64,000 nt of DNA, from contig JAJTDF010000026.1 of assembly GCA_021294835.1 (NCBI GenBank), positions 39,677 through 103,676 of the forward strand, given 5' to 3'. This DNA comes from Planctomycetaceae bacterium. Its GTDB lineage: Bacteria > Planctomycetota > Phycisphaerae > Phycisphaerales > UBA1924. The translations under genes and the position numbers were made by a program. The notes under the pieces were generated by a model. The model had not been told where the DNA came from. It worked only from the letters and a program-made list of their open reading frames with translations, and ran no database searches. Positions 1 to 64,000 of the stretch are shown here, piece by piece (position 1 is the stretch's first letter; every line of letters starts with the position of its first letter).

Positions 1-824
1 ACCACCACGTCTCGAACGACAAGACGCTGCTGGTGCACACCGGCGACCACGTCGAGGCCGGTCAGCCCCTGACCGAAGGCCCGCTGGATCCGAAGGAAAT
101 CCTTCAGATTCAGGGCGAGGAGCGGCTGTGGGAGTACATGCTGGACGAGGTGCAGAACGTGTACCGCGCTCAGGGCGTGATCATCAACGACAAGCACATC
201 GAGGTCATCCTGGCGCAGATGCTCCGCAAGGTTCGCGTCGAGAACCCGGGCGACACGGACCTTCTGCCGTTTGACGTTGTTGACAAGTGGGAGTTCAAGA
301 AGAAGAACCAGGATCTGCTGGAGAAGCTGATCGTCGTGGAGTCCGGCGGGACCGACCTGCCGGCCAACGCGATGGTGTCCAAGAACGAGGTGAAGGAGGC
401 CAACGCAAAGGCGGAGGCCGCCGGCAAGGACATCTGCAAGACCCGCAAGCCGCGTCCGGCTACCGGCCGAACGCTGCTGCTGGGCATCACCAAGGCCTCG
501 CTGCAGAGCGAGTCGTTCCTCTCCGGTGCGTCGTTCCAGGAGACCACCAAGGTGCTCACCGAGGCTGCGCTTCGCGCCGCGACCGACACGCTGGTGGGCC
601 TCAAGGAGAACGTGCTCCTCGGCCACCTCATCCCCGCGGGCACCGGCTTCCGGCCCTATCAGGCCATCAAGCCTCTGGTGGTGGGCGATGCTCTGGAGGA
701 CGACATCGAGGACGAGCAGGAGATCATGGCTGCGGCTGCGGCTGCCGCCGAGGCTCTGGGGGCCCGTCCGGGCGACCCGGTCGCTGAGATCAAGGTTGGC
801 GAGGGCGAGCACGCCCGGAACTGA
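1..824 (+). CDS. rpoC: DNA-directed RNA polymerase subunit beta' (C-terminal part, truncated by window start)
   Basis: Frame open from window start; protein has HTGDHVEAGQPLTEGPLDPKEIL, YRAQGVIINDKHIEVILAQMLRKVRVENPGDTDLLP and SFQETTKVLTEAALRAATDTLVGLKENVLLGHLIPAGTGF, typical of RpoC C-terminus. Confidence 0.97.
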   Translation, partial: HHVSNDKTLLVHTGDHVEAGQPLTEGPLDPKEILQIQGEERLWEYMLDEVQNVYRAQGVIINDKHIEVILAQMLRKVRVENPGDTDLLPFDVVDKWEFKKKNQDLLEKLIVVESGGTDLPANAMVSKNEVKEANAKAEAAGKDICKTRKPRPATGRTLLLGITKASLQSESFLSGASFQETTKVLTEAALRAATDTLVGLKENVLLGHLIPAGTGFRPYQAIKPLVVGDALEDDIEDEQEIMAAAAAAAEALGARPGDPVAEIKVGEGEHARN

Positions 825-872
825 CTTTCATGGAGCGGCCCCGGTGGGTGACCGCTGACAACGTGCACGCTT

Positions 873-907
873 AAGGCCCGCCCGGATGACCCGGCGCGGG
901 CCTTTTT
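873..907 (+). terminator. Rho-independent terminator after rpoC
   Basis: AAGGCCCGC ... GCGGGCCTTTTT hairpin followed by a T run. Confidence 0.85.
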
Positions 908-1024
908 CATCTGGCGGCCGGGGCTGCGGGCTGCGCCGGAGGACCGTCCGAGAATCCGCCAGGGCCGGTGGCGGAGCGTGACGTGCGGCGGCAATCCGTG
1001 ATCGGCGTGTGCGTTGAGCCGACC

Positions 1025-3505
1025 ATGCTGTACGCCGATTTGTCGCTGTCGTGGTTGCTTGCCCGGGTCCGTCCGTTGCTGGCGGCGCTGGTGGTCTTGT
1101 CGGCGCCGGGTCTGGCGGCGGCGCAGCAGTGGGTGACGCCGGCGGTGTCGGCGCCGCGGGTGCAGCGGGTGGTGTTCCCCAGTTCGGTGGTCGGCGGGCC
1201 AGTGAGCTATCACGTGTACACGCCGCCGGCGTACGACACGCAGCCCACGCAGCGGTTCCCGGTGCTGTACTGGCTGCACGGCAGCAACAGCGTGCTGGCG
1301 GGGATTCCGTCGGTGGCGGCGTGGTTCGATGCAGCGATCGCCAATGGCCGCATCCGGCCGATGATCATCGTGTTCCCGAACGGTCTTCCGTATGGCATGT
1401 GGTGCAACTCGGTCAGCGGGGCGACCCGGGTGGAGGACATCCTGATCCAGAATGTGCTTCCGGATGTGGACGCGCGATTTCGCACGATGGCTTCGCGATC
1501 GGGGCGGATTATCGAGGGGTTCAGCATGGGGGGGTACGGGGCGGGGCGGATCGGTTTCCGGCACAGCCACCTGTTTGGCGGCATCAGCATGCTGGGGGCG
1601 GGGCCGCTGCAGCAGGATTTCCTGCAGGAGCCGCCGGGGAGCACGATTCCCATCGAGACCCGGCTTCAGATCTACCAGGACGTGTACAACAACAGCCCGA
1701 CGGAGTTTCTGGCGCGAAGCCCGTGGCAACTGGCGAGCGTTCATCGCGATGCTTTGCTGAACGCGGGCATGCCGATCCGGCAGATGATCGGGGCAGCGGA
1801 TTTCACGCTGCCGGCGAATCTGGAGTTCCGGCAGCGTATGGCGGATCTGGGAATCCCTGTGGAGTTTGTCAGCCCGCCGAGGGTGGGCCATGATGTGCTG
1901 GGGTTGTTCAACGCATACGGGGAGAACCTGTGGTCGTTCTACCACAGCGTGTTCGGCGCGACGCCGGGGACGTGTCCGACGTGCGTGCCGCTGACAGAAT
2001 TGGGGACCGGTCGATATCTGGGGCAGTATGAGGGCGGGTTGTACCCCGGCGGGGCGAGCGCGCCGCCGCCGTCGCATCAGGCTGCGATCGTGGGGGCGAA
2101 TCGGGCGATTCGTCCGGTGGACGCGGGGGGGCGGCCGACGCCTGACGGGCTGGTGGGCTTTCTGGCCATCGGGATGTCCAACGCGACCATGGAGTTTGGC
2201 GCGTTGGAGGGGCTGATGGACTTCGACCCGGCCCGCAACGCGCGGGTGGTGGCGGTGAACGCGGCGGCGGGATCGCATCCGATCGAACTGATCAACAACC
2301 CGACCGAGGACTATTGGACGCTGCTGGAGGCTCGGCTGGCGGGGGCGGGCCTGAGCCCGGCGCAGGTGCAGGTGGTGTGGATCAAGCAGGCGTTCGGCAC
2401 GCCGCCGACGACGGCGTTTCCGGCCCATGCCGAGGCGCTGCAGGAGCAGTACGTGCTGCTGGTGAATCAACTTCGGCAGCGGTTTGTGAACCTGCGGCTG
2501 GCGTTGCTCTCAAGCCGGATCTACGGCGGATACAGCAGCAATCCGATGCGTGCCGAGCCCTTGAGCTATGAGACGGGGTTTGCGGTCAAGTGGCTGATTG
2601 AGGCGCAGATCAACGGGTCTGATCCGCGGTTGCGTTTCACCGGCACTGATGCTCCGGCACCGGTGTTGGCCTGGGGGCCGTACATCTGGGCGAACGGCAC
2701 GACCGTGCGGTCCGACGGGCTGTCCTGGCAGATCGCCGACTTTGCGTCGGATCGGATCCATCCCAACGATGCTGGGCGGCTGAAAGTCGCCCAGCGGTTC
2801 ATGACCATGCTGACGGAAGCGGGAGTCGGCGGGTGGTATCAGCAACTGGCGGTATCAAGCGTGGTTTCTCGGCAGGCGACGGCGGACACGACGTTGGACG
2901 CAACACAGCCGAACACGGCATTCGGCGGCTTGACATCGCTGCGTGTGGAGGCCGGGCGGAACGTGGCACTGCTGCGGTTTGATCTGGCCGGACTGAGCGG
3001 GCGTGTGCTGCACGCCAAAATGGTTGTTCAGCCTGAGGGCGGCCAGAGCGTCGCGATCAGTGTGTGGGGGCCGGTATCGTCGGCATGGAACGAGGCCTCA
3101 GTGACGTGGAACACCGCACCTTCGATACCGACGACGGCGCTCTCGTCTTTGCCGGATGAGGACGACTTCGGCGGCGGCGCGAGCACGTGGTCGTTTGATG
3201 TGACTTCGGCGGTGCGGGGGGCGGCGGGCGGGCCGTTGAGTCTGGCGATCGCGTCGACGGACTCGGCGGGGGAGTCGGTGATGATCCGTGCACGCGAGTC
3301 CACATCGCCTCCCCGGCTGGTGCTGCTGATGGATCGGTCGGACATAGACGGCGACGGCGCTGCGACAATTGACGACGTGTACGTCCAGCAGGTGTTCCCG
3401 GCGGATGTGAACGGCGACGGCGTGATCAATCAGGCCGACATGGAGGCGCTGGCGGCGTGGTACCGTCGCTTTGAGGCGCCGCATCCGGCACCGCCTGGGC
3501 GCTGA
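1025..3505 (+). CDS. Secreted multidomain protein: esterase (alpha/beta hydrolase), SGNH-like region, DNRLRE-like domain, C-terminal dockerin type I-like repeats
   Basis: Signal peptide at MLYADLSLSWLLARVRPLLAALVVLSAPGLAAAQQ; GFSMGGYGAGR nucleophile elbow; TLDATQPNTAFGGLTSLRVEAGRN; DIDGDGAATIDDV...DVNGDGVINQADMEAL. Confidence 0.8.
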   Translation: MLYADLSLSWLLARVRPLLAALVVLSAPGLAAAQQWVTPAVSAPRVQRVVFPSSVVGGPVSYHVYTPPAYDTQPTQRFPVLYWLHGSNSVLAGIPSVAAWFDAAIANGRIRPMIIVFPNGLPYGMWCNSVSGATRVEDILIQNVLPDVDARFRTMASRSGRIIEGFSMGGYGAGRIGFRHSHLFGGISMLGAGPLQQDFLQEPPGSTIPIETRLQIYQDVYNNSPTEFLARSPWQLASVHRDALLNAGMPIRQMIGAADFTLPANLEFRQRMADLGIPVEFVSPPRVGHDVLGLFNAYGENLWSFYHSVFGATPGTCPTCVPLTELGTGRYLGQYEGGLYPGGASAPPPSHQAAIVGANRAIRPVDAGGRPTPDGLVGFLAIGMSNATMEFGALEGLMDFDPARNARVVAVNAAAGSHPIELINNPTEDYWTLLEARLAGAGLSPAQVQVVWIKQAFGTPPTTAFPAHAEALQEQYVLLVNQLRQRFVNLRLALLSSRIYGGYSSNPMRAEPLSYETGFAVKWLIEAQINGSDPRLRFTGTDAPAPVLAWGPYIWANGTTVRSDGLSWQIADFASDRIHPNDAGRLKVAQRFMTMLTEAGVGGWYQQLAVSSVVSRQATADTTLDATQPNTAFGGLTSLRVEAGRNVALLRFDLAGLSGRVLHAKMVVQPEGGQSVAISVWGPVSSAWNEASVTWNTAPSIPTTALSSLPDEDDFGGGASTWSFDVTSAVRGAAGGPLSLAIASTDSAGESVMIRARESTSPPRLVLLMDRSDIDGDGAATIDDVYVQQVFPADVNGDGVINQADMEALAAWYRRFEAPHPAPPGR

Positions 3506-3514
3506 GCGGGATGT

Positions 3515-3826
3515 TCAGTCCCGCCGGGGGCGGCTGGGAGATGCGCTGATGCTGACGGGGACGGGGAGCGGCTGTCGCGCGGCCACTGCGATCCGGATCG
3601 CCTGGCACTGTTGCGGCGTGAGCACCGGCAGCCGGTCGACGCCCAGGAATAAGGCCAGACGGGCGTAGGGCTCGCACATGCCGCAACCCGTGCCGCAACC
3701 GGTCTGATCGCAGATCTGTTCGAAGGTGGCGCCGGCTGCCGCCAGATCCAGCACCCGGCGGAACGGCACATCATGGCAAATGCAGCGATCAACACTCACA
3801 ACGCTGACTCCCGGCGCACGAAGCAC
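3515..3826 (-). CDS. BFD-like [2Fe-2S]-binding protein
   Basis: VDRCICHDVPFRRVLDLAAAGATFEQICDQTGCGTGCGMCEPY cysteine pattern; GTG start chosen inside a longer ORF to avoid overlap. Confidence 0.75.
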   Translation of the reverse strand: MLRAPGVSVVSVDRCICHDVPFRRVLDLAAAGATFEQICDQTGCGTGCGMCEPYARLALFLGVDRLPVLTPQQCQAIRIAVAARQPLPVPVSISASPSRPRRD

Positions 3827-3890
3827 CTCCCATGGGTCACCTCTCGCCGCGGCCGTAGACCGCCGCTCCGACGAAGAGTTTACACCACGA

Positions 3891-4808
3891 TCAGGGGTTG
3901 CCCCACAAAGTGTTGGAGTCTTCGTCCCCCATCCATCCGACAGCAACATCGGCAGGATTTCCGGGATAAACGCCGCTTGACCACGTGAATGTCATCTTCT
4001 CCGTGGATGCGTGGCCGTCAGCCCACATGATGGTGGCCCCGGCGGAAGCCCCAGCGGACCCGCGTGTCGCATTGGAGTTCTGGCCGGACATTGCGTGACG
4101 AAAGTGAACTGAAGGATCGAGGCGGGATCCGGGGGTGTCGGGAGCGAAACGCGGCTCAATGAACGAGTACTCGATGAGTCCGGCGGTACCGGGGCCTTGG
4201 GCCATGGCGGCGTCGCCGAACATGGCGGTGGCGGCGGGGGTGCTCAGGCGGGCGGTGTCGGCGCCGCTGCGGTCGGTGATGATCTCGCTGATGATGGTGC
4301 CGTTGATGGTGCGTTGGCCGCGGAGCGTGCCGATGTAGGCGTTGTTGTAGCCGTAGCCGCCGTTTCCGCGTTCAAAGCCCCGGCGGTCGCGTTCGAGTTG
4401 TTCAAGCCGGGTGCGGAACGATGGGCAGGCGCGAACGGCGGCGCTGGCGCGATCGCCCGCGCCGTCGCCCCCGAGGTAGGGGGTGAGGGCTCCGCCCCGC
4501 GAGGCCTCGAACATGCCGCTGGGCGAGGTGCGGGCGCCGTGCCAGCGTTGCAGGTTGGCCAGGAAGTCTGCGGCACCGGGGGGTGCGAAGCCGCGGTGAT
4601 CGGCGGCATAGGTGAGGGCGGCGATGCCGAGCTGGCGGGCGTTGCTGGCGCAGGTGGCCAGGCGGGCGGCCTCGCGGGCGCCGGCCAGCGCCGGAAGCAA
4701 CAGCCCTGAGAGCATGGCGATGATCGCGAGGCTGACCAGCAGTTCGACCAGCGAGAATCCGCGGGTGGGGGTGCGGGTGCGGCTGTGCAACGCGCGTGCG
4801 AGGGTCAT
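3891..4808 (-). CDS. Prepilin-type N-terminal cleavage/methylation domain protein (pseudopilin-like)
   Basis: [57 protein letters not shown]-terminal WADGHAS motif. Confidence 0.88.
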
Positions 4809-6025
4809 CCGCCACCTCCTGCGAAGCTGGCGATGAAGGCGACGAAGTCGTCGCCGGTGATCAGGCCGTCAGGCTGGGCGGGCGGGCCGCCGATGCCGCA
4901 GACATCGGCAAGGGGGGCGGCGTCGGCGAAGGCGGAGACGAAGGCGATGAAGTCGTCGCCGGTGAGCAGACCGTCGGGCAGACTGGGCGGGCCGCCGATG
5001 CCGGTGATGTCGGCCAGCGGGCGGGCGACCGGCACGCGGACCAGAGCGAGGCCGCCGATTTCGGTGCTGGCCTCGCCCAAGAACGGGCTGACGCGTGCGA
5101 CGGCGGTGGAGATGCGGACAAAGTCCGCGGTTGCCAGGTTCACCGGTGCGCCGGTGGCCGGGTGCACCGCCCACTCAAGGGCGATGGCATCACCGCCGCC
5201 GCTGCCTGGGGTGATGCCCACCGTGGTCGGGTCGTCGGGTTGGGTGTAGAAGGTCTCGGGCGTGGCGTTGAGGTCGTCGGCCTCGCCGTCGCCGTCGGTG
5301 TCGCCCAGCACCATCGTCGGCGTGCAGTCCGCCAGGCCCCAGGTGCGTTCGCCGGACGGGTCTATGGCGGAGATCACCGGGCCGAGCAGGGCGGGGTCGG
5401 TCAGGCGGTAGGTGTAGGTGGTCCACTGGCCGGTGCGGCCGGCGGGGATCCACGAGGCGACGGTGGGGGGGAAGGCGGGGTCGGCGGCGTTGTCGTCCCA
5501 GGTCTGCGTGAACAGAGAGGCCTGCGGAACTTCGCCGGCGGGCCAGGTGGCGGCGCCCGGCGGCCGGATGAGGTACCACGGATCATCGGCAAGGCCGTTG
5601 GCGTTGGCATCGGCCGCGACCTCGATGGCCCCGGGCTCGGCGAAGCGGGCGGCCGGATCACCCCCGGCGAAGAAGGCGTTGCCGAAGACGATCAGGTCCA
5701 AGCCGAGCGGGTTGCCGGGTGAGGCAGGGTGGTTGGTGACGGGCTGGTCAAAGCCAAGGGTGATGCTGCCGCCAAAGCCGCCGAGGGTGACCACTTTGGC
5801 GTTGCTGGGCGCAGCGGTTCCGCCGCCGAGCGGCGCACCCAGGGCGTGGGTGGGGTTGTTGAACGCGGGGTTGTTCACCAGCGATCCGGGGGCCGGCGCG
5901 TAGTGCAGCACGCGGGTGGCGAACGGCGAGGCCGACGCCCCCGTGCCAACCCCCCCGACAACGGCGGCGCCCGTCAGCACGACGAGCGCCACCGTTGCCC
6001 CACGGCTCGGGACGGTGGACCGCAT
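4805..6025 (-). CDS. Secreted protein with two C-terminal GC-type dockerin-like repeats; N-terminal domain resembles bacterial 'cell surface protein' family linked to B12 uptake loci
   Basis: Signal peptide; [19 protein letters not shown]...[12 protein letters not shown]...[24 protein letters not shown]; tail [28 protein letters not shown] / [28 protein letters not shown]. Confidence 0.75.
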
Positions 6026-7023
6026 CAGCGGCGCCTCCGCGCGGCGGTCAGGCCGGCGAGCAGCAGCAGACCCGCGGCGGCCGGACCGGGGACGGCGTAG
6101 CGGTAGGCGATGCCGCCGGCGGTCACCAGCAGTTCGTCGGTGAAGGCGTTGAAGCGCACGCCGTAGGTCACGCTGGTGCCCGCGGGTGAGAGGCGAAGGA
6201 ACTCGCCCGGCGAGGCGGGGTTGACCACGGCGGCGTAGCCGATGTCGGTCGAGCCGCCGAAGGCGTCTCCGCCGCCGGCGAGCAGGTTGCCGAAGCGGTC
6301 ATATCCCAGCGGAGAGGCGGAGAGGAACGAGCCGACAACGGCGCCGGCGGTGAAGGGGGTGGGCGACGGCGAGGCGTTGACCGCGAGCAGGTCGAATGCC
6401 CGCACCTGGCCGGTGGGCAGGCCGGGCCCACCGAAGCCGACGCCGGTGACCAGTTGGCTGCCGAAGATGGCGACGCCGCCGGAACCGCCGCCGATGCCGG
6501 TGATGATGGTGGTGCTCACCGGCGTGCCGGTGACGTTGGTGAAGGTGATGCGGTTGACATACGGCACGAAGTCCGAACCGGCACCGGTGACGTAGAGGGC
6601 GTTGCCGTCCCATGCGGCGTCGAAGCTGCCGCTGAGGACGCTGGCGGTTGCGGCGGGGGCGGAGACGCTCAGCGTGTCAAGCCCGACGAAGTGCACGCGG
6701 GCGCCGGAGCCGAAGTTGTTGTCGCCAAAGGCCAGGGTGCCGCCGGCGGGGCTGACGCGAACGAACGACGTGCCGAAGGGCGACACCGCACCGGCGGGTA
6801 CCGTGCCGAGCAGGCTGTAACTGCTGCCGCCGGGGGCATCCTGCCGCCACACCTGGTTGCCCCGCATCTGCACCACGCGGCCGTCGGGCCCGACATCCCA
6901 GCCGTCGCCGCCGGTCAGCAGCGGGAACTGGCCCACGAGGGTGTAGTTGGGGATCTGCGCCGCTGCGGCTCCGGTCAGCACTGTGCAAGCCGCCACCGCC
7001 GCCGCCATCATCGAAACGTTCAT
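6025..7023 (-). CDS. Secreted beta-propeller-like protein with PEP-CTERM-like sorting tail
   Basis: Start at 7023 preceded by GAGAGGA; signal peptide; repeating Gly-rich beta segments; C-terminus VPGPAAAGLLLLAGLTAARRRR. Confidence 0.72.
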   Translation of the reverse strand: MNVSMMAAAVAACTVLTGAAAAQIPNYTLVGQFPLLTGGDGWDVGPDGRVVQMRGNQVWRQDAPGGSSYSLLGTVPAGAVSPFGTSFVRVSPAGGTLAFGDNNFGSGARVHFVGLDTLSVSAPAATASVLSGSFDAAWDGNALYVTGAGSDFVPYVNRITFTNVTGTPVSTTIITGIGGGSGGVAIFGSQLVTGVGFGGPGLPTGQVRAFDLLAVNASPSPTPFTAGAVVGSFLSASPLGYDRFGNLLAGGGDAFGGSTDIGYAAVVNPASPGEFLRLSPAGTSVTYGVRFNAFTDELLVTAGGIAYRYAVPGPAAAGLLLLAGLTAARRRR

Positions 7024-7227
7024 CTGCGTGTCCTCTCGCATCTCACCGGGGCTTCGCGCCCGGCGGCTTGCAGTTGCCCGGTGGAGCGCAGCACAACGGC
7101 TGGGTCACCGGTCGGGTGCCGCCCGCGAGAGGGTCTTTGCATCTTCCAAAGAACGCCGGAACGCACGCCGCGCTGCAAGCCTGCGCGAGACACGCTCCGA
7201 CGCCCCTTCTCGCGAGGGCGTACAGGC

Positions 7228-7425
7228 ACTGGTCCCAGGCAGGTCTTCCGGCTCAGGGCCTCTTCCCGTCAACCTTCCCGGTCGCTTGCCCTTGCGGGCG
7301 GGGCAACCAGTGGTATTGCGACGGGCGTCGGCGGCCCATTACGGCGGCGCGTCCGCGGCGGAATTGGCCGTCCCACTGCGCAAACAGATGTGGGCCGGCC
7401 GCACCGCACTTCCCTTTCAAGTCCC
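7228..7425 (-). ncRNA. Cobalamin riboswitch upstream of the 7023->3515 minus-strand operon
   Basis: Reverse complement reads TTGAAAGGGAAGTGCGGTGC ... CCAATTCCGCCGCGGACGCGCCGCCGTAAT ... ATACCACTGG ... CGGGAAGGTTGACGGGAAGAGGCCCTGAGCCGGAAGACCTGCCTG, matching conserved cobalamin riboswitch blocks in the right order. Confidence 0.88.
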
Positions 7426-7733
7426 GGCTCGTGCTACGCACGCGCGATCCGGTTCACGAAGGACAGAGTCACGATAGCCGGGCGAGGGCGGAAATCGTGG
7501 TCGTGTGGACAGAATGATTTGTGTATATGCCAAGTCATGGTCGGACGGGGCATTCCCCCTCGTTTTTGTGGATTGTACGGGTTCTGGCGGTGTTCCCGGA
7601 CCCGCCAGACGTCCGATGGAGTATCTCCCACCGCCTTGGCCAGGTCCGTTTTTCCTTCCGTGCGAGGTCCAGCATGCCGGCACAACGCAAACCCGGGCAA
7701 CCGGGCGGCGATCTTCGAGTACACTGTGGTCGG

Positions 7734-8321
7734 ATGACTCCGCGTCACGAGCGAGCCCTGATCAAGGCGATTCTGCGAGGCGAACGGGCCGCGGCGGAGG
7801 AGTTGGTGCGCCATCATCAGCCATCGCTGTACGCGTACATGCTGCGGATGACCGGTCGGCCCGAGGTGGCCGAGGATGTGACGCAGGAGGCGCTGGTGCG
7901 GGCGCTCACCCACCTGCATCGGTACGACGAGCGGTTCCGGTTCTCCACCTGGCTGTTCACCATCGCCAAGCGGCTGCATGTCAACGCGTGCCAGCGGCTG
8001 GCCCCGGCGTTTGATTCAGAGACGGTGGAACTGGCGGCGGGTGCGTCGGTCGGGCAGCAGAGCTCGATCGCGGCCCGGACCGAGCGCAAGGCCAACATCG
8101 AGCAGGCGCTCAAGTTGGCTCTGGAGGGGTTGACGGAAGATCAGCGTGAGGTGGTGGTGCTGTTCTACCAGTTGCAGTGGCCGGTGGAGCAGATCAGCGA
8201 GTATCTGGACGTGCCGACCGGCACGGTGAAGAGCCACCTGCACCGCGCCCGCAGCCGTATGCGGGCGGCGCTGGAGGCTGACCCGACGCTGGCCCTGCAC
8301 GTTCGCGAAGCGTTTGCCTGA
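7734..8321 (+). CDS. RNA polymerase ECF-type sigma factor
   Basis: AEDVTQEALVRALTHLHRYDERFRFSTWLFTIAKRLHVN and REVVVLFYQLQWPVEQISEYLDVPTGTVKSHLHRARSRMR. Confidence 0.93.
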   Translation: MTPRHERALIKAILRGERAAAEELVRHHQPSLYAYMLRMTGRPEVAEDVTQEALVRALTHLHRYDERFRFSTWLFTIAKRLHVNACQRLAPAFDSETVELAAGASVGQQSSIAARTERKANIEQALKLALEGLTEDQREVVVLFYQLQWPVEQISEYLDVPTGTVKSHLHRARSRMRAALEADPTLALHVREAFA

Positions 8322-8364
8322 GACTCATTGGCCGATCTGAGGCCCAACGACCGGTTCTGCAAGC

Positions 8365-9102
8365 ATGTCCGACCGAGGCTTCCATCCCGACCAGTTCCTC
8401 TCCGGCGATGACGCCGAGCGGGCGGTGGCGCCGGGTCGCAAGCTGGTGGACTGCCTGGAAGCGTTGTCCTCGGCCCCGGCGGTGCCGGATGTGTCGGCCT
8501 CGGTGATCGCCCGCGTGCACTCCAGGCGGGCCTTCCTGTCGCGCTCGGCACGGTCACGGCTGTCGATGGGGCGGGTGGCGGTGGGTGTGGTGCTGGGCGG
8601 TCTGGCGTGCGTCGCCGTGGCGGCGGCGTGGTACGGCCCGGAGACCTTCGTGCAGTTCAAGCGGCCGACGGAACTGTCGCGCGTGGTGCGGTCGGCCGGG
8701 GCGGACGTGAGCGGCACATGGCGGGCGGTGGTGGATTCCGCCGGACGGCCGATGCTGCGGTCCGGTGTGTCGGCGTTTGGCGGGCCGCTGCAGGCGGCCG
8801 GTTCGGATGCGTCGGAACTCAGCCGGGCTTCGCTGCACGTGCTGCTGTCGTGGGCGTATTTCTCGAAGCTGCCGGACGCAGATGGGGCGGATTTGTTCCG
8901 ATCAGCGACGGCGGTGCCGATGGGGCCGGTGGCTGCCGGCGTGGCGCCTTTGCAGCTGTCAGGGCCGATGGCGGGCCCGGCGACTGGATTGGCGAATGGG
9001 CCGGCCGCGTCGGGCGAGGTGGATGTGGCCGATCTGGTTTCCGGCGCGCTTCAGGGCGACGCTGCGCTGCCTCAGGGTGGCATCGTTGATCTTCCCCGCT
9101 GA
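8365..9102 (+). CDS. Single-pass membrane protein, possible anti-sigma factor
   Basis: Immediately downstream of the ECF sigma gene; one TM segment VAVGVVLGGLACVAVAAAWY. Confidence 0.55.
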   Translation: MSDRGFHPDQFLSGDDAERAVAPGRKLVDCLEALSSAPAVPDVSASVIARVHSRRAFLSRSARSRLSMGRVAVGVVLGGLACVAVAAAWYGPETFVQFKRPTELSRVVRSAGADVSGTWRAVVDSAGRPMLRSGVSAFGGPLQAAGSDASELSRASLHVLLSWAYFSKLPDADGADLFRSATAVPMGPVAAGVAPLQLSGPMAGPATGLANGPAASGEVDVADLVSGALQGDAALPQGGIVDLPR

Positions 9103-11047
9103 ACACGGTGGTGACGGCCGGGCGGGTCGGCGAAAGCCGGCGACTGCCGGGTGGCTGTCGGTCTGCGTGGCGGGCTTGGCGGCGGTGGTGATGGGTGTGG
9201 GGCCGGCGGGGGCGGCGGTGCAGGGCCAAGCCGGGGAGCAAGAGCCGGGTCAGGCGCAGGGCACGGGCGGGCGGCCTGCTTCGCCTGGGCAGGCGGCGCA
9301 TCTGCCTCTGGTGGCGGCGGCCCCGGCGGGCACGCGTCTGCTGGTGGCCACACCGGCGGGGGCGTCGGCGATCAACACGGTGAGCCGCATTCCGCTGGTG
9401 CAGCAGGCGCTGGCGGTGGGTCTGCTGTCGCGAACCCAGGCGGACTGGTCGGCCCTGGCCCGGCGGCTGGACCTGACGCCGGCGAAGGCGCTGGAGGACC
9501 TGCTGGGCGGGCCGGCGATGCTGCTGGTGGCCGATCCGCCTCCGGCCCAGCCGCCGGTTGAGCCGGCGCCGGGCGAGGCGGTGCGGTGGGCGGTGGTGAC
9601 GGCGATCTCGGAAGCCACCGAGCGGCGGCTGCGCGAGAAACTCGACGCGCTGCCCCGCGAGATCGTCGACGGCAAGCCGGTGCTGAGCATCGAGGCGGGG
9701 CGGCTGGTGCTGGTGTCGCTGCCGGCGGTGGCGGCGACGCGGGGCGACCGCACCCGCCTGGCAGTGATCGCCCCGACCGATGACGCAGCGCCCGCGCCGC
9801 AGCAGGAGGCGTTCCTGCGGGCGGTGCTGGCGAACCTGACGGCGGCGAGGGAGGCAGCGGGCAGGGTGCCGGCGGCGGAGGAGGGTGGGCCGGCGGCGGT
9901 GGCGGGCGGGCTGCCCGCGACGGTGCTGCACACCATCGCAGCCCACGGGCAGGCGCCGCTGGTGCTGGCGACGCGCAGCATGGGCGGCCCGGACCGGTGG
10001 GCCGACAGCGCATCAGTCGCGTCGTTCACGGCGCAGGGCCGCGTGTATCGCGTGGCGCTGACCACGGCGGCGCCGAGCGGATGGGCGAGCAGCACGCTGG
10101 CCGACGCGGCGTCGGGGCCGAGTGTGGACGACGCCCAGCGGGCCTTGCAGGCGGTGGCGGCGGCGACGCCGGGGCTGGTGGGGGTCGCGTGCCAGTTTGT
10201 TCCGCAGCCGCCGGCGGATCAGCCGGATGTGTGGGCGTTGCAGCCGACGCTGGCGGCGGCGCTGGCCGGCGAAGGCGGCCCGGCGGGCGGGCATCGCACG
10301 CTGGTGCTCCGCAGCGTGCCGTCAACGGCGGCGGCGGAGGCCCCGCCGGCGCTGGCCGGGGCGTGCGCGTGGGTGTTGCGGACCGGGGGGCAGGAGGCAA
10401 ACGGGGCGGCGGCCTCGCGGATGGACCAGATGGTGCCGGGGCTGGCCGAGTGGCTGATCACCCAGGGGGCGATGCCGGGCGACCCGGTGGCGGCGGCAGC
10501 GCTCACGGAAGCGAAGTTGCTGGGGCAACTGCGGGGGGCGTTGCCGGAGACCCCCCGGAGCTTGACGCTGCCGTTGGCGGCCGAGGGCTTTCTGGGGCGT
10601 GTGCTGGGCGGTCAGGCGGCGATGACCTGGCGGTATCCGGCTCTGGACCAGGGGCGGGGATCGGCCTTGCTGCTGAGTCTGGCTCCGGCGATGACCGCCG
10701 AGGCCGACGGCCTGTCGGCGCAGGCGGCGATGACGCTGCTGCGGCAGATGCGAGGTGGCGGCGGGGCTGGGCAGCCCGAGGCGGCGACGGCACGCGGGGA
10801 GCCGCTGCTGCTGAGCACCGGGTGGGTCCGCCCGTCGCAGGTGGCGAAGTTGCTGCCGGCCACTCCGGCGTTGCCCGGGCCGGGGGTGGGAGCGGGGCCG
10901 CTGCCGGCTTCGGTGCTGGCGGGCGTGCTGGCGGGGATCGAGAGCGTGCGGTGGTCGGTGGTGCTGGAGCCGGCGAGGTCGGCTCCGCCGCTGGCGCCGG
11001 CTTCGTTCGTTGCTGATATTGAGGTGCGGTTCGCGGAACAGCCGTGA
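9077..11047 (+). CDS. Secreted hypothetical protein (Ala/Gly/Pro-rich)
   Basis: Continuous ORF to 11047; GTG start at 9077 gives signal-like segment GWLSVCVAGLAAVVMGVGPAGAAVQ; start uncertain. Confidence 0.6.
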   Translation: MASLIFPAEHGGDGRAGRRKPATAGWLSVCVAGLAAVVMGVGPAGAAVQGQAGEQEPGQAQGTGGRPASPGQAAHLPLVAAAPAGTRLLVATPAGASAINTVSRIPLVQQALAVGLLSRTQADWSALARRLDLTPAKALEDLLGGPAMLLVADPPPAQPPVEPAPGEAVRWAVVTAISEATERRLREKLDALPREIVDGKPVLSIEAGRLVLVSLPAVAATRGDRTRLAVIAPTDDAAPAPQQEAFLRAVLANLTAAREAAGRVPAAEEGGPAAVAGGLPATVLHTIAAHGQAPLVLATRSMGGPDRWADSASVASFTAQGRVYRVALTTAAPSGWASSTLADAASGPSVDDAQRALQAVAAATPGLVGVACQFVPQPPADQPDVWALQPTLAAALAGEGGPAGGHRTLVLRSVPSTAAAEAPPALAGACAWVLRTGGQEANGAAASRMDQMVPGLAEWLITQGAMPGDPVAAAALTEAKLLGQLRGALPETPRSLTLPLAAEGFLGRVLGGQAAMTWRYPALDQGRGSALLLSLAPAMTAEADGLSAQAAMTLLRQMRGGGGAGQPEAATARGEPLLLSTGWVRPSQVAKLLPATPALPGPGVGAGPLPASVLAGVLAGIESVRWSVVLEPARSAPPLAPASFVADIEVRFAEQP

Positions 11048-11119
11048 ATCCGCCCCGGGCGCGGCCCGGCTGGATGTGGCGGTTCGGCGGCGTGCGGCGG
11101 GGCTGCCTACATCTCCATC

Positions 11120-11932
11120 ATGCGACTGCTGCTCTGCAACGACGACGGCATCTCGGCGCCCGGTATTGTCGCGTTGTACGACGCGCTGGCAGCGCTGTGC
11201 ACGGCCGACGGCGGCCCGCGGTTTTCTGACATCATGGTCGTCGCCCCACTCACGGTGCAGTCGGCCACCAGCCACGGTGTGACCTTCCGTCAGCCGCTGA
11301 TCACCAAGGCGGTGCGGGCCTCGGCGAGCATGTCGGGCATCGCTGTGGACGGCCGTCCGGCGGACTGCGTGAAACTGGCCCTCTCGCGGCTCTGGCCCGA
11401 CCGCTTCGGCGTGGGTTCTCGGCCTGATCTGGTGGTCTCGGGGATGAACATGGGGGCCAACGTGGGGATCAACGTGCTGTACTCGGGCACGGTGGCGGCG
11501 GCCATCGAGGCGGCGTTTCTGGGCGTGCCGTCGATCGCGGTGTCGCAGCACCTGGGCTCGGGCCAGGCGCGGTACGACATCGCGGCGAGCCACGCGGCGG
11601 AGGTGGTCGCACGCGTACTGGACCGGGGCCCGTTGCGGGCCCACGAGTGCCTGTCGATCAACGTGCCGATCACCGAGGCCCCGGGGCCGTGCCCGCCGGT
11701 GAAGGTGTGCCCGATGAACGCCCACGGCATGATCGACGCCTTCACCACCAACACCAACCCCCTTGGCGAGACGTACTACTGGGCGGCCGGCGAGCCGCTG
11801 GAGTTCCACAAGCTTGAGCCCGGCAGCGACGTGCAGGGGCTGTTCCAGGGGGCGATCACGGTGACACCGCTGATCTACGACCTGACCGACCACCCTGGGG
11901 TCAACCATTGGCGTGAGCGGCTGGGGCGATGA
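11120..11932 (+). CDS. surE: 5'/3'-nucleotidase SurE
   Basis: MRLLLCNDDGISAPGI...VVAP...SGMNMGANVGINVLYSGTVAAAIEAAFLGVPSIAVS. Confidence 0.95.
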   Translation: MRLLLCNDDGISAPGIVALYDALAALCTADGGPRFSDIMVVAPLTVQSATSHGVTFRQPLITKAVRASASMSGIAVDGRPADCVKLALSRLWPDRFGVGSRPDLVVSGMNMGANVGINVLYSGTVAAAIEAAFLGVPSIAVSQHLGSGQARYDIAASHAAEVVARVLDRGPLRAHECLSINVPITEAPGPCPPVKVCPMNAHGMIDAFTTNTNPLGETYYWAAGEPLEFHKLEPGSDVQGLFQGAITVTPLIYDLTDHPGVNHWRERLGR

Positions 11933-12098
11933 GCGGTCGGGCGGCCGCACCGCATCCGGCCCGGGCCGCTGACCTCCTCTACCATTCGGTCCACCTCACG
12001 CAGAGCCCGGGCGCTTCCGCCCGACCGGCTCTGCGGCCTCGCAGCCTCGCGTTGCCGTTATCGGCCACGCCGCCCCTGCCACCAACGGCTGACCGACC

Positions 12099-13544
12099 AT
12101 GACCACCCCCGTCCGCGACCCCGCGCCGAGCTTCCCGGCCGACGCTCCGCCCCCATCGCCCCGCCAGGCCGACGCCGGTTCGTCCGGCGGCCGCCCGTTG
12201 CTGGCGGCAGTCCTTCGTGCGCTCATCGGCGGCGGCGTGCTGGTTGCCGGCATCGCCATTGCCGGGTGGCTGGTGGCCACCCGTGCCGAGCCAGAGAAAG
12301 CGCCCCGGCAGATGGACGTCGCCACCGTGTCGGTGATCCCGGCAACTCCGATGCCGGTGCGGCGTCCGATCATCGGCTTTGGCACCGCCCGGTCCATGAA
12401 CACGGCCACCGTGTCGGCGCAGGTCACTGGTCGCGTGCTCGAGCGGCCACCCGGCGTGGAGCCCGGCGCCCGCGTGACCGCGGGCCAGTTGCTGGTGCGG
12501 CTGGATGACAGCGAGTACCGCAACCGCGTCACCTCCGCCGAGCAGTTGGCGGCGGCGCTGTCGGCGCAGCTTGAGCAGATTGACATCGATCGGGTCGCCC
12601 TGACCGAGCGGATGAAGTTCGTCAACGAGGAACTGCGGGCCGTGCAGGCGGAATTGGACCGGTCACGCAAGGCCGCGGAGGTCAACGCGGCCTCGCAGGC
12701 GGACCTGGACCGGCTGAGCGCCACGGTGGCCCGGGCGGGGGCAGCGGCCTCGGCCTTGCGGCAGCAGGTGGGCCAGTTGGATCCGACCGCGGCCCGCCTG
12801 CGGGCGGAACTGGCCTCGCAGCGTTCGGCCAAGGCGATCGCCGAAGAGGACCTGGCGCGAACCCGCGTGCTGGCGCCGATCTCGGGCGTGCTGCAGTCGG
12901 TGGACGTGGACGAGGGCGACTTCGCCCGCCCGGGCACGCTGGTGGCCCGCGTGGTCGATCCTTCGGTGATTGAGATCCCGGTGCGCATCGCCGCGTCGGT
13001 GGCCGATCAGGTGACGGTGGGGGCGGTGGCGACGCTGAGCATCAACTCCGCCTCGGCCACGGCCTTGGCGCCGGACGCGGATGCGGCCCGCGGCGGCGGA
13101 GCGGCGATCACCTGCACGGTGACGCGGATTGCGCCGGAGGCGGATCCGGCGACGCGGTCGGTGACGGTGTTTCTGGAACACCGCTGCACCGGCGAGCGGC
13201 CGGACGTGCTGCCGGGGCAGTTCGTGACGGCCCAACTGGCCAGTGCGCAAGAGCGGCCGGTGATTCTGGTGCCCCGGCGGGCGGTGGTGGACGACGCCAT
13301 CACCATCGCCGAGCCGACGGGCGAGGACGGGCACCGGCTGGCCAAGCGGCGGGTGGGTGTGCTGTTCGCGATCGAGGGGCGGCGACCGGATCTGGACCCG
13401 GCGGAGATGCAGTGGCTGGCGCTGGACCCGGCGGTGCCGGGACTGCGGCGTGAGGATCTGGTGGTGGTGTCGGGCACGGCGCTGCTGTCGCCGGGGGCGT
13501 TTGTCAAGCCGGTTCCGGCGGCCGCGTCTGGGGGCAAGCCATGA
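12099..13544 (+). CDS. RND efflux periplasmic adaptor (membrane fusion) subunit
   Basis: N-terminal TM, coiled-coil hairpin, LARTRVLAPISGVLQSVDVDEGDFARPGTLVARVVD; overlaps downstream RND permease. Confidence 0.9.
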   Translation: MTTPVRDPAPSFPADAPPPSPRQADAGSSGGRPLLAAVLRALIGGGVLVAGIAIAGWLVATRAEPEKAPRQMDVATVSVIPATPMPVRRPIIGFGTARSMNTATVSAQVTGRVLERPPGVEPGARVTAGQLLVRLDDSEYRNRVTSAEQLAAALSAQLEQIDIDRVALTERMKFVNEELRAVQAELDRSRKAAEVNAASQADLDRLSATVARAGAAASALRQQVGQLDPTAARLRAELASQRSAKAIAEEDLARTRVLAPISGVLQSVDVDEGDFARPGTLVARVVDPSVIEIPVRIAASVADQVTVGAVATLSINSASATALAPDADAARGGGAAITCTVTRIAPEADPATRSVTVFLEHRCTGERPDVLPGQFVTAQLASAQERPVILVPRRAVVDDAITIAEPTGEDGHRLAKRRVGVLFAIEGRRPDLDPAEMQWLALDPAVPGLRREDLVVVSGTALLSPGAFVKPVPAAASGGKP

Positions 13545-16500
13545 TGCGAGCGCTGGCCTCGTTCTCGGTTCGCAATCCGGTGGTCGTCAATCTCTACCTG
13601 ATCGCCATCATTCTGGGCGGTCTGGCGGCGGCGAGCACGCTGCGGCGCGAGTTCTTCCCCGAGGTGCGGACCAACCGGGTGCTGGTGACGGCGCCCTATC
13701 CGGGCGCCCAGCCGGCGGAGATCGAGCAGAGCCTGACCCGGAAGATTGAAGACGCGCTGACGGACCTGGAGAACGTCAAGGAGATCACCTCCACGGCCTC
13801 TGAAGGCATCACCACCGTGCGGGTGGAGTTCGAGCCGGGGGTGGAGATCACCGACGCGGTGTCGAAGGTCAAGCGTCGCGTGGATGCGCTGCAGGATCTG
13901 CCCGAGGCCTCCGAGCGGATTGTGGTGGCCGAGTTGGAGCCGAACTTGCCGGTGATCTCGCTGAACCTCTCGGCCGAGCCGACCGAGGCGGACGAGCGGG
14001 CGCTCAAGCGTGCGGCGGAAGAGATCCGCGATCACCTGCGATCGCTGCCGGGGATGGGCACCATCGCGGTCTCCGGCGTACGGCCGGATGAGATCACGGT
14101 TGCGGTGCGGCCAGCGGCGCTGCTGGAGCACGGGCTGTCGATCAGCCAGGTGGCGGATCTGATCCGGGCGGCGATGGCCGATGCACCGGGCGGTTCGGTG
14201 CGGTCGGGGACGCAGACGGTGGCGGTGCGGACGATGGCGACGCCGGAGACCGCCGAGGCGGTGCGGCGAATCGTGCTCAAAGGGGCGGGCGGCGGGGCGG
14301 TGGTGACGGTGGCGGACATCGCCGAGGTGTCGCTGGGCTTCGCCGATGTGGACCTGCGGACGAGGCTCAACGGCAAGCCGTCGGTGAACCTGACGGCCTT
14401 CAAGGTGGGCCAGCAGGATGCGGTGCAGATCGCCGACATGGTGCGTGCGTACGCCGACGGCCGGCTGGGCAAGGACTTTCACCCCGGTCTGCTGGAGCGG
14501 CTGCACGGGCTGATCGGCGGGGTGGGGCCCCGCAAGGCGGCCTGGCAACTGGGGGCCGGCGCCGGCGGGCCGCCCCCGGGCACGCTGACGGTCACCAACG
14601 ACCTCTCACGGTTCATCACCGGCCGGCTGGAACTGCTCAGCCGCAATGCGGTCTCCGGGGCGGCGGTGGTGTTCGTGCTGCTGGCGTTGTTCCTGAACTT
14701 CCGGGTGGCGGTGTGGATCACCTCCGGGCTGGTGACGGCGGTGTTCGGCACGCTGATCCTCATGGGCGTGCTGGGCGTGACGCTCAACCTGCTGACGATG
14801 TTCGGGCTGATCATCGTGCTGGGCATGCTGGTGGACGACGGCATCGTCGTCGGCGAGAACATCTATCGGCGGTTCCAGGAGGGCGAGCCGCCCCTGCTGG
14901 CGGGCGTGAACGGGACCACGGAGGTGGCTTGGCCGGTGGTGGCCACGGTGTCCACCACCATCTTTTCGTTCATGTCGCTGCTGGTGATCGAAGGGCAGAT
15001 CGGCGACTTCCTGGGCGTGCTGCCCAAGATCGTCGCCATCGCGCTGATCATCTCGCTGGTGGAGTGCATCCTGGCGCTGCCGGGGCACCTCAGCCACGGG
15101 CTGCGCAAGGCGGTGGAGCGGCCGTCGCGGTTCGATCGGCTGTGCCGGACCTTTGACACCTGGCGCGATGACAAGATCAACCGGTACGTGATCCCGGCGT
15201 TCTCTTCGGTGCTGCGCTGGTGTTTGGATCATCGCGGGTTGACGATTTGCACGGCGGTGGCGCTGCTGATGGCGTCGCTGGGGATGGTCGCCGGCGGGCG
15301 GGTGGCGTTCGTGTTCCTCGGTTCAACCGACGCCGAGACGATTCTCGCCGAAGTCCGCATGCCCATCGGCACGCCGATTGGCCGGACTGAAGACATCATC
15401 AACCGCCTGGAGAAGGCAGCGCTGGCGCAGCCGGAGGTCAGCTACGTGTTCTCGCAGGCCGGCGCTCAGACCAGCCTGGACGGATTGGACAGCCTCTCAC
15501 AGAGCCATCTCGGGCAGTTGTTCATCGAACTCAAGCCGGTGGAGGAGCGGCAGGCCAAGGGCATGCGGCCGTCGGATGAGCTCATCACGGTGATCCGGCG
15601 TGAGGCCGGTGACCTGCCGGGGGTGCAGAAGGTTCGCATGGACTCGCTGCAGGGCGGGCCGGAGGGGCCGCCGATCTCGTTCACGGTGTCGGCCCCGCAG
15701 ATCGAGCGGGTGGACGCGGCCGTGGCGCGGGTGATTGACCTGCTGGCCGGCTTCAAGGGCGTGTATGACGTGTCCTCCGACGCGGACGGCGGGCTGCGGG
15801 AACTGCAGATCGACCTGCGACCCGGCGCCGCTGAACTGGGCTTCACCGTCGCGTCGGTGGCCAGGCAGGTCCGCGGAGCGGTGTTCGGGCTGGAGGCCCA
15901 CACCTTCGCCAGCCCGATGGGGCAGGAGGATGTGGACGTTCGCGTGATCTATCAGGCCGAGGCCCGTCGCAGCCTCTCGGCGATGGAATCCATGCGGGTG
16001 ATCAGCCCGGCGGGCCTGGCGGTGCCCCTGACCGAGGTGGCGCAGGTGCGAGAGACCGCGGGGTTCGCCACCGTTCGCCGGCTGGATCGCGTGCGTGCGG
16101 TGACCATCACTGCCGAGGTGGATCGTGCTCTGGCCAACCCTGAGGCGGTGACCCGGGCGGTGACGCCGACGCTGCGGCAGATCGAGGCGGAACTGGGCGG
16201 CGGGCTGACCATCCAGCCCCGGGGCCGCCAGCAGGAGACGGCCGAGTCGCTGGGCAGCCTGCCGCTCGGGGCGGCCCTCGCGGTCGGCCTGATTGTCATC
16301 AACCTCTGCTGGGTGTTCAAGAGCTACACGCGGCCGATCGCCATCATGCTGTCGATCCCGTTCTCGATCATCGGCATGGTGTGGGGGCACCTGGTCATGG
16401 GGTACGACATGACCATCCTCTCGCTGATCGGGCTGGTGGCGCTGGCGGGCGTGGTGGTCAACGACTCGATCGTGTTCATTGAGTTCTACGCGCAGGCCCG

Positions 16501-16876
16501 CCGGCAGGGCGCCAACGCCTACCGGGCGGCGCTGGAGGCCGGCCCGGCGCGGCTGCGGCCCATCTTCCTGACCACCGTCACCACCGTCGGCGGGCTTGGG
16601 CCTCTGCTGCTGGAGCAGAGCTTCCAGGCCAAGTTCCTGATCCCCATGGCCATCACCATCTGCGGCGGTCTGATCGTCGCGACCGTGCAGACGCTCATCG
16701 TGCTTCCGTGCGTGCTGGTGCTGGGGGACGACGCCTCGACCACCCTCAAGGCCCTGTGGACGGGCCGCTCGCGGCGCGACATCGCCGCCGATCCGCCCGA
16801 CCGCGACTGGGATGCTGAGTTGGCCGCCCAGGAGGCGGCGATCCGCGAGTCGGATCGGAGCATGATCCACCGCTGA
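13541..16876 (+). CDS. RND efflux permease (AcrB/HAE1-like)
   Basis: SVRNPVVVNLYLIAIILGGLAAASTLRREFFPEVRTNRVLVTAPYPGAQPAEIEQSLTRKIEDAL; MFGLIIVLGMLVDDGIVVGENIYR; PIFLTTVTTVGGLGPLL. Confidence 0.95.
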   Translation: MMRALASFSVRNPVVVNLYLIAIILGGLAAASTLRREFFPEVRTNRVLVTAPYPGAQPAEIEQSLTRKIEDALTDLENVKEITSTASEGITTVRVEFEPGVEITDAVSKVKRRVDALQDLPEASERIVVAELEPNLPVISLNLSAEPTEADERALKRAAEEIRDHLRSLPGMGTIAVSGVRPDEITVAVRPAALLEHGLSISQVADLIRAAMADAPGGSVRSGTQTVAVRTMATPETAEAVRRIVLKGAGGGAVVTVADIAEVSLGFADVDLRTRLNGKPSVNLTAFKVGQQDAVQIADMVRAYADGRLGKDFHPGLLERLHGLIGGVGPRKAAWQLGAGAGGPPPGTLTVTNDLSRFITGRLELLSRNAVSGAAVVFVLLALFLNFRVAVWITSGLVTAVFGTLILMGVLGVTLNLLTMFGLIIVLGMLVDDGIVVGENIYRRFQEGEPPLLAGVNGTTEVAWPVVATVSTTIFSFMSLLVIEGQIGDFLGVLPKIVAIALIISLVECILALPGHLSHGLRKAVERPSRFDRLCRTFDTWRDDKINRYVIPAFSSVLRWCLDHRGLTICTAVALLMASLGMVAGGRVAFVFLGSTDAETILAEVRMPIGTPIGRTEDIINRLEKAALAQPEVSYVFSQAGAQTSLDGLDSLSQSHLGQLFIELKPVEERQAKGMRPSDELITVIRREAGDLPGVQKVRMDSLQGGPEGPPISFTVSAPQIERVDAAVARVIDLLAGFKGVYDVSSDADGGLRELQIDLRPGAAELGFTVASVARQVRGAVFGLEAHTFASPMGQEDVDVRVIYQAEARRSLSAMESMRVISPAGLAVPLTEVAQVRETAGFATVRRLDRVRAVTITAEVDRALANPEAVTRAVTPTLRQIEAELGGGLTIQPRGRQQETAESLGSLPLGAALAVGLIVINLCWVFKSYTRPIAIMLSIPFSIIGMVWGHLVMGYDMTILSLIGLVALAGVVVNDSIVFIEFYAQARRQGANAYRAALEAGPARLRPIFLTTVTTVGGLGPLLLEQSFQAKFLIPMAITICGGLIVATVQTLIVLPCVLVLGDDASTTLKALWTGRSRRDIAADPPDRDWDAELAAQEAAIRESDRSMIHR

Positions 16877-16907
16877 GTCGCCCGCACCTTTTTCTTCGAG
16901 CCTCACC

Positions 16908-18731
16908 ATGACGACTGCGGCTGTGTTCCTCAAGCGGCTTGGCAAGCCCCCGTCCGCGGCCGATCTGCGCCGGCGGAACTGGTTGATCGTGCACGAGGAT
17001 CAACTGTCTGACGGCATCGGCCCGCTGAAGAGCGAACCGGCCGAGTCGCTGGGCATCGTGCTGATCGAGAGCCGCCACAAGGCCTCGCTGCGGCCGTACC
17101 ACCGCCAGCGGCTGGCCATCCAATGGGCCAACCAGCGGCACTTCGCGCTCGAGCAGCGGCAGCGGGGTGTGGCGGTGCACTACGTGTTCGGTGAGCGGCC
17201 GCTGCGCGAGGAGATTCCGGCGGCGCTGGCGAAACTCGGGGTGGAGCGAGCGCGGATGCTGACCCCGGCGGAGCGAGAGACGCGGGCGGATCTGATGCCC
17301 CTGATCCGCGACAAGACGCTGGAGTTGGTGCGGCACGACGGCTGGCTGACCACGCATGAGGACTTCCAGGCCTCGCACAGCGGGCCGCCCTGGCGGATGG
17401 ACTCGTTCTACCGCTTTGTGCGGCGGAAGACGGGCATCTTGATGGAAGGGCCCGGCAAGGACAAGTACCTCGGCGGCAAGGTGTCATTCGACACCGAGAA
17501 CCGCAAGCCGTACGCCGGCCCGCCGGGCGATCCGCCGCCGGCGACGCCGCCGACCTTCACGCCCGATGAAATCACCGCTGAGGTGTTGGCGATGGTGGCC
17601 TGGGACTTCGCGCACCACCCCGGCACGCTTGATGAAAAGTCGGTCCCGGCGACGCTGGCAGATGCTGAAGCGTTGTGGGCGTGGGCGCTCAAGCGGTGCC
17701 TGCCCAACTTCGGCCCGTACGAGGACGCGATGACCGTCCGCAGCACGACGCTGTTCCACACCCGCGTCTCCACGCTGATGAACCTGCACCGGCTGCTTCC
17801 GGCGAGGATCGTCGCCGATGCGGAGAAGGCCGACATCCCGCTGGCCAGCAAGGAGGGATTCATCCGCCAGATCCTCGGCTGGCGCGAGTTCGTGCGGCAC
17901 GTGCACATCGCCACCGACGGCTTCCGGAAACTCCCCGGCGGCAAGCACGCCTCGGCCGATCCGCCCTGTGGCCCGGTGCCCGGCGACGGCGGCTATGCCC
18001 GCTGGGCGGGCAAGCCCTGGCCGTTGCCCGCGGGCATCAAGGCGGGCGATGCGCCCGACACGGGCGGCGCCGCCCCGCACTACCTTGCTTGCGAGCAGTC
18101 GCCATCGGCTCCGCTGCCGCCGGCGTTCTGGGGTGCGCCCAGCGGGCTGAAGTGTCTGGACACGGTGGTGGCCTCGGTGTGGGCCGAGGGCTGGTCGCAC
18201 CACATCACCCGGCTGATGGTGCTCTCGAACATCGCCACCCTGCTGGACATCAGCCCGCGCGAACTGACCGACTGGTTCTGGGTGGCGTACACCGACGCGT
18301 GGGACTGGGTGGTGGAGCCCAACGTGCTGGGTATGGGCACCTACGCGCTGGGCGAGGTGATGACCACCAAGCCATACATCGCCGGCTCGGCGTATATCGA
18401 CAAGATGAGCGACTATTGCGACAGCTGCGCCTTTGTGCCCGGCAAGACGTGCCCCATCGGCCCCATGTACTGGGGGATGCTCGATCGCCACCGCGAGCAG
18501 CTCAAGGACAACGCGCGGCTGTTCATGCCCATGCGGTCGCTGGCCAAGCGCACCGACGCCCAGCGTGCCGCAGACGCAGCGGTGACCGCCGTCGTCAGAG
18601 AGGTGCTGATCAACGGACAGAAACTCACGCCGGCAACGCTGGCGGGCTCCGCCCAAGGCGACGGGCAAGGGGCGAGGCAAGCCTGCCTGAGGAGCGAAGC
18701 CGCCGGGGCGGGCGTCAGACGCCGTACTTGA
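16908..18731 (+). CDS. Cryptochrome/photolyase-family protein, FeS-BCP (PhrB/CryB-like) type
   Basis: LIESRHKASLRPYHRQRLAIQWANQRHFA; MDSFYRFVRRKTGILM; GWSHHITRLMVLSNIATLLDISPRELTDWFWVAYTDAWDWVVEPNVLGMGTYA; C-terminal Cys cluster DYCDSCAFVPGKTCP. Confidence 0.9.
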   Translation: MTTAAVFLKRLGKPPSAADLRRRNWLIVHEDQLSDGIGPLKSEPAESLGIVLIESRHKASLRPYHRQRLAIQWANQRHFALEQRQRGVAVHYVFGERPLREEIPAALAKLGVERARMLTPAERETRADLMPLIRDKTLELVRHDGWLTTHEDFQASHSGPPWRMDSFYRFVRRKTGILMEGPGKDKYLGGKVSFDTENRKPYAGPPGDPPPATPPTFTPDEITAEVLAMVAWDFAHHPGTLDEKSVPATLADAEALWAWALKRCLPNFGPYEDAMTVRSTTLFHTRVSTLMNLHRLLPARIVADAEKADIPLASKEGFIRQILGWREFVRHVHIATDGFRKLPGGKHASADPPCGPVPGDGGYARWAGKPWPLPAGIKAGDAPDTGGAAPHYLACEQSPSAPLPPAFWGAPSGLKCLDTVVASVWAEGWSHHITRLMVLSNIATLLDISPRELTDWFWVAYTDAWDWVVEPNVLGMGTYALGEVMTTKPYIAGSAYIDKMSDYCDSCAFVPGKTCPIGPMYWGMLDRHREQLKDNARLFMPMRSLAKRTDAQRAADAAVTAVVREVLINGQKLTPATLAGSAQGDGQGARQACLRSEAAGAGVRRRT

Positions 18732-18951
18732 TCTGGTAGCCGACCACGCTGACCAGCGCGATGAACGCGACGGTGAACACGGTGGTGAGGATGATCACGC
18801 AGGGGGCCAGCAGGGCCTGGTTCTTGCGAACGCGAGAACTGAACGGGGCGAGCAGGGCCGCCAGCAGCACGACGGCGCCGACGATCATCATGGCCTCGGG
18901 GGCGGTGCCGGGAACGGACTCGGTCTGCGCGAGGGTGCTCAGGAAGGTCAT
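18715..18951 (-). CDS. Small two-TM membrane protein
   Basis: MTFLSTLAQ...AMMIVGAVVLLAALLAPF...NQALLAPCVIILTTVFTVAFIALVSVVGY. Confidence 0.55.
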   Translation of the reverse strand: MTFLSTLAQTESVPGTAPEAMMIVGAVVLLAALLAPFSSRVRKNQALLAPCVIILTTVFTVAFIALVSVVGYQIKYGV

Positions 18952-19194
18952 GGGTCGTCCTTTGGTGCTGCCCCAAACGGGGTGGGGGTCCTGGAGGGCC
19001 GGATGATTGACCATTCGGGCCGCGGCGTCCACTTGGATGTGGGCGGAAAGGTGCCTGACCGGCGGTTCCAGACGGTGCAGGTCTGCGGCGGGCAGGCCGG
19101 GGCGGGGGGGGCTGCACCCTGGCGCGTCTGGATAACCGCTTGGGAACTGTGGTCATGGCTGCAACCGCCCACGGCAGTGGGCGAACACCAGTGC

Positions 19195-20088
19195 ATGGCT
19201 GGTCTGAACATGTGTCGTGAAGCGTGTGTGGTGGTTCTTGCTGCGGTGGCTGCGTTGGGGAGGGGCGGTCTGGTGTTCGCAGCACCGGAGGCAGGGCGTT
19301 TGCCGCCGGTGGCCCCGGCAGCGGGGCCTGCAGGAGCCCCCCCGGCAGGGCCGGCCGCAACTCCGTCGCCGGAGCAGCGGGCGACGGAGGCGTTGGCCGA
19401 AACGAAGCGGGCGTATGCGGCGTTGAAGTCGCTGAGCGATCAGGGGACGGTGCAGCGGACGATCGTCAAGGGCACCGGCGAGCGTGCGCCGGCGCCGAGG
19501 CGGTTCACGCTGGCGTTTGCGCGTTCGGATCGCTGGCGGTTTGAGTTCGCCCCGCCGGAGCCGGGGGCGGCACCGGGGGCGGCACCGGGGGCGGGCAGCG
19601 GCGGGGCGGCAGCCTTGAGCCGCGAGCATCACGCGGTGTGGCAGGATGATTCGGGCTCGGCCCGGCTGTGGCGGACGGCCCAGCCGATGGGTCAGCCTCG
19701 CAGCACGCTGGCGGCGGCGCTGGCCGAGGGTGGGGGGCTGTCGCAGGGCGTGCTGCCGCTGTACGCCCGGCTGCTGTTGCCGGATCAGGTGAGCACGCCG
19801 AGCCTTGTGGAGCGGCTGAATGACGCAGAGGTGGACCGCGAGGAGACGGTGCAGGGGTATCGGTGCACGGTGGTGACCGGCCAGAGCGCCCGGGGCCCGG
19901 TGACGCTGTGGCTGTGCAACACCACGCGGCTGATCCGCCAGATGGAAATCCGCAGCGACGTTGCGGTGACGACCTTCACCTTCAACCCGCAGATCAACCC
20001 CACCCTGGGGCCGTCGGCGTTCCGCTTCCAGCCGCCGGAGTCCGAGGCAGCGGCTCCCGCGGAGGTGCCCAGGCCGTCGGGCAAGTGA
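19195..20088 (+). CDS. Secreted DUF2092 / LolA-fold-like protein
   Basis: Signal peptide, then ATEALAETKRAYAALKSLSDQGTVQRTIVK...RFTLAFARSDRWRFEF...VQGYRCTVVTGQ...VTLWLCNTTRLIRQMEI. Confidence 0.6.
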   Translation: MAGLNMCREACVVVLAAVAALGRGGLVFAAPEAGRLPPVAPAAGPAGAPPAGPAATPSPEQRATEALAETKRAYAALKSLSDQGTVQRTIVKGTGERAPAPRRFTLAFARSDRWRFEFAPPEPGAAPGAAPGAGSGGAAALSREHHAVWQDDSGSARLWRTAQPMGQPRSTLAAALAEGGGLSQGVLPLYARLLLPDQVSTPSLVERLNDAEVDREETVQGYRCTVVTGQSARGPVTLWLCNTTRLIRQMEIRSDVAVTTFTFNPQINPTLGPSAFRFQPPESEAAAPAEVPRPSGK

Positions 20089-20112
20089 TCGTCCGCCGGG
20101 ACAGAAAACAAC

Positions 20113-20138
20113 AAGGCCCGGTGTTGAACCGGGCCTTG
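20113..20138 (-). terminator. Hairpin terminator between 20088(+) and rplU(-)
   Basis: Minus strand AAGGCCCGGTTCAACACCGGGCCTTGTTGTTTTCTG: 10-bp stem, then T-rich tract. Confidence 0.75.
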
Positions 20139-20191
20139 CTCACGTTGCGTGGTTGTTGTCCGCCCGCGAGGCTCGCGGGCGGGGAGGATCA

Positions 20192-20524
20192 TCAGCCGGT
20201 GATGCCGGTGATCTTCACCTTGGTGTACTTCTGCCGGTGGCCGGTCTTCCGGCGATAGCCCTTGCGGCGGCGGAACTTGTGGATGTAGATCTTGTCGCCC
20301 TTGACCAGGCCCTCGACGACCTCGGCGGTCACCTTGGCGCCGGAGAGATAGGGCAGGCCGACCTTGCCGGCGGCCTTGCCGTCGCCGGCGGAGATGACCA
20401 GCACCTTGTCAAAGGTCACGGCCGTGCCGGGCTTGACGTTGCCCTCGCTCATCAGGTCGATGAGGATGACGTCGTCCTTCCGGACCATGCGCTGACCGCC
20501 GCCTTCTTCGATCACTGCGTACAT
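20192..20524 (-). CDS. rplU: 50S ribosomal protein L21
   Basis: MYAVIEEGGGQRMVRKDD...KIYIHKFRRRKGYRRKTGHRQKYTKVKITGI. Confidence 0.95.
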   Translation of the reverse strand: MYAVIEEGGGQRMVRKDDVILIDLMSEGNVKPGTAVTFDKVLVISAGDGKAAGKVGLPYLSGAKVTAEVVEGLVKGDKIYIHKFRRRKGYRRKTGHRQKYTKVKITGITG

Positions 20525-20718
20525 CGAAAACTCCAAATCCGCGCTGGCGGGGGGGCGAACAACGTCGCCCGACTTGGTGCGGCCCGTCTGGTGGGGCCAG
20601 CCCGCTTTGCACCGGGTCGTGATTCTAGCAAACTTCTGTCGGCCCGCCCACCCGCGTGAAGGCGGGCGAACGGGCTTTGTAAGGGGCTTTCTGGTGCCCC
20701 GCAGCGGGCGGGGCGGCC

Positions 20719-22611
20719 TTAGGCGTTGGCGGCAGCGGCCTCGCGGTCCTTGGCGGCACGCTCGGCCTTGCGGCGATCGGCCTCGTTGAGCAGCCGCTTG
20801 CGAAGGCGGATGCTCTTGGGGGTGATCTCGACCAGCTCGTCATCCTCGATGTACTCCAGCGCTGCCTCCAGGCTGAGCTTGCGGGCGGCCTTGAGGACCA
20901 CCGTCTGCTCCTTGCTGGCGACGCGGAAGTTGGTGAGCTGCTTGGCGCGGATGATGTTGACGGGCAGGTCGTTGTCGCGGTTGTGCTCACCGACGATCTG
21001 CCCGGTGTAGACCTTGTCGCCGGGGACGACGAAGAGCACGCCGCGGTCGGCGAGGCCTTCAACGGCGTAGGCGGTGACGTCGCCGGGGTCGGTGGCGATG
21101 AGCACGCCCTGGAGGCGGTGCGGGGTCTCGCCCTGCATGGGGGCGTATTTGAGGAACGAGTGGTGGATGATGCCCTCGCCCTGTGTCGCGGTGAGCACGC
21201 GGCTGCGCAGGCCGATGATTCCGCGGGAGGGGATCTCGAACTGCAGGTGGGTCATCGTGTCGGAGCGCTGGTCCATGTGCTTGAGTTCGCCCCGGCGGGA
21301 GCCGACCAGTTCCATCACGGCGCCCACGGCGTGGGGCGGCACGTCGGCGACCAGCAGTTCCACCGGTTCGCTCATCACGCCGTCGATCACCTTGGTGATC
21401 ACTTCCGGCTTGCCGACGGAGAGTTCGAAGCCTTCGCGGCGCATGGTCTCAAGCAGGATGCCCAGGTGCAGCAGCCCGCGTCCGGAGACGGAGAACTCGT
21501 CGCTGGTGCGGCCCTGGACCAGTCGCATGGCGACGTTGGTCTGCAGTTCCTTCTCCAGCCGCTCGCGGATCTGGCGGCTGGTGACCAGCGAGCCTTCCTG
21601 CCCGGCGAACGGGGAGTCGTTGATGCGGAAGACCATGGTGATGGTCGGCTCGTCAACGGTGACCGGCGGCAGGGCCTGCGGGTTGTCGGGGTGGCAGATG
21701 GTGTCGCCGATGTCGACCGACTCCAGGCCGACGATGGCGCACAGGTCGCCGGCGCTGACCTCCTGGGTCTCGGCGCGGCCGAGGCCCTGGAAGCGGTAGA
21801 GCTTGCCCACGCGGGAATTCTCGCGGCGGCCGTCACGCTTGATGGTGCACACCTGCTGGCCGGTGCGGATGGAGCCGCCGTACACGCGGCCGATGCCGAT
21901 CTTTCCGACGTAATCGGAGTAGTCCAGCGTGGTGATGAGCATCTGCAGCGGGGCGCCCGGGTCGTCCTTGGGCACCGGCACGTGCTTGATGATCGCTTCG
22001 AAGAGCGGGCGGAGGTCGGTGCTGGGGTTGGTCGCCTGCTTCTCCAGATCGTCCGTCGCCCAGCCTTCGCGAGCCGAGGCGTAGATGCACGGAAAGTCCA
22101 TGGCGTGCTCCTCAGCGCCCAGTTCCACCAGCAGGTCGAAGACCTCGCTGTGGACGGCGGTGGGGCGGGCGCCGGGGCGGTCGCACTTGTTCACCACCAC
22201 GATGGGCTTGAGGCCCGCGGCCAGCGCCTTGCCCAGCACGAAGCGCGACTGCGGCATCGGGCCGTCGAAGGCGTCGACCAGCAGCAGGCAGCCGTCGGCC
22301 ATGCGCAGCACACGCTCGACCTCGCCGCCGAAGTCGGCGTGGCCCGGGGTGTCGATGATGTTGATGGTGATCGGCTCGGTCTGGCCCTCGGGGGTGTAGC
22401 GAACGGCGCAGTTCTTGGAGAGGATGGTGATGCCGCGCTCACGCTCCAGCGGATTGGAGTCCATGATCAGGCCGTGCTGGCCGCCCTGCAGCTTCTCCAG
22501 TTCACCGGCGCGGAACTGGCCGCTCTGGAACAGCAGCTTGTCGACCAGCGAGGTCTTGCCGTGGTCGACGTGGGCGATGACAGCGATGTTGCGGATGGAG
22601 TTGGCGGGCAT
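20719..22611 (-). CDS. typA: Translational GTPase TypA/BipA
   Basis: [24 protein letters not shown]...[11 protein letters not shown]...[19 protein letters not shown]-terminal [22 protein letters not shown]. Confidence 0.97.
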
Positions 22612-23183
22612 GGGGGTCTTCTGTCTGGGGGCGATGAGCGGGGCACCGGCATGTGGGTCATGCCGCGAACCGAACTGGGGCAATCAGGGGATGGCGACGT
22701 TGCGTTGAAGCGGGCGGTGCGGGCGACTGGGCGAGTCTGGGCAATGCTGGGTCGGCGGGTGGTGGCAGTGGACCAGGAGCAGGGCGGCGTTGACTGCCTC
22801 GGACGGCCGGGCTGGGCTCCACCAATCTCTGGCGTGCCCATATTGCTTGCCGCCCTCTGGTTCTGCCTCGGAACGCTGCTGGCCCGGGGTTCAACCGGTT
22901 CAGGCATTGCCGATGACCCACTGGGTTCCCCGTCGGGCCGAGGTACCAAGTGCTCCAGATCCGTCACACGCAGGGTTGTTTGGTTTCTGTGTGGACATGG
23001 CCGAGCTTCCATCGCCCGACTCAATGAGGATATGCGGCCCGGGGGTGGAGGGGCAGAAGCGGCCCTTGGGGTGGCGGGGGCACCCTGGCCGGGCTTGGGG
23101 TGCCCGGGTCTTGGTGGCCCTGCTTGAACCAACCAGCCCGGCTTGTCCACCAGCCGGAGCCCGCAGCCGCCGGCTCGGCCGCT

Positions 23184-25601
23184 TCACGGGCAGCCGCCGG
23201 CAAAGGCGGCGATGAAGGCGTTGAAGTCGTCGCCGGTGATCAGCCCGTCGCTGCCCGGCAGGCCGCCGATGCCCACCACGTCGGCCAGCGGTGCGCCGGC
23301 GGCGAAGGCGCCGATGAAGGCGTTGAAGTCGTCACCGGTGATCAGCCCGTCGGTGGGGGGCAGGCCGCCGACGGACACAATGTCGGCAACGCAGCGGGGG
23401 CAGGCCCAGTAGGTCTTGGCCAGCACGCGATCGGTGAACGTGCTGTCCAGCCGTGCCGCCAGCGCCAGGCCGCCCATGGCGACATCGGGCAGGCCGGCGG
23501 AGTTGGGCACGTAGGCCGCGTCGATGCTGGATCGCCGGTAGAGGATCGAGGCTCCGCCGGTGAACGGCTGGCGGGCGCCCCGCAGGAAGGCGTTGTAGGC
23601 GCCGACGATCTCAGCATCGCCGTTGGCGGCGCCGGACATCGCCGACACGCCCATGACCGCCGTGAAGGTGCTCACGTTCCCGGGCGAGTCGCCCAGAGCG
23701 TCGGCGTGATACCCGCCCCAGTCCGAGCGGGTGGTGCCCGCGGAGAACACGGTGTACCAGCGCGGGCGGTTGTCGTCGGTCCAGGCCGCCGAGGACGCCC
23801 GCAGGTTGGCCATGTGGGCGGACCAGTCCGACGAGGCGCGGTACCGCTCGCTGAGCAGCGCGGGATAGATGGACACGAACGCGGGGAGGAACGCGCCGGC
23901 GACATCGCCGGTGATCGGCCGCCCGGTCAGCCAGGTGGCCGTGGGCCAGAGGGCCCGGTTGAACCAGTTGGCCGAGGCCGCGGCGCCGGTGGGCCCGCCA
24001 TACACGCCGGCCTGCTCGGCAAACAGCAGGCCCTCGTTGAACGCCGCGGATTGCGACGTGGTGATCGGCCCGCCGGCGGGCTGGGCGAGCATGAAGTAGC
24101 CGCCGGGCAGTTGCAGGAACGCGTCGTGGTTTCGCACGCGGCAGACGATCTCCCTCGCCGCCGACTGAATCTGGGCGTCCTCGGGGAACATCTGCGCCGC
24201 CCGTGCCGCGGCCAGCACGATTTTCATGGTGCTCAGCGTCGCGAAGCCGTCGCCCCAGCCGGACTTCTGGCCGCCGGTGGCGGGTTCAATCCAGTGGAGG
24301 AACCATCCGTCGGGGTTGCGTTGCGGTTCGCTGCCGGGGAAGGCGAGGCCCGCGTGCCGCAGCAGCACGCGTCGCACGTCGGCCTGTGCGGCGGGGTCAT
24401 CAAGCACGTCGTGGGCGGCCAGCAGCAGCAGCACCGTCCAGGCGGCGGCGTCGGGGCTGGCTGGGTGGAAGCGGGTCAGGCCGATCTGGGTGTCGGCATC
24501 GATCACCCAGCCTGAACCTCCGGGCGAGGCCGGGCCGGTGATCAGCGAACGGGCGAAGGCCACCTGCTGAGTGAGTTCACTGCGCATCCATGCCTGCAGA
24601 CTCAGGCGGGTGTCGGCCGCGTCGCGAACCGCGACCGGGGCGGTGGCGCCCGAGGCGACCAGCGTGCCCTCGGCCCCGGCGGCGAGGGTGACCCCGGTGG
24701 GGCCGATGCTGGTCTGGCTGACGTTCACGCGGCCATAGATCACCGGGGCAAACGCCGCCTCGCCGCGCATCTGGTTCGCCGGGATGAACCGCATCTGCAC
24801 CGCAGCGGCCGGATCGGCCCCGTCGACCACGGTGTGGTAGAGCCCCTGCCCGCGCCCGGCGGTGTCGCTGAACGCGGCGGCGGCGGTTGGCCCGCCCGGC
24901 AGGTTGCCGACGGTCACCCAGTTGGGCGGCACCAGAACTGACCCGGCCCGCACCAGCGTGCCGTCGCTGCGCAGGCCGTGCCACTGACCGCGTTCGCGGT
25001 CCACGCTCAGCGAGCGGAAGACGTTGGCGTCGCTGCCCAGCAGCGTGCCGGTGGTGTCGTTGGCGTTGGCGCGGTAGATTCGCAGCCCGGCGGGCGTGCC
25101 CGCCAGCAGCCGCCCGCCGAAGTGGGCCAGCGGCGCGGCAGACGTGCCGTCACCAAGTTCAACCCGCGCGAACACGCCCAGGCTGCCGGTGGAGGTGTCC
25201 CACCGCAGCAGCGTGCCCCGGGGCTGGCTGTCCGGGGCGAGGCCCGACTGGGCGATGGCCACAAACCCCAGCCGCCCGGATTCCGACATGGCCGCCCCGA
25301 CCACCCGCGCGGCGCCGCCCGGGCCAAGTGTCAGCCAAGGGGCGAGTGCCGTCACATTCGCCGGTTCGGCGGCCCAGACCACCTCGCCCCGAACATCCAC
25401 CGCCCGCAGGCGGCCGTCGCTGCCGGCGGCCAGCTGCCACCCGGCCAGACCGGCGGTCGCGACCAGCGTGGCAGCCCCGCCCCCCAGTGCTGGGCCATTC
25501 CACGGGCTGCTGACCGGCTGGGCCAACCCGGCAGGGGCGGCAAGCGACGCCCAAGCCATGGCCGACCCGGCCGCCCACAGGTACATCATGCCGCTGCGCA
25601 T
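23184..25601 (-). CDS. Secreted protein with N-terminal beta-rich region, helical glycosidase-like region and two C-terminal GC-type dockerin-like repeats
   Basis: Signal peptide; WVIDADTQIGLTRFHPASPDAAAWTVLLLLAA; tail [27 protein letters not shown] / [32 protein letters not shown]. Confidence 0.7.
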   Translation of the reverse strand: MRSGMMYLWAAGSAMAWASLAAPAGLAQPVSSPWNGPALGGGAATLVATAGLAGWQLAAGSDGRLRAVDVRGEVVWAAEPANVTALAPWLTLGPGGAARVVGAAMSESGRLGFVAIAQSGLAPDSQPRGTLLRWDTSTGSLGVFARVELGDGTSAAPLAHFGGRLLAGTPAGLRIYRANANDTTGTLLGSDANVFRSLSVDRERGQWHGLRSDGTLVRAGSVLVPPNWVTVGNLPGGPTAAAAFSDTAGRGQGLYHTVVDGADPAAAVQMRFIPANQMRGEAAFAPVIYGRVNVSQTSIGPTGVTLAAGAEGTLVASGATAPVAVRDAADTRLSLQAWMRSELTQQVAFARSLITGPASPGGSGWVIDADTQIGLTRFHPASPDAAAWTVLLLLAAHDVLDDPAAQADVRRVLLRHAGLAFPGSEPQRNPDGWFLHWIEPATGGQKSGWGDGFATLSTMKIVLAAARAAQMFPEDAQIQSAAREIVCRVRNHDAFLQLPGGYFMLAQPAGGPITTSQSAAFNEGLLFAEQAGVYGGPTGAAASANWFNRALWPTATWLTGRPITGDVAGAFLPAFVSIYPALLSERYRASSDWSAHMANLRASSAAWTDDNRPRWYTVFSAGTTRSDWGGYHADALGDSPGNVSTFTAVMGVSAMSGAANGDAEIVGAYNAFLRGARQPFTGGASILYRRSSIDAAYVPNSAGLPDVAMGGLALAARLDSTFTDRVLAKTYWACPRCVADIVSVGGLPPTDGLITGDDFNAFIGAFAAGAPLADVVGIGGLPGSDGLITGDDFNAFIAAFAGGCP

Positions 25602-25738
25602 GCCGGGAGTGTACAGCCTCGGCGCGGAGCCGCCAGAGATTGGCGAGTTTCAGGCGTGAAACCGGTTACATCGACCGTCTATCCTTGCTGGCTCGCGCGG
25701 GCCGGTCGGCTGGCCCGCGGGCAGCAGGAGGCCTCGGC

Positions 25739-28700
25739 ATGCCGGACGCGGTTCGAGTGGTTTCCCGAGTCGTTGCCACCTCGCTGGGGCGGGTGGCCTC
25801 TCTGGCGGCCCTGTGGGGCGTGGGCTGTGCAGTACCCCCGGTTTGGGCGACTGTCTCGCAGGCGGGCCAGGCGGCGGAGTCGTCGGCGGCATCCACCGGG
25901 CAGATCAGCCCGTGGGTGGTCATCAATCCGCTGGACAACGCCGAGGGTGCCGAAGCGGTGGCCTCGGCGGGCGTGGAGGCCTCGCTGGCGACCCAGGCCG
26001 ACCCGGCGGCCGGCAACGGCCAGGCGTTGCGGGTGAACATCCACTTTCGCTCCGGCGCCGGCTATGGCGGCGTGCGGCTGAAACTCCCGCAGCCGCTCAA
26101 GGTCGGCGCGAACTACGAGTTTGCGTTCAGCGTCCGCAGCGAGGGGTTGGGCGAGCAGGACCTGGAGTTCAAACTTGCCGATCCGTCGGGCGAGAGCGTG
26201 TGGTGGCACAACCGCCGGCGATTTGCGTTCTCGCCGACCTGGCAGCGGCTGACCAGCAAGCAGCGGCACATCGCCTTTGCGTGGGGGCCTGCCGCGGGCA
26301 CCCCGCTGTCCGAGGTGGGAACCATCGAGTTCATCGCCGCGTCGGTGACCGGCGGTTCGGGCGCGCTGGTGTTCGATGACCTGCGCTATCGCGAACTGCC
26401 GCCCTCGAGGCCATATGCCGGCACGCCGGTGGTCTCGGCGGGGGGCAACATCCTGCCGTCGCCGGGCGATTTGGCCCCGGTGCCCTCGCTGGTGCTCACT
26501 CCGGGCAACGCCCGGCCGTTGCGGTGGGGGCCGGTGACGGCGCAGAAGCCTGCGCCCGCCCGCTGGCGGGCGGACTTCGGCGAATTGCGCGAGTTTGGGG
26601 GCGTGCGTATCCGCTTCGCGGCCGGCGATGGCAAGACGCCAACGACTTTCACGCTGGCGGCGTCAGAGGACAACCGGCAGTTCAGTGAGTTGGCGACCGT
26701 GCGGCTGAATGTGCCGCCGGCGGAGCATCCCGGCGAGTTCTGGCTGTCGTTGCCGGACAGCCAGGCCCGCACGCTGGAACTTCGACCGGCCTCGGACGCG
26801 GGGGCGGAACTGCTGGAGTTTGAAGTCCTCGACGTCGCCATCGGCCTGCACCCCAACGCGATGCTCAAGGCCATGGCCGAGCGGGCGGAAGCGGGTCGGT
26901 GGCCCAAGGCCATCCTCGGGCGGACGCAGAGCAACTGGACGGTCTTCGGTCTCTCCAGCCCGGAGGCGGGCGACACTGCTGAGGGGCTGATCAACGAAGA
27001 GGGGCAGGTGGAGTTCGCCAAGCGCGGGCCCTCTGTCGAGCCGTTCATCCGCGACGCCGACGGTCGCCTGCTGACCTGGGCCGATGGCACGCACACCCAG
27101 AGCCTGACCGAATCCTCGCTGCCCCTGCCGGTGGTGGTTCGCACGCACGAAGAGGCCGGGCTGACGCTCAAGGTGGAAGCGCTAGCCACCGGGCCGATCA
27201 ACGCGAGCTGCGGCATGGTCAGGTACACGGTCAGCAACACTGGCACGGCGGCCTTCACCGGCGAGTTGCTGCTGGCGCTGCGTCCGGTGCAGGTGAACCC
27301 GCCCTGGCAGTGGCTGAACACCCAGGGCGGGGCGTCGAATGTCCGGCGGCTGAGTTACGACCCCGGCACGGCCACCTTCGCGGTCAACGGGGCGCCGGCG
27401 CTGCGGCTGGTGCAGCCGCCGTCGGCGGTGCGGGTGCTGGCCTTTGCCGACGGCCAGCCGACCGAGGCCGCAGCGGGTTCGGCCGGCGCCGCCCCGATGG
27501 ACGTGGAGGACCCCGCGGGTCTGGCCTCGGGCCTGGCGCGGTACGCGGTGCAACTGGCCCCGGGCGCGTCGGCCTCGTTCGTGGTCGTCGGGCCGATGCA
27601 CGGCGCTGCCTCGGCGCCGGTGACGGCCACCTTCGAGCAGGCCCTGGCCGAGCAGACGGCCTTCTGGCGTGAGAGCCTCGGGCGTGTGGCCATCAGCGCG
27701 ACGCACCCCGGGGCGCAGCGGGTCATCGACACCATGCGGGCGCAGCTCGCGTACATCCTCATCAACCGCGACAACGCCGGCATCCAGCCCGGCTCGCGGT
27801 CCTACGAGCGTTCGTGGATCCGCGACGGCTCGATGACCGCCGCGGCGCTGCTGGAACTGGGCCACACCAAGGAGGTGGAGCGGTTCATCCGGTGGTACGC
27901 GCCGTACCAGTTCGCCGACGGCAAGGTGCCGTGCGTGGTGGACTGGCGCGGGCCCGACCCGGTGCCCGAGCATGACAGCCACGGCCAGCTGATCTTCGCC
28001 ATCGCCAACTACCACCGCTTCACGGGCGACCGCGCCACCGCCGAGAGCCTGTTCACCCATGTGGAGCGGGCGGTCGCGTACATCGAGTCCTTGCGGGCCC
28101 AGCGGATGACCGAGCGGTACACCGGCGACGGGCTGAGCACGCCCGAGCCGGGCAAGCCGCCGGTGCCGCTGCGGGCGTTCTTCGGGCTGGTGCCCGAGTC
28201 GATCAGCCACGAGGGCTACTCGGCCAAGCCCATGCACAGCTATTGGGACACGCTGTTCATCCTGCGTGGGCTCAAGGATGCGGTGGAACTGGCCCAGGCG
28301 CTGGGCCGCACCGAGCAGGCGGCCAAGTGGGCGACGCTGCGTGACGAGTTTCGCACCACGCTGTACGAGTCCATGCGGCTGACGATGAAGGCCCACGGGA
28401 TCGACTACCTGCCCGGCTGCGTTGAACTGGGGGACTTTGACGCCACCAGCACCACCATCGCGCTCTCGCCGGTGTCCGAACTGGGCTTCATGCCGCCGGA
28501 CATTCGGGCTGCCTTGGAGCGGACCTTCGAGCGGTACTGGTCGTTCTTCCAGCAGCGGCGTGACGACCCCGCGTACCGGTGGGTGGACTACACGCCGTAC
28601 GAGGTTCGGCAGATCGGGACGTTCGTGCTGCTGGGCCAGAAGGAGCGGGCCCATGCCCTGCTGGACTGGTTCTACGCCGACCAGCACCCGGCCGGCTGGC

Positions 28701-29185
28701 GACACTGGGCGGAGATCGTCCACCGCGACCGCTCCCGCCCGGCGTGGATCGGCGATATGCCCCACACCTGGGTGGGGTCGGACTTGCTCAACGCGGCCCG
28801 CAACATGTTCCTGTGGGAGAACGAGGCCAACGGCTCGCTGGACCTGTTCCGGGGCGTGCGGGCGGAGTGGGTGGCCGACGGCCAGAGCCTCGCGTTCGGC
28901 CCGCTGGCCACCGCGCACGGGCCGGTCACCGCTTCGCTGACCGGGCAGTCCGGGAACCGGGTGACCATCCGCCTGTCGGGCGGGGTGAACCTGGGCAGTC
29001 TGCCCAAGGGTGTGGTCGTGCACTCCCCGCTCTGGCCCGAGAGGGGGGCGATCACGGCCGCTACGCTCAACGGCTCGCCGGTCGTCCTCTCAACCGGGAG
29101 CGCCGCGGTGACGGTGACGTCGCTCCCCGCCGAGCTCGTCCTCGTTCATCAGTCCTCCACCCCGCCCGCCGGCCCGGCCAAGTGA
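25739..29185 (+). CDS. Secreted six-hairpin (alpha/alpha)6 glycosidase / debranching enzyme-like protein with N-terminal carbohydrate-binding/discoidin-like domains
   Basis: Signal peptide; YERSWIRDGSMTAAALLELGHTKEVERFIRWYAPYQFADGKVPCVVDWRGPDPVPEHDSHGQLIFAIANYHRFTGD. Confidence 0.75.
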   Translation: MPDAVRVVSRVVATSLGRVASLAALWGVGCAVPPVWATVSQAGQAAESSAASTGQISPWVVINPLDNAEGAEAVASAGVEASLATQADPAAGNGQALRVNIHFRSGAGYGGVRLKLPQPLKVGANYEFAFSVRSEGLGEQDLEFKLADPSGESVWWHNRRRFAFSPTWQRLTSKQRHIAFAWGPAAGTPLSEVGTIEFIAASVTGGSGALVFDDLRYRELPPSRPYAGTPVVSAGGNILPSPGDLAPVPSLVLTPGNARPLRWGPVTAQKPAPARWRADFGELREFGGVRIRFAAGDGKTPTTFTLAASEDNRQFSELATVRLNVPPAEHPGEFWLSLPDSQARTLELRPASDAGAELLEFEVLDVAIGLHPNAMLKAMAERAEAGRWPKAILGRTQSNWTVFGLSSPEAGDTAEGLINEEGQVEFAKRGPSVEPFIRDADGRLLTWADGTHTQSLTESSLPLPVVVRTHEEAGLTLKVEALATGPINASCGMVRYTVSNTGTAAFTGELLLALRPVQVNPPWQWLNTQGGASNVRRLSYDPGTATFAVNGAPALRLVQPPSAVRVLAFADGQPTEAAAGSAGAAPMDVEDPAGLASGLARYAVQLAPGASASFVVVGPMHGAASAPVTATFEQALAEQTAFWRESLGRVAISATHPGAQRVIDTMRAQLAYILINRDNAGIQPGSRSYERSWIRDGSMTAAALLELGHTKEVERFIRWYAPYQFADGKVPCVVDWRGPDPVPEHDSHGQLIFAIANYHRFTGDRATAESLFTHVERAVAYIESLRAQRMTERYTGDGLSTPEPGKPPVPLRAFFGLVPESISHEGYSAKPMHSYWDTLFILRGLKDAVELAQALGRTEQAAKWATLRDEFRTTLYESMRLTMKAHGIDYLPGCVELGDFDATSTTIALSPVSELGFMPPDIRAALERTFERYWSFFQQRRDDPAYRWVDYTPYEVRQIGTFVLLGQKERAHALLDWFYADQHPAGWRHWAEIVHRDRSRPAWIGDMPHTWVGSDLLNAARNMFLWENEANGSLDLFRGVRAEWVADGQSLAFGPLATAHGPVTASLTGQSGNRVTIRLSGGVNLGSLPKGVVVHSPLWPERGAITAATLNGSPVVLSTGSAAVTVTSLPAELVLVHQSSTPPAGPAK

Positions 29186-29230
29186 CCGGATCACCGTCCG
29201 AGGCACCGCCGCTTCGCACCGGACCCCTCC

Positions 29231-30337
29231 ATGGCGCGAGTTGAACTCAAAGACGTCGTCAAGACCTACCCCGGCAAGGTGACCGCCGTTCACAGCTTCA
29301 CGCTGGACATCGCCGACGGCGAGTTCGTGGTATTCGTCGGCCCGTCCGGATGCGGCAAATCGACCACGCTGCGGATGATCGCCGGGCTTGAGGAGATCAC
29401 CGGCGGCACCATCAGCATCGACGGCCGGGTCGTCAATGACGTGCACCCGAAGGACCGGGACATCGCCATGGTGTTCCAGAACTACGCCCTGTACCCGCAC
29501 ATGACCGTGCGTGAGAACATGGCGCTGGCCCTCAAGCTCCGCAAGGTGCCCAAGGAGGAGATCGCGCGGCGTGTCGGCGAGGCCGCCCGCATGCTCGGGC
29601 TTGAGCCGTATCTGGACCGCAAGCCCAAGGCCCTCTCCGGCGGCCAGCGGCAGCGCGTGGCCGTGGGCCGGGCGATTGTCCGCGAGCCCAAGGCCTTCCT
29701 GTTTGACGAGCCGCTCTCGAACCTGGACGCCAAGCTGCGGATCACCACCCGCGCCGAGCTCAAGGCCCTGCACGCCCGCCTGAAGACCACGACCGTGTAC
29801 GTGACGCACGACCAGGAAGAGGCCATGACGCTCGGCGACCGCATCGTGGTGATGAGCGCCGGCCGCATTCAGCAGGTGGCCCCGCCGCTGGTGGTCTACC
29901 GCCGCCCGGTGAACCGCTTTGTGGCCGCGTTCGTCGGTACGCCTCCGATGAACTTCATCCCCGGCTCGCTGGCCCGCGAGGGCGGAAGCGTGATGTTCAC
30001 CGAGAACGGCCCGGGCGGGGCCCGCCTGCGTTTGCCGGGTGAGATGTCCGCCAAGCTGGCCTCGGTCTCCGGAGCGGTGACGCTGGGGCTGCGTCCGCAG
30101 GCCCTGCACGCCGCCCCCGCGCCCGGGCGTGAGCCGATCAGCGTGAGCGTGAGCGTGACCGAGCCGCTGGGCGACGCCGTCGACTGCACGTGCACCACAG
30201 CGGCCGGCACGCGGCTGGTGGCGCGCGTGGACGCAATGGCCGATGTTCACCCCGGACGCAACGCGACGCTGCACGCCGACCTGGCGCATGCCCACGTGTT
30301 CGCCGAGGGCGAGTTCGGTGCGAATCTGACGCTGTGA
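29231..30337 (+). CDS. ABC transporter ATP-binding protein, UgpC/MalK/MsmX type
   Basis: [62 protein letters not shown]-terminal TOBE-like region. Confidence 0.93.
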
Positions 30338-30380
30338 TTGTTCGACTCGCGCGGGGGGATCCACTTCGGGCGGGCGGGTT

Positions 30381-30764
30381 ATGAACCCGGGAGGCAGGTT
30401 CCAGCAAGGGGCGCAGATGCACACCGAAAGCGGTCGGTCAAAGCACTCGGACCACCTCTCAGGGCACAACCCGGAGCAGGTCTCAGCGGAGTTGGCCGAA
30501 CTAAGGGCGCTCCGAGCGGAGATGGGCCGGGTGCGTGATGTTGCCCGGTTCCAGTGGTTAACACATGTGGTGCTGCCAGCCGGCTTCTTCGTGTGCGTTG
30601 GCACCGTGTGGTTGATCCGCGGGGGATATTGGTACGTGCCTGCACTTGCGCTGCTGCTTTGGGCGCTCGCCGCAGCCCTCACCAGCCACGGCCGCACCTT
30701 GGGACGATGGACCCGCAAGGTGTTGGGTCTGGGCTCTCGCGGCCGTTCGGATCAGCGACGCTGA
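30381..30764 (+). CDS. Small two-TM hypothetical membrane protein
   Basis: FQWLTHVVLPAGFFVCVGTVWLIRGGYWYVPALALLLWALAAALTSHGR. Confidence 0.55.
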   Translation: MNPGGRFQQGAQMHTESGRSKHSDHLSGHNPEQVSAELAELRALRAEMGRVRDVARFQWLTHVVLPAGFFVCVGTVWLIRGGYWYVPALALLLWALAAALTSHGRTLGRWTRKVLGLGSRGRSDQRR

Positions 30765-30824
30765 CACTCGGTCGTCCCGGGTGCCAAGCGACAAGGGGCC
30801 CGCTTGTCCTGCGGGGATGGGATA

Positions 30825-31973
30825 TCAGTGCCCGCCGCTCTTCTCGCCCGCTTTGGCGCCCTTGGCGGCCTTGGCCGCCGCTTCGTCGGCCGCTTTCTGG
30901 GCCTGCTCGCGCAGCTTGATCGACTCGGGGTGCTCGCTCATGCCGTGCAGTGTCGGCTGCGGCCCCAGCGGAATACCCGGATCGGGCGGACCTTTGAGCA
31001 GAACATACGCCCACGCCACCCCGGCGTTGAACAGCGTGATCAGCGCGACCCAGCCCAGCGTCTGGTGGGTGGCCGGCGACAGGCCGCCCAGTCCGGCCGC
31101 CAGCGGTCTGAGCAGCGGGGCGAAGGCCCTGCCCAGAAGCCGCACCACCGTCTCGCGCAGCCGCGTCAGCAGGGACGGACCCGTGTGCGGCGGGGGCTCG
31201 GCGGCTGGCCCCGCAGCGGGCGGCGTCGCAATCCTCTCCGGAGCGGGGGCAGCGGGCGAAGGTGCGGCCGGAAACGGGGCAGGCGTGGGCACCGCCGCCT
31301 GCGGCGCTGGAGGCACCGACTCGGCCGCGATGACCGGTGCGGCGGCTGTGACCGCCGGCGGGGCAGGGACCGCTGCGGCTGCCCCGGCGACAACCTGCGG
31401 AGCGGCGGGGGCCTCTGCGAGCACGGCCGCCGCGTCTTCGAAGTCGTTGGCGGCGTCGGCCTCGGCCAGAGCTTTGTCGGCCCCGCTGGCGATCTTCGCG
31501 TCAAGAGCTTCGGCGCTGGCCCGCACGGCCGGCGGTTCTGTCGGCTTCGGCTGGTCGCTCGCTGGTGCTGCGGAGGCTGAAGGGGCGGGTTCGGCGGGGG
31601 TGGTTGGGGGTGCGGCCTCCGGCGTTGCGGCTTGGGCGTCGGCCGGCGGCTCAGCGGCCGCTTGTGCGGCCGGTCCGCTCCCGGGGTCGGCGGCCGCCTC
31701 GGTGGTCGGCGGCGTTTCCGGAGCGGCAGCGCCGCTGTCGGTAACCGCGCCGCCGGTGGTCATGGCCTTCTCGATCTGCTGCTCCAGCGACAGCACCTGG
31801 TCGCCCTCGGCGTTGGTCAGCGTGGTCGTGACAGCCTCGGTCGCGGCATCCAACTGGACCAGCAACGCGTCAACCTGCTGATCGAGCTCCGTCGCTGATT
31901 CCAGCGTGGAGGCGCCCGCACCCGGAGGGGCGGTGTCGGCTCGGCTGGCAGTTTGGGCGGGAGCGTCCGGCAT
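30825..31973 (-). CDS. Ala/Pro-rich protein with N-terminal helical segment and C-terminal TM; hypothetical
   Basis: ELDQQVDALLVQLDAATEAVTTTLTNAEGDQVLSLEQQIEKAM; TM LGWVALITLFNAGVAWAYVLL. Confidence 0.6.
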   Translation of the reverse strand: MPDAPAQTASRADTAPPGAGASTLESATELDQQVDALLVQLDAATEAVTTTLTNAEGDQVLSLEQQIEKAMTTGGAVTDSGAAAPETPPTTEAAADPGSGPAAQAAAEPPADAQAATPEAAPPTTPAEPAPSASAAPASDQPKPTEPPAVRASAEALDAKIASGADKALAEADAANDFEDAAAVLAEAPAAPQVVAGAAAAVPAPPAVTAAAPVIAAESVPPAPQAAVPTPAPFPAAPSPAAPAPERIATPPAAGPAAEPPPHTGPSLLTRLRETVVRLLGRAFAPLLRPLAAGLGGLSPATHQTLGWVALITLFNAGVAWAYVLLKGPPDPGIPLGPQPTLHGMSEHPESIKLREQAQKAADEAAAKAAKGAKAGEKSGGH

Positions 31974-32210
31974 GGTGCGATCGGGGTTGGCGGGATCGGG
32001 CGGCAGTGGGCTGGGTCAATCGGTGGAGGGGCTGGGGGCGCACCGCGTGCGCCGCTTGGCATTGGCCAGCATACCACATCGTCCCAACATGTGGGCGACT
32101 CAAGCCCCCGCCTGCCCCGGCTGCCCGTCCCGGCGGATCCCTGTTGATCTGGGGGATGGGAAGTGGATGTGAAGATGGGCAAGCGCGAAAACTGCGCGGA
32201 GCGACCCCCA

Positions 32211-32936
32211 ATGGCAAAGCACCGTTTGTGGCTGGACTCGATTCCGGGAGGGCTTCGTCCGGGTCAGACCATGCTGATCGAGGGCGAGGAGGCCTGGCAC
32301 GCCGTGTCGGTCAAGCGGGTGGTCCCCGGCGAGGAGGTGGAACTGCTCGACGGCCAGGGGCACCGGGCAACGGCGCAGGTGCAGGCGGTGGAGGGCAAGA
32401 AGGGCCGGGCTCGGCTGGTCGCATTGGTGGGCCAAGTGGAAGCGCTGGCCGAGCCTGCGCCCCGGCTGACGGTGCTGACCGCCGTGCCCAAGGGCGGCCG
32501 GGTGGACGACATGATCGATCAACTCTCGCAGGCGGGGGCGGCGGCGTGGGGGCCGCTGCACGCGACGCGCAGCGTGGTGGACCCGCGCCCGGCCAAGCTG
32601 GACCGGCTGGAACGCATCGCGATTGAAGCGGCCAAGCAGTGCGGGCGGGGGCGGGCCTTGGCGGTGCTGCCACCGTGCACGCTGGCCGACGCCCTGCGGC
32701 CCGAACCGGGCGTGAGCGTGCTGGTGGCCGACGGTTCCGGGGTGGCGGTGGGTGATCTGTCGGCCGGCGGCAGCGGCCTGCGGCTGCTGGTGGGCCCCGA
32801 GGGCGGATGGACGGATGAGGAACTCGGCCAGGCCAGGGCGGCGGGCGCCGGCGTGGTGCGGTTCGGCCCGCACATCATGCGGATCGAGACCGCAGCGGTG
32901 GTGGCGGCGGGCGTGCTGATGTCGCGCAGCGCGTGA
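32211..32936 (+). CDS. rsmE: 16S rRNA (uracil1498-N3)-methyltransferase
   Basis: HRLWLDSI...LLVGPEGGWTDEELGQARAAGAGVVRFGPHIMRIETAAVVAAGVL. Confidence 0.88.
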   Translation: MAKHRLWLDSIPGGLRPGQTMLIEGEEAWHAVSVKRVVPGEEVELLDGQGHRATAQVQAVEGKKGRARLVALVGQVEALAEPAPRLTVLTAVPKGGRVDDMIDQLSQAGAAAWGPLHATRSVVDPRPAKLDRLERIAIEAAKQCGRGRALAVLPPCTLADALRPEPGVSVLVADGSGVAVGDLSAGGSGLRLLVGPEGGWTDEELGQARAAGAGVVRFGPHIMRIETAAVVAAGVLMSRSA

Positions 32937-32968
32937 GTGGCGAGGCAGCGGTGTCGGTGGTGGCCCGC

Positions 32969-34273
32969 TCAGATGAAGACGCTGGCGACAGCTCCGGTGG
33001 TCCAGCAGGCCAGCGCCCCGGCCAGCATGGCACGCGGGGCGAGCGCCGCCAGCTCGGCCCGGCGTTCGGGGGCCAGCGCCGAGAGCCCGCCGATCTGAAT
33101 GCCGATGCTGGCGACGTTGGCGAACCCGCACAACGCGTAGGTGGCGATCTGGGCGGTCCGGGCGTCCACCTTGCTCTCGGCGGTCAGCCGTGCCAGGTCG
33201 GCATACGCGACAAACTCGGTGGCGATCACCTGCTGGCCGAGCAGCGAGCCGAAGGCCCGGCAGTCCGTCCACGCCACGCCCATCAGCCAGGCCACCGGCG
33301 TGAGCAGCCAGCCCAGCAGCGACTGCAGCGTGAGGGCGTCCAGCCCCATCTGCCCGCGGATCTGCCGCACCAGGTCAATTTGATCCAGCGCGGTCAGCGG
33401 CCAGTTCACCAGCGCCAGCAGGGCGACGAACGCGACCAGCATGGCGGCAACGTTCAGGGCCAGCCGCAGGCCGTCGCTGGCGCCGGCGGCCGCCGCGTCG
33501 ACGACGTTGGCGGTGGCGCGGTCATTGGCGAGCAGCGCGTTGACCGACTCGGGAGCCGGAGCCTCGGTCTCGGGCAGCATGAGCTTGGCGAACATGATGC
33601 CCGCCGGCGCGCTCATCACCGAGGCGGTCAGCAGGTGCTTGGCGAACAACTCGGCCCCCTGCTCGGGCGGCACGCCCAGGGCCTGGGCGTACGCGTTGCC
33701 CAGCATGCCCACGTACGCGGCCAGCACCGATCCGGCGATGGTGGCAAAGCCTCCGGTCATCACCGCCATCAGTTGCGAGCGGGTCATCTTGGCGATGTAC
33801 GGTCGGATGGTCAGCGGGGCCTCGGTCTGCCCGAAGAAGATGTTGGCGCTGGCGCACAGCGCCTCGGCCCCGGTGATGCCCAGCGAGCGACGCAGCACCC
33901 AGGCGATGGCGGCGACGATCCGCTGCATCACGCCCAGGTGATACAGCACCGCCATCAGCGAGGCGAAGAAGATGATCACCGGCAGCACCTTGAAGGCGAA
34001 GACAAAGCCCCACGGCTGCGAGGCGTCGGCCGCCTTGCCGAACAGAAAGCTCGCCCCGGCGTCGGCGAAGGAGATCACGCGGGCGGTCGCCGCCGCGATG
34101 GCGTCCACCACCGCGACCACCGGCGCGAACTTGAGCACCAGGAACGCCAGGGCCACCTGCAGGGCCAGCGCCACGCCGATCAGCCGCCAGTTCACCGCCC
34201 GCTTCGCCGAACACAGCGCAAAGCCGACACCGATCAGCACCACGACACCGAGCAGCCCTTGAGCGGAGGTCAT
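32969..34273 (-). CDS. CNT-family concentrative nucleoside transporter
   Basis: PWGFVFAFKVLPVIIFFASLMAVLYHLGVMQRIV, GAEALCASANIFFGQTEAPLTIRPYIAKMTRSQLMAVMTGGFATIAGSVLAAYV. Confidence 0.92.
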   Translation of the reverse strand: MTSAQGLLGVVVLIGVGFALCSAKRAVNWRLIGVALALQVALAFLVLKFAPVVAVVDAIAAATARVISFADAGASFLFGKAADASQPWGFVFAFKVLPVIIFFASLMAVLYHLGVMQRIVAAIAWVLRRSLGITGAEALCASANIFFGQTEAPLTIRPYIAKMTRSQLMAVMTGGFATIAGSVLAAYVGMLGNAYAQALGVPPEQGAELFAKHLLTASVMSAPAGIMFAKLMLPETEAPAPESVNALLANDRATANVVDAAAAGASDGLRLALNVAAMLVAFVALLALVNWPLTALDQIDLVRQIRGQMGLDALTLQSLLGWLLTPVAWLMGVAWTDCRAFGSLLGQQVIATEFVAYADLARLTAESKVDARTAQIATYALCGFANVASIGIQIGGLSALAPERRAELAALAPRAMLAGALACWTTGAVASVFI

Positions 34274-34363
34274 GCCCCTAGCGTACTGCCCATGGCCGGC
34301 GTCGCGGACAACCCTGACGATTGCGCGGGCCCCGGCGCTGCCGGGCGGCCCTACCGCGCACCC

Positions 34364-35011
34364 ATGGCGAGGGCCCCCGACGTGCTCGTAGCACGTGCCG
34401 CGGTTGTCGCCGGACCGGAGCGTCCGGCGGTCATCGGCCTGTGCGGGCCGGTGGGCTCGGGCAAGTCGCACCTGGCGGGGCTGCTGGCGCAGCGGTTCTC
34501 CGCGGTGCGGCTGTCCACCGATGACTATCTGCCGGACTATCACGCGACGCCCGAGCACCTTCGCGACGAGCCCGACCGGGCCGACCTGCCCCGCCTGCTG
34601 GCCAACCTGACGGATCTTCGCCAGGGTCGCCCCACGGTGGCGCCGGTGTGGTGCTTCCACGCCCACGCCCGCGTGGGCGAGCGGGCCGTCCAGCCGCCCC
34701 CGCCCGAGGCCGCGCCGCGGCTGGTCGTGGTGGAGGGCATCCACGCGCTGCACGCCTCGCTGCGGGGGGTGCTGGACGTCAAGGTGGTGCTGACCGCCCC
34801 GGCGTCGGTGCGCTGGGCCCGCTGGGAGCACCTGGAGGCGACCGGTCAGCGCGGGTGGGGGGTGGCGGTGGCCCACGCCTTCTTCCACGCGGTTGCCGAG
34901 CCGGTCTTCTCGCGCCATGCCCACGGGCCGGGCGGGTATCTGGCGGTTGCCGACGTTGTGGTTGACAACAGCGATTTCGTCCCGCCGCCATCGGGTGTGT
35001 CCCAGGGGTGA
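34364..35011 (+). CDS. P-loop kinase, uridine kinase-like
   Basis: VIGLCGPVGSGKSHLAGLLAQRF...STDDYLPDY...LVVVEGIHALH; alternative start at 34292. Confidence 0.75.
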   Translation: MARAPDVLVARAAVVAGPERPAVIGLCGPVGSGKSHLAGLLAQRFSAVRLSTDDYLPDYHATPEHLRDEPDRADLPRLLANLTDLRQGRPTVAPVWCFHAHARVGERAVQPPPPEAAPRLVVVEGIHALHASLRGVLDVKVVLTAPASVRWARWEHLEATGQRGWGVAVAHAFFHAVAEPVFSRHAHGPGGYLAVADVVVDNSDFVPPPSGVSQG

Positions 35012-35108
35012 ACAAAGCCCGTCCGAAAACTCAAGAGTGCACAGGGAAACGGCCTGCCGACGGGCGAAAGATGCCGCTGCGTTTGTCCGTCGGCACAGGA
35101 GCATTGGG

Positions 35109-36284
35109 ATGTCCACCGTCACGTCGAAGCTTGCCCTCCACGGGGGCACCCCCGTCAGCACCAAGAAGGTTCCGTTCATGGCCACCGGCCTGTCCGAGGC
35201 CGATATCGAGGCGGTCAACCGCGTGTTGCGTTCGGGCATGCTCCGGGCCGCCACCAAGTGCGCCGAACTGGAGACCCGCTTCGCCGAGATCAGCCACGCC
35301 AAGCATGCCATGACCTGCGCCAACGGCACCTGCGCCCTGCAGTTGGCCTACGAGCCGCTGTTCCAGCCCGGCGATGACGTGCTGGTGCCGGCGTGGAGCT
35401 ACATCGCCACCGCCGCCATGCTGTCCGCCCGCGGCTGTCGCCCGGTATTCGTCGACTGCCTGCCCGACACGTTGCAGATCGACATGGCCGACGCCGCCCG
35501 GCGGATGACCCCCCGCACACGGGGTATTGCCGCGACCCATATGTACGGCTGCCCGGTTGACATTGACGGCGTGCAGGCGCTGGCGTCCAAGCACGGCCTG
35601 AAGGTGGTGTACGACTGCGCCCAGTCGCACCTGTCCACCTACAAGGGCCAGGGTGTGGGCGCCTTCGGCGATGTGGTGACCTATTCGTTCTACGCGACCA
35701 AGAACCTGGGCACCGGCGAGGGCGGGCTGGTCACCTGCAACGACGACAATCTCGCCCGCCAGATCAAGCTGCTCCGCAGCCATGGTGAGACCGACAAGTA
35801 CCTCCACGAGCAGGTCGGGTACAACTACCGGATGAATGACATGGCCGGGGCCATCGGGTGCAGCAAGCTTGACCGCCTGCCCGCCGAGACCGCCGCCCGC
35901 CAGGCCGCCGCCAAGCGCTACGACGCGCTGCTGGCCAAGCCCGAGTTCGCCGGCGTGCTGACCCCGCTCACCGTCACCCCGGGCGCTGTCGCCGTCTACC
36001 ACCTGTACACCGTCAAGCTCGACCTTTCGGCCGTCACCTGCACGCGTGACGAACTGGCCAAGATGCTCGACGCCGAGGGCTTGCCCACCGCGGTGCACTA
36101 CCCCCGCAGCCTGCCCCAGCAGCCGGCCTTCGCCAAACACCTCCCCGGGCAGGGCCCCTGGCCGGTGGCCGACTCCATGGGCCAGCGGGTGATGAGCCTG
36201 CCCATGCACCACCTGCTGGGCGACGAGCACTTCCGCGTCATCGAGGAAGCCCTGGCCAAGGTGCTGGCGGCTGTCCGCAAGTAA
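35109..36284 (+). CDS. DegT/DnrJ/EryC1/StrS family aminotransferase
   Basis: LHGGTPVSTKKVPF...CANGTCALQLAYEPL...DDVLVPAWSYIATAAM...DCAQSHLSTYKGQGVGAFGDVVTYSFYATKNLGTGEGG. Confidence 0.93.
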   Translation: MSTVTSKLALHGGTPVSTKKVPFMATGLSEADIEAVNRVLRSGMLRAATKCAELETRFAEISHAKHAMTCANGTCALQLAYEPLFQPGDDVLVPAWSYIATAAMLSARGCRPVFVDCLPDTLQIDMADAARRMTPRTRGIAATHMYGCPVDIDGVQALASKHGLKVVYDCAQSHLSTYKGQGVGAFGDVVTYSFYATKNLGTGEGGLVTCNDDNLARQIKLLRSHGETDKYLHEQVGYNYRMNDMAGAIGCSKLDRLPAETAARQAAAKRYDALLAKPEFAGVLTPLTVTPGAVAVYHLYTVKLDLSAVTCTRDELAKMLDAEGLPTAVHYPRSLPQQPAFAKHLPGQGPWPVADSMGQRVMSLPMHHLLGDEHFRVIEEALAKVLAAVRK

Positions 36285-36341
36285 GTTCAGGTCCGCCGGC
36301 AAGCAACGTGGCAGTCGGTTGCGATGTGCGCTGCGGCGGGC

Positions 36342-37337
36342 TTACCGCCCGCTCTGCTGCATCCACGCCCACTGCGCCGCCAGCCCGTCATCAAAGCTGA
36401 CCTTCGGGTCGTAGCCCAGTTCGGCGCGGCTTCGCGTCAGGTCCGCCCAGGTCCGCTCCACATCGCCCTGTCGGGGCGGCTGGCGGTCCAGCACCGGCTC
36501 ACGCCCCACCGCCCGGCCGATGGCGGCAATCATTTCGTCCAGCCGCACGGGGTGGTCGTGCCCCAGGTTCCAGATGCGGTAGCCGTGCCGGTCGATCCGC
36601 TCCAGCGCCGCCAGAATGCCCGAGACCGTGTCGCCCACGAAGGTGTAATCGCGGCTGGTGGCCATGTCGCCGAACACCGGGATCGGCTGACCCGCGGCGA
36701 TCTTGCGCATGAACAGGTTGATGGCCAGGTCAGGCCGCTGACGCGGGCCGAAGACCGTGAAAAAGCGCAGCATGGCCACCGGCGTGCCGTGCAGTGCGTG
36801 GTGCGTGTAGGCGATCAGTTCGCAGGCCCGCTTGGTCGCGGCATACGGGCTGATCGGGCGTGAGACGTCAAGTTCTTCATGGAACGGCGCCGTCGGGCAG
36901 TTGCCGTACACGCTGCTGGAGGAGGCGATGACCATCCGCGCCAGCCCGTGCCGCCGGGCTGCCTCGAGCGCCACCGCCGTGCCCACCACGTTCACGTGCG
37001 CCCAGGTCACCGGGTCGTCGATGCTCGGCCGCACGCCGGCCCGCGCCGCCAGATGGATCGCCGAGACGCTGCCATCGGTGTTGCTCTGCCGGGCCGCCGC
37101 CGCGGCGCGGTCCCACGTGCCGGGCTCGGCCAGATCGCCCTCGATGAGCACAAAGCGCGAGCCGGTGCGTTTGGCCGTCGCTTCCACGGCCGCCAGGTTG
37201 GCCCGCTTGAGCGCCGCCGGGTAGAACGGGTCGAAGTTGTCGATGCCCACCACCGCCGTGCCCCGCGTCAGCAGCGCCTCGGCGGTGTGCGAGCCGATGA
37301 ACCCCGCCGCCCCGGTCAGCAGCACTGCACCCTTCAT
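36342..37337 (-). CDS. NAD-dependent epimerase/dehydratase (UDP-glucuronate/glucose 4-epimerase-like)
   Basis: VLLTGAAGFIGSHTAEALL...SSSSVYGNCPTAPFHEELDVSRPISPYAATKRACELIAY. Confidence 0.93.
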   Translation of the reverse strand: MKGAVLLTGAAGFIGSHTAEALLTRGTAVVGIDNFDPFYPAALKRANLAAVEATAKRTGSRFVLIEGDLAEPGTWDRAAAAARQSNTDGSVSAIHLAARAGVRPSIDDPVTWAHVNVVGTAVALEAARRHGLARMVIASSSSVYGNCPTAPFHEELDVSRPISPYAATKRACELIAYTHHALHGTPVAMLRFFTVFGPRQRPDLAINLFMRKIAAGQPIPVFGDMATSRDYTFVGDTVSGILAALERIDRHGYRIWNLGHDHPVRLDEMIAAIGRAVGREPVLDRQPPRQGDVERTWADLTRSRAELGYDPKVSFDDGLAAQWAWMQQSGR

Positions 37338-37807
37338 TTCGACGCTCCCGCGCCCATCGCCTTGATCGCTTCCACCGCCGAGGCGATGTGGCCCGAGACG
37401 TTCAACTGCGAGTTGAAGATGCTCCGCACCACCCCCGCCGGGTCGATCACGTAGGTCACGCGGCCGGGCACCAGCCCGAACAGGCTGCGGGGCACGCCGA
37501 ACAGGCGGCGGATTTCTCCCGAGCCGTCCGAGAGCATGACAAACGGGAGCCGGTGCTTGTCGGCGAAGCCGCGGTGGGTGTCATCGGAGTCTGATGACAC
37601 GGCGACCACCTCGGCGCCGACGGCCTGGAAGTCCTGATAGATGTCGCGGAAGGCGCACGCCTGCGCGGTGCACGCGGGGGTGTTGTCCTTGGGGTAGAAG
37701 TACACCACCACCGGCCGCCCCCGCAGCGACGAGAGGCGAAACGGGCGGCCGTTTGAATCGGTCGCCGAGAAGTCCGGGGCCACAGAACCGACAGCAGCAG
37801 GGGGCAT
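37334..37807 (-). CDS. Peroxiredoxin (Bcp/AhpC-TSA type)
   Basis: VGSVAPDFSATDSNGRPFRLSSLRGRPVVVYFYPKDNTPACTAQACAFRD. Confidence 0.93.
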   Translation of the reverse strand: MPPAAVGSVAPDFSATDSNGRPFRLSSLRGRPVVVYFYPKDNTPACTAQACAFRDIYQDFQAVGAEVVAVSSDSDDTHRGFADKHRLPFVMLSDGSGEIRRLFGVPRSLFGLVPGRVTYVIDPAGVVRSIFNSQLNVSGHIASAVEAIKAMGAGASK

Positions 37808-37846
37808 GGTCTGGCAGTGTAATCGCCCGCTGCCGCCGGTGCGACT

Positions 37847-37906
37847 GGCCCCGACCAGCTCCGACCGTCCCCGACCGGCCCCGACCAGCCGCCACCGGCC
37901 CCGCCC
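37847..37906. repeat. Six-copy degenerate decamer tandem repeat upstream of the peroxiredoxin gene
   Basis: ggccccgacc/agctccgacc/gtccccgacc/ggccccgacc/agccgccacc/ggccccgccc. Confidence 0.8.
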
Positions 37907-38012
37907 GGCCAAAACGCACGACGCCGGGGCCCGCCCCGCCCGCCAACTGCTGGCAGACCGGACAGACCCCGGCGCGTGGATTCAATCGGTTGATCGGCCG
38001 AGGAGCGCGGGC

Positions 38013-38753
38013 TCAGCGCCGACGGCGGCGGGCGGCGAACAAACCCGCCAGCCCGAGCACGCCAACCGCGCCGGGGGTCGGCACGATGTTGGCTTCGACG
38101 TACTCAATCGCCTCGTCGTGCTCGGCCTCGCTCAAGCCGTTGTTGAACACCAGCCAGATCGGCTCGCTGCGAGAACCGGAAACATTGTCCAGTTCAAGGT
38201 CCACTGACAGCAGGTAGATGCCCGCGCCGGGGGACGTCAGGCCCGGGGCCGGGTCAAGAAAGAAGTCCCAGTGCTCGTCAAAGCCGCCGGTGGGTCCGAG
38301 CGGGATCGAGAAGCCGCCGACGGTCGAACCGTCCAGCGGGCTCAGCCGCGAGGCGGCCCCGCCGAAGAACTCGATACGCAGCCGTTCGCCGGGCGTCGCA
38401 GCGCTGAAGGTGCCCGCCGTCGGATCCCACGCCCGCAGGTTGCCCAGAATGCGGAAGTTCAGGCTGCTGGAGGCGGGGATGGTGTTCGCGCCGCCGGCGG
38501 AGAGCGACGAGCCGTAGAAGCCCGGTTCGTCGGTGTAGATCTCCCCGCCGGAGAGCGTGAAATCGGCCCCGAAGACGCGTTCGCCGAGGCTGACAAACTC
38601 CAGCGGCGGCGTGCCGGCTTCCTCCACCTTGCCGGTCGCCAGTCGGCCGTTCACCAGCGCCAGGCCGATGTCGCCGATGTGGGCCGAGGCCCATCCGGCC
38701 AGACCGCTCAGGGCCATCGCCGCCGCCATACCACGCACCATGTGCAATCGCAT
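38013..38753 (-). CDS. Secreted PEP-CTERM-tailed protein, paralogue of the adjacent gene
   Basis: Signal peptide ending ASA|HIGDIGLALVNGRLATG; C-terminus VPTPGAVGVLGLAGLFAARRRRR. Confidence 0.82.
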   Translation of the reverse strand: MRLHMVRGMAAAMALSGLAGWASAHIGDIGLALVNGRLATGKVEEAGTPPLEFVSLGERVFGADFTLSGGEIYTDEPGFYGSSLSAGGANTIPASSSLNFRILGNLRAWDPTAGTFSAATPGERLRIEFFGGAASRLSPLDGSTVGGFSIPLGPTGGFDEHWDFFLDPAPGLTSPGAGIYLLSVDLELDNVSGSRSEPIWLVFNNGLSEAEHDEAIEYVEANIVPTPGAVGVLGLAGLFAARRRRR

Positions 38754-38834
38754 ACAGATCTCTCCTGTCTCCCCTTCAAGAGGGGCACACACTCACCCGT
38801 CCCCTTGCCAACTCATCGACCAACGTCCCGGCGG

Positions 38835-39710
38835 TTACGGACAGCCGGAAGCAAACGCCGCGATGAACGCGTTGAAGTCATCCCCCGTCACCAGCCCGTC
38901 CGGTTGCGACGGCGGCCCGCCGATGCCCGTGACATCAGCCAGCGGTTCGCCGGCCGCGAAGGCGGCGATATAGGCGTTGAAGTCGTCACCGGTCACCAGG
39001 CCGTCGGGTTGGGCCGGCGGCCCGCCGATGCCGGTCACATCCGCCAGGCAGCAGACAAACACGCCCCGCACGCCCGCGTTCTGCGCCTGCCAGTTGAAGG
39101 CCGCGTCCAGTTCGGCCTCGGGCCGGAGTTGGTTGATCACCAGCCAGATCGGCTCGCTGGGCGCGATACCCGGAGCGTCGCACCACATGCGAAGCGTCAG
39201 CAGGTACACGCCCGCCTCAGCGGGGATTGCCGGCGGGGCGGCCTGGCTGAACAGCGAGAAGTTGAAGTGGTGGTGGTACGCCCCGTCGGAACCGACCGTG
39301 AAGCCGAAGCCGGTCACCACGCTCTGGTCGGCGGGCGTGAAGCGGGTGTTGGCGGCGCCGCCGAGGCGGATGCGCAGCCGGGGCGAGGCCGTCTGGCTGA
39401 AGTCGCTCCCGTTCCACACTTTCAGTGAGCCGAGAATGTCAAAGCCCACCCGCGCGCCGACCGGCAGCGAGCCGATGGGCGAGTCAAAGCCGGGATCGTT
39501 GATGGTGTCGAATGCCCCCAGGTTGGTCCGGAAGATCCGCTGATCAACCACCTCGCCGGTGCACGGGCTGACCGCCCCGGTCGTCACCCGGCCCGCGTTC
39601 ACTGAGAGGATCACATCCGTCGGGTGCACCTGCGCCTGCGCAACAGCCCCCGCCAGCAGCGCCCATCCGGCCCCCAGTCCCATCGCCCACGCCGATTGCG
39701 TCGCCCTCAT
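38835..39710 (-). CDS. Secreted GC-type dockerin-tailed protein, paralogue of 38013..38753
   Basis: VHPTDVILSVNAGRVTTG...GFDILGSLKVWNGSDFSQ...YHHHFNFSLF...GVYLLTLRM...SEPIWLVIN; tail [28 protein letters not shown] / [33 protein letters not shown]. Confidence 0.82.
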   Translation of the reverse strand: MRATQSAWAMGLGAGWALLAGAVAQAQVHPTDVILSVNAGRVTTGAVSPCTGEVVDQRIFRTNLGAFDTINDPGFDSPIGSLPVGARVGFDILGSLKVWNGSDFSQTASPRLRIRLGGAANTRFTPADQSVVTGFGFTVGSDGAYHHHFNFSLFSQAAPPAIPAEAGVYLLTLRMWCDAPGIAPSEPIWLVINQLRPEAELDAAFNWQAQNAGVRGVFVCCLADVTGIGGPPAQPDGLVTGDDFNAYIAAFAAGEPLADVTGIGGPPSQPDGLVTGDDFNAFIAAFASGCP

Positions 39711-40543
39711 CGTGCCACCTCCGGATAAAAGCGGTTCTGTTCAGCGGTGCGGTACACCGCTTCAAACGGCTGCGTCGCCGCATGGCCGTCCAGATACGCG
39801 TAGTTTGCGACCCCCGTCCAATTCACGCCGCCCCCGTGCGCGTTCAGTTGCATCTCGCGGGAGGCGAGTGTCGGGGCCGAGCCCGGCGCGCCGTCGTCCC
39901 ACGCTTCGGCGTGCACATGGTCCGACCGGGCGAATCCGCTGCCGTCGGCGCCGAAGGTCATCATCAGAAAGTGCACCGTCGCCGACGGGGCCGGCACCTT
40001 GGCAAAGGTGTCATACGCGTCCCGCGCCATCAGTTCGCGGGGCGGCTTCTTGTTCGGGGTCACGTAGTTGTTCAGCCCGTAGCTCGTCCACCGCGCCAGC
40101 GCCCCCGTCGGCGGGCTCTGCGGGTTGGCCAGATACAACTCGCGGTAGCGGTTGAACGACATCCCGCTGAACCGGCCCCCCTCCTCGGTGGACCAGAACG
40201 GGCTGGTGTCCGCGGGCGACCGCAGGATCAGCCCGCCGTCCGCGTAGGGCGCCAGCAGAATCGGCCAGGAGATTCGGGGATCTCCCAGCCCGCCGTGCGC
40301 CAACGCTGCCGCGACGAACCGCTCGCTGTTGGCGTCGGCATACAGCGTGTGGGCGGTCGCCAGTTGCCGCATCTGGGTAAGGCACTTGACGGTCCGGGCG
40401 GCCCGGCGGGCACCTGATAGCGAGGGCAGCAGGATGGCGACCAGCAACGCCACGATGGCGATGACCACGAGCAGCTCCACCAAGGTGAAACCGGCGGGTT
40501 TGTGGCGAAGCGGTGACGGAGCGGGGCGGGGTTCTTGCAACAC
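39707..40543 (-). CDS. Prepilin-type N-terminal cleavage/methylation domain protein
   Basis: AGFTLVELLVVIAIVALLVAILLPSLSGARRAARTVKCLTQMRQLATAHTLYADAN; C-terminal YLDGHA; 4-nt overlap with next gene. Confidence 0.9.
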   Translation of the reverse strand: MLQEPRPAPSPLRHKPAGFTLVELLVVIAIVALLVAILLPSLSGARRAARTVKCLTQMRQLATAHTLYADANSERFVAAALAHGGLGDPRISWPILLAPYADGGLILRSPADTSPFWSTEEGGRFSGMSFNRYRELYLANPQSPPTGALARWTSYGLNNYVTPNKKPPRELMARDAYDTFAKVPAPSATVHFLMMTFGADGSGFARSDHVHAEAWDDGAPGSAPTLASREMQLNAHGGGVNWTGVANYAYLDGHAATQPFEAVYRTAEQNRFYPEVAR

Positions 40544-40545
40544 GG

Positions 40546-40580
40546 TTGCACACTATTTGCAATCATGTGGCATCTGTCAA
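40546..40580 (-). promoter_or_regulatory. Sigma70-like promoter with overlapping palindromic operator for the 40543->38013 operon
   Basis: Minus strand TTGACA (40580-40575), 17-nt spacer, AATAGT (40557-40552); palindrome TTGCAAATAGTGTGCAA (40562-40546) covers the -10. Confidence 0.65.
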
Positions 40581-40734
40581 GGCTTCGAAATTCCGTCCGT
40601 TTCGCTGCATACAGATTCACTCTGTCGCGGTAGAATGTGACAGGGAGGTGTTCGGTAAGGTTTCGGGCAGGCTGTCGTCTTCAGTTTGCCCCCGCGTTCG
40701 GTCGTTCGGTTCTGTTGTGTCCGGCCTGTAGCCT

Positions 40735-43236
40735 TTGGCGCAGGAGCTGTATTTGAAGTCCAGCGAATACGCATCGCTCGAGGGGGTGACGCCGGGCGGT
40801 GGTGCGGGCGGACCGCTGAGCTCGATGCTCTCTGCTCTGGTGACGCCGGGCACGCTGGAAGATCAGATCGCCGCCGTGCTGCGGGCCATTGATGACCCGA
40901 TCGCGGGCAAGCACTGCTCGGTGATGATCATCGAGAATGACCGCTTCCAGACGGTGGCGGCGCCCAGCCTGCCGCCGGCGTTTGGCGCCGCCGTTCGCGG
41001 ACTGCCGGTTGACCCCTCGGCCGGCCCGTGCGGCGCCACCGCCTGTTCAACCGACGTGGTGGTGGTGCCGGATCTTCGGGTGCAGCCGCCCCGGCCGGAA
41101 CTTCGCCCGCTGCTCGAATCCTGCGGCATCCGGGCGTGCTGGAGCGCGCCGATCCGGGACCGTCACGGCCGGATTCTGGGGGCGTTTGTTCAGTACTACA
41201 CCGAGCCCCGCTCGCCCGATGTGCACGACCTTCATCTGCTGGAGGCCGCCGCCCGCACAGTGGGCATGATCGTGCAGCTGTGGCGTTCGGACAATGTGGC
41301 CCGTCATGCCGAGCAGCGGCTTCGCCGTCTGCTGGAGTCCACGCTCGAGGCGGTGTGGGTGGCCGATCCGCAGTGGCGGACGGTGCTGGTGAACGACCGG
41401 TTCTGTCAACTCGCCGGTCGGACGCGCGAGGAGTTGTGCGGCCCGCTGCATCAGGTCGGGTGTCAGGGCGTCCCGGACCTCCGCGCCCAGCTGGTTGAAC
41501 GTCTTGGGCAAAGGGCCGTCGCCCGCACCCGGGCGGACGAAGTGCAGTTCACCCGACCGGACGGCACGGTGCTGTGGGCGCAGGTGATCGCAACGCCGGT
41601 GGACGACGCCAACGACGCCCCGGGCGGCACGCTGTTTGTCGTCGCCGATGTGACCGAGCGTCGTCGGGCCGAGCAGTTGCTGCGGCTCACCGGGCGCATG
41701 GCCCGCATCGGCGGATGGCGGCTGGCCGTTGATTCCTCGGCCGTCGCGTGGACCGACGAGACGTACGCCATCCACGAACTGCCGCCCGGCACGCCCATCG
41801 GGCTTGAGACGGCGGTGAGCTTCTACACCCCGGCCGATCGTGTCCGCATCAGTCAGGCCGTGCAGCACTGCGTAGCCACGGGCGAGAGTTGGTGCGGCGA
41901 GTACCAGATCGTGACGGCCAAGGGGCGGACGGTCTGGGTTGAATCGGTCGGGCAGGCCGAACGCGACGGTTCAGGACGGATCACCCACCTCAGCGGCACT
42001 TTCCGCGACATCACCGACCGACGCTCCGCGGAACTGGCCCTGCGCGAAAGCGAAGAGCACTACCGCACCATCGTTGAGTCCACCAGCGACGGCATCTGGA
42101 TGGTCGACGCGGATTTCAAGACCGTCTTTGTCAACAGCAAGGCCGCCGCGATGGTGGGGGCCACCACCGAGACGATGATCGGCAGGCCAGTGATGGACTT
42201 TGTCAGCCCGACGGAACAGGCTCGTGCCGCCGAGTCCATGGAGCGGCGCCGGCAGGGGCTCAACGAGTCCATGGAATGGACCTTCCGCCACCCCGGCGGC
42301 CGGGACGTCCGAGTGCTGATTACCTCCAACCCGCTGGCGACGGCGGACGGCCGCTTCCGCGGCGCCGTCGCCATGCTGGCCGATGTGACGGCTCAGCGCG
42401 AAGCCGAGGAGCGGCTCCGGCAGTACACCCTCGCGCTGGAGCGCTCCAACCGTGAGTTGGAGCAGTTCGCCTATGTCGCCAGCCATGACCTGCAGGAGCC
42501 GCTCCGCATGGTCACCAGCTTTGCGCAGTTGCTCAGCCGCCGATTCGCCGGACGGCTGGATGTCGACGCCGACGAGTTCATCGGCTACATCGTCGAGGGC
42601 GCCACCCGCATGCAGCGGCTCATCGATGATCTGCTGGCGTTTTCCCGCGTCAACACCCGGGCGCAGAAGCCCCGCCGCGTGGATCTGAACACCGCTCTGG
42701 ATCACGCGCTGGCCAATCTGCACGCCGCCGTCTCCCAGAGCGACGCCGAGATCATCCGCGGGCACATGCCGGTGGTGATCGCTGATCCGGCCCAGCTTCC
42801 TCAGATTCTTCAGAATCTCATCGGCAACGCCATCAAGTTTCGGGGCGAGGCGGCGCCCCGCATCCGCATCTGGGCTGAGCCCTGCACCGACCCGACCGGC
42901 GGCTGGACCATCAAGGTCGCCGACAACGGCATCGGCATCGAGCCCAGGCATCGCGACCGCGTCTTTCGCATGTTTCAGCGGCTGCACCCGCGAGAGAAGT
43001 ATCCGGGCACGGGCGTGGGGCTGGCGATCTGCCAGCGCATCGTCGAGCATCACAACGGACGGATCTGGATCGAAGACGTCCCGGCCGTCGATCATGCAGC
43101 CCCATCGAGCGGCTGCGTCTTCTGTTTCACGCTGCCCGACCTGCCCGAGCACGCCGGCCTCTCCGGAGAGCCGACGCAGGTCGCCCAGACGGTTGTTGTC
43201 CATCACGCACCCGGGATACAAGAATTCGCCTCATGA
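40735..43236 (+). CDS. Sensor histidine kinase with GAF and multiple PAS domains
   Basis: N-terminal GAF-like region; repeated PAS segments ([54 protein letters not shown]); [27 protein letters not shown]; HATPase motifs. Confidence 0.92.
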
Positions 43237-43733
43237 CTTCATCTGCGTCCAACCCCGCTTCGGCCCCCGCAAGCACCGATCCCAACCGCAACGCGCGGCT
43301 CACCGAGATTCTTCTGGTTGAGGACAACGAGGCCGATGTCCGCCTGACTCGCGAGGTGCTCTCTGAAGCCCGCCTGCTCAATCGGCTTCATGTCGCCCGT
43401 GACGGCGAACAGGCCATGGACTTCCTTCGCCGTCGTCCGCCCTTCGAGAACACCCCGCGTCCGGACCTGATCCTGCTGGACCTCAATCTGCCCCGCAAGG
43501 ACGGTCGAGAGGTGCTCGACGAGATCAAGGCCGATCCGACGCTCCGCCGCATCCCCGTCGTGGTGCTCACCTCCTCGCGCAACGAGGGCGACGTGCTCCG
43601 CACCTACGGCAGCCACGCCAACTGCTACGTTGTCAAGCCGGTGGACCTGCACCAGTTCACCGAAGTTGTCCGCACGCTGGAGGACTTCTGGCTCCGCATC
43701 GTCGCCTTGCCGGCCATGGACCCGACACCGTGA
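43233..43733 (+). CDS. Response regulator, single receiver domain (Rcp1-like)
   Basis: [18 protein letters not shown]...[39 protein letters not shown]...[12 protein letters not shown]. Confidence 0.93.
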
Positions 43734-44917
43734 CCCTCGCTCATCCGTCCCCGTCACCGGCCGTTTCCGCTGACGCGGCTCAGCCGTCGCCCCGGCTGCT
43801 GCTGGTCGAGGACAATCCGGCGGACTTCCGGCTGATTGAACTGCATCTCCGCGAGCACCCCAGCACGCACGCGGCGGAACTGCTGGTTGTGCGGTCGCTG
43901 GCCGCCGCCCAGCGAGTCCTCGCTTCGCCCGAGTCCGCCGTTGACCTGGTGCTGCTCGACCTCTCCCTGCCTGATTCTGAAGGCCTTGAGACGCTCGAGG
44001 CCATCCGTGCCGCCGGCCCCCGCGTTCCCGTAGTTGTTCTCTCCGGGCGTGCTGACGAAGGCCTCGCCCTGGAGGCTGTCCGCCGCGGCGCTCAGGATTA
44101 TCTGGTCAAGGGCCATGTGGGGGCCGATTCGCTGGCCCGGGCCATCCGCTACGCCATCGAACGCAACCGCATCGAGGTCGAACTGGCCGCCCAGCGAAAA
44201 ACCGTCGAGCACATGTCCCGTCTTTCCGCCTTGGGCGAGATGGCCGCCACCTTCGCGCACGAGCTCAATCAGCCGCTTTCGGCCATCCTGCTCTCAGCCG
44301 AGGAGGCCCGCTCGCTGGTGGACCGCTTCTGCGGCATGGAGGCCGCCAAGCTCCGTGAGCCCCTGGCGGTGGTCTCCACGCAGGCTCGCCGGGCCGCCGA
44401 GATCATTCGCCGCATCCGCGGGTTCGCCGCCCGTTCACAGAGCGGCCCGACGCTGATTGACGTCGGTCAGTTGATCCAGGACTCCTGCGGGCTGATGCAG
44501 CCGGAACTCGCCCATCGCCGCGTCCGGCTGGCGGTTGACGCCCCGGTCGGGCTGGCCAGCGTTCAGGGCGATCCGCTCCAGCTTCGCCAGGTGCTGGTGA
44601 ATCTGCTGATGAACGCCCTTGAGGCGATGGAGCGGACGCCCGCCGCCCAGCGCGAGGTGGCCGTGAGCGCCAAGGCCATGCCAACCGGGGTGGAGGTCGC
44701 GGTGCGCGACCACGGACACGGCGTCACCCCCGAAAATCTCGCGGGCATGATGGAGCCCTTCTTCACCACCAAGCGGGAGGGTCTGGGCCTCGGGCTGTCG
44801 ATCAGCCGCTCGATCATCGAATCCCATTCCGGCCGTCTTTCCGCTGAAGCCAACTCCGACGGTGTCGGTATGACCTTCCGTTTCGTTCTACCTCGCACCC
44901 GCAGAGGCGCATTATGA
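43730..44917 (+). CDS. Hybrid receiver-histidine kinase
   Basis: [17 protein letters not shown]...[16 protein letters not shown], then [28 protein letters not shown] and HATPase [18 protein letters not shown]. Confidence 0.92.
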
Positions 44918-45534
44918 TCGCCCAGACCGTCTACATCGTTGACGATGATGAGGCCGTTCGGTCCAGTCTGGTCCGCATGGTCTCCGCCGCCGGCATGAAC
45001 GCCGTCGCCATGTCCTCCGCCGAGGAGTTCATCGGCGTCTGCTCCGCACGCCCGGCCGGCTGCCTTGTGCTCGACGTGCGGATGCCCGGCATGAGCGGTC
45101 TTGAGCTGCAGACCTACCTGATCCGCGAGCGGATCACTCTCCCGGTGATCATGCTCTCGGGCCACGCCGATATCCCCATGGCCGTTGAGGCCACGCGCCG
45201 CGGCGCTATGGACTTTATCGAGAAGCCGCCGGAGCCTTCGGTCCTGCTGGACCGCATCCGCGAAGCGCTGCGGCTGGACCTTGAACGCCGCACCGCCGAG
45301 GACGATCGCGAGGTGGCCGCGGGCATCATCGCGACCCTGACCGGCTCGCAGCGGGTGCTGCTTTCCCGGCTGGTCCGCGGGCAGAGCGTCGAAAGCGTCG
45401 CCCGCGACCTTTCGATCACCGACACGCAGGCCCTGCGCGAGTGCGACATGCTCACCCGGCAGATCGGGCCCAACGGCTTTGCCGTGATCACCCGCGTGCT
45501 GGGCCGGGGTGAGGCCGTCGGCGGCCTGACCTGA
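44914..45534 (+). CDS. FixJ/NarL-type response regulator with diverged HTH
   Basis: VYIVDDDEAVRSSLVRMV...GCLVLDVRMPGMSGLELQ...PVIMLSGHADIPMAVEATRRGAMDFIEKP; C-terminal LuxR-like helix degenerate. Confidence 0.9.
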   Translation: MIAQTVYIVDDDEAVRSSLVRMVSAAGMNAVAMSSAEEFIGVCSARPAGCLVLDVRMPGMSGLELQTYLIRERITLPVIMLSGHADIPMAVEATRRGAMDFIEKPPEPSVLLDRIREALRLDLERRTAEDDREVAAGIIATLTGSQRVLLSRLVRGQSVESVARDLSITDTQALRECDMLTRQIGPNGFAVITRVLGRGEAVGGLT

Positions 45535-45571
45535 TCTGAGCGGAAGAGAACCGAACCGCTCGCCGGACCCG

Positions 45572-46588
45572 TCAGGTCAGCAGGCCCTGCCGCCGCAGCG
45601 AATCAACCACCAGCCCGGCGACGTCCGCGTCGCTCCGCACCAGCCGGTGGCTCATCCCCCGCGCCCGGCAGAACGCCGCCGCCTCGGCGACATAGGCCGC
45701 CGCCACCTTGCGATACCGCTCCAGCAGGGCGCGGCTCACCGTCACCTCCGCCGTCCGCCCGCTCTCCGCGTCGGTAAGCCGCAGGTCGCCGATCACCGGG
45801 CTCGGCCCACCGGCGGCCCCGCCCGCTCCCCCAGCCTCGGCCGCTGGGTCCAGCTCCCCCGCCGAGAGGATCTGCAGCACGTGCACGTCCAGCCCGCCCG
45901 CCCGGCCCGCCGCGGCCCCCCCGCCGGCCGCTGCCAGCGCCCGCAGCCCAGCCTGATAGCCGTCGGGGCCGGGGGTCAGCAGATCCGACAGCACCACCGC
46001 CACCCCGCGACCCGCCGGTGAAGCCGCCAGCGCCTTGAGCGTGCTGGTGAACGCCGGCTCGCTCCGGCCCGGTGTGGGCGGTTCACCAAAGGCGTGCTCG
46101 AGCACAAAGCCCACCAGCCGCTGGAGGTTCCGCCGCCCCCGCAGCGGCTCCAGCCGGCGCACCCCGGCCCCGCCGCCGAAGATCGTCAGGGTCACGCGGT
46201 TGTTGTTCACCAGCCCGATGTACCCCAGCGCCGCCGCCAACTGCGCCGCCGTGAACAGCTTGGGCGGCCTCCCCGCCATCATCGAGGCCGAGGCGTCCAG
46301 CAGCAGGTGCAGCGCGAGGTCCTCCTCCTCCTGGAAGATTTTGATGAAGAAGCGGTCCAGCCGCGCGAAGACGTTCCAGTCGATGTGCCGCAGGTCGTCC
46401 CCCGCGCTGTACTCCCGGTAGTCGTCGAACTCGACCGACCGCCCCCGCCGCTTGCTGCGACGCTCCCCCTGCAGTTTGCCCGAGAGGATCTTGCGGCTCA
46501 GCACGTCCAGCGCGTCAAGCCGCCCGGCCAGCTCCGGGGGCAGCAGCTCCGCCGGCGTGCTCGGCGCTCGAACCGCCGAGACGATCAT
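45572..46588 (-). CDS. DUF58 domain-containing protein
   Basis: GRSVEFDDYREYSAGDDLRHIDWNVFARLDRFFIKIFQEEEDLALHLLLDASASM. Confidence 0.92.
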   Translation of the reverse strand: MIVSAVRAPSTPAELLPPELAGRLDALDVLSRKILSGKLQGERRSKRRGRSVEFDDYREYSAGDDLRHIDWNVFARLDRFFIKIFQEEEDLALHLLLDASASMMAGRPPKLFTAAQLAAALGYIGLVNNNRVTLTIFGGGAGVRRLEPLRGRRNLQRLVGFVLEHAFGEPPTPGRSEPAFTSTLKALAASPAGRGVAVVLSDLLTPGPDGYQAGLRALAAAGGGAAAGRAGGLDVHVLQILSAGELDPAAEAGGAGGAAGGPSPVIGDLRLTDAESGRTAEVTVSRALLERYRKVAAAYVAEAAAFCRARGMSHRLVRSDADVAGLVVDSLRRQGLLT

Positions 46589-47250
46589 GCCTTGCCCGCC
46601 TGGCCGCCCGCGTTGATCTGCGCCAGCACGTCCGCGTCGATCCCCAGATACTCGCGCATGTGCTGGTCGTAGGTCTCCTGGTCCTTCTCCCGCGAGAGGT
46701 CCAGCCGCAGTTCGTTGATCACCTTGGTGCCCTGCGGGATCCACATCTTGAAGAACGTCTCGCTGGAGATGTTCGCCTGGATCCACTCCCCGATCGGCCC
46801 GCGGAACGGCGGACGCTGCATCCGCGTGCCCAGCTTGCCGGTCCGCGAGCACCGCATCATCCCCTCGGGGATCGGGCCGCCGGTGTCGGCCGGTCCGCCG
46901 GCGTCCTCGACCGTGGCGCTGGCCGGCGGCTCCTGCCCGATGCTCTTGAGCAGTTCGGCGATCGCCCGCTTGGGCATCAGGTCGCCCTTCTGGCCGGCCA
47001 CCTCGTAGCCGTCCAGCAGCACCTGGCTTGCCCGCTGGTTCTGGCCCGCCTTGATCATCGCCTCCCCGGCGAGCTGGTAAGCCTTGCTCATGTCCGGCAC
47101 CAGTTGGATGCACCGCATGAACGAGTCGGCGGCGTCTGACCAGCGCCCCGCGTCCGCGTAGGCCCGGCCCAGCGAAAAATGAGCCATCTCGTTGGTCGGG
47201 TCGGCCTGAGCCATGTTCTCGAACTGGGCGATGCGGTTCTTCACGTCCAT
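46585..47250 (-). CDS. TPR domain protein fused to a YggX-like Fe(II)-trafficking domain
   Basis: N-terminal TPR repeats NEMAHFSLGRAYADAGRWSDAADSFMRCI; C-terminal CSRTGKLGTRMQRPPFRGPIGEWIQANISSETFFKMWIPQGTKVINELRLDLSREKDQETYDQHMREYLG. Confidence 0.82.
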   Translation of the reverse strand: MDVKNRIAQFENMAQADPTNEMAHFSLGRAYADAGRWSDAADSFMRCIQLVPDMSKAYQLAGEAMIKAGQNQRASQVLLDGYEVAGQKGDLMPKRAIAELLKSIGQEPPASATVEDAGGPADTGGPIPEGMMRCSRTGKLGTRMQRPPFRGPIGEWIQANISSETFFKMWIPQGTKVINELRLDLSREKDQETYDQHMREYLGIDADVLAQINAGGQAGKA

Positions 47251-47334
47251 ATCCCTGAGTTTACGGGTGCGGGCGGCCCCGGGTGGTTCGCCCGCCGGTT
47301 GTGCCCCGGCCCGGCGGCCGGTCTACCTTCGGGC

Positions 47335-48297
47335 GTGGCAACCGCCCCGGACATCAGCGTGGATCTGGCAGGCGTCCGGCTCACCTCGCCGGTCATCCTC
47401 GCCGCCGGCACCGCCGGCCTGCTGGATGAGATGGCCGACGTGGTCGACCTCTCCGCCCGGGGCGGCATCGGCGCCGTGGTCACCAAGTCCATCACGCTGC
47501 AGCCTCGCGAGGGCAACGCCCCCTGGCGGATCCTCCCCGCCGGCCCTGCAGGCATGCTCAACGCTATCGGCCTGGCCAACCCCGGCTTGGACGCCTTCCT
47601 GGAGCACCACGCCCCCCGCGCCGCCGCCATGCCGTGCAAGGTCTTCGCGTCGGTCGCCGGGTTCTCGATCGAGGATTACCGCGCCGTCGCCGGCAACTTG
47701 GATGCCTGGTCGCGCGAGCACGGGGACTGCTTCCCGATCATCGAACTGAATGTCAGTTGCCCCAACGTCAAGACCGGCGTGGAGTTCGGCGGCTCGCCTC
47801 AACTCATCCGCGAACTGCTCGACGCGGTTCGGCCCCACGTGCGGCACAGCAAGCTGTTCGTCAAGCTCGGCCCGCTGAACCCCGAACTGGCCCTGATCGC
47901 CAAGGCCGCCGTGCTGGCCGGGGCCGACGGCCTGACGCTGTGCAACACTGTGCCGGCGATGGCAATCGACGTGGACACCCGCCGCCCGAAGCTCGCCAAC
48001 GTCACCGGCGGGCTCTCCGGCCCCGCCGTGCACCCCATCGTCGTCAAGCATCTGCACGATGTCCGCCGCAAGGTCAGTGCTGAGCACGGCACGCCCCTGC
48101 TGGGTCTGGGCGGCGTGTGCAACTGGACCGACGCCGCCGAGTTCATCCTCGCCGGCGCCAGCGCCGTGCAGGTGGGCACCATCCTGTTTGCGGATGTCGG
48201 TGCGCCCCGCCGCATCGCCAGCGGGCTGGCGCGGTGGACGGCCAGGCAGGGCAAGCCGGCGCTCCGCGACCTGATCGGCGCTGTGGAACTGGGCTGA
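47335..48297 (+). CDS. pyrD: Dihydroorotate dehydrogenase
   Basis: VDLAGVRLTSPVILAAGTAG...GAVVTKSITLQPREGN...LNVSCPNVKTG...GLGGVCNWTDAAEFILAGASAVQVGT. Confidence 0.92.
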   Translation: MATAPDISVDLAGVRLTSPVILAAGTAGLLDEMADVVDLSARGGIGAVVTKSITLQPREGNAPWRILPAGPAGMLNAIGLANPGLDAFLEHHAPRAAAMPCKVFASVAGFSIEDYRAVAGNLDAWSREHGDCFPIIELNVSCPNVKTGVEFGGSPQLIRELLDAVRPHVRHSKLFVKLGPLNPELALIAKAAVLAGADGLTLCNTVPAMAIDVDTRRPKLANVTGGLSGPAVHPIVVKHLHDVRRKVSAEHGTPLLGLGGVCNWTDAAEFILAGASAVQVGTILFADVGAPRRIASGLARWTARQGKPALRDLIGAVELG

Positions 48298-48323
48298 TCC
48301 GCGACCGCGCCGCAGGCCGCTGC

Positions 48324-49376
48324 TTACTGGTCCACCTTCAACTGCGCATCGCTCATCAGGTACAGCCCCAGCAGCCAGCCCGCGTCCACGTACGGGTCCA
48401 CCTTGAACTTGCCGGTCACCGACCCGTGCACGCTGAACCGCTGCGACGGCGTCGCCGGTGAAGCCAGCATCACCTCCACCGCGTCGTACGGCGTCGGAGG
48501 CACACCGATGCAGCACCCGTCCCACTGGTTGAGCATCACCAGCATCTCCTTCGGGTCGGCGCTGGTGATCGGGAAGGCGATGAATCCTGTGAACCGCACG
48601 AACTTGCCGTCGAGCATCAGCACCCGCTGCGGGATCCGCGTCTGGCCCAGGTTGGGCTTGTAGCTCTCCTGGGCCGAGGCGATCAGTTCCCACCCGGTCA
48701 CGTAGGGGTCCTCCTTCGTGCCGCTCCCCCGGATCACGAACCGCTCGTCCACCAGCAGCGTGCCGTCCTTCAGCCGTACCGCCCGCGACGGTTGCACCTT
48801 GTCCCCCGTGAAGGTCGGATGATCCGGCAGTGCCACCGGCTCGCCCTCCGCGGCATTCGGCAGGCTCGGCAGCGCCGCTGCGTCGCCCCCGCGGGCCTCG
48901 GCGGCGGCTGCGGTGGCCGTGGTCAGCTTCGCGGCGATGTCGGGGAACAACTCGTTGATGACATCCTGCGCTGTCGACGGGGGCTGCTCGCCCTTGGAGT
49001 CGGGTGCGGCTTGCGGCTGGGCGTCGGTCGGAGTGGCGGCAGTCGGGGACGGGGTGGTTGGGGCAGGAGCGGCGGTGGGGGCCGGGGCGGCGGTGGGGGC
49101 CGAGGCGGTTGGGGTTGCAACAGCGGTGGACGGCGACGGAGCGGCCGGCTCGCCGGTGGCCGGGGCCGGGGCCGAGGTCGCAGCCGGCGCCGGTGCCGGG
49201 GCCGAGGCCGGGGCCGGGGCCGGTGTGGCCATCGGCTGGGGATTCGACGGGGTGTTCTCCGACGCAGCGGTCCCGCCGGCCGGCGTCGGGTTCGCCGGGC
49301 CTCGCCCTGTGGGCACAAACAGCAGTGCCGCGGCACCCAGCATCAGCAGCACAAGCACGATCCAGAACACCTTCAT
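48324..49376 (-). CDS. Membrane-anchored Ala/Pro-rich-linker protein, hypothetical
   Basis: MKVFWIVLVLLMLGAAALLFVP TM start, long A/P/T linker, folded C-terminal region. Confidence 0.65.
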   Translation of the reverse strand: MKVFWIVLVLLMLGAAALLFVPTGRGPANPTPAGGTAASENTPSNPQPMATPAPAPASAPAPAPAATSAPAPATGEPAAPSPSTAVATPTASAPTAAPAPTAAPAPTTPSPTAATPTDAQPQAAPDSKGEQPPSTAQDVINELFPDIAAKLTTATAAAAEARGGDAAALPSLPNAAEGEPVALPDHPTFTGDKVQPSRAVRLKDGTLLVDERFVIRGSGTKEDPYVTGWELIASAQESYKPNLGQTRIPQRVLMLDGKFVRFTGFIAFPITSADPKEMLVMLNQWDGCCIGVPPTPYDAVEVMLASPATPSQRFSVHGSVTGKFKVDPYVDAGWLLGLYLMSDAQLKVDQ

Positions 49377-49484
49377 GGTGCGACACAGTAGTGGGCCGCG
49401 CGGGCCGCCTCCGAGGGCGGCTTGCGGTTCGGTCCGCGGTCGGGGTTTGGCCTGACCTTCGGCTGCCAGTCCGGGTGCCAGCCC

Positions 49485-49514
49485 GGCGACCAGCCCTGCC
49501 GCGGGCTGGTCGCC
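49485..49514. other. Perfect 12-bp-stem hairpin in the guaB 5' region
   Basis: GGCGACCAGCCC-TGCCGC-GGGCTGGTCGCC. Confidence 0.75.
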
Positions 49515-49615
49515 GGTCCGCCCGCGGTGGCATCGCCCGTCGCCGGCCCGGCCAGCCCGCGTCCCAAGGCTGATTCCGGCGTTGACGACGGGGCGTGCCG
49601 GGTCTACAGATTCCC

Positions 49616-51166
49616 ATGGCTGACCACAGCGTTTCATCTGGGGCGGTTTTTCAGGCCGGCAACAAGATCATCATGGAGGGGATCACGTTCGACGACGTGC
49701 TGCTGCTGCCTCGCGCCAGTGCCATCGTCCCCGGCGATGCCGACACCAGCACCTTCCTCACCCCGAGCATCCGGCTGAACATCCCGCTGATCTCCGCCCC
49801 GATGGACACGGTCACCGAGGCCGATCTGGCCATCGGCCTGGCGCAGGAGGGCGGCATCGGGTTCATCCACCGCAACCTGCCCATCGAGGCCCAAGCCCGC
49901 GAGGTGCAGAAGGTCAAGCGGTCGGCCAACGGCGTGATCCTGGATCCCAAGACCCTCTCGCCGGATGACACCGTCGCCACCGCCCGGCAACTCATGCAGC
50001 GCTACAAGGTTTCCGGCTTCCCGGTCACCGAGGGCGGGGCCGCCAAGGGCAAGGTGCTGGGCATCCTCACCCGGCGTGACTTGAAGTTCGTGGAACGCGA
50101 CCAGACCCCCGTCAAGGAGGTCATGACCCGCGATGAACTGATCACCGCCGCCCCCGGCACCACGCTGGAGCAGGCCGAGATTATCCTCAGCAAGAACAAG
50201 GTCGAGAAGCTGCTGCTGGTTGACGAGCAGTTCCGCCTGGCGGGCATGGTCACCATGCGTGACATCGACCGCCTCGGCCAGTTCCCCAAGGCCACCGTGG
50301 ACTCGCGGGGCCGCCTGCGTTGCGGCGCTGCCTGCGGCGTGGACCAGTACGAGCGGGTCGAGGCCCTGATGGCCGCCGAGGTGGACGTGCTGGTGGTTGA
50401 CACCTCGCACGGCCACTCTGAGAACGTGCTGCGGACGGTCCGCGAGATCAAGAAGCGGCACCGCATCGAAGTGGTCGCCGGCAACGTGGCCACCGCCGCC
50501 GCCGCCAAGGCCCTGGTTGAAGCCGGGGCGGATGCGGTGAAGGTCGGCATCGGGCCGGGTTCCATCTGCACCACCCGCGTGGTCACCGGCGTGGGCGTGC
50601 CCCAGTTGTCGGCCATCCTCAGCGTCGCCGAGGCCCTGGAGGGCACCGGCCGCTCGGTCATCGCTGACGGCGGCATCCGCCAGTCGGGCGACATCGCCAA
50701 GGCCATCGCCGCGGGTGCGCACGCGGTGATGATGGGCTCGCTGTTCGCCGGCCTGGAGGAGAGCCCGGGCGAACTGGTCATCCGCCAGGGCCGCCGGTAC
50801 AAGAGCTACCGGGGCATGGGCTCGGAAGGCGCCATGCGGGCCGGTTCCAGCGACCGCTACGGCCAGCCCGCCTCCAGCACCTCTGAAGCCCGGGGCATGA
50901 GCGCCGAGGGCCGGCAGATCAAGTACGTTCCCGAGGGCGTGGAAGGTCTGGTCGCCTACCGAGGGCCGCTGGCCGAGTTCGTCTACCAGATGGTCGGCGG
51001 GCTTCGGGCCTCGATGGGCTACCTCGGCTGCAAGACCATCCCCGAGATCCGGCGTGAGGCCCGCTTCTGCAAGGTCAGCGTCGCCACCGTGGTGGAGAAC
51101 CACCCGCACGACATCAAGATCACCAAAGAGAGCCCGAACTACCTGGTGGAGAAGTCCGGGGAGTGA
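49616..51166 (+). CDS. guaB: IMP dehydrogenase
   Basis: [69 protein letters not shown] pair; [20 protein letters not shown]. Confidence 0.97.
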
Positions 51167-51343
51167 TGGGCCGCGGGCCCAGCGGTTCGGGCGGGGCGGG
51201 GTTTGGTCGGTCGGTCGCTGCGCTGCCGGGCGGGTGGGCTGCGCCCTGTTCAAGTGCAAAACCCGCGGTTTATGCGTTGGCGGGCGGGGCCGACGGCTCC
51301 AACCGGGGCCATTCCCGCTCGCCGCCCCGCTAAACTGGCCGCG

Positions 51344-53172
51344 ATGTCGTACACCGTTCTTGCCCGCCGCTACCGCTCGCGTGACTTTGGCGAACTCGTC
51401 GGCCAGAACGCCGTCGCCAAGACCCTGCAGACCGCCATCGCCGAGGACCGGGTGGCCCACGCGTACCTGTTCACCGGCACGCGGGGCGTCGGCAAGACGT
51501 CGACCGCCCGCATCTTCGCCAACGCGCTGAACAACCCCAAAGGCGACCAGGCGATCACCGATGCGATCATGCAGGGGCGCGACACCGACGTGATCGAGAT
51601 CGACGCGGCCAGCAACTCCAAAGTGGAAGAGGCCCGCGAACTGATCGCCAACGCCGTCTACCGGCCAATGCGGGGCATCAAGAAGATCTACATCATCGAC
51701 GAGTGTCACATGCTCTCCACGGCGGCGTTCAACGCGCTGCTGAAGACCATGGAAGAGCCGCCGGCCCACGTGGTGTTCATCCTGTGCACCACCGAGACGC
51801 ACAAGGTGCCGGCGACCATCCAGTCACGCTGCCAGCGGTTCGACTTCCGCAACATCCCCACCGCCGAGATCGCCCGCCACCTGGGCGCCGTGCTGAAGGA
51901 AGAGAAGCGCGAGGCGACGCCGGAACTGCTGCACGCGGTGGCCCGGCTGGCCGCCGGCTCGATGCGCGACGCCCTCTCGCTGATGGACCGGCTGCTGGCC
52001 GGCACCGACAAGAAGCTGACCGTTCCGATGCTGGAGGAACTGCTCGGCCTGCCTGAGGCGCAGCTGGTCTCCACGGTGATCGACGCCATCAGCGCCGGTG
52101 ACGCCGGGGCGGCGCTCAAGGCGGCCGGGCGGCTGCTGGGCCGCGGCACCTCGGGCGACACGCTGCTGGGCAGCATGGCCGAGCGCTTCCGCGACCTGCT
52201 GGTGATCGCCCAGTGCGGCCCCGATCCGGAGTTGCTGGACCTGCCGCCGGAGGTGCTGGCCGAGGCCGAGGCCCAGGCCCGCAAGTTTGACCCTGCGGCG
52301 CTGGTGTACAACATCGCGTTGTGCGACTCGGTGGCCAAGAGCGCCAAGAACTCGGCGTTCCCGCGGGCGGTGATCGACGCGGCCATCTCGCGGATGGCCA
52401 TGGCCGAACGCTTTGCGTCCGCGGGCGTGGTGGCCCGGGCGCCGGTGGCGGTTGGTGCGGGTGCCCCGGTAAAAAAAGCCTGACGCCGGCGGGATCGCCT
52501 GACGATGGGCCCAGTTTCGCGGCCCTCGTGCAGCGTTCAGCGCCGGCGGCAACCGTGGAACCGGTGGTCAGCGTTCGCGCTGTCAGCGGTCCGGCTGCGC
52601 CGGCGACGAGCACACCTGCGCCCGCTTCGCCCGCTCCCGCGGCCCCGCGTCCGGTTGCGCCTGCTGATACTGCGGTCCCGAGCGGCGGGTTGACTGTCGA
52701 CGCGGTGTGGGCCCGCGTGATGGCGGTGGCGGAGCGGTCGGCGAGCATTCGGCTGGTGGTGCGGTCCATGCGGCTGCTCTCGCTGGATGAATCGGGCGGG
52801 CGCGCGGTGGTGAGTTGTCCGGCGGTGCAGATGAGCCTGGTGCAGGGCGTGATGGCCCGGCCGCTGGCGGAGATCTTCAAGGAGGCGACCGGCCGGGCGT
52901 GGACGCTGGTGGTGCAGGAGGGCGAGCCGCCCCCCGCGCCGGCCCCGGCGATGGCTGTGGCAGCGTCTGCGGCGGCGTTTGCAGCGGGAGCGGGTCCGCG
53001 GAACGCAGCGCCCGGCGGCCCGGCTGCCGCTGCGTCGCCTATGCCGGCTCCGCAGATGGGCGGTTCGCCGGCGGCGGACCATCCGCTGGTGCGCAAGGCG
53101 GCGCAGGCGTTCAACGGGCGGGTGACCAAGATCCGGCCTCGGGCCAAGGGCCCGGAGGGCACGGGCAACTGA
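51344..53172 (+). CDS. dnaX: DNA polymerase III gamma/tau; gamma ends 52483, tau by -1 frameshift at A7 (52471-52477) ends 53172
   Basis: YTVLARRYRSRDFGELVGQNAVAKTLQTAIAEDRVAHAYLFTGTRGVGKTSTARIFA; GTA AAA AAA GCC TGA in frame 0; -1 frame continues with tau-like LTVDAVWARVMAVAERSASIRLVVRSMRLLS. Confidence 0.9.
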
Positions 53173-53231
53173 CCGGTGGGCGGGGAATGTGCGAGTGATT
53201 TGGGCCGAGTCCGGCCTCTGGAGGATGCGAC

Positions 53232-53609
53232 GTGTTTGACCAGTTGAAGATGATGGGCGCTGTGGCGAACCTGATGAAGAACAAGGAGGCCATCGCCGAG
53301 GCGGCGGCCCGCGTGCAGGAGAACCTGGAGAAGCGGGTGGTCACTGTCGAGGCTCCGGACAAGTCCATCAGCGTGCAGGTGAACGGCAAGCTGGCGGTGC
53401 TGGAGATTCGCCTCGCCGATCGCGTGGTGAAGGATGCGGCGAGCAACGCCGAGACGCAGGCGAAGATGGAGAAGCTGATCGTCGGCGCTGTGAACGCCGC
53501 CATGGCGCGGGCCAAAGAGATCATTCAGGAAGAGATCAGCACCGAGACGCAGAAGCTGGGGCTGGGCGATCTGGGCGGGCTGAGTTCGCTGGGCAACCTG
53601 CTGAAGTGA
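53232..53609 (+). CDS. YbaB/EbfC-type nucleoid-associated protein
   Basis: Downstream of dnaX; VTVEAPDKSISVQVNGKLAVLEIRLADRVV...LIVGAVNAAMARAKEIIQEEI. Confidence 0.82.
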   Translation: MFDQLKMMGAVANLMKNKEAIAEAAARVQENLEKRVVTVEAPDKSISVQVNGKLAVLEIRLADRVVKDAASNAETQAKMEKLIVGAVNAAMARAKEIIQEEISTETQKLGLGDLGGLSSLGNLLK

Positions 53610-53645
53610 GTTCTCCTTTCCCACCGATGCCGGAGGCCCGGGCTG

Positions 53646-55490
53646 ATGGATGCGCAAGCGCTGGTGCTGGCGGCACTGGACGAGATCGACGCCGACCACT
53701 TCGCCCAGGCCGAGGCGCTGTGCCGGCGCGTGCTCAAGCACCTCCCGAATGAGCCGCACGCGCACCGGGTGCTGTGCAATGCGCTGCTGCTGCAGGGGCG
53801 GGCCGAGCAGGCGAGGTTCCACGGGCGGCGGGCGGCGGCGCTGGCGCCGGCGGAGTCGCCGTTCTACTACAGCCTCGGGCGGCTGATGCGCAAACTGGGC
53901 TCGCCTGATGAAGTGGCCGGGCTGATGGCCAAGGCGTGGGAGCTGGACCGCTCGCACCCGGACCCGTGCATCGCGCAGGTGGAGGCGCTGCTGTGGGGGC
54001 AGCGGTTCATAGAGGCGGTGCGGGTTGGGGCTGAGGGGCTGGCGGTGCATCCGGGGTCGGCGGAGTTGGCGGTGAACCGGTCGGTGGCGTTGCTGAACCT
54101 GGGGCGGGCTGATGAGGCGGTGGACACGCTGCGGGCGGCGCGTCGGCTGGCGCCGCACCATGCGACGCTGATGGGCATTCTGGCCAGCACGCTGAACTAC
54201 GACGACCGGGCGACGGCGGCGGAGGTGCTGGCGGTGCATGCCGAGCATGGGCGGCTGCGGGCGATTGAGGAAGGGGCGGTGGGGGTGGGCCGGCCGAGGC
54301 TGGAGTGGCGGGGTGGGGCGGATGGCGGAGAGCGGCCGTTGCGGGTGGTGTTCTTGTCGCCGGATTTTCGGCTGCACTCGGTGGGGTTCTTTGCGTTGCC
54401 GCTGATTGAGCGGCTGGACCGCACGCGGGTGGAGCCGATCCTGTACCACACCGATCCCATGTACGACGAGGTCTCGGAACGGTTCGAGGCGTTGGCGGCC
54501 CGCTGGCGGCACGTGCCCTTGCATGGGGATGCGGCAATTGCCGAGATGATCCGAGCGGACCAGGCGGACGTGGTGGTGGAACTGGCGGGGCTGACCGGCG
54601 GGCACCGGCTGGGCGTGGTGGCGAGGCGGCCGGCGCCGGTGCAGGTGACCTGGCTGGGCTACCCGAACGTGACGGGTCTGGCGGCGATGGATGCGCGGCT
54701 GGTGGATGGGCTGACCGACCCGGTCGAGGCGGATGGGCTGGGGGCGAGCGCGGGTGCGGAGCGGTTGGTGCGGCTGTCGGGTGACGGGCCGTTCCTGGTG
54801 TATCGGCCGCCGACTGGAGCGCCGGAGGTCGCGGCGGCGCCGTGTCTGGCGAGCGGGCGGATCACCTTCGGGTGCTTTGGCGTGCACAAGAAGCTGACGC
54901 CGACGACGCTGGCGCTGTGGGCGGCGGTGCTGCGGGCGGTGCCGGACTCGGTGCTGCTGCTGAAGAACGCGGCGCTTGGTCTGCCTCGGGTGCGGGTGGG
55001 CCCGCCGAGTGAGGCGGAGGCGAAGAACGAGACGGTGCGCGACCTGCGGGCAAGGCTGGCGGCGCTGGGCATCGGGCCGGAGCGGGTGCGGCTGCTGGGC
55101 GTGACGGCGGAGGTGGCCGACCACCTGCGGGCCTATGGAGAGGTGGACATTGCGCTGGACACGTTCCCGTATCACGGGACGACGACGACGTGCGAGGCGA
55201 TGCACATGGGCGTGCCGACGGTGTGCCGCGTGGGGCGGACGCACGCGTCGCGGGTGGGGCTGAGCCTGCTGAGCGCGGTGGGGCTGGGCGAGTTGGCGGC
55301 CGAGAGCGACGAGGGGTTTGTGGCGGCGGCGGTGCGGTTGGCGGCGGATCGGCCGGCGCTGGGGGCGTTGCGTTCGGGGCTGCGGGCGAGGCTGGCGGGC
55401 AGTTCGCTGCGGGATGAGGCGGGGTTCGCGGCCCGGTTTACGGCGGCGCTGGAGGGTGTGGTTCGGGACGTTGCTGCGCAGCAGGAATGA
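53646..55490 (+). CDS. TPR plus O-GlcNAc transferase-like (GT41) glycosyltransferase
   Basis: TPR N-terminus; RVVFLSPDFRLHSVGFFALPLIERLDR...ADVVVELAGLTGGHRLGVVARRPAPVQVTWLGYPNVTGLAAMDARLVD...TFPYHGTTTTCEAMHMGVPTVCRVG. Confidence 0.9.
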   Translation: MDAQALVLAALDEIDADHFAQAEALCRRVLKHLPNEPHAHRVLCNALLLQGRAEQARFHGRRAAALAPAESPFYYSLGRLMRKLGSPDEVAGLMAKAWELDRSHPDPCIAQVEALLWGQRFIEAVRVGAEGLAVHPGSAELAVNRSVALLNLGRADEAVDTLRAARRLAPHHATLMGILASTLNYDDRATAAEVLAVHAEHGRLRAIEEGAVGVGRPRLEWRGGADGGERPLRVVFLSPDFRLHSVGFFALPLIERLDRTRVEPILYHTDPMYDEVSERFEALAARWRHVPLHGDAAIAEMIRADQADVVVELAGLTGGHRLGVVARRPAPVQVTWLGYPNVTGLAAMDARLVDGLTDPVEADGLGASAGAERLVRLSGDGPFLVYRPPTGAPEVAAAPCLASGRITFGCFGVHKKLTPTTLALWAAVLRAVPDSVLLLKNAALGLPRVRVGPPSEAEAKNETVRDLRARLAALGIGPERVRLLGVTAEVADHLRAYGEVDIALDTFPYHGTTTTCEAMHMGVPTVCRVGRTHASRVGLSLLSAVGLGELAAESDEGFVAAAVRLAADRPALGALRSGLRARLAGSSLRDEAGFAARFTAALEGVVRDVAAQQE

Positions 55491-55514
55491 GCGGAGTTTG
55501 GCCTGGAAGTCGCG

Positions 55515-56771
55515 TCAGGTCTTCATGGACGTGAGCATGGCGATGGCCATGGGCAGCAGGGCGAGCACGGGGACGAAGACGGCGGCTTCGACCGGGAGGC
55601 CGGGCAGCGGCGCGGCGGTGCCGAGGATGCTGCCGAGCAGGGCGCCGATGGAGATGGGGGCCGCCTTGAGGGTCTGGGCGACCATGTTGCGGGGCTCGCG
55701 GGTGAGGAAGAAGGGGATGGCGATCAGCAGGCTGAGGAAGACGCAGACGATGACCGCGACGCGGCCCCAGCCGATGCGGAGGAGTTGCTCGCGCAGTTGC
55801 GGGCTGGTGGCCGGGGAGGCGACGGCCTCGCGGATCTGCAGCCAGGAGAGGCTTTGGCTGAAGGTGCGGTAGTGGGCGACTTTGAGCGCGGTGGGGTCCA
55901 GGTCGGTGACCAGACGGTCGGGCGCTCGGGCGGTGGCGGAGGCGCTGGCGCCGGCTTGTGAGCCGGGCGCATCGACCAGGGCCAGGCGGGTGACAACGGG
56001 GGCGTGCAACTTCCAGTAGCCAGCAGTGGCGGGGGCTGCGGGTGCGGCGGCTGGGGCGGGCGGGGCGGAGGGCTTGGCGGAGTTGGCCGGGTTGGCGGGG
56101 GTGGAGATGAAGGTGGCTTTGTCGGCGGAGATACGGCGGATGAGGCGGCCGGCGGTGTCGCTCTCCCAGATGTGGGGCTTGATCAGTTCACCGGCGCCGT
56201 CTGCCGCGTTGGGATCAAACCGTTGGGCCATGATCAGCCGGCCCTGGCTGTCGGGCGTGATGGGGACGGGGAAGCTGGAGAAGTCACGCCGGGTGATTTC
56301 GGTGTTGCTGCGGAGCAGCAGCGGGGCGATGCGGGGGATGACCACCTCTTGATTGATGATCTGCAGCGTGATCATCGCTGCGGCGACCAGCAGCACCGGG
56401 CGGATGAGCCGCGTGAGCGAGATGCCCCCGGCGAGGGCGGCGACGATCTCGCGATGGCGGACGAGCTGGGCGAAGGTGAAGCCCATGGCGCCGATGAGCA
56501 CGATGCCGACGAGGTAGTTGTACAACTGGAGGAGGCGGGGCCACCAGAGATCCGCAGCGAGGATGACGGCGGTGAGGGCCCGCTTGATGGGGCCGGCGCT
56601 GGATTGCCCCTGCTCGCGCAGGGTGGCCTCGGCCACCCCGAGGAAGCGCTGGAGGTTGAGCGAGGCGTCCACCAGCACCACAAACGAACCGAGCAGCACG
56701 AGCAGCACGGCGATGTTGATGAGGAACTGGCGGGCGATGTAACGGTCGAGGATGGACAGGGAGAAGGGCAA
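55515..56771 (-). CDS. LptF/LptG-family permease (YjgP/YjgQ)
   Basis: SILDRYIARQFLINIAVLLVLLGSFVVLVD; multiple TM; TTG start abutting an AT-rich repeat. Confidence 0.83.
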   Translation of the reverse strand: MPFSLSILDRYIARQFLINIAVLLVLLGSFVVLVDASLNLQRFLGVAEATLREQGQSSAGPIKRALTAVILAADLWWPRLLQLYNYLVGIVLIGAMGFTFAQLVRHREIVAALAGGISLTRLIRPVLLVAAAMITLQIINQEVVIPRIAPLLLRSNTEITRRDFSSFPVPITPDSQGRLIMAQRFDPNAADGAGELIKPHIWESDTAGRLIRRISADKATFISTPANPANSAKPSAPPAPAAAPAAPATAGYWKLHAPVVTRLALVDAPGSQAGASASATARAPDRLVTDLDPTALKVAHYRTFSQSLSWLQIREAVASPATSPQLREQLLRIGWGRVAVIVCVFLSLLIAIPFFLTREPRNMVAQTLKAAPISIGALLGSILGTAAPLPGLPVEAAVFVPVLALLPMAIAMLTSMKT

Positions 56772-57284
56772 ATTTCAAAATTTCAAAATGACAAGATGGC
56801 AAAATGAAGACAGGCGCGGGGGAAGGGGTGGGCGGTGGGGGTTGGCGGGGGAGAGGGTTAGGCCCTCCCCGAGGAAGTGGCGGGACGGGTGTGTGTGGAG
56901 AAGAGAAGGCGGGGTGGGGTGGGGCTTTGTACGGGTGAGCACCGCTCGCCAAGGATCGAGGGTAGGGGGTGTGTGTGGAAAAGTCGGCGGTGGGGGTGGT
57001 GGGGTGGGTTGGGTAGTAAGTAGATGTGTGGGTGGTTGGCGTTGGCCATGGGTTCTTGTGGGGGGGTGTGTGTGGATAAGTGGGGCGTCGGGACTCCGGG
57101 ATGGCATGGGGGCGCCTGGCCAGAGGCGGTAGGGGGGCTGGCGATGAGGGCGCGCGGAATGGGTGGGGTTTCGGGGACATCCGTACATGTACCTTACCGC
57201 AAAGTGGCTGGAGGTGCAAGGGGGAGGGTTGGATTTTGTGGGGGTGAGGATCGGTCGCGGTCCGCTGAGGCAGGCGGTCGCTGG

Positions 57285-57310
57285 TGCCGGGGAACCTGGG
57301 TTCCCCGGCA
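57285..57310. repeat. Near-perfect palindrome / strong hairpin
   Basis: TGCCGGGGAACC-TG-GGTTCCCCGGCA. Confidence 0.85.
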
Positions 57311-57429
57311 GCCCCTCCGGGGGAGGCCGGCGGTTCGGGAAGGTGGCGGGTGCAGTCAGGTGCCGCCGGCGAGTTCATCGCGGGGATGATCCGCCGGCTG
57401 ATGACGCTGACGGGCGTCAGGCACCGGTC

Positions 57430-57650
57430 CATCCGCCCTGACGGCGCCGTGGAAGAGCGCCTTCGTGGAGAACTTCCACTGTCGGCTGCGGGGCGAACCG
57501 CTGGCCGCGGAAGTGTCTGCGGACTCTCGCGCAGCCGAGGCGTTGGCGGCAAGGTGGCAGGAGTAGTGCAGCCACCGTTGCCGGCACTTGTCGCTGAAGG
57601 ACGTCCCACCGGCGGTGTTCGCTGTGACGCTGCCTGGGGCTGCACGCCGC
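57430..57650 (+). pseudogene. IS3-family transposase C-terminal remnant
   Basis: Frame from 57453: KSAFVENFHCRLRGEPLAAEVSADSRAAEALAARWQE*CSHRCRHLSLKDVPPAVFA, resembling IS3 OrfB end with an in-frame stop. Confidence 0.6.
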
Positions 57651-57812
57651 CCGCCGGACCGGCCAGCGACAGCCACCCTCCCCGTCATCCTCAACTCTCA
57701 TCGGGGCTAGTGCAGCAAAGGGAGGCAGGTCAACTGGCGGTGAGCGCTTCGTGCTGCGGTCCCACCATTCACACCCTATTGTTCCAAGGATCCACTGTGA
57801 AAAGGAGCTTAC

Positions 57813-58661
57813 GTGCCACACACCGCCGAGATCAGCCGCGCGACCCCGACCTGCTTCCTATTCCTTATTGATCAATCGGGATCGATGGCTGATCCCATCG
57901 CATCCGCCGAGCCATCCTCCGGTCGTTCCAAGGCGCAATTCGTTGCTGACGCTCTGAACTCGCTTCTTCAGGGCCTGGTCCTCCGCTGTGCACGTGAGGA
58001 GGGGATCAGAGGCTACTTCGACGTGGGCGTGATCGGATACGGCAACTCTGTGGGCCCCGCGCTCGCCGGAGCCTTGGCGGGGCGGGAGTTGGTGTCGATC
58101 ACGGACTTGGGCAACTACCCCGCCCGCCTTGAAGAGCGGACGAGAAAGGTCGAAGACGGGGTGGGCGGGCTGATCGATCAGAAGATCAAGAAGCCGATTT
58201 GGATCGATCCGGTCGCCAACGGCGGCACGCCGATGTGCGAAGCTTTCCGCCAGGCCATCTCGTTGCTCAAGGCTTGGATCGGATCACATCCGCAGTCGTT
58301 TCCGCCAAGCGTCATCCACATCACCGACGGTGAGTCGAGCGATGGCGATCCACTGGGCCTCATGCGAGAGGTCACCAGCCTCGCGACGTCGGATGGCAAC
58401 TGCCTGCTCTATAACTTCCACATCTCCTCGAACGCGGCGGCGAAGGAGATTGTGTTCGCGGATTCGTTGGCGGGGCTCCCGGATCAGTACGCCACGCTGC
58501 TCTTCAATGGCGCGAGTCCGCTGATCCCAGGTGTCCGCAACGAAGTGCAGCGGCAGGGCATGGCAGTCTCGGAGGGGGCCCGGGGGTTCTTGATGAACGC
58601 TCAGACCACGACGATCATCCAGGCCATGGATATCGGCACCAAACCGAGCGCCCTTCGCTAA
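57813..58661 (+). CDS. vWA domain protein, TerY/YegL-like
   Basis: TCFLFLIDQSGSMADPI...NGGTPMCEAFRQAISLLKAWI...PPSVIHITDGESSDGDP. Confidence 0.88.
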   Translation: MPHTAEISRATPTCFLFLIDQSGSMADPIASAEPSSGRSKAQFVADALNSLLQGLVLRCAREEGIRGYFDVGVIGYGNSVGPALAGALAGRELVSITDLGNYPARLEERTRKVEDGVGGLIDQKIKKPIWIDPVANGGTPMCEAFRQAISLLKAWIGSHPQSFPPSVIHITDGESSDGDPLGLMREVTSLATSDGNCLLYNFHISSNAAAKEIVFADSLAGLPDQYATLLFNGASPLIPGVRNEVQRQGMAVSEGARGFLMNAQTTTIIQAMDIGTKPSALR

Positions 58662-58663
58662 AC

Positions 58664-59455
58664 ATGGAAGTTTCTACGGCGGCAATCGCGATCCCCAAGC
58701 GAGGTAACGAGACGATGGGATCGGACGACGCGCTCGCTGCATCTTGCGAGGGGGAGTCGCTCGTCCTGCGGCCCGGGGAAGTTATGCGCTTCGCTGTCGC
58801 CGACGGAGCCAGCGGCTCCATTTACTCCGGCTACTGGGCGGCGATTCTCGCGCGATCCTTTGTGCAAGGCGATCTCTCTGGCGAGGTGTCACAGTGGCCG
58901 TTTGGCCGCATGGCGAGCGAGTGGAGGCACTCTGCCACGGGTCGGCTCGCTGAATCGCACGGCGACGCAATTCCTTGGTACCTCCTGGAGAAGCTTGACG
59001 CATCCGCCCAGGCTGCGCTCCTAGGCGTGGTTCTTGAATTGCCTGCAGACTCCCCAAGTGCAATGTGGAACGCATGCGCGATCGGAGATGCTTGCCTCGC
59101 TCGCATTAGCCCTGGCCGCCCCAGCATCACCTTCCCGATCGATAACCCGGAAGCGTTCGGCAACGACCCACCGCTCATCCCCGCAGAGGACGGAGCTGGC
59201 AGCATTCTTTCGGAAGCGCAGTATGACGGAGGGGTCATCTGGCCTGGGGACAGTCTCTATCTGCTCACCGACGCTGTTGCTGCGTGGTTCCTTCGCGAGA
59301 GTGCCGCGAGCGGCGAGCCTTGGCTGCAACTCGACGAGGTTCTCGACGCTCAATGTGAGGCCGCAGCCAAAGTCTGGGCCGATGGCGAGAGACACGCGGG
59401 CCGCATGAAGAATGACGATATCACCGTGCTACGCTTGAGGTTTGGACCTGGCTGA
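58664..59455 (+). CDS. PP2C-like protein phosphatase, YegK-like
   Basis: RFAVADGASGSIYSGYWAAILARSFVQ...GDSLYLLTDAVAAWFL...MKNDDITVLRLRF. Confidence 0.82.
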   Translation: MEVSTAAIAIPKRGNETMGSDDALAASCEGESLVLRPGEVMRFAVADGASGSIYSGYWAAILARSFVQGDLSGEVSQWPFGRMASEWRHSATGRLAESHGDAIPWYLLEKLDASAQAALLGVVLELPADSPSAMWNACAIGDACLARISPGRPSITFPIDNPEAFGNDPPLIPAEDGAGSILSEAQYDGGVIWPGDSLYLLTDAVAAWFLRESAASGEPWLQLDEVLDAQCEAAAKVWADGERHAGRMKNDDITVLRLRFGPG

Positions 59456-62127
59456 TGCTCTGGCCACAGGACATCGACTACCTCAACGCTCTGCAGAACC
59501 CGGCCACGGCGTTCAACGATCCTGCCCTGCGGCAAGGAACGGTCGAGATCGATCCGCTCGGCATGCCAAAGGCCCGCTCTGGCAACTTCGCGATTGTCTT
59601 CAAGCTTGAGACGGGCGGGCATGCCTGGGCTATCAGATGCTTTAAGCGTGAGTTGTACGATCGCGAGCAGCGCTATGCCGCGATCAGCGATCACCTACAG
59701 CGCCTCGCGGTACCGTACCTCAGTCGGTTTGAGTACGAGGCTCACGGCATCAGGATTGCGAAGGCTTGGTACCCCATCCTGAAGATGGAGTGGGTATCGG
59801 GCGATCTCTTGCGGCCTTGGGTCGAGCGGCATCTCCACCAGCCGGACCAGTTGAGGGCACTTGCTTCCCGCTTCGTTGAAGCAGCTGCGGCGCTGCGCCG
59901 GGGCGGTATCGGGCATGGGGATCTGCAGCACGGCAACATCGTGATCGTGAACGATCAACCTCGGTTCATCGACTACGACTCGATGTTCGTTCCCGCGCTT
60001 TCCGGGCGAGACTGCCCTGAGTTGGGTCACGAGAACTATCAGCACCCGGGACGGACTGAACGCCACTTCGGACCGTTCATGGATGATTTTTCTATCTGGG
60101 TGATCTACGTGTCGCTCATCGCCCTGAGCTTCGATGCGAGTCTGTGGCAGAGGTACTCGGTGAACGAAGAGGCGATGCTCTTCCGGCGTCCGGATCTCAA
60201 GGATCCCCGAAACTCGAACCTGTTCGCGGAGCTGGCACGTGCGAGGGACCCTCGCCTTCGCGTTCTATCACAGTCACTCCTTGGCCTCCTCAGCCGTCCG
60301 CCGGACGGTTTGCCCCCGTTGGGCGACAGCCTGGCTCTCCCGATCGGGGAGATCGTGGTGGCGTGTCCGGCGTGCCACCAGAGGCTCCGTGTCCCTGTGC
60401 AAGCTGGAACTGCGGCGATTCGCTGCCCTGCGTGCAAGCACGAGCATGAGTGGGTACAAGGTCCAGCGCCGGGCAAGCAAGCCGTGACGGGAGGCAATGA
60501 GTGGTGGCGCCATGATCGGCAGCCGCAGCCGACAGCCCCCGCCGGTGGAAGTCAGGCTGGTCCGTACATCACTGTCGATGCCTCCCTTTACCAGCCCGCG
60601 CCTGCGACAGACGCGACGTGGGTGCTCGAGTCGCTTGCTGAGGGCGCGACGATCCAACGCGCCGGGTACGGCAAGTGCTTTGTCGCAGACCGATGGCTGC
60701 TCTTTCTGACGCTGTTGGCAGCGTTAGCGCTACTCGGCACGACGCTGGCTAGCAGCAGCACTGAGTGGATTCTCGCCAGAGGTGCTCTCGCTGCTGCGGT
60801 TCTGGCGACCAATCCCTTGCTGTGGGTGATCCGTTATCGCCACCATCCGGCCTACGCGCGGAGGCGCGAGCATCAGCGGAGAGTCGACGAACTATCGGGC
60901 AGAGTCAAGGACATTGAGCGGCAGCGGGCGGAGTGCGGTCGCATCCAGAAGATCCGCCAGAAGGACATATCCCGGCGCGACGCCGGGTTGGCTAGGGAGC
61001 TGAAGGCGAAACAGAAACAGCTTGCAAGAGCGATTCGAGCCGACTGTAAGCCGATAGAAAAGGATATCCAGCGCATGAAGTCGAGGCTCTTGAAGCTTCA
61101 GTCTCATGTGCAGAGGGATGTGGACAGGGCTCTCCGTCTGATCGATGGCAGGTTGGCGATGACGCGAAGGGTGCTGGCGGATCTTCCGGCCCAGCGAGCA
61201 CGCGAACTTGCACTGATTGACCAGCGCGAGCAAGCTGAGGTCAAGCGAACCGAGGCACCGCTGACGCGACGGCTTGAAAGTCTTCGGCAGTCGCTGAGCA
61301 CGGCGGTCGCCGCCGAAGACGCCGAGGCTGCGCGAGTCTTTCAAGCGTATTTCAAGACCTGCGTAGAGGACGAGTTGCGTCGCAATGCCATCGGCACTGC
61401 GAGCATTCCTGGCATCGGCACCGGCCTCCAACAGCGGCTTATCGATGCCGGCATCCGCACGGCCCTAGACGTGGACGCATCTCGCATCTACGGCGTGAGC
61501 GGATTTGGTCCGCATCGGGTCTCGCAAGTCTTGGCGTGGCGCAGCGGCCTCTTGGTCCGAGTGATGCAGTCGGTCAAGGATCTTCCCGCGGCGGAGCGGC
61601 GTCGCATCGCCGATGAGTGGTCCGCCAAGCGCCAGCGGTGGAGCGACGAGCTCGCGCAGCTTGAAGCGGGTCTCGCCCCCGAGCTTGCACAGGTGAGGGA
61701 AGCCTACGCGAGGCAGAAGGCGGCTGTCGCAACCACCTGCTCCGTTCGAGAGCGAGACATGTTGCGAGATATCGCCCAGATTGAGGCTGATCGGGAGGCA
61801 CAGGAGCGGGACATACGGGGGCGACGCTCAAGCGAGGTGCTTGCGTTGCAAGGGCAGATTGACGCGAAGGAAGGTCAGTTGAAGTTGACGCGAGAGTCGG
61901 TGGAGCTGTCGTTCGCTAACGCGATCGCCGAAATCGAGAAGCAGCGGTTGGCGCTCGTCCAAGAGGCAGCGTCGGTGGGCAAACACCTAGAAGAAAGGCT
62001 AGCGGAGATTCGCAGTGGCGAAGGTGAACTTGCATGGACGCGAGCGCGGCTGGACGTAGACGGCGATGCGATTGCCGAGCTGAGCTTCAGGGGCTATGTC
62101 CGCGGGGTATTCGGACGCTCTCTGTAG
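59455..62127 (+). CDS. Protein kinase-like protein with Zn ribbon, TM, coiled coil and helix-hairpin-helix, YegI-like
   Basis: GGIGHGDLQHGNIVIVNDQPRFIDYDSMF; CPACHQRLRVPVQAGTAAIRCPACKHEHEW; TM LLFLTLLAALALLGTTLA; IPGIGTGLQQRLIDAGIRTALDVDASRIYGVSGFGPHRVSQVLAWR. Confidence 0.88.
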   Translation: MLWPQDIDYLNALQNPATAFNDPALRQGTVEIDPLGMPKARSGNFAIVFKLETGGHAWAIRCFKRELYDREQRYAAISDHLQRLAVPYLSRFEYEAHGIRIAKAWYPILKMEWVSGDLLRPWVERHLHQPDQLRALASRFVEAAAALRRGGIGHGDLQHGNIVIVNDQPRFIDYDSMFVPALSGRDCPELGHENYQHPGRTERHFGPFMDDFSIWVIYVSLIALSFDASLWQRYSVNEEAMLFRRPDLKDPRNSNLFAELARARDPRLRVLSQSLLGLLSRPPDGLPPLGDSLALPIGEIVVACPACHQRLRVPVQAGTAAIRCPACKHEHEWVQGPAPGKQAVTGGNEWWRHDRQPQPTAPAGGSQAGPYITVDASLYQPAPATDATWVLESLAEGATIQRAGYGKCFVADRWLLFLTLLAALALLGTTLASSSTEWILARGALAAAVLATNPLLWVIRYRHHPAYARRREHQRRVDELSGRVKDIERQRAECGRIQKIRQKDISRRDAGLARELKAKQKQLARAIRADCKPIEKDIQRMKSRLLKLQSHVQRDVDRALRLIDGRLAMTRRVLADLPAQRARELALIDQREQAEVKRTEAPLTRRLESLRQSLSTAVAAEDAEAARVFQAYFKTCVEDELRRNAIGTASIPGIGTGLQQRLIDAGIRTALDVDASRIYGVSGFGPHRVSQVLAWRSGLLVRVMQSVKDLPAAERRRIADEWSAKRQRWSDELAQLEAGLAPELAQVREAYARQKAAVATTCSVRERDMLRDIAQIEADREAQERDIRGRRSSEVLALQGQIDAKEGQLKLTRESVELSFANAIAEIEKQRLALVQEAASVGKHLEERLAEIRSGEGELAWTRARLDVDGDAIAELSFRGYVRGVFGRSL

Positions 62128-62332
62128 AGTCGCCAAAGTCGATTGTGGTTACTGCGAGCCTGTTGGCCATTGAGTCCTGCGTGTTGGCGAGATGGACGAC
62201 GCTGAAGCTGGGCTGGCCGATGACCTCTAGGAGGCGAGACGAACCGATTGGTGAGCCCCGGGACTCGTTGCCGCCGCGGGAGCTCATCGGCAGGGTCGGC
62301 GGCCGGTGTGTGGACGCGAGGGGTGTGATTCG

Positions 62333-62396
62333 CCTCCCCCGCTGGGGGAGGGGGGCGCAGGGGGCCTGTTTTCCAGGGGTGCAAAGCCACCCCTGG
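62333..62396. repeat. Two adjacent perfect hairpins
   Basis: CCTCCCCC-GCT-GGGGGAGG and CCAGGGGTG-CAAAGC-CACCCCTGG. Confidence 0.8.
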
Positions 62397-62415
62397 CAAC
62401 ACTCGCGCATCCCGC

Positions 62416-62540
62416 TGGGATGCGAAGGCGGGGAGGCGGGAAGGCAGGGATCGCAGATCTCAGATTTGAGAGGGCAGATGGGAGTGGGATGCGAAGGCGG
62501 GGAGGCCGGATCTCAGATTTGAGATTTGAGAGGGCGGAGG
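62416..62540. repeat. Imperfect tandem duplication containing AT-rich palindromic segments
   Basis: Two copies of TGGGATGCGAAGGCGGGGAGGC...ATCTCAGATTTGAG...AGGGCRGA starting at 62416 and 62485. Confidence 0.8.
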
Positions 62541-62574
62541 GGCGCGGGGGCGGCCGTGGGTGGGTGCCGCGGCT

Positions 62575-63894
62575 TCAGCGGTCGGCGAGGAGGGCTTCGG
62601 CGGCGAGGCGGCCGGTACGCATGGCGCCGTCGATGCTGGCGGTGGCGAAGAGGTCGCCGGCGCGGTAGAGGCCGTTGGCGAGTTTGAGGGGGAGTTGGGG
62701 TTGGGTGCCCAGGGTGTAGCAGGGTGGGGTCTGGTCGGGCAGGGCGCGGTCGATGCGGTAGGTTCGCAGGTGGGTCCAGGAGTCGGCGATGGGGCCGAAC
62801 CAGGTGCGGAGTTGGGCGCGGACGGCGACGTGGGGTTCGCCGGGGTCGGCGCCGCCCCGGCCGATGACCGAGGCGGCGATGAGGTGGCGGCCGGGTGGCG
62901 CGTAGGCCTCGGAGACGCTGGACATGCACACGACGTTGGCGGTGCGGAGCGGGGCGTCGGCGGTGGGGGGGATCTCGCCATCGAGCAGCAGCAGGGGCTG
63001 ATCAAGCGGGGCCGGGGGGACGCCGTGGCCGGCGAAGTAGACGGTGGTGACGGTGCGCCAGGTGCGCGGGCGCGGGGCGGGGCCGGAGTTTGGTGCTGTG
63101 CCAGTCGCGGCCAGACGGTCATCAGTCGGGGCGGCGTTGACGATGGCGGAGCAGGGGAGGTCGACCTCGCCGGCGGGGGAGGCGAGGCGGACGACGCCGG
63201 GCTCGATGCCGAGGACGCGGGAGTGGAGGCGGAGGACGCCATCGGGGAGGCCGGCGGCGATCTGGTCAGCGATGCGGCCCATGCCCAGGCGGGGGACGGC
63301 GGCGTCGCCCATGGAGAACATGCGGAAGACGAACTCCATCATGCGGCTGGAGGAGCCGAGGGAGAGGTCGAAGAAGATGCCGCCGAAGAAGGGGCGGAAG
63401 AAGCGGGCGATCATGGTGTCGGAGAAGCCCTCGGCCTGGAGGGCGGTGAGGATGGGACGCTCGGGCCGGGCGAAGATCTCTTCGACGGTGGCCTTCTGGA
63501 GCCGGGAGCGCATGGAGCCGACGCGGAGTTTGTCGGCCAGGGAGCCGACCTTGGCCAAGGCGCCGTCGAGGATGGCCGAGGGTTTGCGCCAGGGATCGAG
63601 CAGGGTGTGCATGCGGCCCTGAAAGGCGACGGCGGCGCCGGGGAGGAAGGGGCGGAAGTCGAGGGCTTTGTAGTCGAGGGCCTGGGCGGCTTCGGGGTAG
63701 GCGGTGAGGAAGACCTGGAAGCCGCGATCCAGGCGGAAGCCGTCGAGTTCGTCGGTGCGGGCGCGGCCGCCGACGCCGTCGGAGGCTTCAAGGACAATGA
63801 CAGGGACGCCGGCACGGTGGAGCGTGCGGGCGCAGGTGAGGCCGGCGAGTCCGGCGCCGATGACAACAACAGGGAGCGCGTGATCGAGCGGCAT
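62575..63894 (-). CDS. NAD(P)/FAD-dependent oxidoreductase (amine oxidase/phytoene desaturase-like)
   Basis: PVVVIGAGLAGLTCARTLHRAGVPVIVLEASDGVGGRARTDELDGFRLDRGFQVFL. Confidence 0.92.
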   Translation of the reverse strand: MPLDHALPVVVIGAGLAGLTCARTLHRAGVPVIVLEASDGVGGRARTDELDGFRLDRGFQVFLTAYPEAAQALDYKALDFRPFLPGAAVAFQGRMHTLLDPWRKPSAILDGALAKVGSLADKLRVGSMRSRLQKATVEEIFARPERPILTALQAEGFSDTMIARFFRPFFGGIFFDLSLGSSSRMMEFVFRMFSMGDAAVPRLGMGRIADQIAAGLPDGVLRLHSRVLGIEPGVVRLASPAGEVDLPCSAIVNAAPTDDRLAATGTAPNSGPAPRPRTWRTVTTVYFAGHGVPPAPLDQPLLLLDGEIPPTADAPLRTANVVCMSSVSEAYAPPGRHLIAASVIGRGGADPGEPHVAVRAQLRTWFGPIADSWTHLRTYRIDRALPDQTPPCYTLGTQPQLPLKLANGLYRAGDLFATASIDGAMRTGRLAAEALLADR

Positions 63895-64000
63895 GGGAAA
63901 GTGGGCGGACGCGGCTGACGCGGTGGCGGGGCTGAAGTGGGGCCGTCCGTTTGCGAGCGTAGCGGGGTGGCGAGGCGGGTTGCCAGTTGGGGGTGGGGGT

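Follow-up and report, generated by a model that had tools for sequence, protein, structure and literature searches.

We propose that dnaX in the window (the whole stretch of DNA that was analysed, 64,000 nucleotides from a Planctomycetaceae bacterium) makes both gamma and tau from a single mRNA by programmed -1 ribosomal frameshifting, a reading to which we give a probability of about 0.93. The original prediction had left open whether the -1 shift is a ribosomal event or transcriptional slippage. Judged from sequence comparison, ribosomal -1 frameshifting is strongly supported over slippage. The genomes themselves display the sequence of the site, its phase and conservation, the statistical signal of stimulators and the homology of the -1 frame; the slip, how efficient it is and what gamma and tau do are inferred.

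Organization of dnaX in the window

The gene starts with an ATG at 51344, and its zero frame ends in GTA AAA AAA GCC TGA. The coding region comprises the following features.

51344..52483, + strand: zero-frame open reading frame of dnaX, encoding gamma (379 aa), a clamp-loader ATPase according to translation, Pfam and NCBIfam
52471..52477, + strand: putative slippery heptamer A_AAA_AAA in X_XXY_YYZ phase, read from the sequence and in the same phase at every A7 site of the family
52481..52483, + strand: zero-frame stop TGA of gamma, one codon past the heptamer
52477..53172, + strand: predicted -1 frame extension of tau (231 aa plus stop), identified with an HMM of the in-frame tau tails of relatives

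The -1 frame reads AGC CTG ACG and stays open until the TGA at 53170-53172, which would give a tau of 378 + 231 = 609 aa. Coordinates and translations thus agree with the sizes originally predicted (about 379 aa for gamma in frame 0 and about 609 aa for tau through the -1 frame), and the stop lies, as had been stated, one codon past the slip, the TGA following GCC. It had also been claimed that either six or eight A's would fuse the frames. Eight would, but six would not: they lead into the +1 frame, which in the window stops after 7 codons.

Gamma matches the Pfam family DNA_pol3_delta2 (2e-37), and its N-terminal ATPase scores 362.6 bits against the NCBIfam model TIGR02397 (dnaX_nterm, cut-off 250), which places the protein in DnaX. 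Its presumed orthology with dnaX rests on the full-length match and on synteny. A YbaB/EbfC-like open reading frame follows dnaX at positions 53232-53609 of the window and, by homology, also lies downstream of the gene in many relatives. The A7 run at 52471-52477 is unique within the window (0.26 expected from shuffles), and separate runs of seven or more A's number only about 40 in the whole 3.85 Mb assembly. A search of the frameshift site against Rfam gave no match, and PADLOC returned nothing for gamma, as expected.

Conservation of the site

The DNA comes from a Phycisphaerales-like planctomycete, whose close named relatives are metagenome bins of Phycisphaerales and other Planctomycetota. 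We compared the dnaX site across about 200 related genomes. In the family of the window (f1), 84 genomes were read and 83 were informative. An in-phase X_XXY_YYZ heptamer was present in 78 of these 83: 66 have A7, 2 have A8, 9 have G_GGA_AAA and 1 has C_CCA_AAA. We classed 76 of the 78 as having tau in the -1 frame, including one cut by a contig end (L272); the other two are L003, also cut by a contig end, and L070, where tau is in frame 0. The five genomes lacking an in-phase heptamer comprise L071, whose A8 is out of phase, and four A9 genomes (L309-L311 and L339) where frame 0 encodes tau. The first set has 42 sites with a -1 tau; at 39 of them, the zero-frame stop lies 0 or 1 sense codon past the heptamer.

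The window genome is a draft assembly of 170 contigs, where a pseudogene or a sequencing error could in principle have produced a tau that is simply broken. The same run, phase, stop and -1 homology nevertheless recur in dozens of independent genera, a conservation that refutes this explanation and leaves it a negligible probability. The conservation of the A run, which had been proposed as a check, speaks for the original prediction: run, phase and stop are repeated in dozens of independent genomes, and a sequencing error is excluded.

Putative stimulatory elements

Two putative stimulators flank the heptamer in the window.

52457..52464, + strand: Shine-Dalgarno-like (SD-like) stimulator GCGGGTGC, with core GGGTG, 7 nt before the heptamer
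52484..52548, + strand: predicted stimulatory stem-loop with a spacer of 6 nt, arms 52484-52491 and 52541-52548

The SD-like element pairs with the anti-SD CACCUCCUUU at -6.1 kcal/mol, which is moderate; the 16S tail GGATCACCTCCTTT was found in relatives. Such upstream elements belong to the bacterial dnaX type of frameshift site, and the signal in the family is strong. The earlier statement that no strong upstream SD-like stimulator was to be seen hence needs amending, since a moderate one is present. The stem starts at +6/7, inside the 5-9 nt range expected for -1 frameshifting, and most of its pairs have probabilities near 1. It supersedes the weak GGCG-GGAT-CGCC hairpin placed about 10 nt downstream by the original prediction.

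Both signals were detected across the family, the SD-like element about 10-14 nt upstream of the heptamer and the stem beginning 6-7 nt downstream, with p-values that treat related genes as independent and thus overstate the certainty: SD-like pairing in f1 peaks for 8-mers starting 13-15 nt 5' of the heptamer (-5.8 kcal/mol at the peak versus about -2.4 nearby, p = 6e-18 in the first set; p = 1.7e-16 in the held-out f1 set), and the folding z just downstream of the frameshift-type sites is -1.28 (p = 4e-8; 14 control offsets gave about 0), reaching -2.28 in the held-out f1 members (p = 2e-12). The held-out second set was gathered after the SD and stem tests had been set up. At A9/A10 sites SD-like pairing shows at most a faint signal (p = 0.07 in the second set, under the same assumption of independence), and we found no stem signal (z of -0.08 in the first set, nothing in the second). 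The held-out set and the contrast with sister families are stronger arguments than the p-values. Stimulators are weak in a few members of the family (L013, L272 and L286).

Proposed ribosomal frameshifting and its alternatives

Under ribosomal frameshifting, ribosomes that remain in frame 0 on GTA AAA AAA would add one Ala and stop at the TGA, yielding gamma. On others, the two Lys-tRNAs on A_AAA_AAA would move back by one base, so that reading continues with AGC CTG ACG as far as 53172, yielding tau. The SD-like element, by pairing with the 16S tail some 7-14 nt upstream, and the GC-rich stem starting 6 nt downstream would both aid the slip.

Alternatively, RNA polymerase could add or drop A's on the A7 run, as in Thermus, with A8 transcripts giving tau. 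In line with this, the corresponding place carries A9/A10 runs in other families of the class, and two members of the family have A8 in the same arrangement. However, ten members of the family use G_GGA_AAA or C_CCA_AAA, where the A run is only 4 bases. Since these heptamers replace A7, the site is suited to paired tRNA slippage and not to slippage on a homopolymer. Thermus-type slippage goes with an A/T run of about nine or more, longer than the A7 of the window and the runs of its G_GGA_AAA relatives. The two types of sites also differ in the frames that do not encode tau. The +1 frame stays open at A7-type sites (median of 66 codons), whereas at A9/A10 sites both wrong frames stop at a median of 3 codons (p = 1e-14, related genes again being counted as independent). 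When tau is off-frame, it is in the -1 or the +1 frame at A9/A10 sites, but only in the -1 frame at A7-type sites, and the SD and stem signals occur only at the latter. We thus regard transcriptional slippage in the window as improbable. Some points in the window itself weigh the other way: its SD-like element is of moderate strength, about 70 nt are required for its long stem to form, and its +1 frame happens to close early.

Two A9/A10 genes (L062 and L082) have tau in the +1 frame, where it is expressible only by transcriptional slippage or a +1 shift.

Ribosomes could also re-initiate after the gamma stop and make the tau tail as a separate protein, given that the stop and the downstream frame are close and that an SD-like element lies upstream. 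Yet only 42 of the 83 sites with tau in the -1 frame have an ATG, GTG or TTG within the first 25 codons of that frame, about 16 nt separate the SD-like element from the first candidate start, and the heptamer is kept in exact phase. We rejected re-initiation, now very unlikely, because there is no conserved start codon.

The tau extension

The Pfam model of the gamma/tau C-terminal domain (PF12362) gave only a sub-threshold match to the -1 frame (E = 0.028). Hence, we trained an HMM on 62 tau tails that are in frame in A9/A10 relatives and ran it on the six frames downstream of the site. In the first set it matched the -1 frame of 33 of the 42 genes with a -1 tau, with E = 5.5e-18 for the window, and it found nothing at E < 1e-3 in the other frames of these genes. 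The remaining 9 genes encode a Pro-rich linker followed by a similar PLVxxAxxxF terminal tail. In an AlphaFold2 model, the extension has one confident domain.

52687..52926, + strand: predicted tau C-terminal DnaA-domain-I/KH-like domain, residues 71-150 of the extension (AlphaFold2 pLDDT 92-96)
53077..53139, + strand: conserved C-terminal tau motif DHPLVRKAAQAFNGRVTKIRP, from the alignment, retained where the middle domain is missing

The best match of the domain model in the PDB is DnaA domain I (4tps_D, E = 2.8e-4, TM 0.75 by target), and the helicase loader DciA appears further down the structural list. The extension thus consists of a Pro/Ala linker, a DnaA-domain-I/KH-like domain and a PLVxxAxxxF..xVxPR tail. 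That the -1 frame encodes a Pro/Ala linker and a tau C-terminal-like domain, as first proposed, is borne out by the HMM match and the confident fold. With its flexible linker, this domain and the conserved tail, the extension presumably binds other parts of the replisome.

The middle domain is missing in ten lineages (L005, L007, L009, L012, L014, L021, L042, L073, L075 and L076), which still have the Pro-rich linker and end in a PLVxxAxxxF-like motif. The retention of the tail without the domain suggests that the tail itself may be functionally important.

Switches between the two types of sites

Most sites in the other families of the class are A9/A10, lack stimulators and meet a stop in either wrong frame within about 3 codons, and most other classes have no site. 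In the gene trees the root state is of the A9/A10 type (5 changes versus 7) and f1 is a clade (support 100/99). On the enlarged tree, one type must have changed into the other at least 8 times, although the branches are short, which makes the number and direction of the switches less sure than their existence. Several arrangements coexist in a second family (f2): A9/A10, A7 with a frame-0 tau (the E. coli polarity), A7 with a -1 tau, and G_GGA_AAA in both polarities. Sites with the E. coli polarity, where gamma would be made by the -1 shift, were observed in f2 in L043, L053, L312, L313, L320, L323-L325 and L332; one of them is G_GGA_AAA.

Within f1, the A9 genes L309 and L310/L311 are nested among A7 genes. 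Their stem z is 0.3, 1.0 and 0.0 and their SD pairing -5.0, -2.2 and -2.2 for L309, L310 and L311, respectively, compared with -2.9 and -4.8 in the A7 sister L308. These are apparent returns to A9, with the stem gone and the SD weaker. We consider it quite likely that dnaX in this single order switched repeatedly, apparently both ways, between slippage and frameshifting, that the zero-frame product often flipped between tau and gamma, and that the gamma/tau output was seemingly kept while the mechanism was replaced.

Since 2000, dnaX has been known to be recoded in some bacteria by ribosomal frameshifting and in others by transcriptional slippage, but the passage from one mechanism to the other was not visible before. 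The order offers sister lineages across the switch, for example L308 (A7 with stimulators) and L309 (A9 with no stem). It also has intermediates (A8, or A7 where frame 0 encodes tau), apparent returns, and dual-codon heptamers that are not A7. Whether it is the gamma:tau output that is under selection, as opposed to the mechanism, can thereby be put to the test. In practice, routine annotation of the family of the window will overlook tau.

Comparison with known dnaX genes

Like E. coli dnaX, which has A_AAA_AAG, an internal SD and a stem-loop, the window has a three-part cassette with closely similar spacing, at the same place in the same gene and with a -1 shift. Our code placed the SD-like pairing of E. 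coli dnaX at -17 and its stem at about +6. Unlike in E. coli, the polarity is reversed: gamma is made in frame 0 and tau by the frameshift. The heptamers also differ, since all 94 in-phase sites of the order end in AAA and none in AAG. The clade has separate tRNA-Lys for these two codons: a pattern search found both anticodon types (TTT and CTT) in almost all of the 53 genomes covered. A dedicated AAG tRNA has been suggested to make AAG less shift-prone (PMC5009743). Sites ending in AAA fit this idea, as a correlation only, and suggest that separate AAA and AAG tRNAs go with slippery sites ending in AAA. In E. coli, A_AAA_AAA is reported to be much less shift-prone than A_AAA_AAG (PMC5009743), a rank that may differ where the two tRNA-Lys are separate, as here. 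We rejected the loss of tRNA-Lys(CUU) as a route to frameshifting, since nearly every genome has both anticodon types, whichever its mechanism type.

Thermus thermophilus slips on A9 in the same gene, and the A9/A10 genes of the sister families share with it the long A run and the stops in both wrong frames. The window differs from it by its A7, the open +1 frame of its family and its SD and stem signals.

Reversed dnaX genes have been described before: Antonov et al. (2013) reported 17, mostly with A10 and ascribed to transcriptional slippage (PMC3711429), and Chlorobium phaeobacteroides dnaX has A7 and is said to have potential stimulators like those of E. coli (Atkins et al. 2016, PMC5009743). 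Tau production by frameshifting in reversed dnaX is already described (PMC3711429, PMC5009743). Like these genes, that of the window is a two-ORF dnaX where tau needs recoding, with a zero-frame stop just past the site and the tau domain in another frame. Unlike the mostly A10 genes, it belongs to a planctomycete family with A7, G_GGA_AAA and C_CCA_AAA and with statistically supported stimulators. Our literature search found no paper on dnaX frameshifting in this clade, and repeated switching of mechanism and dnaX heptamers other than A7 appear not to have been described.

The zinc-binding module

The four-cysteine zinc-binding module, usual in DnaX and not required for orthology, is absent from the protein of the window (region 51521-51600, gamma residues ~60-85). 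Every genome read from the six families of the order likewise lacks it (0-1 Cys), whereas all but one of the readable genomes of other families of the class and phylum have it (at least 4 Cys). This distribution points to an order-wide loss of the module.

What the first reader, a model, noticed from the sequence alone, without database searches (positions are those of the whole stretch)
57813..62127. TerY-P / yegLKI-like phosphorylation triad with a composite membrane kinase
Seen: three tightly packed genes (vWA, PP2C, kinase; kinase start overlaps the PP2C end). The kinase has HGDLQHGN and DYD in place of DFG, a CPxC...CPxC ribbon, TM segments, a long coiled coil and an HhH (IPGIGTGLQQRLIDAGI). 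Knowledge: vWA-PP2C-kinase triads were described as TerY-P by Anantharaman, Iyer and Aravind, and E. coli yegL-yegK-yegI has the same set. Function is poorly defined; stress or defence roles are proposed. Codon usage looks less GC-biased than in neighbours (qualitative impression), suggesting horizontal acquisition.
Basis: partly seen in the sequence, partly recalled or inferred. Interest (0 to 1): 0.72.

Follow-up and report, generated by a model that had tools for sequence, protein, structure and literature searches.

The report
Phosphorylation triad with chimeric membrane kinase
Three neighbouring bacterial genes encode a known type of anti-phage phosphorylation switch (a metal-binding adaptor, a phosphatase and a kinase), but the kinase carries a membrane and nucleic-acid-binding tail otherwise seen in a separate kinase family (E. 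coli YegI), so the triad is a rare hybrid of two known designs.

Summary
The triad is real. TerY (57813-58661), PP2C (58664-59455) and a kinase (59455-62127) match PADLOC TerY (4.8e-97), PP2C (3e-17) and the core of STK_OB (1.4e-75). MIDAS, PP2C and most kinase catalytic residues are retained; the kinase's ATP lysine is arginine throughout the TerY-P clade. The triad is compositionally foreign (GC3 0.68-0.78, against 0.79-0.94 in neighbours), TerY is missing from 24 same-genus or same-family genomes, and about 1% of sampled planctomycetes carry TerY. Horizontal acquisition is likely, though no mobile element or empty site was found.

Trees separate them with full support, and the window's core lies in the TerY-P clade. 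The kinase tail differs: its tandem HhH, behind a TM hairpin and a helical region, is homologous to YegI's (hhalign 99.3%, E 3.5e-20). The kinase is thus a mosaic of a TerY-P core and a YegI-type tail. One other case was found among 393 phylum genomes (G339, its sister in the core tree). Other TerY-P kinases carry WD40, OB-like or TM tails.

Likely function: membrane-tethered, nucleic-acid-triggered anti-phage signalling (inferred). New variant of a known kind.

The parts
57813..58661 (+). TerY-type vWA protein, 282 aa, complete MIDAS (D20-S22-S24, T139, D172)
   Evidence: PADLOC TerY 4.8e-97 over the full profile; MIDAS residues invariant in alignment A9; AAGGAG upstream of GTG
58664..59455 (+). 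PP2C-type Ser/Thr phosphatase, 263 aa, metal-binding Asp residues retained
   Evidence: PADLOC PP2C 3.1e-17; D47, G48, D142, D203, D251, D252 invariant in A8, E. coli PphC included; no Pfam hit at E<=1
59455..62127 (+). Composite kinase, 890 aa
   Evidence: ORF; starts on the last base of the PP2C stop codon
59455..60309 (+). TerY-P-clade kinase core (aa 1-285): WAIRCF (Arg at the VAIK Lys position), HGDLQHGN, DYD
   Evidence: PADLOC STK_OB 1.4e-75, profile 3-268 of 562; tree 100/100
60364..60435 (+). CPAC..CPAC zinc ribbon (aa 304-327)
   Evidence: sequence; weak Pfam zinc-ribbon matches below cut-off
60679..60816 (+). two transmembrane segments, probably a hairpin (aa 409-454)
   Evidence: Kyte-Doolittle 1.99 for the first segment; the second read from sequence
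60850..61374 (+). long charged helical region (aa 466-640), coiled coil likely in its first part
   Evidence: 8 Pro/Gly in aa 460-640; heptad signal p about 0.01 for aa 466-560
61399..61548 (+). tandem helix-hairpin-helix (aa 649-698), YegI-type
   Evidence: hhalign against the YegI tails 99.3%, E 3.5e-20; PDB and Pfam HhH profiles
61570..62040 (+). second charged helical region (aa 706-862)
   Evidence: composition only; heptad periodicity not significant

Best explanation
This is a horizontally acquired TerY-P phosphorylation triad whose kinase has a YegI-type tail (TM hairpin, helical spacer, tandem HhH) in place of the OB-fold described for the tested stand-alone TerY-P kinases. Proposed mechanism: the kinase sits in the inner membrane with core and HhH both cytoplasmic. 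The HhH meets nucleic acid near the membrane, for example incoming phage DNA, and binding or clustering through the helical region switches on Ser/Thr phosphorylation. TerY uses its MIDAS metal site to assemble the complex or present targets, and PP2C resets or restrains the kinase; the result is phage-triggered phosphorylation that blocks infection. Shown here: gene identity, residue conservation, the core/tail mosaic, foreign composition and patchy distribution. Inferred: membrane location, nucleic-acid binding, activation by phage, defence output.
For: PADLOC hits to all three TerY-P components; operon packing; conserved MIDAS and PP2C sites; core in the TerY-P clade 100/100 and sister to G339 96/95; tail homologous to YegI's; HhH profiles from DNA- and RNA-binding proteins. 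Compositional foreignness and absence of TerY from 24 same-genus or same-family genomes. Published: OB-fold TerY-P modules are stand-alone anti-phage systems (PMC11090510, citing Gao 2020); TerY-P protects against T7-like phages (PMC7699616) and Autographiviridae with most cells surviving (PMC10889362); YegI is a membrane-bound, autophosphorylating Ser/Thr kinase dephosphorylated by PphC (PMC13232886, citing Rajagopalan and Dworkin).
Against: No experiment on any HhH-tailed TerY-P kinase was found. The neighbours are housekeeping genes (IMPDH, dnaX, ybaB, lptFG, amine oxidase), not a defence island, and no transposase, integrase or tRNA was seen. The Arg at the ATP-lysine position leaves kinase activity open. 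YegI, the tail's namesake, has no known phage role in what was read.
Confidence: 0.5

Rival explanations
1. A YegI-like envelope or nucleic-acid stress switch with no phage role: the tail sets the input, and the triad controls a housekeeping response through reversible Ser/Thr phosphorylation.
For: The tail is YegI-type; YegI/PphC form a kinase-phosphatase pair with no assigned condition (PMC13232886); the genomic setting is housekeeping.
Against: Core, TerY and PP2C all match the TerY-P models, and core and vWA fall in the TerY-P clade, the clade tested for defence; patchy, compositionally foreign distribution fits defence better than housekeeping.
Confidence: 0.28
2. A metal-sensing or tellurite-resistance switch, as first hypothesised for TerY-P, in which the vWA MIDAS reads metal and the kinase/phosphatase pair transmits it.
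For: Complete MIDAS; published hypothesis for TerY-P (Anantharaman 2012, as cited in PMC11090510).
Against: In the neighbouring ORFs examined no other ter gene or metal-efflux gene was seen; the tail points to nucleic acid rather than metal.
Confidence: 0.12
3. On origin only (a separate question from function): ancestral rather than chimeric. The TM-HhH tail was present in the common ancestor of TerY-P and YegI kinases, and the other TerY-P kinases lost or replaced it.
For: Both clades are vWA-PP2C-kinase triads, and the tail is homologous in both.
Against: The tail was found in only 2 TerY-P kinases, which are sisters in the core tree, so one capture is simple. This is weak: most YegI-type kinases here were found through the tail, so that they carry it is not independent evidence, and only about 72 tail columns are shared, too few for a tail tree.
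Confidence: 0.3

Closest known systems
TerY-P anti-phage triad (PADLOC TerY, PP2C, STK_OB)
   Same: all three components, catalytic and MIDAS residues, kinase-core and vWA clade
   Different: the kinase lacks the second half of the STK_OB model (matches 3-268 of 562) and has a TM-HhH tail with a CPAC..CPAC ribbon
E. coli YegL-PphC-YegI
   Same: triad plan; kinase tail with TM, helical region and tandem HhH; CxxC element before the TM
   Different: separate vWA and kinase-core clades (100/100); YegI keeps Lys and GDVNQ where the window has Arg and HGDLQHGN
CoCoNuT-associated TerY-P with a zinc-ribbon kinase (PMC11090510)
   Same: TerY-P triad with a zinc ribbon C-terminal to the kinase
   Different: no CoCoNuT nuclease, helicase or GTPase genes seen in the neighbouring ORFs examined; extra TM-HhH tail
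G339 triad (unnamed planctomycete genome)
   Same: TerY-P core plus TM-HhH tail; sister in the core tree
   Different: 770 aa, no CxxC ribbon

Membership tests
TerY-P | TerY-type vWA protein | tested here: met
   PADLOC TerY 4.8e-97, full profile; MIDAS complete
TerY-P | PP2C phosphatase in the operon | tested here: met
   PADLOC PP2C 3.1e-17; metal-site Asp residues kept
TerY-P | TerY-P-clade kinase core | tested here: met
   STK_OB 1.4e-75 over its first half; tree 100/100
TerY-P, tested stand-alone form | kinase with C-terminal OB-fold | tested here: not met
   profile match ends at 268 of 562; tail is TM-HhH. TerY-P kinases with a zinc ribbon instead are also filed as TerY-P (PMC11090510), so this excludes only the OB-fold form
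TerY-P | anti-phage activity | not testable with these tools
   needs phage challenge
YegLKI (YegL-PphC-YegI) | YegI-clade kinase core | tested here: not met
   separate clades, 100/100; hhalign between the two cores covers only 98 columns, E 7e-8
YegLKI (YegL-PphC-YegI) | tandem-HhH tail behind TM segments | tested here: met
   hhalign 99.3%, E 3.5e-20; TM segments at the same place
YegLKI (YegL-PphC-YegI) | YegL-type vWA | tested here: not met
   vWA tree splits the window from YegL types with 100/100

The most novel reading that the evidence does not exclude
A TerY-P defence kinase that captured a YegI-type tail and so became a membrane-stationed sensor of nucleic acid entering the cell, showing that defence triads change their trigger by exchanging kinase tails (OB-fold, zinc ribbon, WD40, TPR-like, TM-HhH).
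Probability: 0.22. Interest if true: 0.6.

Novelty: new variant of a known kind. Interest (0 to 1): 0.36.

Why it matters
What TerY-P triads sense is unknown in what was read here. A core shared across the clade with exchangeable tails (WD40, OB-like, TM, TM-HhH in the loci read here) suggests that the tail sets the trigger, which tail swaps could test directly. It also ties a defence system to YegI, an E. coli kinase for which the inducing condition has not been found (PMC13232886).

Tried and rejected
Structure prediction of the HhH segment from a single sequence gave mean pLDDT 50.6 and is uninformative. The genome-contig scan did not complete and was then counted as used, so the census rests on planctomycete samples and the plasmid, phage and viral collections. 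No relative was found in viral contigs or phage records. The empty-site test was not clean: in the same-genus genome G001 the two flanking genes lie on different contigs. Anantharaman 2012 and the two Rajagopalan papers are not held, so they are cited only as other papers describe them; whether HhH-tailed TerY-P kinases were noted in 2012 could not be checked. Alignment A3 was cut at wrong ends and replaced by A4. Read as 'TerY-P and yegLKI are one system': rejected by the trees.

Full report
Observation. TerY and PP2C are separated by 2 bases, and the PP2C stop and kinase start overlap by one base. PADLOC models identify TerY (4.8e-97, full length), PP2C (3.1e-17) and the STK_OB core (1.4e-75, positions 3-268 of 562). 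Pfam is weak or silent on all three: VWA_2 0.0005, PP2C none, Pkinase 0.00012, all below cut-off.

Residues. MIDAS residues are invariant in the vWA alignment and the PP2C metal-site residues in the phosphatase alignment. In the kinase, HGDLQHGN and DYD are kept across the four TerY-P kinases aligned. The position of the VAIK lysine is arginine (W/F-A-x-R-C-F) in all 7 TerY-P kinases compared, whereas the 7 YegI-type kinases keep lysine. This is a clade feature, not damage in this copy; its effect on catalysis is unknown.

Core and tail have different kin. Kinase-core and vWA trees each separate TerY-P from YegI types with 100/100 support. In the core tree the window kinase is sister to the G339 kinase (96/95); the vWA tree leaves that grouping open. 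The tail is YegI-like: the tandem HhH aligns with E. coli YegI and three planctomycete YegI-type kinases (hhalign 99.3%, E 3.5e-20), and tblastn of the whole kinase matches the G403 YegI-type kinase over residues 605-798 (6e-12). HhH identity is supported by PDB and Pfam profiles. The homology statement rests on the HhH; the TM segments and helical region agree in order and place only.

Census. In 393 phylum genomes the tail profile at E<=1e-6 found 11 places in 10 genomes. The nine that were read are kinases: 7 with YegI-type cores (G400 twice, G274, G403, G224, G362, G337) and 2 with TerY-P cores (window, G339). Complete vWA-PP2C-kinase triads were read for both G400 loci, G274 and G337; the neighbours of G403, G224 and G362 were not fully worked out, and the weak hits in G172 and G256 were not examined. 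Other TerY-P kinases carry WD40 (G035 by Pfam; G041 by reading), an OB-like tail (Calothrix plasmid, by reading), a TM and TPR-like tail (Acaryochloris plasmid) or a short TM tail (G521). TerY itself is found in 5 of 393 phylum genomes, one of them a weak partial match; TerY-P cores in 3 of 398 class genomes. None of 28 other genomes in the class of G339 has a TerY-P core.

Origin. GC3 and codon scores set the triad apart from its neighbours, GC falls to about 0.62 over the block, and the one same-genus and 23 same-family genomes searched lack TerY. Horizontal acquisition is the best reading. No transposase, integrase or tRNA was seen in the ORFs examined, Rfam gave nothing for 50000-64000, and the flanking genes are on different contigs in G001, so no insertion boundary is shown.

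Function. TerY-P modules protect against phages in published tests (PMC7699616; PMC10889362; PMC11090510 for the OB-fold form). YegI is a membrane-bound autophosphorylating kinase reversed by PphC (PMC13232886). Combining the two gives the proposed model: a membrane-tethered, nucleic-acid-triggered defence kinase. Every functional step is inferred.

Noticed in passing
62440-62545: Two 53-nt direct repeats (72% alike) just downstream of the kinase gene, with ATCTCAGATTTGAGA; this 15-mer occurs 3 times in the genome assembly (2 here, 1 on contig 42) and 4 times in the window with up to 2 mismatches against 0.03 expected by chance.
   Followed up: partly
56772-57812: A 1 kb stretch between lptFG and TerY with three copies of a 17-nt GGGTGTGTGTGGA-type repeat at 80 and 97 bp spacing; no gene assigned.
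   Followed up: no
L044 5761-7995 and L043 5095 onward: TerY-P kinases with WD40 beta-propeller tails in two planctomycete genomes (G035 by Pfam, G041 by reading), a tail type not named in the TerY-P passages read here.
   Followed up: partly
TerY-P kinases in the window, L042, L043, L044, L049, L050, L075: Arginine replaces the ATP-binding lysine of the VAIK motif throughout the TerY-P kinases compared, while YegI types keep lysine.
   Followed up: partly
L072 5552-9748 and L046 3976-7434: Genome G400 holds two YegI-type triads (vWA, PP2C, HhH-tailed kinase) at separate places.
   Followed up: no
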